42,018 nt of DNA from Verrucomicrobiota bacterium (GTDB lineage: Bacteria; Verrucomicrobiota; Verrucomicrobiia; Limisphaerales; UBA9464), in assembly GCA_947471985.1 (NCBI GenBank), contig CANIZL010000058.1, positions 1 to 42,018 on the forward strand, read 5' to 3'. Positions within the stretch are counted from its first letter, which is position 1. Each line of letters starts with the position of its first letter. Shown piece after piece: positions 1-42,018 of this stretch. Under the pieces are notes generated by a model that saw nothing but the letters and a program-made list of their open reading frames with translations, was not told where the DNA came from and did not search any database. Position numbers and translations under genes: made by a program.

Positions 1-72
1 GACCGGTCTGCCGTCGTCGCCACGAATCCAGCTGGCGCTGCAGAACGCGGAGATCCGTCGAAGAAAATGTGA

Positions 73-828
73 GTGGCTTCATTCCCGCCGCTCACCCTGC
101 CAGCCACGCCCCTCTCACGTCCCGCATGCTTGCCGAAGGGACACGGATATCCTGAATTTGACGGACACTTGCGCCTCTCCTCCCGCGATCAACTCCGCGT
201 CTGCGAATTCGATCCAAGCACATTTATCGCCCAACATCGGCCGAAGCCCGAACGGCAGGGTTGGATCTTCCCCACGACCGCGCCGGAGGAGTTCCAGTGT
301 GCGGGTGCACGTTGGTCAACCAGCCATTGGTTTGGAGTGCACTCGACGACACAAATCCGCCGAGACTTCCGCCAAGGAGCCTCACTGTCCAAGGACTACC
401 CCGTCGAACGATCCCGGGAACCACGGCAACTGTATCGAGGCCACCTCAATTCGACCCAAGATCGCTCGACCTTCGAATCGATGGAACTGCTCACATCCAC
501 CAACTACTACGGCGCGGCCCTATTGCGGGAGTCCCACCGTGGCAGCGTGCTGAAATTGACCGGCCCGGATGGCTTTCTGCTGACCAGTCTGCACCAAAAC
601 GGATCGGTTGAGACGTTGATGATCCATCGGGTGGACCTCCAGGGCCAAATTCTGTGGCAAGCCGACACCGGCATCACCGAACTCGACCAGATACTTCCAG
701 ACCCCCGGGCGTTAGCCATTGTCGGGAAGCAAGCCGCACCCTCCGGCAAGTTACCCAAACCCGTGCTCGTGATTCTAAATAACGAATCAGGAGCACTCTC
801 GTCCCACTCGCTTTGGGTCGGGGAATGA
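73..828 (+). CDS. PA2928-like protein, possibly N-terminally truncated
   Basis: The open frame begins at a GTG directly after a stop codon and runs 251 codons. From about residue 137 it reads like a real protein: the segments TSTNYYGAALLRE, VDLQGQILWQADTG and LVILNNESGALSSHSLW resemble, from memory, the C-terminal part of PA2928-family proteins of unknown function. The middle (GWIFPT, YRGHL) may also belong to that family, but the first 40 residues look non-coding. PA2928 proteins are longer, so this may be a gene that lost its N-terminus by deletion or frameshift. An ATG at 481 would give only the C-terminal part. No neighbour hints at a role. The base composition looks somewhat less GC-rich than the genes that follow. 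The assignment rests on pattern memory alone. Confidence 0.42.
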   Translation: MASFPPLTLPATPLSRPACLPKGHGYPEFDGHLRLSSRDQLRVCEFDPSTFIAQHRPKPERQGWIFPTTAPEEFQCAGARWSTSHWFGVHSTTQIRRDFRQGASLSKDYPVERSREPRQLYRGHLNSTQDRSTFESMELLTSTNYYGAALLRESHRGSVLKLTGPDGFLLTSLHQNGSVETLMIHRVDLQGQILWQADTGITELDQILPDPRALAIVGKQAAPSGKLPKPVLVILNNESGALSSHSLWVGE

Positions 829-1017
829 GTGGGCAAGTCGGTGGTATCTGGCACCAAGCGGAGCGCCATCCATCATTCGTTTCCTTGCCCGCCGGAACGG
901 GACTGAACGGGCGTTTTCAATTGGGGCGAAATTGCCGCCCGGATGCAGGCACTTCACGTTCAGGCCAGGCAGGTCCCTCAACGCGGGAGAAGCCCAAGCG
1001 AGACTTTTTTGGGGGAT

Positions 1018-1091
1018 TGGAGCGGGTGAAGGGAATCGAACCCTCGTAACTAGTTTGGAAGACTAGCGCTCTACCATTGAGCTACACCCGC
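1018..1091 (-). tRNA. tRNA-Gly (anticodon UCC)
   Basis: Read on the minus strand, the sequence folds as a complete cloverleaf. The acceptor GCGGGTG pairs with CACCCGC, the D arm is GCTC/GAGC, the anticodon stem CTAGT/ACTAG encloses loop CTTCCAA, and the T arm contains GTTCGATTC. The anticodon TCC reads GGA and GGG glycine codons. The discriminator base is U, as usual for bacterial tRNA-Gly, and the 3' CCA is encoded (1018-1020). Without CCA it is 71 nt, the normal length. It stands alone, antisense to the flanking genes. Confidence 0.97.
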
Positions 1092-1315
1092 ATCGGCCAA
1101 AGATGTTGCCGGTTGTTCCCGGTCAGGCAAGAAGAACGTGAGGGAAAGGGGTTTTCCAAACCTGCTCCTTCGCCGGCGCCTTCATCCCGAGTTCCCCTGC
1201 CCTACCCGCCACCCAATCACCGTCACCCTCGGTCATCGGCCCCAATTTTCCCACCGATCCCGACGCGCCCCCTGTTCAGGGGCCAAACTGCCGGCTAGCC
1301 TCGGATCTGCAACTC

Positions 1316-2710
1316 ATGAGTGACTCAGTGAACGAACTGCTCCTGACCGGCGGACGCGTGATAGATCCAGCCAGCGGACTCGATCAAATCGGGGACGTGC
1401 TGCTCCGCCATGGCCGCATCGCCGCCGTTGGCCCCGACGCCGCCCGCGGCGCCGCCCCGCAGGCCAAGCGCATCGACGTTTCCGGTCAGGTGGTCTGTCC
1501 CGGCCTGATCGATCTCCACGTCCATTTTCGCGAACCGGGTCAGACCAAAAAGGAGGATATCGCCTCCGGAGCCCAGTGCGCCGCCCGCGGCGGTTTCACT
1601 TCCGTGGTTTGCATGCCCAATACCAATCCCAGTCTGGACAGCCCCGCCACTGTCGCGCTCGTCCTCGACCGGGCCCGGACGGCGTGCGTCAACGTCTTTA
1701 CCACCGGCGCGTTGACCAAGGGAATTGCCGGCGAAGAACTCGCGTCAATTGGCGCCCTGGCCAAGGCCGGGGTCGTGGCGCTGTCCGATGACGGCCATTG
1801 CATCCAGAACAATGATCTGATGCGTCGGGCCTGCGAGTACGCGCGCATGTTCGGGCTACCGGTGATGGATCATTGCCAGGATTATTCACTCGTCCGCGAC
1901 GGGGTCATGCATGAGGGGTGGTACTCGACCATGCTGGGCCTCGCCGGCTGGCCGAGCGCCGGCGAAGAGATGATCGTTGCCCGAAACATCCTGCTCGCCG
2001 AGCAAACAGGCACACCCATCCACTGCCAGCACATGAGTGCGGCCGGCAGTGTGCGGCTCATCCGCGAGGCGAAAAAGCGCGGCGTGCCGATCTCCGGTGA
2101 AGCCTGTTCCCATCATTTTACCCTGACCGACGCCGCACTGGCGGGCTCGGCGGAATTCTGGAAGACCGACGGAGCCGAACTCGCCCAACGTTTGTTCGCC
2201 GGCCGGGAGCTGCCCGTATGGCCCTCGTTCCACACCCATTTCAAGATGAATCCGCCCCTGCGCACGGCGGCGGATCGCGAAGCCATCCTCGAGGGTCTGG
2301 CGGACGGCACCCTGGAGATCATTGCCAGCGATCATGCCCCGCACACGGAAACGGAAAAGGAACAGGAATTCGCCTACGCACCGTTCGGCATTCTCGGATT
2401 GGAAGTCGAACTGGCGTTGTCCCTGACCCAACTACTGCACACGGGCCGGATGACCTTGCCGGCGTTGCTGGCAAAATTGACCTGCAATCCCGCCCGCTTC
2501 CTGAAGTTGCCCGACCAGCGCGGAACCCTCGCCGTCGGGGCGGCGGGCGACGTCACGGTTTTCGATCCCAACGCAGTGTGGATCAGCCGACGGGAGGAAA
2601 CCGCCTCAAAGTCGCGCAATAATCCGTTCCATGACTGGCCCCTCCGCGGGCGGCCCACACTGACCATCGTCGGCGGCCAGATCGCCTGGGAACGGCCGCA
2701 GCCCTGGTAA
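1316..2710 (+). CDS. pyrC: Dihydroorotase, class I type
   Basis: Catalyses reversible cyclisation of N-carbamoyl-L-aspartate to dihydroorotate, the third step of de novo pyrimidine synthesis, in the cytoplasm. The 464-residue protein has the amidohydrolase zinc motif HVHFREPG (His68, His70), the aspartate-containing SDDGH around 157-161 that replaces the carboxylated lysine in class I enzymes, DHCQD (His186), HCQHMS (His239) and SDHAPH (Asp339). The substrate-loop motif MNPPLR is near 311-316. Compared with typical PyrC there is an insertion of roughly 25 residues before that motif (about 276-305). The ATG at 1316 was chosen because the conserved N-terminal strand follows directly. No pyrB is adjacent. 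folB begins 13 bp downstream, so the two are probably cotranscribed. Confidence 0.95.
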   Translation: MSDSVNELLLTGGRVIDPASGLDQIGDVLLRHGRIAAVGPDAARGAAPQAKRIDVSGQVVCPGLIDLHVHFREPGQTKKEDIASGAQCAARGGFTSVVCMPNTNPSLDSPATVALVLDRARTACVNVFTTGALTKGIAGEELASIGALAKAGVVALSDDGHCIQNNDLMRRACEYARMFGLPVMDHCQDYSLVRDGVMHEGWYSTMLGLAGWPSAGEEMIVARNILLAEQTGTPIHCQHMSAAGSVRLIREAKKRGVPISGEACSHHFTLTDAALAGSAEFWKTDGAELAQRLFAGRELPVWPSFHTHFKMNPPLRTAADREAILEGLADGTLEIIASDHAPHTETEKEQEFAYAPFGILGLEVELALSLTQLLHTGRMTLPALLAKLTCNPARFLKLPDQRGTLAVGAAGDVTVFDPNAVWISRREETASKSRNNPFHDWPLRGRPTLTIVGGQIAWERPQPW

Positions 2711-2723
2711 TCCTCCTTCGCCC

Positions 2724-3080
2724 ATGGATTTCATCACTTTGGCGGACCTTGAAGTTTGGTATCGGGTGGGCGTGCCCGATGCCGAGCGGGAAAAACCGCA
2801 ACGACTGGCGCTCACGATCGAGTTGGGCCTCGATTTTCGGGCGGCAGCGGCGACCGACGACATTGCGGCCACCATCAATTATTTTGATCTCAGCCAAAGG
2901 CTCATCGCCTGGGGTCAAGGGCGGAGTTGGCGGCTCATTGAGACGTTGGTTGTGGAAGTTGCCGAAATGATCCTACGGGAATACCGGCCCAGTACCGTCA
3001 CCGTGGAAGTGCGAAAGTTCATTCTGCCGAAAACGCGTTATGTGTCGGTGCGGGTAACGCGACCGATGGCGCGTACGTAG
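2724..3080 (+). CDS. folB: Dihydroneopterin aldolase
   Basis: Converts 7,8-dihydroneopterin to 6-hydroxymethyl-7,8-dihydropterin and glycolaldehyde in folate synthesis. The protein has 118 residues, the normal family size. It shows the N-terminal GVPDAEREKPQ segment typical of FolB, INYFDLSQRL (conserved Tyr53), LIETL (Glu73, expected pterin-anchoring glutamate) and VRKFILPK (Lys98, candidate catalytic lysine). It follows pyrC by 13 bp and is probably translated from the same message. No other folate gene is nearby. Confidence 0.92.
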   Translation: MDFITLADLEVWYRVGVPDAEREKPQRLALTIELGLDFRAAAATDDIAATINYFDLSQRLIAWGQGRSWRLIETLVVEVAEMILREYRPSTVTVEVRKFILPKTRYVSVRVTRPMART

Positions 3081-3174
3081 GGCATTAGGTTGCTGTTGGG
3101 ACCATTCCCCGGCACGCAAAGCCCCATTCAAGACGAACAGTGGCCGAGACCCAATGGCGGAGGCGGGTAGTTTT

Positions 3175-3229
3175 TAGGTAGGTCGACTCCAGCTTCCCTT
3201 TTTGGTCGGAAGGGGAAATCGACTGCCTA
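3175..3229. other. Imperfect stem-loop between folB and the nfeD-like gene
   Basis: The arms TAGG/CCTA, TCGA/TCGA and TTCCC/GGGGAA pair in nested order around a T-rich loop, with bulges between the blocks. It is in the 191-bp gap upstream of the NfeD/FloA cluster. There is no run of T after it on the plus strand, so it is not a standard intrinsic terminator. It could be a leader structure or chance. Confidence 0.3.
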
Positions 3230-3271
3230 GATTCCACTTCTCAAGGGCGGACGTCTTGGTAGTCTGGCCGC

Positions 3272-3727
3272 ATGGAACTGGTCATCGCGCTCTTGGTCGC
3301 CGGCGCCCTGCTCTTTGTCTGTGAAGTTTACCTGCCCGGCTTCATCGCCGGCAAGTTCGGGCTGCTGGCCCTCGCGGCCGCCGTGGCCATCGCCTACTTC
3401 CGCTTTGGAGCTTCCGGCGGCACTTGGACCCTGCTGGCCGCCGCAGCCATCGTCGGTGTGGGGGGCTTCGCCTATCTGAAGTTCTTCTCCCGAACCGGCG
3501 TTGCCACGGGCATCGTTTCCCTCGGTGTCTCAGCCACGCCACCACCCGCCCATTTGAACCTGCTAAACCAGATCGGCGAGACCCTGACTCCACTTCGTCC
3601 CGGGGGCACCGCACGGTTTGGGGATGACCGCATCGACGTCGTTTCCGACGGCACGCCCGTGGACGCCGGAAAGGCCGTTCGCGTCGTCTCGGTGGAAGGT
3701 CATCGCATCGTTGTCCGGGCCGCGTAA
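3272..3727 (+). CDS. Short NfeD-like membrane protein
   Basis: The 151-residue protein has two or three predicted membrane helices (about residues 1-20, 28-45 and 50-68). A C-terminal segment of about 50 residues reads as an NfeD-type OB-fold beta barrel (GETLTPLRPGGTARFGDDRI through GHRIVVR). NfeD proteins of this short type lack the ClpP-like protease domain of long forms and work with flotillin/stomatin proteins in membrane microdomains. The gene lies 60 bp upstream of floA, matching the conserved nfeD-floA pairing. Residue 80-100 holds a Pro-rich linker. The ATG at 3272 starts directly with the first hydrophobic helix. Confidence 0.85.
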   Translation: MELVIALLVAGALLFVCEVYLPGFIAGKFGLLALAAAVAIAYFRFGASGGTWTLLAAAAIVGVGGFAYLKFFSRTGVATGIVSLGVSATPPPAHLNLLNQIGETLTPLRPGGTARFGDDRIDVVSDGTPVDAGKAVRVVSVEGHRIVVRAA

Positions 3728-3787
3728 ACTTCACTTCAACACGCTTTTCCAGAAAACAACCCACTCAATTCTCAGACCAGGCCACCC

Positions 3788-4831
3788 ATGAACCTGCTTC
3801 CTCTGCTCGCTCAACAAGTCGAAATCACCAGCCCCGGCGTGCTCTTCGGCATCGCCGTGCTCGGTGTTCTCGCGCTGTTCTTCGCCATCATCATCTTCAA
3901 CTACGGGTCCATCTGGTTGCGCGCCACGGCGTCCGGCGCGTCTGTTGGCGTGATGGAACTGGTGGCGTTGAGCCTCCGGAAAGTTCCCGTGGGCGCGGTG
4001 GTGGACAACCGGATCACCGCCATGAAATCCGGATTGGAAGTCTCCATTGACCAGCTTTCCACCCACCACCTTTCGGGCGGCAGCATTAACATGGTAGTGC
4101 AGGCTTTGATCGCCGCGCAGAAGGCCGGGATCCACCTCGACTTCGATCGCGCCTGCGCCATCGATCTGGCCACCAAAGGCACCGGCAAGACCGTGTTGGA
4201 AGCCGTGCGCACGAGCGTCAATCCCAAGGTCATCGACTGCCCGGCTCCGCAACAGGGTAAAGTGACCATTGAAGCCGTGGCCAAGGACGGGATCGCGGTG
4301 AAGGTCAAAGCGCGGGTGACGGTGCGGACCAACCTCGACCGCTTCGTCGGCGGCGCGACCGAGGAGACCATCATTGCCCGGGTGGGTGAAGGTATCGTGA
4401 CCACCATCGGTTCCGCGGAGAGCTATAAAGAGGTGCTGGAGAATCCGGATCGGATATCCAAAAACGTCCTGTCCAAGGCGCTCGATTCCAATACAGCGTT
4501 TGAAATTCTGTCGATCGATATCGCGGATGTCGACGTGGGGGAAAACGTGGGGGCAAAACTGCAAGCCGAACAGGCCGAGGCGAACAAACTGATCGCCCAG
4601 GCCCATGCCGAAACCCGCCGAGCGGCCGCGGTGGCCGTGGAGCAGGAGAACATTGCCCGGGTGTCCGAAATGCGGGCCCGCGTGGTGGAGGCGGAGGCGC
4701 AGGTGCCCCTCGCGATGGCCGAAGCCTTCCGCAACGGCAATCTGGGCATCATGGATTACTACAAAATGAAGAACATCCAGGCCGACAGTGCCATGCGCGA
4801 GAGCATCGCCGGCACGGGCAGCAAGGGGTGA
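3788..4831 (+). CDS. floA: Flotillin-like protein FloA
   Basis: A 347-residue membrane scaffold protein of the YqfA/FloA (UPF0365) family, which organises bacterial membrane microdomains and influences membrane fluidity and membrane-bound proteases. There is one N-terminal membrane segment (about 15-37). A band-7/SPFH-like region follows, with landmarks [31 protein letters not shown] and [19 protein letters not shown]. The C-terminal half is an Ala/Glu-rich helix (about 258-315) ending near [14 protein letters not shown]. The length matches the family. It lies between the nfeD-like gene and a small membrane-anchored unknown gene, and all three probably form one unit. Confidence 0.95.
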
Positions 4832-4862
4832 CCCATCTCGGATTCTCCAATTCGCTCCTCCC

Positions 4863-5534
4863 ATGCCCACACTTCTGGCCCGCCTGGACGGACCCTGGCC
4901 CCTGGTGATTTTCGCCGTGGCGGTGATCTGCCAGGTCGGCGCCGCGGCCTGGCAGCGGTGGCGTCAGCAGAACCTCGAATCCACGGCCACCACCGGCGAT
5001 TTGGAGTCGATACTGGGGCGCATGTCGTCCGCACAGGACACTTCCCCGGAGTCCGCCATCGCCCCACTTACGGAAGCGGAACGGGCCGCGATCCGGGAAC
5101 GGCAGCTGCGCGGCACGGGCAATTGGCGCAACCCGGCTCCTCCCTTGCCCGCGCCGCCGCCGCTGCCGGCATACGAAACCACTCGGGAATCCGGCCCGGG
5201 GCCCACGACGGAAAACTGGGTACCGTGGGAAGAATCCACTGCGGCTCTAAATGAAGCGCACGCCCGGCTGGCGCAGGCCGACGTGGTCGCCACTGAATCG
5301 CTGCCGCCCCTGCGCGCGGCCCCCGAGGCGTTGCGTGCGGCGACGGAACGGCTGGCGGCGGCGGACCAGCTGATTCAGCAGGCGCGGGCCACGCGGCGAT
5401 CGGAAAACGTCGCACGTCCGGCGCCCACCGGCCTGGCGGCGGAACTGGCCCGTTCCCTGCGCGAGCCGGCCACCGCGCGCGGCGCGGTCATCGCCGGGGT
5501 GTTGCTCGGGCGGCCCAAGTGCCTGGAGGAATGA
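4863..5534 (+). CDS. Unknown membrane-anchored Ala/Pro-rich protein after FloA
   Basis: A 223-residue protein I do not recognise. The ATG at 4863 was preferred over the in-frame upstream codon at 4788 because the latter lies inside floA. It starts with one hydrophobic helix (about 10-28) and then a soluble, low-complexity region. A proline-rich stretch (PAPPLPAPPPLPAY) sits around residues 95-110 and an Ala/Arg/Glu-rich helical region at about 130-190. It begins 31 bp after floA, so it is likely in the nfeD-floA operon. That position is where Bacillus has yqfB, but no similarity is evident. It is possibly a FloA partner; this is inference from location only. Confidence 0.65.
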   Translation: MPTLLARLDGPWPLVIFAVAVICQVGAAAWQRWRQQNLESTATTGDLESILGRMSSAQDTSPESAIAPLTEAERAAIRERQLRGTGNWRNPAPPLPAPPPLPAYETTRESGPGPTTENWVPWEESTAALNEAHARLAQADVVATESLPPLRAAPEALRAATERLAAADQLIQQARATRRSENVARPAPTGLAAELARSLREPATARGAVIAGVLLGRPKCLEE

Positions 5535-5619
5535 CTCCGGCGAGCCGGCGGACCGGGTCAGCACGGATCCCGTGTAACCCTCCCGGGGCTCCCCGGTCTC
5601 ACCCGTGTACTTATCAGCT

Positions 5620-6438
5620 ATGAAAATCTCTGTCCCCTCCCGTTTCGGCCTGTCCCTGGCGCTGGCACTGGCTGTGACGGCTCCCGTGTCCGCGGATCCG
5701 AAGAGTGACCTTCTGGCGGCCGCCAAGAAACTTGGCGACGCGAAAAACTACACCTGGACCACCACGGTGGACTTGGAGGGCATGCCCTTCAAGCCCGGCC
5801 CCACGAACGGCAAACGCCAAAAGGACGGCTACGTTTGGATTTCATCGGAAATGATGGGCAACACGTCCGAGGCTTTTCTGCGCGGTACCAATGGGGTGGC
5901 CAAAGTCGATGGAGAATGGAAGAGCGAAGCCGACCTGCCCCAATTTGGCGGCCCGGGCGGTCCCGGGGGGCCGGGCGGCGGAGGTCCCGGTGGTGATCGC
6001 CCCGGTGCGGGAGGACCCGGGGGCCGGGGTGGATTTGCCGGAATGGGCGCCCGGAGATTGCTGCAGACCAAGGCTCCGCATGAAGCCGCTTTGACGTACG
6101 CCGAAAAGGCCAAGGATCTAAAAGCCACAGACGGCGCCATCACCGGCGAACTGCCGGAGGATGTGGTCAAAGAACTGGCCATGTTTGGACGACGCGGTCG
6201 GGGCGGTGGCCCCGGTGGTGGCGGCGGTCCGACCAATGCCAAGGGCTGGATTAAAATCAAATTAGCCAACGGTCAGATCACCAAGGCAATCCTGGAAATC
6301 GAGTCCGAAATGCGGGCTCCGGACGGCGGCACCCAGACCATCAACGCCATCACCACCACGGAGATCAAAGACGTCGGCACCACCCAATTGGAGGTGCCGG
6401 AAGCGGTGAAGTCCAAGCTGGAAAAGGCGGACAAGTAA
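5620..6438 (+). CDS. Secreted Gly-rich protein of unknown function
   Basis: Translation from the ATG at 5620 (272 residues) begins with a clear signal peptide, MKISVPSRFGLSLALALAV, with likely cleavage after VSA. A GTG 15 bases upstream is also open but would precede the signal charge cluster. The mature protein has a WTTTVDLEG start, two glycine-rich segments (about 107-140 and 192-206) and a C-terminal beta-rich part with repeated ITK/ITT strands. The glycine stretches resemble flexible linkers. I do not recognise the family. It precedes a MacAB-type exporter on the same strand by about 145 bp, and the exporter's adaptor also has a Gly-rich insert, so a functional link is possible but unproven. 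Confidence 0.75.
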   Translation: MKISVPSRFGLSLALALAVTAPVSADPKSDLLAAAKKLGDAKNYTWTTTVDLEGMPFKPGPTNGKRQKDGYVWISSEMMGNTSEAFLRGTNGVAKVDGEWKSEADLPQFGGPGGPGGPGGGGPGGDRPGAGGPGGRGGFAGMGARRLLQTKAPHEAALTYAEKAKDLKATDGAITGELPEDVVKELAMFGRRGRGGGPGGGGGPTNAKGWIKIKLANGQITKAILEIESEMRAPDGGTQTINAITTTEIKDVGTTQLEVPEAVKSKLEKADK

Positions 6439-6582
6439 TCCGCTGATTCGATTTCGCACCTGTGGCACCCCAGTGACCCAAATAAAGTGACCGTGGCCGG
6501 AAGCCCCGCGCCCATCACTTTTCCCACGACTTGGGTTGCCGCCCGTTCCAATGCCCCGAATGATTCCCCACGTTTGACACCG

Positions 6583-8025
6583 ATGACGCCCCGCATGCCC
6601 GCTTCGACCCGCTTTCTTGTACCGCTGCTACCCGTGCCCATCGCCCTGTTTCTGGGCGGCTGCGGCGCCAAGGAAACCCCGCTGGAATTACGTTCCGAGA
6701 CGGTGGTCCGCACCAACTTGGTGCAGAGCGTGAGTGTCAATGGAACGATCAATCCCCTGCGCCTCGTCAGTGTGGGCAGTCAGGTCGGTGGATTGATCCT
6801 CGAACTCAACGCCGATTTCAACACCCGGGTCAAGGAAGGCGCGGTGATCGCCAAGATCGATCCCTCCACCTATGAGCGCGCCCTGACGCAGGCCAAAGCC
6901 CGTTTGGCCAGCGCTCAGGCGGACCTCGTCCAGGCGGAATTTGACGCCAAGCAAACGGCCACCTTGTTCAATTTGAAGCAATTGCCGGAGAGCGATCTGG
7001 TGCGGACCAAAGCCACCCTCCTGAAGGCCCAGGCGTCCGTCAAGACCCAGGAGGCGGCGGTGGAGAGTGCGGACGTCGATCTCAAGCGCACAACCATCTA
7101 TGCGCCGATCACCGGCATGGTGATTTCCCGGGCGGTCGAGGCCGGCCAGACGGTGGCCGCAAGTTTCAACACCCCGACGCTGTTCACCATCGCCAGCGAC
7201 CTGACAAAGATGCAGATCGAACTGGCGGTATCCGAAGCCGACATCGGCACGGTCGAGTACGGCCAGCGGGTGGATTTCACAGTGGATGCGTTTTCCGGCC
7301 AGAAGTTCAGCGGGCAGGTGCGGCAGGTGCGGTTCGCCCCCACCACCAACCAAAGCGTGGTCACGTACACCACCGTGGTGGACATCGATAATCCCGAAAT
7401 GAAGCTGCGGCCCGGGATGACGGCCAACGCTCTGATCATTACTTCGGAGAAAACCAATGTTCTCCGGGTCGCCGCTGGCGCCCTGCGCTTCACGCCGCCT
7501 CCCGGATTGAAGGTGCTGCCGGCCAACAACAAGGTTTCGACGAACGACATCGTCCGCGGCCCCGGCGCGATGAACGGGGATCAGGGCTTTCCGACGCCTC
7601 CTTGGATGGCCCAGGGACGCTTCCGCCCCACGGATGAAGAACGGGAGAAGTGGCTCGCCTCATTGACGCCTGAACAAAAGGAAGCCTACGACAAATTCCG
7701 TGCGGAAATGCGCAAGCGTATGGCTGAAGGCGGCGGTGGACCGGGCGGAGCCGGCGGCGCTCCACGGCCCAAGGCGGCGACGGGGCCCACTCTTCGTACG
7801 GTCTATCTGCCCGGGACCAATACCACGGCGGGCAAGCCCGAATTGTTCCTGCAGGCCGTCAACGTCAAGGTCGGCACCAGCGACAGCCTGGGTTACGAAG
7901 TGCTGGAAGGTTTGCCCGTGGGCACTCCGGTGGTCACGGGAACACGCGGAGGAGCTGCCGCAACGCCACTGCCGACTGCCAATCCGTTGGGCTCGCCCTT
8001 CGGCGGCGGCGCCCCGCGTCGTTAA
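6583..8025 (+). CDS. MacA-like periplasmic adaptor lipoprotein with LTPEQ-containing insert
   Basis: Membrane-fusion (HlyD/MacA) subunit of a tripartite ABC efflux system, joining the MacB-type permease to an outer-membrane channel. The ATG at 6583 (480 residues) was chosen because a lipoprotein signal follows at once, with lipobox LGGC and Cys27. A further ATG at 6595 is possible. Domains in order are a beta-barrel/lipoyl half (VGSQVGGLILELNADFNTRV), an alpha-helical hairpin about 100-170, a second lipoyl half (TTIYAPITGMVISRAVEAGQ) and a beta barrel. An unusual segment at about 305-405 contains REKWLASLTPEQKEAYDKF and a GGGGPGGAGG linker before the membrane-proximal domain. macB-type ATPase and permease genes follow within 27 bp. 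The substrate is unknown. Confidence 0.88.
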   Translation: MTPRMPASTRFLVPLLPVPIALFLGGCGAKETPLELRSETVVRTNLVQSVSVNGTINPLRLVSVGSQVGGLILELNADFNTRVKEGAVIAKIDPSTYERALTQAKARLASAQADLVQAEFDAKQTATLFNLKQLPESDLVRTKATLLKAQASVKTQEAAVESADVDLKRTTIYAPITGMVISRAVEAGQTVAASFNTPTLFTIASDLTKMQIELAVSEADIGTVEYGQRVDFTVDAFSGQKFSGQVRQVRFAPTTNQSVVTYTTVVDIDNPEMKLRPGMTANALIITSEKTNVLRVAAGALRFTPPPGLKVLPANNKVSTNDIVRGPGAMNGDQGFPTPPWMAQGRFRPTDEEREKWLASLTPEQKEAYDKFRAEMRKRMAEGGGGPGGAGGAPRPKAATGPTLRTVYLPGTNTTAGKPELFLQAVNVKVGTSDSLGYEVLEGLPVGTPVVTGTRGGAAATPLPTANPLGSPFGGGAPRR

Positions 8026-8051
8026 TCGGTCATCGCCCCTGCCCTTCCGCC

Positions 8052-8816
8052 ATGATCGAGCCCGTCATCCAGTTGCAGGACTTCCGCAAGACCTACCATT
8101 CCGGGGAAGTCGAGGTTCACGCCGTCCGCGGGGTCAACCTGACCATCCAGGCGGGAGAATTCATCGCCATCATGGGCGCCAGCGGTTCCGGCAAGAGCAC
8201 CATGATGAACACCATCGGCTGCCTCGACCGGCCGACCGCGGGAAAATATCTGCTCGATGGCGTGGATGTTGGCGGTTTGAACCGGAACGAACTGGCCGCT
8301 CTGCGAAACATGAAGCTCGGGTTCGTCTTTCAGGGATTCAACCTGCTGGCGCGCACCTCGGCCGTGGAAAACGTGGAACTGCCCATGTTCTATGCCCGAC
8401 CGGGCCTCAGCGGCCGCGAACAGCGCCGACGGGCCCTGGCCTCGCTGGAACTGGTCGGCTTGGGCAAACGCACTGATCACACTCCCAGTCAACTTTCCGG
8501 CGGGCAACAACAGCGGGTGGCCATCGCCCGCGCCTTGGTCAACAACCCCAAGGTCCTCCTGGCCGATGAACCAACAGGGAATCTCGATTCGCGCACCAGC
8601 ATCGAGATCATGGGCATTTTCCAACAACTGAACGATCAGGGCATGACGGTGGTGATGGTCACCCACGAACTCGATATCGCGCACTATTGCCGTCGGGTGG
8701 TCGTCATGCGGGATGGCCTGATCCGCAGCGACGAACCCGTCACCAACCGACTGATTGGCTCCACCCAATTGGCCCTGCTCGATGCGGAGCAGAAGGCCGT
8801 CCAACTTACCGCCTGA
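8052..8816 (+). CDS. MacB/LolD-type ABC transporter ATPase
   Basis: Cytoplasmic ATPase of a type VII (MacB-like) ABC system, which uses ATP hydrolysis for mechanotransmission rather than passing substrate through the membrane. The 254-residue protein shows Walker [10 protein letters not shown] (42-50), Q-loop FVFQGFNLL, signature LSGGQQQR, Walker [13 protein letters not shown] and the switch histidine in VTHELD. In E. coli MacB the ATPase and permease are one chain; here they are separate genes. It is 26 bp after the adaptor gene and 6 bp before the permease, so the three should be cotranscribed. Confidence 0.95.
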
Positions 8817-8822
8817 TCCGTC

Positions 8823-10040
8823 ATGGGCTTCGCCACTCTCAAAATCGCCATCCGCGCGCTCAAGCGGAATTTCCTTCGTTCCATCCTCACCATGCTGGGC
8901 ATCATCATCGGCGTGGCCGCGGTGATCTCCGGCGTCAGCCTCGGTACCGGGGCCAAGGCACAGGTGGAGAAAAGTGTCGCATCCATGGGGCAGAACATCC
9001 TTACGGTGTTCAGCGGCAATATGCAGCGGGGCGGCTTCGGCCGGGGCATGGGCAGCACGCCCAACCTCACGCGGGAAGACTATGAAGCGCTTCGTCGCGA
9101 AATCACCGGCGTCGCCGGCGTTAGTCCCGAGGTGCGCACCTTCGCCACCGTCGCCTTCGGCAGTGCCAATCAGCAAACCCAGGTGCTGGGGGTCGGCGAG
9201 GATTACGTGATGGCCCGTTCGTGGCCGTTCCGGTCCGGACAAAATTTCACCGATTCCGATGTCCGCAGTGGCAATAAAGTCTGCCTCCTGGGGACCACCG
9301 CTTCGAAGACCCTCTTCGGCGAAGGAGCCGATCCAGTGGGACAAATCGTACGCATCAAGGGCGGACCGTACCAGGTGATGGGCCTGCTGGAGTCCAAAGG
9401 GGCCAACACCTTTGGCAGTGACCAGGACGACATCGTGCTGGTTCCCTGGACCAGCGCGCAAAAGCGCCTGACGGGCGACACCATGTTCCGCTCCTTTACG
9501 GTCTCCGCCGAAAGCCCCGGCGCGATGACCGACGTACAGAATCAAATCACAGAACTGTTGCGGCAGCGCCACAAGATCGTCCCACCGCGCGAGGACGATT
9601 TCACTGTGCGCAATCAGCAGGAATTGGCGGATTTCGCCACGCAAACGTCCCGGGTCATGACCGTGGTGATCAGCGCCATCGCCGGCATTTCCCTGCTCGT
9701 CGGCGGCATCGGTATCATGAACATCATGCTCGTCAGCGTCACCGAACGGACCCGGGAGATCGGCATCCGCCTGGCCGTGGGCGGACGCGGCTCGGACGTC
9801 ATGTGGCAGTTCCTGGCCGAGGCCATCCTGCTCAGCCTCGCGGGCGGCGCCCTCGGCATCGCCATCGGCATCTGGGCGTCGAAGATCATCACCGAGCTCT
9901 CGGCCTTCCCCACTCTGGTATCGCCGACGTCGATTGTGATCGCCTTCAGCGTGAGTGCGGCCATTGGCATTGTCTTCGGCTTCTTCCCCGCCCTCAAAGC
10001 GGCCCGACTCGATCCCATCGAAGCCTTGCGTTACGAGTAA
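8823..10040 (+). CDS. MacB-type FtsX-domain ABC permease
   Basis: Inner-membrane permease of the MacA-MacB system, 405 residues. There is one N-terminal helix (about 18-40, MLGIIIGVAAVISGVSLG) followed by a large periplasmic MacB_PCD domain (about 50-275). Three C-terminal helices make the FtsX domain (about 280-400), including the signature GGIGIMNIMLVSVTERTREI and the closing PALKAARLDPIEALRYE. A short Gly/Arg-rich loop (QRGGFGRGMG) sits early in the periplasmic domain. Start ATG 8823 lies 6 bp after the ATPase stop. No TolC gene is in the window, so the outer-membrane partner must be encoded elsewhere. Confidence 0.95.
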   Translation: MGFATLKIAIRALKRNFLRSILTMLGIIIGVAAVISGVSLGTGAKAQVEKSVASMGQNILTVFSGNMQRGGFGRGMGSTPNLTREDYEALRREITGVAGVSPEVRTFATVAFGSANQQTQVLGVGEDYVMARSWPFRSGQNFTDSDVRSGNKVCLLGTTASKTLFGEGADPVGQIVRIKGGPYQVMGLLESKGANTFGSDQDDIVLVPWTSAQKRLTGDTMFRSFTVSAESPGAMTDVQNQITELLRQRHKIVPPREDDFTVRNQQELADFATQTSRVMTVVISAIAGISLLVGGIGIMNIMLVSVTERTREIGIRLAVGGRGSDVMWQFLAEAILLSLAGGALGIAIGIWASKIITELSAFPTLVSPTSIVIAFSVSAAIGIVFGFFPALKAARLDPIEALRYE

Positions 10041-10138
10041 CCGCCGCCCTTGCGGTCACCGTTCCGCCCGCCCGCCGCAATCCGCTCCCGCCACACTTTG
10101 GCTTGCGGCGATTCAGGCGCTACGGTGAGGGTTCGATC

Positions 10139-11053
10139 ATGGGACTTTTTGACAAGTTAAAGGCGGCCTTCACCCGCACAACCTCGACGCTCGCGCACGA
10201 GGTCAAGCGCATCGTATCACGATCGCCCCGCCTGACGGCCGAAAGTCTGGAGGAACTCGAGACGGCCCTGCTCCGGGCGGATCTCGGTCTGCCCATGACC
10301 CAACAGATTCTCGGCGAAGCCAAACAGGCGTTCGAAACGCAAGGCAAGGCCGGCTTGGATTTTGTCGAGATCGCCGCCCGGGAGGTGGAGAAAAGCCTCG
10401 CCACCAGCGATCCCACCCTGCACGCCCAACCCACCGGTCTCACCGTGGTCTCCATCGTGGGGGTTAATGGGACCGGCAAGACCACGACCTCCGCCAAGCT
10501 CGCCCACCTGATGCAGCAACGGGGCGAATCCGCCGTACTCGCGGCGTGCGACACGTTCCGGGCGGCCGCGATTGAGCAGCTCAAGCTGTGGGGCCAACGA
10601 CTCAACGTGCCGGTGATCGCCGGAGCCTACCAGGCGGATCCCGCGGCGATCGCCCACGACGCCATCACAGCCGCCCTGGGCCGGAATGCGCGCTGGTTGT
10701 TTGTCGACACGGCCGGCCGGTTGCACACCAAAAACAACCTGATGGCGGAATTGCAAAAAGTGCACCGGGTGATGGATCGCCGCTTGGCCGGAGCCCCGCA
10801 CGAAACCCTCCTGGTGCTGGACGGTTCCACGGGCATGAACGCCATGAACCAGGCACGGGAGTTTCATAAGGCCGTCAAACTCACCGGGCTGATCATCACC
10901 AAGCTCGACGGCACCAGCAAAGGCGGCGCCGTAGTGGCCATCCAACGGGAGCTGGGCCTGCCCGTGAAGTTCATTGGGGTCGGTGAGCAACCCGAGGATT
11001 TGCAGCCCTTCAACGCGAAGGAGTTTGCGGACGCACTGTTCGAAAGTCGTTAA
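10139..11053 (+). CDS. ftsY: Signal recognition particle receptor FtsY
   Basis: The SRP receptor GTPase docks ribosome-nascent chain-SRP complexes at the membrane for cotranslational insertion. The 304-residue protein is essentially just the NG domains. It has an N-domain helical bundle (1-95), P-loop [10 protein letters not shown] (108-117), the DTFRAAA motif, [13 protein letters not shown] (190-202), and the guanine-specificity TKLDG (254-258). The acidic A domain seen in E. coli is absent, as in many bacteria. The usual TTGQN motif reads STGMN here (230-234). The ATG at 10139 is the first that gives the MGLFDKLK start typical of short FtsY. An in-frame upstream extension into the permease gene is rejected. 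ribD follows 31 bp later. Confidence 0.96.
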
Positions 11054-11084
11054 GTTGCGGCGGTCCCGCCGAACGGGCCACGTC

Positions 11085-12212
11085 ATGTCTCCTCATCACG
11101 ACACCTTCATGCGGCAAGCGCTCCGGCTCGCAGCCCGGGGCCGGGGGACGACGTCACCCAATCCCATGGTTGGGGCCGTCCTGGTGCGGCGAGGCCGGGT
11201 GATCGGACAGGGCTATCACCGGCGGGCGGGGGGGCCCCACGCAGAAATCGAGGCCCTGAACGACGCCGCCGCGCGGGGGGAATCGCCCCGCGGAGCCACG
11301 CTCTACGTCACGCTGGAACCGTGCTGCACCCACGGACGTACCCCGCCCTGCACGGACGCCATCGTCAAAGCCGGAATCCGGCAGGTCGTGGTGGCCGCCA
11401 CCGATCCCAATCCGCATCACGCCGGCCGGGGATTCGACCTGCTTCGAACCGCAGGCATCCAAGTGCAGTCCGGCCTCCAGATGGAAGCCGCGAACCGCTT
11501 GAACGAAATCTTCAATCATTGGATCGTCCACCGCACACCGTGGGTGACCTTGAAGATCGCCCAGACCTTGGACGGCAAAATTGCCACCGCAGCCGGCCAA
11601 TCAAAATGGATCACCGGCGAAGGCGCCCGGCGCGTCGGCCAACAGCTGCGGCGGGCCCACGACGCCATTCTGGTCGGAGTGGAAACGGTCCTCCAGGACG
11701 ATCCCGCCCTGACCCTGCGAATTGGGCGCCGGGTGGAAGCCCGACGCCGCTGGGTGTTGGACACGCGAGCGCGGACGCCTCTCACCGCCCAGCTGGTGAC
11801 CGATGCGTTTGCCGATCAGACCACCATCGTGGTGGGGGTGAATGCTCCCAAAAGCCGGGTGAAGGTGCTCGCCCGGCTCGTTTCGGTGTTAAGCGCTCCG
11901 CTGCGGAATGGCCGAATCGATTTGTCCTGGTTGATGACCCAAATGGGTGGTTCCTCCGGGGCTTCGCCGCTGACGAGCCTCCTGGTGGAAGGCGGAGGAG
12001 AAGTTCATGCCTCATTTCTCGAGGCCCGCTTGGCTCACCGTTTTGTTTCATTTGTCGCGCCCAAGATCCTCGGCGGTGGCACCGCCCGACGCGCGGTCGG
12101 CGGTGAAAGTTACCCTTCGCTCGCCGCTTGTCCCCGGTTGATCGACGTCGAATCACGACAAGTGCCCCCGGACCTCATGTTCAGCGGTCGCATTCAGTAT
12201 CCCCAGTCCTGA
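11085..12212 (+). CDS. ribD: Bifunctional riboflavin deaminase/reductase RibD
   Basis: Carries out the second and third steps of riboflavin synthesis: deamination of the pyrimidinone formed from GTP, then NADPH-dependent reduction of its ribosyl side chain. The 375-residue protein has an N-terminal deaminase with zinc ligands His52 (PHAEIEA), Cys80 and Cys89 (EPCCTHGRTPPC) and catalytic Glu54. The C-terminal reductase starts near residue 145 (PWVTLKIAQTLDGKIA, SKWITG). The ATG at 11085 gives the standard N-terminus just before the deaminase motif TSPNPMVGAV. ribE follows by 17 bp. No FMN riboswitch is visible upstream, where ftsY is 31 bp away. Confidence 0.95.
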   Translation: MSPHHDTFMRQALRLAARGRGTTSPNPMVGAVLVRRGRVIGQGYHRRAGGPHAEIEALNDAAARGESPRGATLYVTLEPCCTHGRTPPCTDAIVKAGIRQVVVAATDPNPHHAGRGFDLLRTAGIQVQSGLQMEAANRLNEIFNHWIVHRTPWVTLKIAQTLDGKIATAAGQSKWITGEGARRVGQQLRRAHDAILVGVETVLQDDPALTLRIGRRVEARRRWVLDTRARTPLTAQLVTDAFADQTTIVVGVNAPKSRVKVLARLVSVLSAPLRNGRIDLSWLMTQMGGSSGASPLTSLLVEGGGEVHASFLEARLAHRFVSFVAPKILGGGTARRAVGGESYPSLAACPRLIDVESRQVPPDLMFSGRIQYPQS

Positions 12213-12229
12213 AACCCCAACGAAACTTC

Positions 12230-12898
12230 ATGTTTACCGGCCTCATTGAAGAAACCGGGCGGATTGCCCGGGTCACCCCCACACTGACCGGCATCCGTCT
12301 CGCAGTCACCTGCCGGACCTGCGCCCGTGGCACGCGCTTGGGCGACAGCATCGCAGTAAATGGCGCCTGCCTCACGGTGGTGCAACGCGTCCCGCGAAAA
12401 TCGGGACCTGCGGGCACCGTCGATCTGCATTTCGATCTCCTGCAGGAAACCTGGCGCCGCACCAGCCTCTCGCAGGCCCAGGTGGGCGCAGCCGTAAACC
12501 TGGAGCGTGCCCTCGCAGCAAACGCCCGGCTCGGCGGGCACTTCGTCACGGGACACGTGGATGACACGGGCATGATCACCCGCTGGGAACGTTCCGGAAA
12601 AGACCACGTTCTGGACATCGCCGCGCCCGCCGCTTTGCGCCCCTTGTTTGTACCGAAAGGGAGTGTGGCGGTCGACGGCATCAGCCTGACGGTCGCCGAC
12701 GTCACGCGGACCGGATTCCGAATTTGGATCATTCCGCACACCCATGCCGTTACCGCCCTGCACGAACGTCAGGTCGGGGACCGGGTGAATCTGGAAACGG
12801 ATCTTTTGGGCAAATACGTTGCCCGGATGCTGGGAACCACGACGTCCCGCCGAAAACGGCAGCGAACCGGGACGCAAAAAGACCTCGCCGCGTCGTGA
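12230..12898 (+). CDS. ribE: Riboflavin synthase alpha chain
   Basis: Dismutates two 6,7-dimethyl-8-ribityllumazine molecules into riboflavin and a pyrimidinedione. The 222-residue protein shows the classic duplicated lumazine-binding architecture. Domain 1 starts MFTGLIEETG and contains NGACLTVV. Domain 2 contains GHFVTGHVDDTG and VDGISLTV. The MFTG start at 12230 is diagnostic, so longer upstream starts are excluded. The last 20 residues are basic (SRRKRQRTGTQK), slightly beyond the usual end. It follows ribD by 17 bp. ribBA and ribH are not in the window. Confidence 0.96.
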   Translation: MFTGLIEETGRIARVTPTLTGIRLAVTCRTCARGTRLGDSIAVNGACLTVVQRVPRKSGPAGTVDLHFDLLQETWRRTSLSQAQVGAAVNLERALAANARLGGHFVTGHVDDTGMITRWERSGKDHVLDIAAPAALRPLFVPKGSVAVDGISLTVADVTRTGFRIWIIPHTHAVTALHERQVGDRVNLETDLLGKYVARMLGTTTSRRKRQRTGTQKDLAAS

Positions 12899-13027
12899 TT
12901 CCAGTGACCAGCCGAACGTTCCGGGCTCCGGCCGGGAGCCCTCGTGGTGGCCCCCTCCGGTGTCCGCGAAAATTCTCCGCTCCGTCCTGTTCATCGCCCA
13001 AAAACCCCGCAGATTGCGCCCGTTCCG

Positions 13028-14497
13028 ATGCTGCATCGACTTACCATTTCTGAACTCACCGCCCGTCTGGGGCGCCGGGAAGTTTCCGCCCGCGAGGCGC
13101 TTCAGGCGTGTCTGGATCAAGTGGATCGCGTGGATCCCCAGGTGAAGGCCTTCCTGTCCATCGACCGCACGGATGCCCAAGCCCAGGCGGACGCCGCCGA
13201 TCAAGCTTTGGCGTCCGGCACTCGTCACGCAGAGAAGCCTCTGCTCGGCGTCCCGATCGCCCTGAAGGACGTTTTGTCCCACCGCGGACAGCCGCTCAAC
13301 TGCGCCTCAAAAATCCTCGGCAAATACGTCTCTCCGTACGATGCCACCGTGGTTTCCCGATTAAAGGATGCGGGCGCGATCCTGTTTGGACGGCTGAACA
13401 TGGATGAGTTTGCCATGGGCAGTTCCACGGAGAATTCCGCTTATTGGACGTCGCTCAATCCTTGGGACACGAGCCGCATTCCCGGCGGCAGCTCCGGCGG
13501 ATGCGCCGTGGCGGTTGCGGCGAATGAAGCCTTTGCCACCATTGGTTCCGACACCGGCGGTTCGATCCGGCAACCCGCGGCACTCTGCGGTTGTGTCGGT
13601 CTGAAGCCCACGTACGGACTGGTTTCCCGCTACGGGTTGGTCGCCTTTGCGAGTTCACTGGACCAAATCGGGCCGTTCACCAAGACGGTCGGCGACGCCA
13701 CCACATTGATGAGTGTGCTGGCGGGACATGATCCGCGGGATTCGACGAGTGTTCCCCAACCCGTGCCGAATTATGCGGCGGCTCTCGGGGCCACGTCCCT
13801 CAAGGGCCTGCGACTGGGGATCGTGAAGGAATTCCAGATCGGTGGGTTGGACCTGGAAGTGAAGGCGGCCACGGATGCCGCGGCCCGGCATCTGGCGAGC
13901 CTGGGTGCGGAGATTGTGGATGTCAGCCTGCCGCACAGCGACTACGCGGCGGCGACCTACTACATCATCGCTCCGGCGGAAGCCTCGGCCAACCTCGCCC
14001 GGTTCGATGGCATCCGCTATGGCGCCCGGGTGGACGGGGCTGACCTGATGGAGTTGAACAGTCGCACCCGCGGTGCGGGCTTTGGCGCGGAAGTGAAGCG
14101 CCGGGTGATCCTGGGCACCTACGTGCTCAGCTCCGGATATTACGATGCCTTCTATCTTCGGGCACAGAAAGTCCGCACCTTGATCCGGCAGGATTTCCTC
14201 AAGGCCTTTGAGAAAGTGGACGCCATCCTGAGCCCCACAACGCCGACGGCGGCCTTCAAAGTGGGTGAAAAATCGGCCGACCCATTGCAGATGTACCTCA
14301 GCGACATCTTTACGATCTCCTGCAACCTCGCGGGCATCTGCGGACTCAGCCTGCCGTGCGGCTACACGGCCTCACCCCGGCTCCCGCTTGGATTGCAGTT
14401 GCTCGGCAAACCCTTTGGCGAGGAATCCCTGTTCCGCATCGCGCACGCCTACGAACAAAGCACCCCCTGGCATCGTGAAGTCGCACCGTTGGGCTGA
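13028..14497 (+). CDS. gatA: Asp/Glu-tRNA amidotransferase subunit A
   Basis: Glutaminase subunit of the GatCAB complex, which turns misacylated Glu-tRNA(Gln) and Asp-tRNA(Asn) into the correct amidated forms. The 489-residue protein has the amidase-signature triad Lys80 (PIALKDVLS), cis-Ser155 (PGGSSGGCAVAVAA) and Ser179 nucleophile (GSDTGGSIRQPA). It also shows GLKPTYGLVSRYGLVAFASS, the signature separating GatA from other amidases. The start at ATG 13028 gives MLHRLTISEL. gatB and gatC are not adjacent, so the complex is split around the genome. mntR starts 15 bp downstream and may be read from the same transcript. Confidence 0.96.
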   Translation: MLHRLTISELTARLGRREVSAREALQACLDQVDRVDPQVKAFLSIDRTDAQAQADAADQALASGTRHAEKPLLGVPIALKDVLSHRGQPLNCASKILGKYVSPYDATVVSRLKDAGAILFGRLNMDEFAMGSSTENSAYWTSLNPWDTSRIPGGSSGGCAVAVAANEAFATIGSDTGGSIRQPAALCGCVGLKPTYGLVSRYGLVAFASSLDQIGPFTKTVGDATTLMSVLAGHDPRDSTSVPQPVPNYAAALGATSLKGLRLGIVKEFQIGGLDLEVKAATDAAARHLASLGAEIVDVSLPHSDYAAATYYIIAPAEASANLARFDGIRYGARVDGADLMELNSRTRGAGFGAEVKRRVILGTYVLSSGYYDAFYLRAQKVRTLIRQDFLKAFEKVDAILSPTTPTAAFKVGEKSADPLQMYLSDIFTISCNLAGICGLSLPCGYTASPRLPLGLQLLGKPFGEESLFRIAHAYEQSTPWHREVAPLG

Positions 14498-14512
14498 GCC
14501 ATCTGCACGCAC

Positions 14513-14941
14513 GTGAGACCCGAGGGCCGGCCCAATCGCTCCGAATCCGTCGAGGATCACCTCGAACGGATTCAGGATTTGGTGGATCGCCTCGGCTATG
14601 CGCGCGTCAGCGACGTGGCGGAAGCCTTGGAACTGAGTCGCTCGACGGTTTCCAATATGATCCGGCGCCTCGCGAAAAGGGGCTACGTCAATTATCAGCG
14701 CTATCGCGGTTTTACCCTGACCGAATCCGGGCGGGCGGTGGCGGCAGATATCCGGACACGCCACGAAACCGTCACGGCCTTTCTGCGGCAGCTCGGATTG
14801 GAAAAGGATACGATCGAGGCCGAGGTGGAGGACATCGAGCACCATCTCAAGCCTCAAACCTTGGCGGCGCTCAGCTCGCTGGTGGAGTATTGGGAATCAC
14901 ACCCCACCGCCTTGGCGGCCTTTCGGAAATACCGGCCGTAA
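14513..14941 (+). CDS. mntR: MntR-type manganese-responsive regulator (DtxR family)
   Basis: A 142-residue, two-domain DtxR-family repressor. A winged helix (about 12-75, GYARVSDVAEALELSRSTVS) is followed by a dimerisation helix pair. Alignment by eye to Bacillus subtilis MntR keeps all six manganese ligands: Asp15 and Glu18 in EDHLERI, His84 in RHE, and Glu106, Glu109, His110 in EVEDIEHH. It lacks the SH3-like third domain of DtxR. It starts with GTG, 15 bp after gatA. In this family Mn(II) binding drives operator binding and repression of uptake systems. The metal ABC operon at 20-24 kb is the obvious candidate target. It is convergent with exbD, 21 bp away. Confidence 0.93.
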   Translation: MRPEGRPNRSESVEDHLERIQDLVDRLGYARVSDVAEALELSRSTVSNMIRRLAKRGYVNYQRYRGFTLTESGRAVAADIRTRHETVTAFLRQLGLEKDTIEAEVEDIEHHLKPQTLAALSSLVEYWESHPTALAAFRKYRP

Positions 14942-14962
14942 AACGTCCGTCAGGGGTCGCCG

Positions 14963-15391
14963 TCAGGGTCCCTGTTTGGTGAAGGCGCGAACCACGGTGA
15001 GATTCGCCTGCTTGGCAAAACTCATGGCGCGGGCCACGTGCTCCCAGCTCGCATCCTTATCGGCCCGCAATACCAAACGAGTTTGGGCGTCCTTGGCACC
15101 GGCCGATTTCATTTCCGCCAGTAATTGATCCGGGGTCACCGGTCGGCTGCCGATGAAATAGGTGGGATCAGTCGCGGTCGCGCGGGCAATGGTTACGACC
15201 AGCGGGGGCTTGGCCTCGCCGGCACCTGCCTTCAGGGCATCCCCGACGTCCGGCAGGTTGAGTTTTACGGCCGGCTGATTCCGGAACGTGGACGTCACCA
15301 GCAGGAAAACCAGCATCACGATCAAGACGTCGATCAATGAGATGATGATAATGCCGGGCGCGGTCCGGCGGCGGCGGGGATAAAAGCTCAT
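14963..15391 (-). CDS. exbD: ExbD/TolR-family biopolymer transport protein
   Basis: A 142-residue partner of ExbB that turns the proton gradient into force on outer-membrane receptors or the Tol-Pal system. A short basic cytoplasmic N-terminus is followed by one membrane helix with the essential acidic residue Asp21 in SLIDVLIVMLVFLLV. A periplasmic domain follows, with the standard strand/helix pattern (RLVLRADKDASWEHV). The start codon overlaps the exbB stop by four bases, so the two are translationally coupled. No TonB or receptor is adjacent, so the energised process is unknown. Confidence 0.9.
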   Translation of the reverse strand: MSFYPRRRRTAPGIIIISLIDVLIVMLVFLLVTSTFRNQPAVKLNLPDVGDALKAGAGEAKPPLVVTIARATATDPTYFIGSRPVTPDQLLAEMKSAGAKDAQTRLVLRADKDASWEHVARAMSFAKQANLTVVRAFTKQGP

Positions 15392-16017
15392 CGCCGCTCC
15401 CGGGTTGATTCCACGCCGGCTTCGGCGCGCGGGGTTTTGAGGTACCGTTGACGGAGCAGTTCATCGCAACAGGACTCAAGTTCCAATGCGAGGGCCTCGA
15501 CCCGCTTGTTCAAAATGCTCCAGCAGGCCAGTGTCGGGATGGCCACCATCAGCCCGAGCAACGTCTTGTTCAAGGCCGCACCGATGCCTTTGGCCAGCAG
15601 CGTGTTGTCCCCCGCGACGGCCTTGCCGAAGTCGCCGAACAACGGGATGATGCCGTAGATCGTTCCCACCAGCCCCAGCAATGGGGCGATGCCGACGATT
15701 ACTTCGAGGATGACCAACCCGCGCTCGAGGGACAGCACTTCCCGGCGGGCCGCGATGGTCACCGCCGCGGTATTGTCTTCCCGGACGTACGGCAAATGAT
15801 CGAGGATGATTCGCAGAAGGCGTCCCAGTGGAGTCGGACTGGCGGTGCATGCGCCACGCAAGACGTCATCCTCGGCCCCGAGTTGTTGGATCAGCTGCGA
15901 CGGGACGATTGCCGCCCGGCGCAATGACCAAAATCGTTCCAATACTACGGCCAGGGCAATCACGGAAAGCCCGAGCAACGTCCACCCAAAAAAACCGGCA
16001 TCACTCAACCAAGACAT
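15388..16017 (-). CDS. exbB: ExbB/TolQ/MotA-family proton channel protein
   Basis: A 209-residue protein with three membrane segments: about 8-27, 105-130 (VGIAPLLGLVGTIYGIIPLF) and 150-172. The central signature PLLGLVGTIYG and the following KGIGAALNKTLLGLMVAIP are typical of ExbB/TolQ. Five ExbB units surround an ExbD dimer to form the motor. It is the first gene of a two-gene minus-strand unit with exbD. The 361-bp region upstream separates it from divergently read hisC and probably holds both promoters. Confidence 0.92.
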   Translation of the reverse strand: MSWLSDAGFFGWTLLGLSVIALAVVLERFWSLRRAAIVPSQLIQQLGAEDDVLRGACTASPTPLGRLLRIILDHLPYVREDNTAAVTIAARREVLSLERGLVILEVIVGIAPLLGLVGTIYGIIPLFGDFGKAVAGDNTLLAKGIGAALNKTLLGLMVAIPTLACWSILNKRVEALALELESCCDELLRQRYLKTPRAEAGVESTRERR

Positions 16018-16378
16018 GCTGCACCGTGCACCAACCGAACCATGCCGTCAGGTGGAATCCGCGCCGGAGCAGCAGCTTCGAGAGGTAACGGCCAACCACC
16101 CCAAAACGGCGCCCGGTGACAGCATTCGGCCTTTCCGATGAACTGCTTTCTGATCGATTCAGTTTGCCCCCCCGGGACCAACGACGCAGCGCACAGCAGC
16201 GGGGGAAACCCATCCAAAACGTGAACCTGGCACCCTATCATCGAGCAGGTTCGGGATTGAGGGGCAGGTTCGGGATTGAGGGTGGCGCCTTTGTATTGGG
16301 GTGCCTCCGGTTGGCTACCGCATCCGGGTCCTCCACCGCCTTTGCCTTTGTTCCGACCGGCTACCAGATTGCACCCGC
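16018..16378. other. Intergenic region between exbB and hisC
   Basis: This is 361 bp between divergent genes and should contain both promoters. I find no convincing ORF, RNA gene or strong sigma-70 promoter pair by eye. The only clear structure is a tandem 19-bp duplication near 16245-16282, listed separately. Confidence 0.6.
16245..16282. repeat. Tandem 19-bp direct repeat, two perfect copies
   Basis: GCAGGTTCGGGATTGAGGG occurs twice in immediate succession (16245-16263 and 16264-16282), about 97 bp before the hisC start. With two copies it may be a replication-slippage duplication rather than a regulatory array. Confidence 0.9.
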
Positions 16379-17485
16379 ATGAGTTCTGTCTTGTCTCGAT
16401 TGAATCCACAATTGGCGTCGCTGCCCGTCTACATCCCGGGGAAACCCATCGATCAAGTCGCCCGCGAACACGGTCTCGATCCCGCCGGAATCATCAAGCT
16501 GGCCTCCAACGAGAATCCCCTGGGCCCCTCCCCCAAGGCCCTCGCGGCGATGCAATCGGCCCTCCCCCACATGCACCTGTACCCGGATGGATCCTCCCAC
16601 GATTTGAAAGCAGCGCTCGCCAGCGCCCAAGGGGTGGAGCCGGCCAATCTGGTGCTCGGCAATGGCTCCAACGAAGTCCTCGAGCTGGTCGCCCATGCCT
16701 TTCTCTCGCCCGGTGATGAAGTCGTGGTCTCGCAATACTGCTTCGCGGTCTATCCCATCATCACAGCCCTCATGGGTGCCCGCCTCGTGACGGTGCCCGC
16801 CCTGCCCGGATTTGCCGCGGATATTCCGGGAATGCTCCAGGCAATCACCCCCCGTACGAAGGCGGTGTTCCTGGCCAATCCAAACAATCCCACCGGCACC
16901 CTGACGTCGCGCGAGGACGTAGCGCAGCTATTGGCCGAAGTTCCATCCGACGTCCTGCTGGTCCTCGACGAGGCCTACGTCGAATTTCTGACCGATTCCA
17001 TCGACCTCCTGCCGCTGATCCGGGCCGGGGTCCACGACAACCTGCTGCTCACACGCACGTTCTCGAAGATTTTCGGGTTGGCCGGTCTGCGCCTCGGTTA
17101 TGGCATCGGCAGCCCGGGACTAATCTCCGCACTCGAGAAAGTCCGGCAGCCGTTCAACATCAACTCCGTGGCCCAAGCCGGTGCCGTCGCCGCGCTGCAG
17201 GATTCCGAGCACATCCGCCAGACCCGCCAGAACAATCGCGCGGGACTGGAATACCTCGAGCGCTCCTGTGCCGAGTTGGGGTTGGAAATCGTTCCGTCCC
17301 ACGCCAACTTCATTCTGGTAAAGGTCGGTAACGGCGCCGGCGTTTTTCAAGCCCTGCAAAAGCAGGGGGTCATCACCCGGCCCATGGGCTCGTATCAGCT
17401 GCCGGACTGGCTCCGAGTTTCCGTGGGTACGGCGGCGGAAAACCAGCGTTTCATCGCTGCACTGCGCAATATTCCGGGACGTTAG
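16379..17485 (+). CDS. hisC: Histidinol-phosphate aminotransferase
   Basis: A PLP enzyme converting imidazole acetol phosphate to histidinol phosphate in histidine synthesis. Some homologues also act on aromatic amino acids. The 368-residue protein has KLASNENPLGPSPKA (35-54), LGNGSNEVLE, ANPNNPTGT (167-174), VLDEAYVEF with the PLP-contacting Asp197/Tyr200 region, and the Schiff-base lysine Lys230 in TRTFSKIFGLAGLRLGY. The C-terminal Arg-containing DWLRVSVGT binds substrate carboxylate/phosphate. The ATG at 16379 starts the conserved N-terminus, and an upstream in-frame ATG (16301) would add an unrelated tail. No other his gene is near. It converges on the YugP-like gene. Confidence 0.93.
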   Translation: MSSVLSRLNPQLASLPVYIPGKPIDQVAREHGLDPAGIIKLASNENPLGPSPKALAAMQSALPHMHLYPDGSSHDLKAALASAQGVEPANLVLGNGSNEVLELVAHAFLSPGDEVVVSQYCFAVYPIITALMGARLVTVPALPGFAADIPGMLQAITPRTKAVFLANPNNPTGTLTSREDVAQLLAEVPSDVLLVLDEAYVEFLTDSIDLLPLIRAGVHDNLLLTRTFSKIFGLAGLRLGYGIGSPGLISALEKVRQPFNINSVAQAGAVAALQDSEHIRQTRQNNRAGLEYLERSCAELGLEIVPSHANFILVKVGNGAGVFQALQKQGVITRPMGSYQLPDWLRVSVGTAAENQRFIAALRNIPGR

Positions 17486-17551
17486 TCCATCAACCTGACC
17501 GTCAAACCCGCGCCAATCGTCACCCGGCCCGGGTCCGCATCAGCCTCACCT

Positions 17552-17584
17552 AAAAAAGCCGGGGCGATCCCCTGATCGCCCCGG
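17552..17584 (-). terminator. Rho-independent terminator of the YugP-like gene
   Basis: A perfect 11-bp GC-rich inverted repeat with arms 17559-17569 and 17574-17584 encloses a 4-base loop. On the minus strand it is followed directly by six T (17557-17552). It sits 35 bp past the stop of the minus-strand peptidase gene and also separates it from convergent hisC. Confidence 0.93.
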
Positions 17585-17619
17585 TCACACACAAAGACGG
17601 ACCGCTGGTCCGCCCCAAA

Positions 17620-18318
17620 TCAATCGCGGCTGTTGCTGCTGCGACTGCCGGTCAATAACGGCAGCAAGTACCACAGGAAGTACACCGCCGACGTCACAAA
17701 GGCGGCGACATACGTCATTGCCGCGGCATTGAGCACGCGAGCGACTCCGGCGCTCTCGGTCGGATCCGATACGAATCCCATCCGCGACAACGCGGCCTTG
17801 GCCCGGTTTGAAGCATCAAACTCCACCGGCAAGGTCACGAGGTTAAACGCCATGATGACACCCCATCCCAGCGCCATGATGAGCAGTCCCGTGTAGGTGC
17901 TCAGCACGTGGGTAAACATGCCAATCAGCGGTACAATGGACACGATCTGACTGGCAAAGTTGGTCGCGGTCACCGCCCCCATGCGCAGATGCAAGGGCGC
18001 GTAGGCCGCCTGGTGTTGCAAAGCATGACCCGCTTCGTGGGCGGCCACGCCGATCGCCGCCAGCGAAGTGCCGTGGTAGTTATCGGATGACAAAACCAGG
18101 CGCTTGTTGAGCGGATTATAGTGATCCCCCAGCATGCCCTCTTGTGACACAATTTCCACGTCACTGATGCCGGCTTGTCGCATCATGGCACTGGCCACCT
18201 GAGCACCCGTGTAGCCCGCCCGGGCGGGCACGCTGCTGAACCGGTGATACACCCGCTTTACCTGCCACTGAGCCAGGAGCGAGATCACCAAGGTTACTCC
18301 AAATATCAAGAATATCAT
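17620..18318 (-). CDS. YugP-like membrane zinc metallopeptidase
   Basis: A membrane-bound neutral zinc metallopeptidase of the YugP family (Pfam Zn_peptidase_2), 232 residues. The start at 18318 (MIFLIFGVTLVISLLAQWQV) puts the first membrane helix at the N-terminus. A longer frame upstream lacks such logic. The zinc motif HEAGHALQH is at about residues 94-102. Three hydrophobic helices follow (around 118-150 and 195-220) and there is a YNPLNKRLVLSS segment typical of the family. Substrates are unknown in this family. The gene stands alone and ends at a strong terminator. Confidence 0.9.
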   Translation of the reverse strand: MIFLIFGVTLVISLLAQWQVKRVYHRFSSVPARAGYTGAQVASAMMRQAGISDVEIVSQEGMLGDHYNPLNKRLVLSSDNYHGTSLAAIGVAAHEAGHALQHQAAYAPLHLRMGAVTATNFASQIVSIVPLIGMFTHVLSTYTGLLIMALGWGVIMAFNLVTLPVEFDASNRAKAALSRMGFVSDPTESAGVARVLNAAAMTYVAAFVTSAVYFLWYLLPLLTGSRSSNSRD

Positions 18319-18531
18319 AAGTCCCAAGTTCCAATGAGTACCAACTGTACGGCCCCACCGCACCCACGGCGGGCTCGATCCCTCAACCCATGCCACGAAT
18401 CGCCATTAACGGCAATCCGGTTGGGATTTCCCCAGCACATTCCAAGCCGGGTGGGACCGCCGCCAGATTCCCCCTCGGAGCCCCCACTCCGGGGGTTGTC
18501 ACCGGGACGGATTGCTTGCAGTTTTCCGACC

Positions 18532-19878
18532 ATGAAATTCCCCTCCTGGCTGTTCGCTGCCGCCTTGGGTCTGGTGCTGGCCGGCTCCCTGTCCGGTGCC
18601 GCCGCTCCCCGGGTCTCCCTTCAACTCGTCGCCGAAGGCTTGGTCTCGCCCGTCTCCCTCGCCCCCTTGCCCGACCAGCAATTGCTCGTCGTGGATCAGA
18701 TCGGCCACGTCCGGCTCATTGATGCCTCGGGCCGACTCGCCCCGGACTCCGTACTCGACTGGACCGGAAAGCTCTCGGAGATCAACAAGGGTTCCTTCGA
18801 TGAACGAGGTCTTCAATGCCTCGCCCTGCACCCGGGCTTCGCCAAAAACCGCCGGATCTTTCTCACCTACACCGGCCCCCGCCGCAGCTCCGCGCCGGCG
18901 AACTACGATTGCGTTCTGCGACTCAGCGAATTCACCCTGCCCGAAGCCAGTCCGCTCCGCATCGATCCGGCCAGCGAAAAAGTCCTCCTGGAGATCGACA
19001 AACCGTACTTCAACCACAACGGCGGCCGCATCGCTTTCGGACCGGATGGTCTTCTGTACGTGTCAGCCGGCGACGGTGGCGGCCCCAAGGGATGCGACAT
19101 CGGCGAGGGCCATGCCCCGGAAGGCAATGGACAAAACCTGAAAACGTTGCTCGCGAAAATCCTGCGGGTCGACGTGGATCAGCGGGACGCACAACGCAAC
19201 ACCGCTTATGCGATCCCCCGCGACAATCCCTTCGCCACCACCCGGGACGCGCTCCCCGAAATCTACGCCTACGGCGTTCGGAACCCGTGGAGCCTGACCT
19301 TCGACCGCGCCGGTGATCGCGCCCTCTACATCGCTGACGTCGGACAGATGCGTTGGGAGGAGATCGACATCATTCAGAAAGGCGGCAATTACGGCTGGCC
19401 CCTGCGGGAAGGCTTTGACGGTTTCAATCGCGAGCACCCGGAACTCGCGCCCACCTCTGTGCCAACGCTGGGTCTGCGGGGCGAAGCCCTCTTGAATCCC
19501 GTGGCGGCGTACAAGAACGCGAGCGGATTCAAAAACGATCCCGAAGCGCTGGGTATCTGCGTCACCGGTGGCTATGTCTATCGCGGCAAGGCCATGCCGG
19601 AATTCTCGGGAAATTATCTTTTCGGTGACTGGTCCGGGGCACAAGGCACCCCACAAGGTCGGATACTGATCGCGTGGCGGCCCACCGCTGGATCCACTCC
19701 GAAACCGGGTTGGAAAATCGAGCCCGTGCGGGTGGCGAACAATCACAAACTCTTTGGTTGCGTCTGCGGGTTCGGCGAGGACAACAACGGTGAACTCTAT
19801 TTACTGACGAACGGATCCGCCGCCCTCACTCCGGGACGGGGACGGGTTTATAAGCTCGGCCCCGCTCCGGCGCTCTGA
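18532..19878 (+). CDS. Secreted glucose/sorbosone dehydrogenase-like beta-propeller protein
   Basis: The ATG at 18532 starts a signal peptide (MKFPSWLFAAALGLVLAGSL, cleavage near AAA-PR). The mature part (448 residues in all) is a six-bladed beta-propeller of the GSDH/PQQ-dependent sugar dehydrogenase family. Landmarks are GLQCLALHPGFAKNRRIFL, FNHNGGRIAFGPDGLLYVS, KILRVDVD, YAYGVRNPWSLTFD and EEIDIIQKGGNYGWP. These proteins bind PQQ in the periplasm and oxidise sugars, but many relatives have no shown activity. There is no haem motif or c-type domain. The ORF extends upstream without a signal, so that extension is dropped. It converges with the metal transporter operon. Confidence 0.9.
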   Translation: MKFPSWLFAAALGLVLAGSLSGAAAPRVSLQLVAEGLVSPVSLAPLPDQQLLVVDQIGHVRLIDASGRLAPDSVLDWTGKLSEINKGSFDERGLQCLALHPGFAKNRRIFLTYTGPRRSSAPANYDCVLRLSEFTLPEASPLRIDPASEKVLLEIDKPYFNHNGGRIAFGPDGLLYVSAGDGGGPKGCDIGEGHAPEGNGQNLKTLLAKILRVDVDQRDAQRNTAYAIPRDNPFATTRDALPEIYAYGVRNPWSLTFDRAGDRALYIADVGQMRWEEIDIIQKGGNYGWPLREGFDGFNREHPELAPTSVPTLGLRGEALLNPVAAYKNASGFKNDPEALGICVTGGYVYRGKAMPEFSGNYLFGDWSGAQGTPQGRILIAWRPTAGSTPKPGWKIEPVRVANNHKLFGCVCGFGEDNNGELYLLTNGSAALTPGRGRVYKLGPAPAL

Positions 19879-19985
19879 CCAGGCGCACGCCGGATCGCAT
19901 CCGCCCTCCCCTGCTCGGCCGCCACCGGTGGGACCGCGGATTCGTCGCGGCCCAGCGCGGCTTCAATTCGGCCGGCCCGGGTCCT

Positions 19986-20951
19986 TCAGGAACCCACTTC
20001 TGGCTCAGGTGCGGGTTCCTCCAATACGTTCCGGCGCCAGCGCCAGAGAAGCCCATTGGTGGGATTGAAGACCCACGCCAGGCAGAACAGCCCGGCTCCC
20101 GCCACCACCATCGCCGCACCGATGGAGCAATCCCACCAAACCCCCAGGTGCAAGCCGATGACCGAACTCAACAGACTGTGCACCACATTCAAACCCAGCC
20201 GCGTCGGCAAACGCTGCGCCAGCAACGACGCCGTCGCCCCGGGAAGAATGAGCATGGCAATCACCAGGATCGCCCCGACGGCTTCAAACGCGCTCACCAC
20301 CACAATCGACAGCCACAGCATGAGTCCGTGATGGACCCAGATTGAGGGAATCCCCAGCGAGGACGCCAATATGCCGTCGAAGGACGTCACGAGCAGTTCC
20401 TTGTAGAAGCACACCACCATGGCCACGGTGATCAGCGCCACCACCGCCATGCGCACTACCGCCGGCGGTCCCAAAGTCCAACCCGCCAACTTCACCGGAG
20501 CCATCAGGGGCACCAGCGCCAGTTCGCCGTTCAAAACGCAGTCCTGATCCAGATCAACCCGATCGGCAAACAGACTGATCAGCACCACGCCGAGCGCAAA
20601 TAGACTGGAGAAAACCACCCCAATCGCCGCGTCCTGTTTGATGCGGGCCCGCCGGTGAATCCAATCAATCAACCAGGTGGTCAGCAGCGCCGCCGCCAAA
20701 GCACCGACAAACATCGCACCCGAGGATCGGGTCCGGGCGATGAGAAAGGCGATCACCAACCCGGGCAAAACACTGTGACTGATGGCATCACCCACCAGCG
20801 ACATCCGACGCAGGATCAAGAATTTGCCCACCAGGCCGCAAGCGAGCGAGACCAGGAAGCCCATGAGCATGATCCAGCCGAAGAGACCAAAATCCCGCGT
20901 CCACGGCTGCACGAAAACGTGATGCCAATCAAAGGTCGGAAAGAGGTTCAT
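19986..20951 (-). CDS. ytgD: Metal ABC transporter permease (YtgD/ZnuB-like)
   Basis: A 321-residue inner-membrane permease of the ABC-3 family (Mn/Zn/Fe uptake) with eight or nine hydrophobic helices. It carries the family loop RMSLVGDAISHSVLPGLVIAF near 50-70 and the second EAA-like segment SFEAVGAILVIAMLILPGATASLL. It is the last gene of a four-gene operon, 4 bp after the fusion permease. The tail after the last helix (about residue 295 onward) is short and charged. Two different permeases in one operon suggest a heterodimeric channel, as in chlamydial YtgC/YtgD and treponemal TroC/TroD. The metal specificity cannot be read from the sequence. The symbol is by analogy. Confidence 0.9.
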   Translation of the reverse strand: MNLFPTFDWHHVFVQPWTRDFGLFGWIMLMGFLVSLACGLVGKFLILRRMSLVGDAISHSVLPGLVIAFLIARTRSSGAMFVGALAAALLTTWLIDWIHRRARIKQDAAIGVVFSSLFALGVVLISLFADRVDLDQDCVLNGELALVPLMAPVKLAGWTLGPPAVVRMAVVALITVAMVVCFYKELLVTSFDGILASSLGIPSIWVHHGLMLWLSIVVVSAFEAVGAILVIAMLILPGATASLLAQRLPTRLGLNVVHSLLSSVIGLHLGVWWDCSIGAAMVVAGAGLFCLAWVFNPTNGLLWRWRRNVLEEPAPEPEVGS

Positions 20952-20955
20952 AGGC

Positions 20956-22470
20956 TCATTTTCCGTAACCCGCGACCGTGGTGGGTCGGGGTGCCTTTTC
21001 CCCGCCCCGACGGAGATCTGCCAGCGAAGGGATCGGACGCCCGTGCGGATCGTATTTGGCGAAGCTCAGGCGCCGCTCCAACTCCCGCACGGCATCGGCC
21101 CCCAAAACATGTTCGATGCGCTCGGCATCGTCGTGCACATGATCGGGCGGGATTTGGGCGGCCTGCGTCAGGTAGAGTTCCCAGAGTCGGTGATTCCGAA
21201 CGATCTCACACGCCCGCTGCCAACCCGCGGGAGTCAGGGTCAGCGAGGCCTCATCGGCCCCCATCGTGGCGAGTTGATGGCTCACCAGCATCCGGGCTTC
21301 CCGCTCGGAAATCTTCAAGGTAATGCGTCGCCGATCCGCGAGTTGAAGCAACGACACCACGTCCGACCGAAATTCAGCCTCCTCCAGAATGTGAAACACG
21401 GCCTTGAGCGTGTTTTCGCGGGCGATGCGGTGCGACTGCGATTTTTCGCGCCACCAGCGAGCAATAATTCCGCGCCGCGGCGCGAATAAAAAAGCCAGAC
21501 CAAACCCCGAACTGGCCGCCAGCACCATCAACGGACCCGTGGGCAAATTGCTGCCCAGAAACGACAGAAAAGCGCCCATGATGCCCGCCGTCACTCCCAG
21601 CAAGGCCGAGAGCGGCAGCAATCGATGGAACCGGTCGGTTAACAAACCCGCGGTCGCCGCCGGGGTGATCAGCATGGCCGAAACCAAAACCACGCCCACC
21701 GCCTGGAGCGAAATCACCACCGAAAAGGCCAGCAACACCATCAATAGGTGATCAAACCACCGCGCCGGCAGACCGCAGACCCGGCTGAACACCGGATCAA
21801 AGGACACCAGCAACAACTCCTTGTAGGCCACCACCACGATGCCCGTGACCAAGGCACAGACGATCCCCATCAGCCAAAGGTCCGCCGGCTTCAACGCCGC
21901 GGCCTGTCCAAACAGGAAAGAGGTGATGCCGCTTTGATTTCCCGTGGGAAGTTTCTGCAGCCGGGTGACCAGGCACATCCCCAGGGAAAAATATCCCGCC
22001 AAAACCATGCCCAGAGCCGTGTCCTCCTTGATCCGCGTGGTCCGCGTGATGGCCGAGACGGTCAATGTACCCAACAACCCCGCCAACGTCGCACCAATGA
22101 AGATGGCCACGGGATCCTTGCTGGCATTCCATAAGAATCCCAGCGCCACACCCGGCAGCACCGCATGCGACAGGGCGTCCCCCACCAGCGCCATTTGGCG
22201 AACCACCAGAAAAGCACCTAACAATCCGCAGGCCAAGCCCAGGAGCACCGCCCCGGCGAGCGCATACCGCACAGAAGGATCCGCCAGTGAGCCAAACCGC
22301 AACGCCTGGCCCCACCAGTGCGATTCGCTGACGTTGCCGATCTTGGCGGCTTGTACCGTCGGCAACACCAGCAACCAGCCGATCAGGCCAAGAGCCGATA
22401 CCCAAAGGCGAAGGCCACCCCGGATCCACGCGGCCACAGATCGGCAAAAATCGAGCAAGGATCGCTGCAT
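20956..22470 (-). CDS. ytgCR: Metal permease fused to DtxR-family repressor domain (YtgCR-like)
   Basis: A 504-residue fusion. Residues 1-335 are an ABC-3 metal permease (RQMALVGDALSHAVLPGVAL at 91-110). Residues about 350-485 are a DtxR/MntR-type repressor: winged helix (350-420), then HRLWELYL (His427), DDAERIEH (Glu450, Glu453, His454) and YDPHGRPIP. The gene order and fusion match chlamydial YtgC-YtgR, where the C-terminal domain is cut off and represses transcription in response to iron. The fold's other metal ligands are altered. The residues that align with MntR Asp8 and Glu11 are Asn353 and Lys356. A 15-residue basic linker (about 332-350) joins the halves. It follows the ATPase gene by 1 bp. 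Confidence 0.93.
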   Translation of the reverse strand: MQRSLLDFCRSVAAWIRGGLRLWVSALGLIGWLLVLPTVQAAKIGNVSESHWWGQALRFGSLADPSVRYALAGAVLLGLACGLLGAFLVVRQMALVGDALSHAVLPGVALGFLWNASKDPVAIFIGATLAGLLGTLTVSAITRTTRIKEDTALGMVLAGYFSLGMCLVTRLQKLPTGNQSGITSFLFGQAAALKPADLWLMGIVCALVTGIVVVAYKELLLVSFDPVFSRVCGLPARWFDHLLMVLLAFSVVISLQAVGVVLVSAMLITPAATAGLLTDRFHRLLPLSALLGVTAGIMGAFLSFLGSNLPTGPLMVLAASSGFGLAFLFAPRRGIIARWWREKSQSHRIARENTLKAVFHILEEAEFRSDVVSLLQLADRRRITLKISEREARMLVSHQLATMGADEASLTLTPAGWQRACEIVRNHRLWELYLTQAAQIPPDHVHDDAERIEHVLGADAVRELERRLSFAKYDPHGRPIPSLADLRRGGEKAPRPTTVAGYGK

Positions 22471-22471
22471 C

Positions 22472-23260
22472 TTACGATTTCTGCCGGACAGCTTCCGCCA
22501 CTTCGCTCAGAATCGTCAGGCGGCCGCCGTAGGTTTTCTGCAACAGATCATACGTGAAGACTTCCTCGGTCTTGCCGAAAGCCACCACCCGCATGTTCAG
22601 CAGAAGCAGCATGTCGAAGTAATTGCGGGCAGTCGGCAGATCGTGGTGCACCACCAGGATCGTCTTGCCCCGGTTCCGCAATTCATGGAGGAGCTCGATG
22701 ATGGCCGACTCGGTGGCGGCATCGACGCCCGCGAACGGTTCGTCCATGAAATAAACGTCGCTCTCCTGCGCGAGGGCCCGGGCCAGAAAGACCCGCTGCT
22801 GTTGCCCTCCGCTCAGATTCGCAATCTGCCGATCGGCAAACGGCAGCATCTTCACTTTTTCCAGACACGCCCGGGCAATGTCGCGGTCCGCCGCACCCGG
22901 TCGACGGAACAGTCCCAGCCGCCCGTAGCGTCCCATCAATACCACATCCATCACGCTGACGGGAAAATCCCAGTCCACCGACTCCCGCTGGGGAACGTAG
23001 CCAATGCGCTTGAGTTGCTCCTTTACTGGCCGCCCAAAAACCTTCACCCATCCCCCGCTTACGGGCAGCAGGCCCATCGCCGCCTTGATTAAAGTGGATT
23101 TGCCGGCGCCGTTGGGACCGAGGATCCCGACCAACTGTCCCGGCGGCACTTTGACATCGATGCCCCACAGCACCGGCCGCTTCTGATACGCCACCGTCAG
23201 GTCATGCACCTCCAACGGGACCTGTTCGTCGGCGAGAGATTCCAGCGGATTCGCCATCAT
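22472..23260 (-). CDS. ytgB: Metal ABC transporter ATP-binding protein
   Basis: A 262-residue ATPase of the Mn/Zn/Fe ABC-3 class (MntB/ZnuC/TroB/YtgB). Walker A is GPNGAGKST (48-56), signature LSGGQQQR, Walker B VYFMDEPFAGVD, and the H-loop is in VHHDL. The start ATG overlaps the binding-protein stop by four bases (ATGA), which implies coupling. A second ATG directly follows. Gene order (binding protein, ATPase, fusion permease, permease) matches chlamydial ytgABCD. The symbol is used by analogy. Confidence 0.94.
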   Translation of the reverse strand: MMANPLESLADEQVPLEVHDLTVAYQKRPVLWGIDVKVPPGQLVGILGPNGAGKSTLIKAAMGLLPVSGGWVKVFGRPVKEQLKRIGYVPQRESVDWDFPVSVMDVVLMGRYGRLGLFRRPGAADRDIARACLEKVKMLPFADRQIANLSGGQQQRVFLARALAQESDVYFMDEPFAGVDAATESAIIELLHELRNRGKTILVVHHDLPTARNYFDMLLLLNMRVVAFGKTEEVFTYDLLQKTYGGRLTILSEVAEAVRQKS

Positions 23261-24222
23261 CGGAGCGCTTCGATGATGGTGTGAACGTTGTGCCGGATCA
23301 TGCCGTCGTAGGTTCCTAAATCATAATCCCGCTCACGCCGGCCCAGTACACCCATGGCGTCGGAGAAAAGTTCACCTCCGACCGTAACGCCGGCATCGCG
23401 ACTAATTCGTTCGATCGTGGTATGCGGCACGCTGGATTCGACAAAAATCGATCGCACATGCTGATCGCGAATGTAGTCGACCAGCTTGGCCATATCGGCC
23501 AACCCCGCCTCGGTGACGGTCGAAATGCCCTGAAGGGCGATAACCCGGAAGCCGTAGGTCCGGCCGAAGTAATTGAAGGCATCGTGACTCGTCACCAGGA
23601 TCCGCCGCGCTTCCGGAATCTCAGCGACCTTGGTCTTGACCCATTCATGGAGTTCGCGCAGCGACTTCTGGACGGCTGCTCCACGTTGTTCAAACGCGGC
23701 CTTTTCCGATGGACGCAAATTCGACAGGATGGTCACAATGGAGCGGGCGCAGAAACTCCAGGACTCCACGTCGAACCAGACATGGGGATCGAATTGCCCT
23801 TCAAATCCCTCGGGGCGCAGCAGCTTTTCCCGCGGCACTGTGTCCGTCACCGCGTGCGCCCGTTTCACCGTGCCCCCCAGCGAGGCGAGGACATCCTGCA
23901 TTTTGCCCTCCAGATGCAAGCCGCTGTAGAGCACCAGTTCAGCACGTTGAAGGCGAACCAGATCGTCGGCCGTGACCTTGTACAAATGCGGATCCACTCC
24001 CGGCCCCATCAACGTCTCCACCGCCACCGCGTCACCGCCAATGCGCTTGGCAAGGTCCGCCACCATTCCCACCGTGGCGACCACGGTGATGACACCCGTG
24101 GCTGCGGGTGCGGACGCGGGTGCCCCCGATCGATCGCAGCCCGCCAACACCGCTGCCGTCATCAGGAGAAATTCACGCCGCCCAAACCGGACCGCCCCCT
24201 GTCCCGCCTCGTTTTCCATCAT
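23257..24222 (-). CDS. ytgA: Metal-binding lipoprotein of cluster A-I (TroA/YtgA/ZnuA-like)
   Basis: Substrate-binding protein that catches divalent metal outside the membrane and hands it to the permeases. The candidate ligands are the A-I set: DPHLYK, DPHVWFD and TSHDAFNYF histidines and the C-terminal LFSDAM aspartate. The N-terminus has GRREFLL followed by a hydrophobic stretch and lipobox LAGC (Cys29), so it may use the Tat route and be lipid-anchored. ATG 24222 is preferred over ATG 24219 or an upstream GTG at 24234; the choice is uncertain. The His-rich loop of ZnuA is missing, which argues for Mn or Fe rather than Zn. Confidence 0.92.
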   Translation of the reverse strand: MMENEAGQGAVRFGRREFLLMTAAVLAGCDRSGAPASAPAATGVITVVATVGMVADLAKRIGGDAVAVETLMGPGVDPHLYKVTADDLVRLQRAELVLYSGLHLEGKMQDVLASLGGTVKRAHAVTDTVPREKLLRPEGFEGQFDPHVWFDVESWSFCARSIVTILSNLRPSEKAAFEQRGAAVQKSLRELHEWVKTKVAEIPEARRILVTSHDAFNYFGRTYGFRVIALQGISTVTEAGLADMAKLVDYIRDQHVRSIFVESSVPHTTIERISRDAGVTVGGELFSDAMGVLGRRERDYDLGTYDGMIRHNVHTIIEALR

Positions 24223-24276
24223 TACAGATCGCACCGGTCCCCAACATCGGGAGGCGAAGGTGTAAAATCAATAATT

Positions 24277-24294
24277 TGTTTTAACGTTAAAACA
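24277..24294. promoter_or_regulatory. 18-bp perfect palindrome, candidate metalloregulator operator
   Basis: TGTTTTAACGTTAAAACA is a perfect inverted repeat of two 9-base arms with no spacer. It lies 54 bp before the ytgA start in an AT-rich patch of an otherwise GC-rich region. Size and symmetry fit a site for a dimeric DtxR/MntR-family repressor. It is in the gap between divergent ytgA and the SLBB-protein gene, so it may affect either. No copy was noticed elsewhere in the window. Confidence 0.62.
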
Positions 24295-24458
24295 TTTCAT
24301 GCACCCGGTGAATCACCGGACGACGCGAATCGATGCTCCCGTGCGGTCCAGGCGTCCACCCGCCCTTGCCGGAGGTTTCTCCGGGACCGTTCTTCCACTG
24401 GCGTGGATATGACACTCTTCTGACAACTCGCCGGTCGGACCGGCGCTAAGTAAGTCCT

Positions 24459-25472
24459 GTGAAAAAGCTATTTTATGTATCGGCCCTGGTGGCTGCCCTC
24501 GCGGTGAACCGCATGAACGGCGCCGAAAGCGCTGGAGTGATCGAGAAGACGTTCCAGGAAGGCTTGATCGCCGAGGAGTCGCAACGCGATCTCCCCGCCG
24601 CGATTCGGGCTTACGAAAACGTGGTCTCCCTGGTGGACGCCCAACGTTCCGTGTCGGCGACCGCCATCTACCGACTCGGGGAATGCTACCGCAAACTCAA
24701 TCGCTCCGGCGAGGCAGTAGCCCAGTACCAGCGCCTGCTGCGCGATTTCCCCGGCGAAGCGGTCCTGGCCCGTCTGAGCCGGGAAAACCTGCAAAGCCTC
24801 GGGGTCACCGAAGCGCCGTCCGCCCCGGCGACTACCGATCCGCTGGCGAAACCGGCGGCGACTCAAAGCCCCGGCTTCAGCTCAAGCCCAACCGGAAAAC
24901 TCACCGACGAAATCGCCCGCCTGGAAGCGCAGCTCCGGATCTTTGAAGGCCGGGGATTCGACGAGGCCAAGGTGCTCGCACTGCAACAGGCATTCGCCGA
25001 CGCCGAACTCGCTGAGCTCAGTCGGAAAATCAACGAAATGGATCTCCTACGAACTGAGAAATCAGCCGTGCACGGGCCGGACGATTCGAATGTGAAATCA
25101 GCTAATGCCGCGCTGGAGATATTGCAGATGCGCATCATGCAGCGTTGCGAAACCGTTCTCCGGGCGCAGCGAATCCGGATTGACACCCTGAAAGCCGCCC
25201 TGCCCGGAACCGTGGTATTTTTCGGCGAGATTTCCGGTTCCGTGGAGATTCCGCCCGGCACGACACTGACTCTGTCCAGTGCCCTCGCTCAGCTCAAACC
25301 CAACAAAACCGCCAATCTGAAGCGCATCCGGGTCCTCCGATCGGCCGCACCGGGTGGGACCAATCAGGTCTTAACGATTAACCTTCCCGAGGCCCTCCGG
25401 GCCGGTGGAGAAACCAGCGACCTCCCGCTGCACGCGGGCGATCGGGTGGAAGTGCCGGCCTTGGTGTTCTGA
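24459..25472 (+). CDS. Secreted TPR-like protein with C-terminal SLBB-like domain
   Basis: A 337-residue protein starting at GTG 24459 with a signal peptide (MKKLFYVSALVAALAV). Residues about 25-110 contain TPR-like helices (AAIRAYENVVSL, ATAIYRLGECYRKLNRSGEA) common in outer-membrane lipoprotein partners. A helical middle (about 140-245) is followed by a C-terminal region (250-337) with GEISGSVEIPPGTTLTLSSA and LHAGDRVEVP, reading like an SLBB domain of polysaccharide export proteins. I do not recognise a named family. The next gene, a histidine kinase, begins 37 bp later. This could be a sensor accessory or part of the cell envelope; that is inference. Confidence 0.72.
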   Translation: MKKLFYVSALVAALAVNRMNGAESAGVIEKTFQEGLIAEESQRDLPAAIRAYENVVSLVDAQRSVSATAIYRLGECYRKLNRSGEAVAQYQRLLRDFPGEAVLARLSRENLQSLGVTEAPSAPATTDPLAKPAATQSPGFSSSPTGKLTDEIARLEAQLRIFEGRGFDEAKVLALQQAFADAELAELSRKINEMDLLRTEKSAVHGPDDSNVKSANAALEILQMRIMQRCETVLRAQRIRIDTLKAALPGTVVFFGEISGSVEIPPGTTLTLSSALAQLKPNKTANLKRIRVLRSAAPGGTNQVLTINLPEALRAGGETSDLPLHAGDRVEVPALVF

Positions 25473-25509
25473 TCACCAAGCGCCTCTGCTCCACCATTCC
25501 CTCCCCACC

Positions 25510-27654
25510 ATGCTAACCGACCCGAGCCAACGGCCACCCGGACGCTTTGCCGTGCTCGCATTGTGCCTGGTGCTGCCGGCATTGGGTTTGGCCGTCATGG
25601 CGGCGCGGACGATGGCCTTGGACCGCCGGCTGGCCGAGGCGGAAGGACGCACTCAACTGCAGAACTTCGCCAACGCGGTGGCGACCCGCCTAACCAATGC
25701 ATTTCACCTCATCCAACCCTTTCCGCTGCGGTCCGGTCGGCCGGCAGGTTCGCCGACCCCGGACGGCGTGGTGTGGATGGAAATCAGCATGGGCCAACGC
25801 GCGGAATTGGTGGAACCCGCTCTCGGCATCTGGCCACCCGTGCCCCGCCCTTTGCCTGCCCTCAAACCGCCACTCAAGGATGTTTGGGAGCGCGCGGAGG
25901 CTGCGCTGGCCCGCAGCGATTGGCAGCCGGCAGCGACGGCTTATGAACAGTTCATCGAACTGGCCTCCCGTGAAAGCCCATCCGGACCGGACCGTACCCC
26001 ATCGGTTCCAAGGCACCTGGTGCTGGCCGCTCAACGCGCGGCTCTGGCGGCGACGCGATCGGAAGACGTCCCCACCGCCCTGCGCGTTCTGGATCGGGCG
26101 TGGAACGACGCCTGGAATCGTGCGGTGCTGGCCGATGATCGCGCACCCGTGCCGACGGAAGCCGGCGTGAACGCGATGGATCTGCTGGCGCTGCAAACCC
26201 TGGAAATCGCGGGCACCAACGGCGCGAGACTGCCACCTATCTGGCAGCGCCTTCCCCAATCCATGCTGGACCTGGTCGCGAGCCAGCCGTTCACACCGCT
26301 GCAATCTCGACTCGAAGAACAACTGACTCCCCTGCTACCGGCCCTCGCCGCCACGCAGCCCGGCTTGAGCGTTTCCAATCTGCTGGTCCCGTTTCGCCAG
26401 CGGACGCTGACCCGTCGGGCCTACCAGGCGATGGTGAGTTTTTTCACCGCTAGAGTTTCGACCAATTTGGTGGAATTGAGGTCCAAGGAGGTGGCCTATT
26501 TCCCGTTCGATCGGGATCTCTGGGTCGCGGTGAAGCGGCCCTGGCCGGAATCGATGGACCAACCCAGTTACCTCTACAGCCTCCATCGGCTCGGCGAACT
26601 AACGACCGGCGCGGACGCGCTCGACCCGGCGGGCCGCTTCCGCTTACAAACCGATATTGGTCAAACTGGCGCGCATCTTTCGCGACGCGTTCCCGCGGGC
26701 GAACTGGGACCGATCACCGCCCGCTGGAGCGGTGAAGTGCGCCCCGGTCTGAGCGTTACCGTCACGGCTGCCCCCGTGGATCCCACGAGCTTCTTCGCCC
26801 CCAACCAGCGCCGCGAACAAACCTGGATGCTGCTCGTGTTGGGTGCCGTCGGAGTATCGGTGATCGCCGCCTTCACCACCTGGTGGATGCTTGTGCGGCA
26901 ACATCGCCTGGGCGTCCAAAAATCGAATCTGATGGCGGCGGTCTCCCATGAACTGCGCTCCCCGCTCGCCAGCGTGCGGCTGCTGGCGGACAACCTGCAG
27001 CACGGCCGCGTGGGCGATGAGTCCCGGCGCGCGGAATCGCTCCAGTTGATCGGCCGGGAATGCCGACGCCTGGGCACCTTGGTGGATAATGTCCTGAACC
27101 TGACGCGCATCGAACGGGGACGCCAGCACTACGAATTGGCGCCCACCAACCTGTCGGCTCTGATCCGCGAAACAGTGGCATCCATCGCCATCCTGGCGGC
27201 GGAGAAGGACGTGCGAATCCAAATTCAAATGCCCGCAGACGCGGAATCCTTGGAAGCCAACGTGGACGGACGCGCCCTGCAACAGGCCTTGGGCAATGTC
27301 TTGGATAATGCAGTGAAACACTCTCCAACCGGATCGGGAATCGTCGTCCAACTCAGCCGGCCCAACGGCGCCGGGAACAATCACCCGCCGACGCGACCGT
27401 CAGGCCATTTTCGGTTGACCATTTCAGATTCGGGCCCGGGGATCCCGGCGACCGAGCGGGAGCGCGTCTTTGAGCCGTTCCATCGGATTGGCTCGGAACT
27501 ACAGCGCCAAACCACCGGCGTGGGGATTGGCCTGGCGATTGTCCGACATATCGTGGACGCCCACCAAGGACACGTCTGGATTGAACCCGCCACTCCGACC
27601 GGCACCCGCGTGGTGCTCGACCTACCCCTGGATACCAACCTGCCAAAAGCATGA
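25510..27654 (+). CDS. Sensor histidine kinase with large extracytoplasmic domain
   Basis: A 714-residue membrane kinase. It has TM1 (about 12-32), an unusually large extracytoplasmic part (about 33-437) and TM2 (about 438-460). HisKA follows with the phosphoacceptor His480 in VSHELRSPLASVRL. The HATPase_c region (about 570-710) has an N-box NVLDNAVKHSP, a G1 box DSGPGIP, F box VFEPFHR and G2 GVGIGLAIVRHI. The sensor region contains a helix-rich segment (AEAALARSDWQPAATAYEQF), possibly TPR-like, and is not a known PAS/CACHE by eye. The ATG at 25510 starts directly before TM1. It overlaps the response regulator by four bases, so the two are coupled. Confidence 0.92.
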   Translation: MLTDPSQRPPGRFAVLALCLVLPALGLAVMAARTMALDRRLAEAEGRTQLQNFANAVATRLTNAFHLIQPFPLRSGRPAGSPTPDGVVWMEISMGQRAELVEPALGIWPPVPRPLPALKPPLKDVWERAEAALARSDWQPAATAYEQFIELASRESPSGPDRTPSVPRHLVLAAQRAALAATRSEDVPTALRVLDRAWNDAWNRAVLADDRAPVPTEAGVNAMDLLALQTLEIAGTNGARLPPIWQRLPQSMLDLVASQPFTPLQSRLEEQLTPLLPALAATQPGLSVSNLLVPFRQRTLTRRAYQAMVSFFTARVSTNLVELRSKEVAYFPFDRDLWVAVKRPWPESMDQPSYLYSLHRLGELTTGADALDPAGRFRLQTDIGQTGAHLSRRVPAGELGPITARWSGEVRPGLSVTVTAAPVDPTSFFAPNQRREQTWMLLVLGAVGVSVIAAFTTWWMLVRQHRLGVQKSNLMAAVSHELRSPLASVRLLADNLQHGRVGDESRRAESLQLIGRECRRLGTLVDNVLNLTRIERGRQHYELAPTNLSALIRETVASIAILAAEKDVRIQIQMPADAESLEANVDGRALQQALGNVLDNAVKHSPTGSGIVVQLSRPNGAGNNHPPTRPSGHFRLTISDSGPGIPATERERVFEPFHRIGSELQRQTTGVGIGLAIVRHIVDAHQGHVWIEPATPTGTRVVLDLPLDTNLPKA

Positions 27655-28361
27655 GCCGCCTATTGATCGTGGAGGACGAATTCGCAATGCGCCGCGGATT
27701 GGAGGATCTGTTTACTGCCGAAGGCCATCGCGTCCTGTGCGCCGCGGACGGGGACACTGGCTTGGCCGCCATTCTACGGGAAAAACCCGATCTGGTGGTC
27801 CTCGACGTCATGCTCCCGAAGCGGGACGGCTTCTCCATTGCGCAAGAGGTGCGCCGGCATGGCAGCACCGTGCCCATCCTGCTGCTCACCGCGAAGGGTG
27901 GCGTCGACGATCGGGTCGCCGGATTGGATGCGGGGGCGGACGATTATTTGGCGAAACCGTTCAGCCCCGCGGAACTGCTCGCCCGGGTGCGCGCACTGCT
28001 CCGCCGCTCCACCCACACGGATGAACTACCCCGCACCTTGAAATTGGGAGACGTCACCCTCGACTTTGTGAAACAGATCGCGACGCGGCTGTCCATGCCT
28101 CGAAGTGAGGTCACTGCAGTTCCGCTGAGCCCAAAGGAATTCGCCATGCTGCGCCTGCTCGCTGCGGCCGACGGCGGGGTGGTTTCGCGCGAGCAGTTTC
28201 TGGATCTGGTGTGGGGTTACGGGGCGTTCCCCACGCACCGCACGGTGGACAACTATATTCTCAGCCTGCGGCAAAAGCTGGAACCGGATCACGCCTCTCC
28301 CCGGTTTCTGCTGACGGTGCATGGCCAGGGATACCGGTTGGGCACCGCCTTCCGGAGCTGA
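27651..28361 (+). CDS. OmpR-family response regulator
   Basis: A 236-residue DNA-binding regulator. The receiver domain (1-118) has acidic pocket Glu8/Asp9, phosphorylation site Asp52 (VVLDVMLPKRDG), Thr80 and Lys102 (LAKPF). A C-terminal winged helix (about 135-235) follows, with the ending typical of OmpR/PhoB (RTVDNYILSLRQKLE, GYRLG). A short gap around 120-140 is the linker. Its start overlaps the kinase stop (ATGA), which makes it the cognate partner of the upstream sensor. The target genes are not visible here. Confidence 0.95.
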   Translation: MSRLLIVEDEFAMRRGLEDLFTAEGHRVLCAADGDTGLAAILREKPDLVVLDVMLPKRDGFSIAQEVRRHGSTVPILLLTAKGGVDDRVAGLDAGADDYLAKPFSPAELLARVRALLRRSTHTDELPRTLKLGDVTLDFVKQIATRLSMPRSEVTAVPLSPKEFAMLRLLAAADGGVVSREQFLDLVWGYGAFPTHRTVDNYILSLRQKLEPDHASPRFLLTVHGQGYRLGTAFRS

Positions 28362-28405
28362 TCCTCACGATCACCCCGGGGGGGGGGCGGGAAAGTGCCG
28401 ACCGA

Positions 28406-29608
28406 CTACCGCACCACTTCGTACGCGTAGCCCTTCAGGTATTCCGTCTCGGCGATCGATGGCAGGATCGGATGATCGGGGCTTTGGGTGTAGGTGGCCA
28501 CCCGCCGCAGCAGACGCCGCTGATCGAAGGCCGCTGCCAGGATCACATCCTCGAACAACCGGCCATCCACATGATGCGAACAACAGAACGTGGCCAGCGT
28601 GCCGCCGGGTTTCAGCAGCTTGAGCGCCCGCACATGGATTTCCTTGTACCCGCGCAAAGCATCGGGCACCGAGGCGCGATTCCGCGTGAAGCTCGGCGGA
28701 TCCAGCACGATCAGGTCGTACTTCGGCACCAATCGTTCATGCGGGGGCGTGAAGGTGTTCGCCTTGAACCAATCGAACACATTCGCGACCTCGAAGGTGC
28801 ACCGATCGGACAGACCATTGACCTGGGCATTCGCCGTAGCCGCCGCGACGGCATCGGCACTTTGATCCAGTGCGTGCACCGAAATCGCCCCGGCGCGGGC
28901 CGCATGCAACGCGAAGCCGCCGAGAAAACTAAAGCAATCCAATACCCGCGCCCCTTTGGCCCGGGTGGCGACCGCCGCGTAGTTGACCTGCTGATCGAGA
29001 TAGATGCCCGTCTTGTGCCCCCCACCGACCACGGCCGAAAACTTCAAGCCGTTCAGATCAATGTTCACCGGCTCGGTCACTTCACCAAACAACGGTCCGC
29101 TCACTTCGGGAAGACCCTCAAACTTGCGGGAGGCAATGTCATTGCGCTCCAGGATCGCCCGGGGCGAAAACACCGCCCGCAACGCCGCGACAATCAAGTC
29201 CTTGCGGCGGTCCATCCCGAGGGAACTCGTCTGCAAAACCAGTACATCCTCGTATTTGTCGATAATCAATCCCGAGAGGAGATCCGACTCCGCATTGACC
29301 ACCCGGAACGAAGCCGCTCCGGGGAGGGCGCGCCGGCGCACGTCCAAAGCGGTCCGGATGCGCTGTTCAAAAAAGGCCTGATCGACCGTGATTTTGTCGG
29401 GCGAAAGGATGCGAACGCGGATGCGCGAGGCGGAATTGTAAAAGCCCACGCCGAGCGTGCGCTGGCGGTGGTCTTTTACTTGTACCAGTTCGCCATCGAC
29501 CGTCGGGGTCACGGCCCGAATGATGGAAGAATCGTACACCCACGGGTGGCCGCCGAGGATACGGTCGGCTTCACCAGGCTTGAGAATAATCGTCGGATAG
29601 GAGTCCAT
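28406..29608 (-). CDS. rlmI: RlmI-like 23S rRNA cytosine-C5 methyltransferase
   Basis: SAM-dependent methyltransferase (400 residues) of the RlmI/RlmK class, which makes m5C at position 1962 of 23S rRNA in E. coli. A PUA-like N-terminus (1-75, HPWVYDSSI) is followed by a linker and a Rossmann domain with motif I VLDCFSFLGGFALHA. Motif IV is DLIVLDPPSF and the candidate catalytic cysteine is in ATFCCSHHV near the end. The ATG at 29608 is a good start. It is convergent with the response regulator gene (44 bp gap), which contains a 9-base G run at 28379-28387. The gene is probably monocistronic. Confidence 0.9.
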   Translation of the reverse strand: MDSYPTIILKPGEADRILGGHPWVYDSSIIRAVTPTVDGELVQVKDHRQRTLGVGFYNSASRIRVRILSPDKITVDQAFFEQRIRTALDVRRRALPGAASFRVVNAESDLLSGLIIDKYEDVLVLQTSSLGMDRRKDLIVAALRAVFSPRAILERNDIASRKFEGLPEVSGPLFGEVTEPVNIDLNGLKFSAVVGGGHKTGIYLDQQVNYAAVATRAKGARVLDCFSFLGGFALHAARAGAISVHALDQSADAVAAATANAQVNGLSDRCTFEVANVFDWFKANTFTPPHERLVPKYDLIVLDPPSFTRNRASVPDALRGYKEIHVRALKLLKPGGTLATFCCSHHVDGRLFEDVILAAAFDQRRLLRRVATYTQSPDHPILPSIAETEYLKGYAYEVVR

Positions 29609-29686
29609 AGCTTGTAAACAGAACCCTCACCCTAGCCGATCAGGCGCGGGGTGTCAGGTTTCTGCGCCGGAAATCATCCGCCCGGC

Positions 29687-30721
29687 CTACTGTCCCCCGC
29701 CCGCTGCCTTGCCGTCGGGCGCTTCATAAAGCCGGGCCAATTCCCGCAATAAGCGCTCCAATTCAAGGTAATACGCGTCCGCGGCCAGCCCTTCCTTGCG
29801 TTCCCGGAGCCGGGCAATTTCCAGTTCCAATTGATCACGCCGGGTGCGCTGTTCCGTCGACAAGGAAAGATCCTCCGCGCTGCGCACCAGGTGCAACTGC
29901 GCGGCCCGGGTGCCGTCCAGGGAGGCGCCTTCCTTGGATTTTTTGGTAGCCCGAGTCCCGCGAAACCAGTCGGCGGGGGTTCCCAAGCCATCGCCATTGT
30001 CGTCAATCAATGCGTGCTCCGTCAGCAATCGACCCTCCGTCTTGTAAAACTCCGCGACCTGCGCCGACGCGCTGAGAAAGGCCTCCAGCACCGAGGTTTG
30101 TCCATCATGATCCAGATCCGCCGCCAGATCCGCAATCGACTGGGCGAGCCGATCACCAAATCGGGAAAAATTCTGCTCGAAGCCGCTGCGGGTCGACGTG
30201 ATGATCACCCGGTTGGTTTTGGACAGGGCCTTGAGAAAAGGCGCGCTGGCGGAGGCGGCATTGATCACCACCAACGGGCGCTGGAAGGGCTTCAGCCATT
30301 CGCCGAGCTGGGTCATGGTCAAATCCGGCCCCACGAGGTTCACGCGCGCGATCTCTCCATTGAAGGTGCCGTGACCGATCAATACGAGCCACAACGGTGC
30401 CGCGCCGGTTTTTGGTTCTGCCTCCAAGGCGACCCGCAGCAGTTCGAGCTGATTGGTCTGCGCTCCGTTCTGACCGTCCAGCAACGTTTGCCGGGCCGAC
30501 GCCCGTTCGCATGCGGCCGTCCACGCCACCGCCTGGCGCACGAAATTCGTCTGGTAATCCGCCTCGCCCACGGCACCGACCACGATGACCACCGAGGGAG
30601 CATCGCCCGGCACCTCTTTCGCCAATGCCCGCGCTGCCAAACCCCACGCCCACGAAGCGAGCCACAGAGCGAGCCCGCTCCGCCACGCCGGTTGGATACC
30701 CGCAAATAGATGAACGCTCAC
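29687..30721 (-). CDS. Secreted caspase/legumain-like protein apparently lacking the catalytic Cys
   Basis: A 344-residue protein starting at GTG 30721, which overlaps the upstream stop by four bases (GTGA). The first 35 residues form a signal or anchor segment (LALWLASWAWGLAARALA). A fold of the C13/caspase kind follows, with strand VVIVVGAVG, the motif LVLIGHGTF (His117) and strand PLVVINAASASAPF. In proteases that last position holds Cys; here it seems to be Ala156. An EF-hand-like loop (DLDHDGQTSVLE, 202-213) and DDNGDGLG (240-247) follow. The C-terminal helix (about 283-335) is charged coiled coil. I recall similar Cys-less homologues in Verrucomicrobia and Planctomycetes. It is last in the operon. 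Confidence 0.7.
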   Translation of the reverse strand: MSVHLFAGIQPAWRSGLALWLASWAWGLAARALAKEVPGDAPSVVIVVGAVGEADYQTNFVRQAVAWTAACERASARQTLLDGQNGAQTNQLELLRVALEAEPKTGAAPLWLVLIGHGTFNGEIARVNLVGPDLTMTQLGEWLKPFQRPLVVINAASASAPFLKALSKTNRVIITSTRSGFEQNFSRFGDRLAQSIADLAADLDHDGQTSVLEAFLSASAQVAEFYKTEGRLLTEHALIDDNGDGLGTPADWFRGTRATKKSKEGASLDGTRAAQLHLVRSAEDLSLSTEQRTRRDQLELEIARLRERKEGLAADAYYLELERLLRELARLYEAPDGKAAGGGQ

Positions 30722-33078
30722 GCCAATCCTTTCCAGCGTCGCAGTCCCCACTCCGCCAGGAACATGACCAACGCAAAGGCAAACAAGATCGGGGTGTTCC
30801 AGAGCGGACGGGACCACGGTTCCATGACCGGGGCCGCCCGCGTCGGCAACGCCTTCACAAAGGCTTCCAAGCCGGTCGCGGACACAATCTCGCCGCCGGT
30901 CTGACGCGCCAGATCCTCGAGCAACCGCACATTGGGCACGAGCGAGCGAAACTCTTCCGCCGCCAGATCCGTACTCCAGCCGGCTTCCGCCCGACCAACT
31001 TCAGCCCCCACCGAATTGGTCACCGATGCCAGCACATGGTACCCCGCCGCCACGCGCGGAACGAAGACCGCCTCATAAACGCCCGGCTCATTGCCAGCCG
31101 CCTCGGCGATCAGGTGGAGCGAGTTGGTGCCCGCCAGCAAATTGGTCGTCATGACCGTGCGGATCTCCAGACTGACCGTCGCATTGTCCAACGGTTGAAA
31201 TCCCTGATCCCGCACCCGCACCTGCAGCTTCATCGCGCCATTCGGATCGTCCGGCTGCGGTTCGGTCGTCAACTCCACGCGATTGGGCACATCCGCCACC
31301 AGCCAGCGCATGAGCTGGCGCCAGGACTTGTCCATGTCGGCGTGCGCGGCGGCGTTCTGCATCCCCCAGCGCCAGATGTCCCCCACCGTCAGCGCCGCTG
31401 TGTGGCCCCGACCAAACCGCTGCACCACCAGGGCCGGTTGCACCTGCCCCGAGTCATCCGTGACGGTCGCCACCACACTGGCTCCGGGCTTGATCTGCCG
31501 CACCCGATTGAGCACGCCGAACGCGGGCATGGCCTCCAACCGGCCATGCTCCTCGCCTTCATTATCGCGCAACCGGGCCCACGGTTGCAGCCAACCCTCC
31601 CGCGATAGCTGAAATTTCCAACCACCGACCGGCTTGACGTCGTCCGTCCGATCCAGATAAACCGGCAGCATATCGCCGGCGGGCGTACGTTGATAACCAC
31701 CCTGCTGGAAGGATTCCATTCCGCCCAGCATCAGCACACTGCCGCCCCGTTCCGAGACGAATTTCGGCAGTAACGCCATCTGTTCCGGCCGAAAGAAATC
31801 GGCTTCGACATCATCGAGAATGATCGCGTGGTAGGCGTACAGTTCTTCGGCGGTCTTGGGGAATCCGCCCTGCAGTTCTTGTTCGTCGCGGGTGTTTATC
31901 CGGGTCAGAACAGGCTGATCATAGCGCTCGGTGGTCTCCCGCCCCTGATCGCCAAAGCCACGAAACAGCGGATTGCTGGTCTCGCCGCCCCGCCCGCGAA
32001 AATCGAACTTGGGCTCGCGTTTGGCCACCCGGATGAGCCCGACCATCTGCAATTGCGGATCCTCGGCGACCGCACGGTTCAAAAATTTAAACTCCCAGTT
32101 GGGACGCCCGGCCACATAAAGAATGCGATACGGTCCGTGCCCACGATCCACCGCCAGCACCCGTGAATTATTGGCCTCGGTGGCCTCCACCGGCGGCGGC
32201 GTCCCCGGCGGCGAGACACCCGCCACCTGCATGCGGTAGAAGGAGACGCCGGGGCGCTCAGGCTTCAATTGAGCCCGGAAAGGCGTCACCTCACTGCTGG
32301 CCCGTCCCGTCAATTTCTGCTCCACCACCAGCTTGCCCGCCTGGTCATAGAGCCGCGCCGCAATCGGGGCGCCGGTAAAACCCGTCGCCTGAATCTCCCC
32401 CTGCACCGTCACCGGCGCATCTTCAAACACCGTCTGACTCGCCGTCACCTGCTGCAGCGCCAGATCCCGCGTGGGCTTCTGACTGCCGACCACCACGGGA
32501 AAAACCGGCGGCAGACCGGGAATCACCGGCACCGTCCCGTGGATGTCCGTCGCGTTGCCGTCCGTGAAAAGCAGGATGCCCGCCAGCGGCCGTCCCTTGA
32601 AACGTTCCGCCACCGTCCGCAGGGCGCCGCCGATGGCGGAGGATTTCCCCTCGAAATCCAGCTCGCCAAAGCTCCGCGCATTCTGCAGTCGCGCATCGAA
32701 GAGATAACGCCGCACTTCGAAATCGCCCTCCAGACGGGCCTGCCACGGTGCCTTCCCGGGGTCGAGCCACTCCTTCAACACCTCGCCCCGCGAGCGATCC
32801 GATCCCGGATCCCGAATGCCGAGTCCCTGGCTGTTATCGGCAATGATCGCGTAAATGTTGGCACCCGGGCGGGCGCGCTGGCCGGTCCACATGGGTTCGA
32901 GCAGGCAAAGCCCCAGGGCGATGAGCCCCAGCGCCTTCAAGAGGAAGCACGCGGCGCGGATGGACCGCGGGGCCGTGCGATAGCTCCACCCGAGCGCCAC
33001 CAGCAGGGCGCACCACCCGACCACCACGGGCAACAGCCAACGGGAGCCGCCAAAGAATAGGGATGCGAGCACAGTCAT
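30718..33078 (-). CDS. Membrane protein with VWA-like and GATase-like domains
   Basis: A 786-residue protein with two N-terminal helices (about 14-31 and 42-62) and a C-terminal helix (about 764-782). Between them, about 70-225 looks like a VWA-like fold with a degenerate metal-binding site (IIADNSQG; ILLFTDGNATDI). About 225-330 is an Ig-like or beta region. About 330-480 reads like a class-I glutamine-amidotransferase fold (YRILYVAGRPNWEFKFL, ILDDVEADFF, GGSVLMLGGMESF). A beta-rich C-terminal region follows. The protein is the product of a conserved planctomycete/verrucomicrobial class often seen with MoxR and DUF4175 genes. Its function is unknown. Confidence 0.75.
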   Translation of the reverse strand: MTVLASLFFGGSRWLLPVVVGWCALLVALGWSYRTAPRSIRAACFLLKALGLIALGLCLLEPMWTGQRARPGANIYAIIADNSQGLGIRDPGSDRSRGEVLKEWLDPGKAPWQARLEGDFEVRRYLFDARLQNARSFGELDFEGKSSAIGGALRTVAERFKGRPLAGILLFTDGNATDIHGTVPVIPGLPPVFPVVVGSQKPTRDLALQQVTASQTVFEDAPVTVQGEIQATGFTGAPIAARLYDQAGKLVVEQKLTGRASSEVTPFRAQLKPERPGVSFYRMQVAGVSPPGTPPPVEATEANNSRVLAVDRGHGPYRILYVAGRPNWEFKFLNRAVAEDPQLQMVGLIRVAKREPKFDFRGRGGETSNPLFRGFGDQGRETTERYDQPVLTRINTRDEQELQGGFPKTAEELYAYHAIILDDVEADFFRPEQMALLPKFVSERGGSVLMLGGMESFQQGGYQRTPAGDMLPVYLDRTDDVKPVGGWKFQLSREGWLQPWARLRDNEGEEHGRLEAMPAFGVLNRVRQIKPGASVVATVTDDSGQVQPALVVQRFGRGHTAALTVGDIWRWGMQNAAAHADMDKSWRQLMRWLVADVPNRVELTTEPQPDDPNGAMKLQVRVRDQGFQPLDNATVSLEIRTVMTTNLLAGTNSLHLIAEAAGNEPGVYEAVFVPRVAAGYHVLASVTNSVGAEVGRAEAGWSTDLAAEEFRSLVPNVRLLEDLARQTGGEIVSATGLEAFVKALPTRAAPVMEPWSRPLWNTPILFAFALVMFLAEWGLRRWKGLA

Positions 33079-33144
33079 GCCGGGAAAGTCGGCCGGACCT
33101 GGCCCCGCCGTGCGGCGTAACGAAATAGCACAGTCATGAGTCGC

Positions 33145-36100
33145 CTATCTCTCCTTGCCCAATTGTTCATAATAGCGCCGCACCAGCTCGGCATATTTGT
33201 TGGGCACCGGATCGCGATCCAAGGGCACCAACGATTCCCGCGAGCCGCGCCGCGCCAGCTCCTCATTGATCCGGGTGCGCACCTCGACCAGCGGACGGAC
33301 GACCTTGAGATCCATGGTGGCCCAATCGGGCTTCTTGCCCTCGCGCTTGAAATCAATCCGCATCTGCCGGGCCTGATCCCGGGCGGTCGCCACCTGCGTG
33401 CGCAGGTCGGGTTGATCGACCATCTCCTCAACGTCGCGAAGCCGATCCGACCATTCGCTGTATTGGCTGCCCGTGATGGGACCAGCACCCTCGGGGGTTT
33501 CGCGGCCACCGCCGAAGAAGCTGGAGAGATCTTCCTCGCGCTGGGCGCCCGTCGGCCGATCGCCTCCGAGCCGACGCGGTTGCGGCCGCCCCGGTTGCGC
33601 CCGGTTCGGTCCCCGTCCTGGCTGACCTCCGGGTCCCGGTTGCCCGCCTTCGGGGGCGTTGGCTTCGGCGGTCGACGTCGTCGCCTGCCCCGGCTGCTCG
33701 CCCGGTTGACCGGGTTGACCGGGTTGACCTTTTTGACCGGCCTGGGCTTGTTGGCCCGGACGTCCTTGGCTAGGAGCCTTCCCTGTACCCTGACCCGGTT
33801 GCTCTCCCGGCTGTTCTCCGGGCTGATTTCCGGGCTGATTTCCGGGTTGATCTCCCGGCTGTTCTCCCGGTGACTTCCCGGGCTTATTCCCTGCCGCGGA
33901 TTGCCCGGGTTCCTGGCCATCCGGACTCGGCGCTCCATCCGGCGACGGCGCAGAGCCCGGTGATCGTTGCGCGGACGGACGGCCCCGACCGGCGGTATCC
34001 GGCTTGGCGCCCTCCGCATCGCCGTCCTTTGGCTCGCCCTCCCCGGCGGCTTTTCCTTCACCCGGTCCGGCTTGCGGCGCAGGGGCTCCCCCGGGATTCC
34101 CTCCGGCCGCCAAGGCGGTCGGTGCATTCGTATTCGACTTCGCCGCCGAGCCGCGTTCGCCCGGCTTCGGCGATCCCGGAGAGCCCTTGCCACCCGCAAT
34201 GCCGTTGGTGCCGTTGGTGCCGTTGGTGCCGCGATTTTGCGCCAACTCCCGCTGCAACTGATCGGTCAGCGCGTCCAATTCCTGGCGTGCCTGACGCAGC
34301 GTCTCGGTGTCGTCCCCCAATACACTTTCCGCGGCTCGCTCGACCCCGCGATTCAGCGTCTCGATATCCTTCGCGGCCAGTTGCTGCAGGCCCTGGGCAA
34401 TTTCCCGCCCGCCGCGCTGCGCAAACTCCTCGGCCGCCTGCAGACTCTTCGCACCCTCGCCTTCGGCGATCTGCTTCATACGGGCACTGCCGCTTTCCGA
34501 CAACACACCGTCGCGCACCAACTGGTCGCGCATTTTCTTCACATTGGTGGCGTCGTCCGTGGCGAACTTGCGCAGGGAGTCGTAAAGCTGGCGCGACACT
34601 TTGGGTTCGGACGTTTCGGTGCGCTCCGACAATTCCGTGGCGCGGGCCACCAGATTGGTCATGCGCTCGCGTTGTTGGGCCAGCCGTTTGGCGAGGGCTT
34701 CGCTGTCGTCGGTCGCCGACAGCGACTTCTTGCCCGTATCCGCAATTCCCGGGAAATCCCGGGCCAACTCCGCCTGTTGGCGGGCGAGTTCCCGGCTTTC
34801 GGCCCGCAATTGTTTGAGCTCCTCAGCCAGCTGAGTGGAATTCTTGCGCCGCAGATCTTCCCGCAGGTCCTGGAGCTGTCGCTGCGCCCGGGTGCCCGAA
34901 CTCAACGCCTGGGAAACTTTTCCCTCGCCGGTGGCTTCGGCCGCCTTCTGCAGCTCGCTGCGGGTCTGCTCCAATTGCTGCCGCTGCTCCGCCATGCGCG
35001 ATTGATTCTCCTCGCGCTCCATCCGCTGCTTCAATTCGTCCACATCCGCCAGCGTCTGGCGTTGCTCCTCCTCCAGCCGTTTCAATTGGCGACGATAGGC
35101 ATCCCGCTCCGCCTCCGTCCGCGCCTCCTGGAGCGCGGTCTGAAGCTCCTTGAGCTTCGAATTCATGTCCTCCTGCCGCCGCGCCAACTCCGCCAGCCGA
35201 TTCATCACTTGTTGCTGCTCGCGTTGTTCCGGATTCTGGGTCGCCTTCGCGTCCCGTTGGGTCTCGTAACGCTTGTCGGATTGTTCCAGATCGAGCTGCT
35301 CCATCTGCCGATCCGACGCCTGTTCACCTTCCCCGGATCCGCTTTGGGATTTCTTGCCCTTGGAAACCTCCGTCTCTCGCCGACGCAGTTTCAGCAACGC
35401 ATCATACGCCAACTCCTGAGCGGCCAGCGCTTTCGGCAGGTCGCTCGGGGACTTCGCCGCCCGCAGTTCCTTCAGGGCCGTTTCCATCTGCTCCACGACT
35501 GTGGCCCACTGACCGCTGGAACGGGGATCGTTCTGCGAATCCATGGATTTCCGGGCCTGTTCGACCGCCTGCTCCATGCCGTCGCAGATCACCTTGAGAT
35601 CTTCCGCAAAAGAGACCGGGCCGGCCGGCCGGGCCGCCGTCGGCGATGCGGAAGCCCCCGATCGACGGATCGGGGTCCCACTCGATCGCGGGGCACGAAC
35701 CGGCGCCGGCGTTGTGTCGTCCCGAACTTGAGCTGCCCAATCCGGCTGCAAATGGAGCCACTTCTCTCGGAACTCAGCGGAGAGCAACCGACCCGGGCCT
35801 TGGTTCGGCGCCGTCCAGGACCCGGAAGTCGCCCGGGGCTTCTCCGGGGCCGTGGCGGGTTTGGCCTCCATCGCTGGCGGGGTGCCCGAACCGCCCCGCG
35901 GACCGCTGTACTCCCGTTGCAATTTCCACGTCGCACTCAGAATCTGTTTCTGCAATTCCGCGAGCTTCTTCATGCCGCCACCGCCGGCACCTTCCCCACC
36001 CTCGCCACCGCCGCCCTCGCCCTCGCGAAACACCGTTTCGAACGGCCGCACCTCACCAAAAAACATGTCCCCCTGATTCCGGCGCACCTGACCGTCGGGG

Positions 36101-37515
36101 CCCAAGTCTTCCGCCCAGACAAACCAGGCGAGCAATTGATCGGGATGAAGGCCCAGTTCCTCCAGGCGCAAATCAAACTGGAAGGGTGTCTTGGTCTGTG
36201 CGGGCAGATTCGTGCCCAACTCGATCATCCGCACCTCGCCGCCCGCCACCGTGTAGGCGATGCCAAATGCAGGGATGCCAAAATCATCCCAGACCGTTCC
36301 TTCAAAATGCAATTCCTCGAGCGGCGACGGCTTGACGTCCCCCTTGGGCGAAGCCAGCCGCATTTCCGGAATGCGATTCTTGAGGGCTTCCATCACAAAC
36401 ACCGACGACACTTTATTGGTCCGCCCGTCGGCATCCACGAGTCGAAGATCATAAGTCGCCGAGGCCGTCAGCACATGCTGAGCGAGTTCCACCATGGCCC
36501 GATTGGTGCCGGTCTGAAGCGTCAGTACGGGCTGATTCGTTCCCCGCGGAACCAATTGCGCGGATTTCACCGGCTTATTGAGGTTCAGCCACCAGTTCAC
36601 CCGGGTGCCTTCAATGGCACTGAGGCGTTTGGTGTCGTCGATGCGCTTCGTTGCCAGCCGCGTATAGGCGGGATACGTCAGCTCCGCATCGGCCCGTTCG
36701 AGGCGCGGATGCTCATAGACGGTGACTTGATATTCGGCGGTGGATTGCCCGGCATATTCGACGTGGTAACTCAAGTTTTCGCCCACCTCGCGCAGGCTGC
36801 CGCCAAAAACCGGATCCTGCAGATTGCGCTTCAAAGCGCTCCGCTGGACGGGTCCCTGTCGCGGCCGAACGACCAGTTCGGCATCCTTCGGCACCTCGCC
36901 GCCAAACCGGGCCAGCACGATGAGACTCTCGCCCTTTTCCAGCTCCACATTACCGGGCGTCACCTCGACGCCGCTCCGGACCAGCAAGGGAGACTTCGTC
37001 GATTCCATGCGACGAACGAACGGCGTGTAGTTCAACCGCAGCGTGGCCATCACCAGCAACAACGCGAACACCGGCAACAGCGCCGTGGCGAGGAGCCGGC
37101 GTCCGGGAACCGCCGTGCGCCAATCGTGCTGCGCGTCGTGGGCCAGCGCCCGGGTCACGACCCGTTGTTGCAGCGGCGGCAGCGGACTCCCGGGTTCCGG
37201 GGTCAATTGGCTGGCCGTCCGGACCAGGCTGTTGAGTTCAGGAAAGGCCGCTTCCACAGCATCCGCCGCCGCCCGGACGGAAACCACCCGCCTCGCCTCG
37301 CGCCACCAACAACCGAGCGTGACGCCCAGCGACACCACCCCCAGGATTGGCACCGTCAATGGCGAACCGACACCGAGGCTCCGCATCGCCAGCCAGACCA
37401 GTCCCATCACGAGGGTCAGAGCCAGCCAGACCACCGCGGTCGCCCGCGCCACCCGCAGCCACCGCTGCCGCCGCATCACCGGGATCAGCCGCGATTTCAA
37501 TGGGGAATCATTCAT
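33145..37515 (-). CDS. DUF4175-family giant membrane protein with coiled coil and Pro-Gly-Gln tail
   Basis: A 1456-residue protein with two N-terminal helices (about 20-45 and 55-70) and another near 145-165, then a large beta-rich region (about 170-500). A long charged coiled coil (about 735-920, QQVMNRLAELARRQEDM; LKRLEEEQRQTLADVDEL) follows, and then a disordered Pro/Gly/Gln tail (about 1110-1340) with repeated QPG units. A folded C-terminal stretch ends the protein (QYSEWSDRLRDVEEMVDQ). The helix and coil layout matches DUF4175 proteins. The gene is 27 bp after the BatA gene stop. The role is unknown; in this context it may be an envelope scaffold. Confidence 0.8.
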   Translation of the reverse strand: MNDSPLKSRLIPVMRRQRWLRVARATAVVWLALTLVMGLVWLAMRSLGVGSPLTVPILGVVSLGVTLGCWWREARRVVSVRAAADAVEAAFPELNSLVRTASQLTPEPGSPLPPLQQRVVTRALAHDAQHDWRTAVPGRRLLATALLPVFALLLVMATLRLNYTPFVRRMESTKSPLLVRSGVEVTPGNVELEKGESLIVLARFGGEVPKDAELVVRPRQGPVQRSALKRNLQDPVFGGSLREVGENLSYHVEYAGQSTAEYQVTVYEHPRLERADAELTYPAYTRLATKRIDDTKRLSAIEGTRVNWWLNLNKPVKSAQLVPRGTNQPVLTLQTGTNRAMVELAQHVLTASATYDLRLVDADGRTNKVSSVFVMEALKNRIPEMRLASPKGDVKPSPLEELHFEGTVWDDFGIPAFGIAYTVAGGEVRMIELGTNLPAQTKTPFQFDLRLEELGLHPDQLLAWFVWAEDLGPDGQVRRNQGDMFFGEVRPFETVFREGEGGGGEGGEGAGGGGMKKLAELQKQILSATWKLQREYSGPRGGSGTPPAMEAKPATAPEKPRATSGSWTAPNQGPGRLLSAEFREKWLHLQPDWAAQVRDDTTPAPVRAPRSSGTPIRRSGASASPTAARPAGPVSFAEDLKVICDGMEQAVEQARKSMDSQNDPRSSGQWATVVEQMETALKELRAAKSPSDLPKALAAQELAYDALLKLRRRETEVSKGKKSQSGSGEGEQASDRQMEQLDLEQSDKRYETQRDAKATQNPEQREQQQVMNRLAELARRQEDMNSKLKELQTALQEARTEAERDAYRRQLKRLEEEQRQTLADVDELKQRMEREENQSRMAEQRQQLEQTRSELQKAAEATGEGKVSQALSSGTRAQRQLQDLREDLRRKNSTQLAEELKQLRAESRELARQQAELARDFPGIADTGKKSLSATDDSEALAKRLAQQRERMTNLVARATELSERTETSEPKVSRQLYDSLRKFATDDATNVKKMRDQLVRDGVLSESGSARMKQIAEGEGAKSLQAAEEFAQRGGREIAQGLQQLAAKDIETLNRGVERAAESVLGDDTETLRQARQELDALTDQLQRELAQNRGTNGTNGTNGIAGGKGSPGSPKPGERGSAAKSNTNAPTALAAGGNPGGAPAPQAGPGEGKAAGEGEPKDGDAEGAKPDTAGRGRPSAQRSPGSAPSPDGAPSPDGQEPGQSAAGNKPGKSPGEQPGDQPGNQPGNQPGEQPGEQPGQGTGKAPSQGRPGQQAQAGQKGQPGQPGQPGEQPGQATTSTAEANAPEGGQPGPGGQPGRGPNRAQPGRPQPRRLGGDRPTGAQREEDLSSFFGGGRETPEGAGPITGSQYSEWSDRLRDVEEMVDQPDLRTQVATARDQARQMRIDFKREGKKPDWATMDLKVVRPLVEVRTRINEELARRGSRESLVPLDRDPVPNKYAELVRRYYEQLGKER
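33690..33900 (-). repeat. Repeats encoding the Pro-Gly-Gln tail of the DUF4175 protein
   Basis: The coding strand repeats short units for QPG, EQPG and NQPG. Examples are GQPGQPGQPGEQPG and DQPGNQPGNQPGEQPGEQPG. Units of 9-15 bases vary in sequence. This is coding low complexity, not an intergenic array, and it also explains the long antisense open frames here. Confidence 0.85.
34201..34227. repeat. Three tandem 9-bp units
   Basis: GCCGTTGGT occurs three times head to tail on the plus strand. On the minus coding strand it encodes a TNG-type tripeptide repeat in the DUF4175 protein just before its low-complexity tail. Such short repeats commonly vary in copy number. Confidence 0.9.
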
Positions 37516-37542
37516 GGTTTACTCCGGTTTCTTCCAACTGCC

Positions 37543-39651
37543 TCATGCCGCTCCGGCCTTCCGCGCCGTCCAGCCGGCAATGACGGTCTCACCCAGCAAC
37601 ACTGCCAAAGTTGCCACGACAAACCAACGCCACAGTTTCTGCCGTCCCTCGGCCTCTTGACTCTGCAATTCCGTCTTGATCCGCGACTGCTCACCCGCCG
37701 CGGCCGGCGACGTCGGGTGCCGGACCGGGGCGCCCCAACGTTCCAGTTCATCGACCGACAGCGGCACGGTGCGGGATTCCAGCGGATCCAAATTGGCCGT
37801 GTACCGGAAGGTAATTTTCCCGGCCCGCAGGGAATAGACGCCCGGCACCTCGGCCACCGGCAGATTGGTCACCATCCGCCCCAGAGATACCGGTGCTCCG
37901 GACGGTCCCTGCAACGTGATGTCGGTCCCGTCGCCGACGAATCCCGCCGGCAATTCCGGCGCATCTCCAACCAGGGTTTGCCCCGTGGTCGTGACGGCGC
38001 CACCGGCCATTTCGAGAATCGAATAAATGAACGGCACAAACTTGGTGGATAGCGCGAACTGACTGTCTTCGGGATTCCAGCCGGAGGTCAGCAGGAGGAT
38101 GCGTCCGCGACCGGCCGGAATCTCCAGCAAGGCCGGATCGCCCGAATCAAAACCCGCCACCACGCGCGCCCCTGGCAGCGCGTCGGCCGACACCTGCCGG
38201 TACTTCCAAAAATGGATGCGGGTGAAATCGCTGAAGCGCGGATCCGCGAACGGCGCAAAACAGGGATGCCGAAAATCCAACGTGCCGAGCATCGCGTAGT
38301 CCCGGACCACCGCTTCCGACACCGGCAGCGATTCCACTCCGACCAACTGGGACGCTGTCGCCGCCATGGCCGGATTTCTCAGTGCTACCAGCAACAGCTT
38401 GCCACCCATTACGCGCCGCCGGATCTCGGCCGCGGTTTCCGCCGGAATCGCGCCCGTCACCACGTACAGTACCGCCGCTTCCAATTCCGCGGGAGTCACC
38501 GGCTGTTCCGGCGTCCGGGCGATCAACGTCACGAATTGCCGACGGGTCGCCGGCAGTGTTTCCCGCAAAAAGGAAGCCGGTTGCCGACGATCACTCGTCG
38601 AGTCCGTGCCCCAATAAATCACGCTCGACCGCACCGGTTCCGGCGGCACCACGTGGACCAGATTATCAAACGGCTGTCCGTCGCCGGTCAGGAGAATGCG
38701 GCGGGCATCGACTCCGTTGGTCGGCACCACCACGCGCAACGTGCGATTCTGGCCCGCAGGGACGTACGCGGCGACCGGCGCCGGATCCGTCACCAACCCC
38801 GTCCCTTCGGCATTGGCCCAGTTAACCTGGAACTGCTCCGACTTCGCATCACTGGTATTGCTGATGCGGACGCGGACCTGATTGGTGGCCAGGGAGTCTG
38901 CCTCTCCCGCCTCAGGCAACCATTGAACGGACGCATTGCCCGGCTTTTTCGCCGCCAACGGAGCCACCACCAGCTCCATTTCTTTGGGCCACTCATAGGA
39001 CTGGAGGACCTCCAAATGACTCCCCGACTGCAAATCGCTGAAGAGCACGACGCGGCGAATACCCGGCGCTTCCTTGCCCGCGGATTCCGCCAGCAGGTCG
39101 CTGGCCCGGATCAAGGCGGCTCCCAGATGCGTGCCGAGCCAGCCCGGTTGCCGGTCCGCCAACCGCCCTTTCACCAAAGCGGCCCGCTCCGACACCGGGG
39201 TGCGCTGCCAATCCTCAAAGGAGACCAGCACTTCGGTGGACCGGGCAAACGTCAGGACGGCCACCTCATCCGCAACTCCGGCCCCCTGCGCCAGGGCTTC
39301 CGCCTGACGCCGCGCTTCGTTCCACAAGTCATCGCGGCGCATGCTGGCGCTGCTATCCAGCAACAAAACGATCCGTTGGCGGGTCCCGTTCGCTTCCAGG
39401 CCGCTGGGCGGTTGCTTGAGAAACGGCCGGGCAAAACCCAGGGCCATCAGTCCCAGGGCCAGACATCGCAATGCCAACAGCAGCCAGTGCTCAATCCGAC
39501 TCCGGCGGGTCAACCGCGGCGGCGTGGCGAACAAAAACATCAACGAACTGAACTGCGTCTGCTCCTTCGTCGTACGCCGGATCAGGTGAAAGAGAATCGG
39601 CCCGGCCAGGGCCAGCGATCCAATCAGGAAGAGTGGGGCGAGAAAACTCAT
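37543..39651 (-). CDS. BatA-like membrane protein with VWA domain
   Basis: A 702-residue protein with the BatA N-terminal signature: MSFLAPLFLIGSLALAGPIL, LFHLIRRTTKEQTQFSSLMF and a second helix (about 56-75). A von Willebrand A domain follows with the MIDAS Asp99-Ser101-Ser103 (LLLDSSASM). A long beta-rich middle includes WGTDSTSDRR, and the C-terminal helix (about 670-690, WRWFVVATLAVLLGETVIAGW) anchors it again. MIDAS VWA proteins are the usual clients or partners of MoxR ATPases. It starts 8 bp after the DUF58 stop, so the two are coupled by proximity. Confidence 0.88.
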   Translation of the reverse strand: MSFLAPLFLIGSLALAGPILFHLIRRTTKEQTQFSSLMFLFATPPRLTRRSRIEHWLLLALRCLALGLMALGFARPFLKQPPSGLEANGTRQRIVLLLDSSASMRRDDLWNEARRQAEALAQGAGVADEVAVLTFARSTEVLVSFEDWQRTPVSERAALVKGRLADRQPGWLGTHLGAALIRASDLLAESAGKEAPGIRRVVLFSDLQSGSHLEVLQSYEWPKEMELVVAPLAAKKPGNASVQWLPEAGEADSLATNQVRVRISNTSDAKSEQFQVNWANAEGTGLVTDPAPVAAYVPAGQNRTLRVVVPTNGVDARRILLTGDGQPFDNLVHVVPPEPVRSSVIYWGTDSTSDRRQPASFLRETLPATRRQFVTLIARTPEQPVTPAELEAAVLYVVTGAIPAETAAEIRRRVMGGKLLLVALRNPAMAATASQLVGVESLPVSEAVVRDYAMLGTLDFRHPCFAPFADPRFSDFTRIHFWKYRQVSADALPGARVVAGFDSGDPALLEIPAGRGRILLLTSGWNPEDSQFALSTKFVPFIYSILEMAGGAVTTTGQTLVGDAPELPAGFVGDGTDITLQGPSGAPVSLGRMVTNLPVAEVPGVYSLRAGKITFRYTANLDPLESRTVPLSVDELERWGAPVRHPTSPAAAGEQSRIKTELQSQEAEGRQKLWRWFVVATLAVLLGETVIAGWTARKAGAA

Positions 39652-39659
39652 CAGTGGGG

Positions 39660-40601
39660 TTATCCCGGAGATTGCCGACGCTCCACGCGCGTCTGGTGCA
39701 GTCGCTTCTGCAGGTATTCAAAGACCGCCAACTCCAGCGGTTCATCGGTGCGCAACGCATGAAATGCCACGCCCAATCGTTCCGCGACACCGCGCAGCGC
39801 GCTGCCGTGGGCCGCCAAAGCCCGCTGGTACCGCTCCCGTACCGCCGCCGGATCGACGTACATCTTCTGCCCGGATTCCAAGTCCTCGAACACGACCGCA
39901 TCGCGGAAATCGAAGGACAATTCCCGGGGATCCAGGACCTGAAACAAAACCACCTCATGCCCCACCGCGGTCAGGGTGGCCAGATGCCGTTCCCAAGGCT
40001 CGAGGGGGGCCAGAAAATCCGAGATCACCACCACCATCCCGCGACGTCGCAGCGCGCCCGCCAACTGCTGCAGCGGGAGCACGAAATCGGTGCCCGTCCC
40101 GGCCGCCGGCCGCTCGAGCGCACCGAAGATCCGCCGCAGGTGTCCGGTCCGATGCCGCACCGGCAACATGTCCCGCAGCTCGGCGTCAAAGGTCAACAGC
40201 CCGACGGCATCCCCTTGTTGATAGACGAAGTAAGCCAGGGTCGCGGCCAACGTGGCGGCATATTCGGCCTTCGTGTAGCCCGCCGACCCGAAGGTCATCG
40301 AGCGGCTTTGATCCACCACCAGTTGAAAACGGAGATTGGTCTCGTCTTCGAATTTCTTGATGAAGTACCGATCACTCCGGCCGTACACGCGCCAGTCCAA
40401 ATAGCGCGGATCATCCCCGACCGAATACTGTCGATACTCCGTGAATTCCGAGGAAAAACCGTGGTACGGACTCCGGTGGATGCCGCTCCAGAACCCCTGC
40501 ACCACGGCCCGGGCGCGCAACTCCAGACTCCGGATTCGCATGAGCGTTCCCGGATCAATGAGCTTCGCCGAGCTCTTCAGAGGTGCCGAAGGGGCGGCCA
40601 T
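39660..40601 (-). CDS. DUF58 / VWA-like protein
   Basis: A 313-residue soluble DUF58 protein. The MAAPSAPL start at 40601 shares its bases with the MoxR stop (TAATG), which supports that start over longer ones reaching into moxR. It has the DUF58 signature SSEFTEYRQYSVGDDPRYLDW (about 50-70), reading R-Y-L-D-W before the VWA-like part. The segment VVDQSRSM (about 94-101) resembles a MIDAS motif, D-x-S-x-S, and later VVVISDFLAPL fits a VWA strand. DUF58 proteins are conserved MoxR partners. It is between moxR and the BatA gene. Confidence 0.92.
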   Translation of the reverse strand: MAAPSAPLKSSAKLIDPGTLMRIRSLELRARAVVQGFWSGIHRSPYHGFSSEFTEYRQYSVGDDPRYLDWRVYGRSDRYFIKKFEDETNLRFQLVVDQSRSMTFGSAGYTKAEYAATLAATLAYFVYQQGDAVGLLTFDAELRDMLPVRHRTGHLRRIFGALERPAAGTGTDFVLPLQQLAGALRRRGMVVVISDFLAPLEPWERHLATLTAVGHEVVLFQVLDPRELSFDFRDAVVFEDLESGQKMYVDPAAVRERYQRALAAHGSALRGVAERLGVAFHALRTDEPLELAVFEYLQKRLHQTRVERRQSPG

Positions 40602-41698
40602 TATTTGGCTCCTGGGGTTCCTTCCGGACCGGGCACCGTTTCGAGGAGGCGCTGAATCAGCTGTTCCACCTGCACGCCTTCCGCTTCGGCGCGGTAGTTC
40701 AGGAGGATCCGGTGACGCAACACGGGGACGGCGAGGAAGCGAATGTCGTCGGCGGTCACATGGGTCCGTCCCTGAAGCAGCACCCGCGACTTGGCTCCGA
40801 GAATGAGATTCTGACCGGCCCGGGTGCCTGCGCCCCAAGTCACCCAGTTTTTCACGAAGTCCGGACCGCCGGACTGCCGGGGGCGGGAAGCGGCCGCCAG
40901 CCGGACGGCGTACCGGGCCAGTTCCTCCGCCACGGGCACCTGCCGGACCAGTTGATGAAACCGGAGAATATCCGCCCCGGAAAACAACGGCACGATCGGC
41001 TCACCCCGCCGCCCCGTGGTGCGCAGCACCACCTGCACTTCATCGTCCTCGGGCAGGTAATCCATCACCACGTTCAACATGAACCGATCGAGCTGCGCTT
41101 CCGGCAGCGGATAGGTGCCTTCCATCTCGATCGGATTCTGGGTCGCCAGCACGAAAAACGGCTCCTCCAGCGTGTGACGAACACCCGCCGCAGTGACCTG
41201 GTGTTCCTGCATCGCCTCCAGCAGCGCTGCCTGGGTCTTCGGCGGAGTCCGGTTGATTTCATCGGCCAACAACAGATTCGCAAAGACCGGTCCGCGGACA
41301 AAGGTCATCGTCCGCACCCCGCCATGATCCTGCAGAATCTCGGTCCCGGTAATGTCCGCCGGCATCAGGTCCGGCGTAAATTGGATCCGTTGAAACTCCA
41401 ATTGAAAAACCTGGGCGATGGACTTCACCAGCAGGGTCTTGGCCAGACCGGGCGCACCGGTAATGAGGCAATGCCCGCCGGCAAACAGCGCCACCAGGAT
41501 CTGCTCGATCACGGCCTGCTGACCGACGATGGACTTGCCCAATTCCCTCTCGATTTGCGACCGCCCCGCGGCGAGTCGGTCGGCCAGTTCCAGATCCGTC
41601 GGCGGAGGTGGCTCCACCGGCACACTCACGGCCGGCGGTTCAGGGATCGGTGGCGGCGCGGAGACAGGAGGCAGTTCCGGTGGGATGGGAGATTCCAT
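40601..41698 (-). CDS. moxR: MoxR-family AAA+ ATPase
   Basis: A 365-residue AAA+ ATPase with Walker A GAPGLAKT (about 85-92), Walker B LLLADEINRTPPKTQAALLE, sensor 1 ATQNP and a sensor-2-like C-terminal part (DIRFLAVPVLRHRI). The motif GHCLITGAPGLAKT and the helix-2 insert (VRTMTFVRGPVFANLLLADE) are typical of MoxR. The N-terminal about 30 residues are Pro-rich and probably flexible. MoxR proteins are thought to act as chaperones that mature or activate VWA-containing complexes, and VWA-type genes follow here. The symbol is the family name. Confidence 0.95.
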   Translation of the reverse strand: MESPIPPELPPVSAPPPIPEPPAVSVPVEPPPPTDLELADRLAAGRSQIERELGKSIVGQQAVIEQILVALFAGGHCLITGAPGLAKTLLVKSIAQVFQLEFQRIQFTPDLMPADITGTEILQDHGGVRTMTFVRGPVFANLLLADEINRTPPKTQAALLEAMQEHQVTAAGVRHTLEEPFFVLATQNPIEMEGTYPLPEAQLDRFMLNVVMDYLPEDDEVQVVLRTTGRRGEPIVPLFSGADILRFHQLVRQVPVAEELARYAVRLAAASRPRQSGGPDFVKNWVTWGAGTRAGQNLILGAKSRVLLQGRTHVTADDIRFLAVPVLRHRILLNYRAEAEGVQVEQLIQRLLETVPGPEGTPGAK

Positions 41699-41728
41699 AA
41701 TCAGATAGCAATAAGCGGGTGCCGACGG

Positions 41729-42018
41729 TCAGTGGGTCATGACGTAATAGATGACATTGATTCCCAGGGGATAGGAGATCTTTTCGGAGAAATTGTGGAA
41801 GTAGTAGTCGCTCTCCCCCTCGCGCTCCCAGCCGTCGCCGTTGTCGGTATTGTGGGTCGCCAACACCATGAGGCGCCCATGGTCATCGTTGATGCCTCGG
41901 TGGTGCACCACCTGCGCATCGGAACGTTCCCAGGTGACGTGGGAGTATTCACTCTCGATTCCCAGGCGAATGTTCGGCACCTGCCCCTTCGACTGAATCG
42001 AAAAAACGCCGTGATAAA
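41729..42018 (-). CDS. DUF4159 domain protein, C-terminal part (cut by window end)
   Basis: Only the last 95 or so residues are inside the window; the frame is open to its edge. Segments VVHHRGINDDHGRLMVLATH, NTDNGDGWEREGESDYYFH and SYPLGINVIYYVMTH are the C-terminal signature of DUF4159 proteins, which occur with MoxR, DUF58 and BatA genes. The stop lies 30 bp upstream of the moxR start, so it should be the preceding gene of the operon. Its start and N-terminal domains are not visible. Function is unknown. Confidence 0.85.
   Translation of the reverse strand, partial: YHGVFSIQSKGQVPNIRLGIESEYSHVTWERSDAQVVHHRGINDDHGRLMVLATHNTDNGDGWEREGESDYYFHNFSEKISYPLGINVIYYVMTH

Follow-up and report, generated by a model that had tools for sequence, protein, structure and literature searches.

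A DtxR-derived tail on a manganese/iron-type ABC permease of Verrucomicrobiota: a candidate metal sensor that may have given up DNA binding

Introduction

Does a repressor-like domain fused to the membrane protein of a metal importer still act as a repressor? The question is raised by a locus of a Verrucomicrobiota bacterium (positions 1 to 42,018 of contig CANIZL010000058.1; this whole stretch of 42,018 nucleotides is hereafter called the window), in which an ABC-3 permease carries a C-terminal domain of the DtxR type. The fusion itself is not new, as orthologues of such permease-repressor fusions have already been reported in 11 bacterial phyla (Thompson et al. 2012, as cited in the review PMC5599777). 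In the literature searched, functional data were found only for YtgCR of Chlamydia trachomatis, whose repressor part, YtgR, reportedly undergoes cleavage and binds DNA in an iron-dependent manner (PMC5599777, PMC6504234), the reported fragment being of 28 kDa, or 30 kDa when FLAG-tagged (PMC7755916). After YtgCR, the fusions found across many phyla have been read as tethered repressors awaiting cleavage. A search of the open-licence literature by title and abstract, which is no proof of absence, found no non-repressor role for such tails.

The earlier note on this DNA followed the same reading and suggested that the released-repressor circuit may also exist in the lineage of the window. The data presented below rather suggest another use of the tail, in which the metal site is kept and DNA binding may have been given up.

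Gene organization of the locus

The four genes of the operon all lie on the minus strand, in the order substrate-binding protein (SBP), ATPase, fusion and tail-less permease (Table 1). Both the 504-residue permease/DtxR-type fusion described in the earlier note and its comparison of this gene order with that of the YtgCR operon are borne out by the open reading frames and Pfam matches; the strand of the fusion, which that note did not give, is added here. The fusion is not an artefact, since orthologues with identical gene order were found in other genomes of the order. Its first 66 residues form an N-terminal extension with a signal-like hydrophobic stretch ahead of the permease core; similar extensions are seen in relatives and contain His in one of them (L082).

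Table 1. Features of the window discussed in the text (aa, amino acids; TM, membrane helix; HTH, helix-turn-helix)
Feature	Position	Strand	Basis
Fused C-type permease, ABC-3 plus DtxR-derived tail, 504 aa	20956..22470	-	ORF list and Pfam
ABC-3 permease domain, residues 67-329	21484..22272	-	Pfam, 5e-67
Basic linker between the glycine that ends the last TM (residue 334) and helix 1, which starts at residue 352	21415..21471	-	Alignment
Degenerate winged-HTH stretch, about residues 363-412	21235..21384	-	No PF01325 match
Fe_dep_repr_C metal-binding/dimerisation domain, residues 413-481	21028..21234	-	Pfam, 7e-23
Second (D-type) permease, 321 aa, without tail	19986..20951	-	ORF list and Pfam
ATPase	22472..23260	-	Pfam; best NCBIfam models are manganese/iron ABC ATPases, below cut-offs
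SBP, ZnuA family	23257..24234	-	Pfam and NCBIfam
Perfect 18-bp palindrome TGTTTTAACGTTAAAACA, upstream of the SBP gene, candidate operator	24277..24294	no strand	
Standalone MntR, 142 aa, PF01325 and PF02742	14513..14941	+	Pfam

The window also carries a complete standalone MntR, absent from the earlier note and located about 9 kb from the upstream region of the operon. The gap between mntR and the operon (15388-19878) contains, by eye, look-alikes of ExbB/TolQ, HisC, a zinc metallopeptidase and a PQQ-type sugar dehydrogenase.

The likeness to C. trachomatis YtgCR (CT069) includes the association of an ABC-3 permease with a C-terminal DtxR-type domain, the succession of a fused and an unfused permease, the metal motif and the offset of 18 residues in the linker.

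Domains of the tail

The tail of the window fusion carries PF02742 (Fe_dep_repr_C) with a metal ligand pattern (Pfam and alignment). The ligand-like residues in the alignment are H427, E431, H446, E450, E453 and H454, whose putative roles as ligands are taken from alignment to the DtxR/MntR numbering. Nearly all tails keep these residues and the variation consists mainly of D in place of H or E, at the positions of H98 and C102, D still being a metal-binding side chain. What is directly visible in the window tail is its covalent fusion to the importer and this ligand pattern; it would bind metal and would lie on the cytosolic side. A letter pattern used for the ligands disagrees with the alignment on one of 51 chlamydial tails, and counts of helix-1 ligands by regular expression were dropped as evidence, being inconsistent between groups.

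The DNA-binding family PF01325 is absent from the Pfam listing of the window fusion at E-values up to 10, a listing of limited meaning because the HMMER filters discard most matches above about 0.1. It matched none of 35 Verrucomicrobiota tails at E-values up to 1, which is a weak sign by itself, gave weak matches (best 0.008) in 8 of 74 tails from planctomycetes, Bacteroidota and Kiritimatiellae, and matched at most one of 66 chlamydial tails, being missing among the best 25 of 38 families. Among 38 standalone control regulators, 20 match PF01325 and 18 also miss it. Absence of PF01325 was therefore rejected as sole proof of HTH loss, and the case rests instead on paired conservation and on deletions. 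The 18 controls that miss the family include a series of standalone proteins from Pseudomonadota (L319-L336), which have E and C at ligand positions of their metal domain and are possibly another group with an atypical HTH.

The homology of the tails with the winged helix is still recognisable at profile level, across the whole repressor core, and the winged helix may keep a structural role in them. The tail therefore has an evident likeness to MntR, DtxR, IdeR and SloR, with which it shares Fe_dep_repr_C and the ligand pattern, but it differs from them in being attached to the membrane, in its degenerate HTH and in the presence of a separate true MntR. An AlphaFold model of the window tail alone (pLDDT 46.8, pTM 0.27) is too poor for any structural conclusion.

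Conservation of the HTH and metal segments

The fate of the two parts of the tail was compared in 15 genomes of the clade of the window, each encoding both a fused tail and an MntR-type protein; G217, which has no second PF02742 match, and G216, G230 and G246 were excluded. The HTH of the fused tail is less conserved than that of MntR in 95 of the 105 pairs, and the metal segment of the fused tail is more conserved than that of MntR in 100 of them, these pairs sharing branches and thus not being independent. The median identities are 0.38 (HTH) and 0.84 (metal) for the fused tails and 0.49 and 0.50 for MntR. Outside the family of the window, the MntRs compared are only 36-45% identical and may not be orthologues; within it, the comparison of the window with seven genomes gives 33-49% identity for the HTH of the fused tail, against 78-87% for that of MntR. 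To judge from these alignments, the HTH of the fused tail is unconstrained in the clade of the window, while the HTH of MntR is kept in the same genomes.

The ratio of HTH identity to metal identity extends this pattern to other groups. It reaches 0.49 in the clade of the window and 0.41 in other C tails of Verrucomicrobiota (four of which, L058, L079, L082 and L086, come from operons with an unfused D permease). The D tails give 0.35, Planctomycetota 0.41, Bacteroidota 0.34 and the larger-genome Chlamydiota 0.31. Four groups of standalone regulators stand higher, at 0.75, 0.66, 0.75 and 0.60. At metal identities of 0.75-0.9, the HTH identity in the clade of the window (0.38) is not far below that of standalone regulators from Pseudomonadota (0.44).

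Among Chlamydiota, the small-genome group comprises 15 loci (L279-L293, genomes of about 1.0-1.3 Mb), including L285, which we take to be C. trachomatis, partly from its WWW motif; two members, L292 and L293, are only 41-43% identical to L285 though they belong to the group. The ratio in these 15 tails is 0.72, like that of true repressors, and DNA binding by C. trachomatis YtgR is therefore compatible with the data; the published experiments are not disputed. Eleven of the 66 chlamydial tails have about 20 residues fewer between helix 1 and the metal domain; judged by its length, what is left there is too short for an ordinary HTH (the ratio in this subset is 0.55). The motif R/H/R/L/W/E plus H..AE..EH is nonetheless invariant in the alignment of all 66 tails.

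No other PF02742 match was found in the 33 chlamydial genomes searched, which include all 11 with a shortened HTH, an absence that is soft as the completeness of these genomes is not given. In three other genomes of the 116 from Chlamydiota (G265, G337 and G390), the A1 profile described below finds a match of standalone size. YtgCR thus differs from the window in two respects: constraint on the HTH is seen in the tails of the 15 small chlamydial genomes and not in the clade of the window, and no other PF02742 match was found in those 15 genomes whereas the genome of the window encodes two further ones.

The linker between the membrane and the tail

In 174 of 175 fused tails, helix 1 starts 18 residues after the glycine at the end of the last membrane helix, according to the alignment, and a single tail has an offset of 17 (L052, which has a long extra C-terminus, is excluded from this set). 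A simple letter pattern recovers the offset of 18 in 162 of the 175. It is kept across four phyla and in both types of permease. The distance from the same glycine to the metal site varies from 64 to 126 residues. The basic character of the linker would place the metal domain on the cytosolic side, following the positive-inside rule.

The earlier note had proposed this basic linker as the cut region, which agrees poorly with both its length and the published fragment. Indeed, a protease-sensitive linker needs no fixed length, so that the constancy in 174 of 175 tails counts against a cut site. Furthermore, in L285 the tail counted from the linker amounts to 17-19 kDa, less than the 28 kDa of the published fragment, and a fragment of 28-30 kDa would take up the last 240-260 residues and reach into the membrane domain, a comparison of masses in which gel mobility could mislead.

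Control of the operon

The genome of the window encodes two further PF02742 proteins, both with PF01325: the MntR of the window and a second standalone MntR-type regulator (G000:C137:11684-12025). The MntR of the window matches PF01325 at 3e-16 and scores 133.4 bits against the NCBIfam model of MntR (NF003025), just below the cut-off of 138. In two genomes of the family of the window (L369 and L371), orthologues of this protein with 71% and 75% identity sit right next to the fused operon in divergent orientation, and so does a more distant MntR in L045. No MntR was found beside the operon in the fetched stretches of L370 and L372-L375, i.e. two of the seven complete operons of the order of the window are positive. 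A second PF02742 protein is present in 16 of the 17 fused genomes of this order. The loci of Planctomycetota and Bacteroidota were mostly picked for a nearby standalone DtxR, and adjacency in these phyla gives no rate.

The palindrome noted at 24277 is real, perfect over its 18 bp. TGTTTTAACGTTAAAACA is the sole match in the window at up to three mismatches, where 0.01 is expected in shuffled sequences, the pattern having been chosen post hoc, and by eye it resembles elements upstream of the operons of L371 and L373. Two boxes, an MntR-type one (AAAnTTAGCCnnnGCTAAnTTT) and a DtxR-type one (TTTTGAnTAnTCAAAA), were derived from upstream regions that were later scored with them, so that their P values are circular. 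With this reservation, AAAnTTAGCCnnnGCTAAnTTT reaches a shuffle P of 0.005 in six of ten window-type single-fusion loci (L045, L046, L370, L372, L374 and L375) and 0.040 in L369, with no P under 0.05 in 18 other loci; TTTTGAnTAnTCAAAA reaches P values of at most 0.05 in 10 of these 18 loci and in none of the ten. The upstream region of the operon in the window does not match AAAnTTAGCCnnnGCTAAnTTT (8 of 17 letters, P 1.0).

The standalone MntR (14513-14941) is the most likely transcriptional regulator of the operon. Since TGTTTTAACGTTAAAACA resembles the elements of L371 and L373 by eye and mismatches the derived box, we only infer that this MntR is the ligand of the palindrome.

Distribution and origin of the fusion

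A profile (A1) built from the 35 Verrucomicrobiota tails, without L052 and its long extra C-terminus, matches proteins in 104 of 116 genomes of Chlamydiota, 132 of 246 of Planctomycetota, 104 of 349 of Pseudomonadota and 208 of 296 of Bacteroidota, counts that include standalone regulators and partial matches and that may be low for the last three phyla, where 9 to 13 candidates were scored per genome. Full-length fusions occupy at least 22 rows in Bacteroidota, among which we count Ignavibacteriae, presumably in line with GTDB usage. A fused permease from Kiritimatiellae is 72% identical to one from another genome of the phylum of the window. No complete fusion was found among the matches listed for the 349 genomes of Pseudomonadota; a 416-aa frame of G897, from the same phylum, has a split A1 match and may be a fusion.

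A match on an Azospirillum plasmid spans residues 91-469 of the fusion in one piece. On plasmids of two halophilic archaea (NC_015667.1 and NZ_CP040331.1), a permease gene adjoins the gene of a metal-dependent regulator and both fall under one match to the fusion, which is possibly the order that preceded the fusion.

The phylogeny of 123 permease domains, computed with the quick search of IQ-TREE and with SH-aLRT as the only support measure, separates C-types from D-types; the C side unites the permeases of this type from the window clade, Chlamydiota, Bacteroidota, Planctomycetota and other Verrucomicrobiota. On the C side, every row is fused except L305, L306, L307 and an unrelated permease from the genome of the window; tails occur in 21 of the 60 D-side rows, including a long-branched row from Bacteroidota (L359). 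The clade of the window (8 rows, support 99) and that of Chlamydiota (15 rows, support 100) share the C side without being exclusive sisters. As the sequences were collected by a search for tails, unfused C-types are under-sampled and fusion events are not countable from this tree.

The grouping of the fused C-types on one side indicates that parasitism did not give rise to the fusion. Furthermore, as this permease lineage is common to Chlamydiota, Planctomycetota and Bacteroidota, the fusion is wider than chlamydial parasitism and, on this phylogeny, probably predates it. The early origin suggested in the earlier note is supported to that extent, for the fusion; the special tie that it drew to YtgCR is not supported, as the two clades are not exclusive sisters and fusions had already been reported in 11 phyla.

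Related architectures

In nine Verrucomicrobiota loci (L047-L051, L053-L055 and L057), both permeases are tailed. Seven of these (all but L054 and L057) carry, at most about 2.5 kb from the operon, a DtxR that combines HTH, metal and FeoA domains. Both permeases are also tailed in 20 of 30 fused planctomycete loci (L195 and L250-L278, short stretches of which some are near-identical). Many C tails of double-fusion operons have D in place of the H and E/C ligands (VDRDAD), and the D tails of such operons in Verrucomicrobiota retain the H and E ligands.

Three D-type permeases, two from Poribacteria (L305 7754-8863 and L306 2908-4059) and one from a planctomycete (L307 538-1680), have an HTH-like tail without metal domain, the A1 profile covering only its first 113 positions. 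These tails are the converse of the chlamydial ones in which the HTH is missing.

The module is not restricted to ABC permeases. Relatives from the order of the window encode proteins of about 340 aa made of one membrane helix, the same linker, a DtxR domain and a FeoA-type C-terminus. In L377 (4982-8294), a metal domain and two FeoA stretches (Pfam) are directly followed by genes for the FeoB GTPase and gate. Similar helix-DtxR-FeoA proteins are seen in L080, L081, L083, L084, L085, L208 (2178-3188) and L364 (1000-2025). Inspection of 11 FeoA-type proteins revealed an N-terminal hydrophobic helix in eight, with an offset of 18 in seven of these and of 19 in L210; L060 and L061 have no such helix and L308 is ambiguous. 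The tethered module is therefore, as judged from domain order and offset, also placed on a second, unrelated iron importer, Feo. The likeness to the FeoA-FeoB system lies in the membrane helix-linker-DtxR module with its 18-residue offset and two FeoA domains that precede the FeoB genes in a relative; the difference is that the transporter is another one and is not within the window.

Function of the tail

We consider it somewhat better than an even chance that the tail is a DtxR-derived metal sensor that has given up DNA binding and gates import by the Mn/Fe-type importer to which it is attached. The first permease would carry a cytosolic domain sensing metal on behalf of the transporter. In DtxR and MntR, bound metal links helix 1 to the dimerisation domain. 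When cytosolic manganese or iron rises, the metal would in the same way close helix 1 onto the metal domain of the tail; as an inflexible linker ties helix 1 to the last membrane helix, its movement could pull this helix, or lock paired tails together, and thereby slow import (trans-inhibition). In operons with two tailed permeases, the two tails could pair like a DtxR dimer. Such feedback would be fast and would complement the slower transcriptional control by MntR.

The strong conservation of the metal/dimerisation motif, the fixed length of the linker, the relaxation or loss of the HTH and the separate PF02742 regulator in 16 of 17 genomes all favour such a sensor, as do the shortened HTH of 11 chlamydial tails with an invariant metal motif and the use of the tethered module next to FeoB genes. 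Against it stand the HTH-like tails devoid of metal domain (L305, L306 and L307), which the model does not explain, the tail-less partner permease of the window, which leaves the geometry of a dimer unclear, the reported cleavage and DNA binding of C. trachomatis YtgCR, the constrained HTH of the small-genome chlamydial group to which it belongs, the winged-helix homology that persists at profile level, the standalone-size matches in three genomes of Chlamydiota, and the adjacency of MntR in only two of seven operons. There is precedent for the proposed logic only: trans-inhibition by cytosolic dimerising domains of other folds is described as established for MetNI (C2 domain) and ModABC (C-terminal domain) in the review PMC10710835, a substrate-binding domain of the importer halting transport. 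These domains differ from the window tail in their fold and in their location, on the ATPase instead of the permease, and the main text of that review does not mention 'DtxR'.

The tail could instead be a metal acceptor or buffer that takes manganese or iron from the permease and passes it on or stores it, without gating. This is unlikely in our judgement, even though the metal motif is the best-kept part of the tail and the basic linker would make it cytosolic by the positive-inside rule. Indeed, a buffer would tolerate changes in the linker, so that the locked offset counts against it and, together with the kept dimerisation helices, suggests a mechanical or oligomeric role.

Release of the tail as in YtgCR, the cut-off repressor then acting on the operon at the palindrome under high metal, seems more doubtful still. 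It draws on the architecture and gene order common to both systems, on reports that the C. trachomatis protein is cleaved and binds DNA in a metal-dependent manner (PMC5599777, PMC6504234), on the palindrome upstream of the operon and on the constrained HTH of the small-genome chlamydial group. However, the HTH has drifted in the clade of the window (38% median identity, against 49% for the retained HTH of MntR), an MntR orthologue adjoins the operon in two relatives, the HTH is cut in 11 chlamydial tails from genomes in which no other PF02742 match was found, and neither the fixed linker nor the published fragment mass fits a cut in the linker. The same circuit as in YtgCR, put forward in the earlier note, is thus poorly supported for this clade.

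There is very little chance that the tail pairs with a standalone MntR/DtxR through their common dimerisation fold and keeps it membrane-bound depending on the state of metal or transport: the second PF02742 protein of 16 among 17 fused genomes in the order and the adjacency of MntR in two relatives would suit such sequestration, but the motif is invariant in 66 chlamydial tails while no partner was found in the 33 genomes searched, and the window tail and MntR score best against different NCBIfam models. Equally improbable is a purely structural role, in which the tail would serve to dimerise or stabilise the transporter complex, with a metal site that is only structural; the tailing of both permeases in many operons fits a dimer within the transporter, but the ligands are kept in nearly all tails and the D replacements preserve metal-binding side chains.

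Conclusions

More broadly, the fusions of PVC bacteria and Bacteroidota may be mostly non-repressors, representing an ancient metal-sensing module that gates Mn/Fe importers in cis and is also found in Feo, with DNA binding by YtgR kept or regained only in Chlamydiaceae, a generalization that remains tentative and to which we give a little less than even chances. If most of the fusions are metal sensors borne by transporters, they would provide a feedback route for Mn/Fe ABC importers that was not found described in the literature searched, and the DtxR fold would have a second use. This would also raise the question of how YtgR came to DNA binding in Chlamydiaceae.
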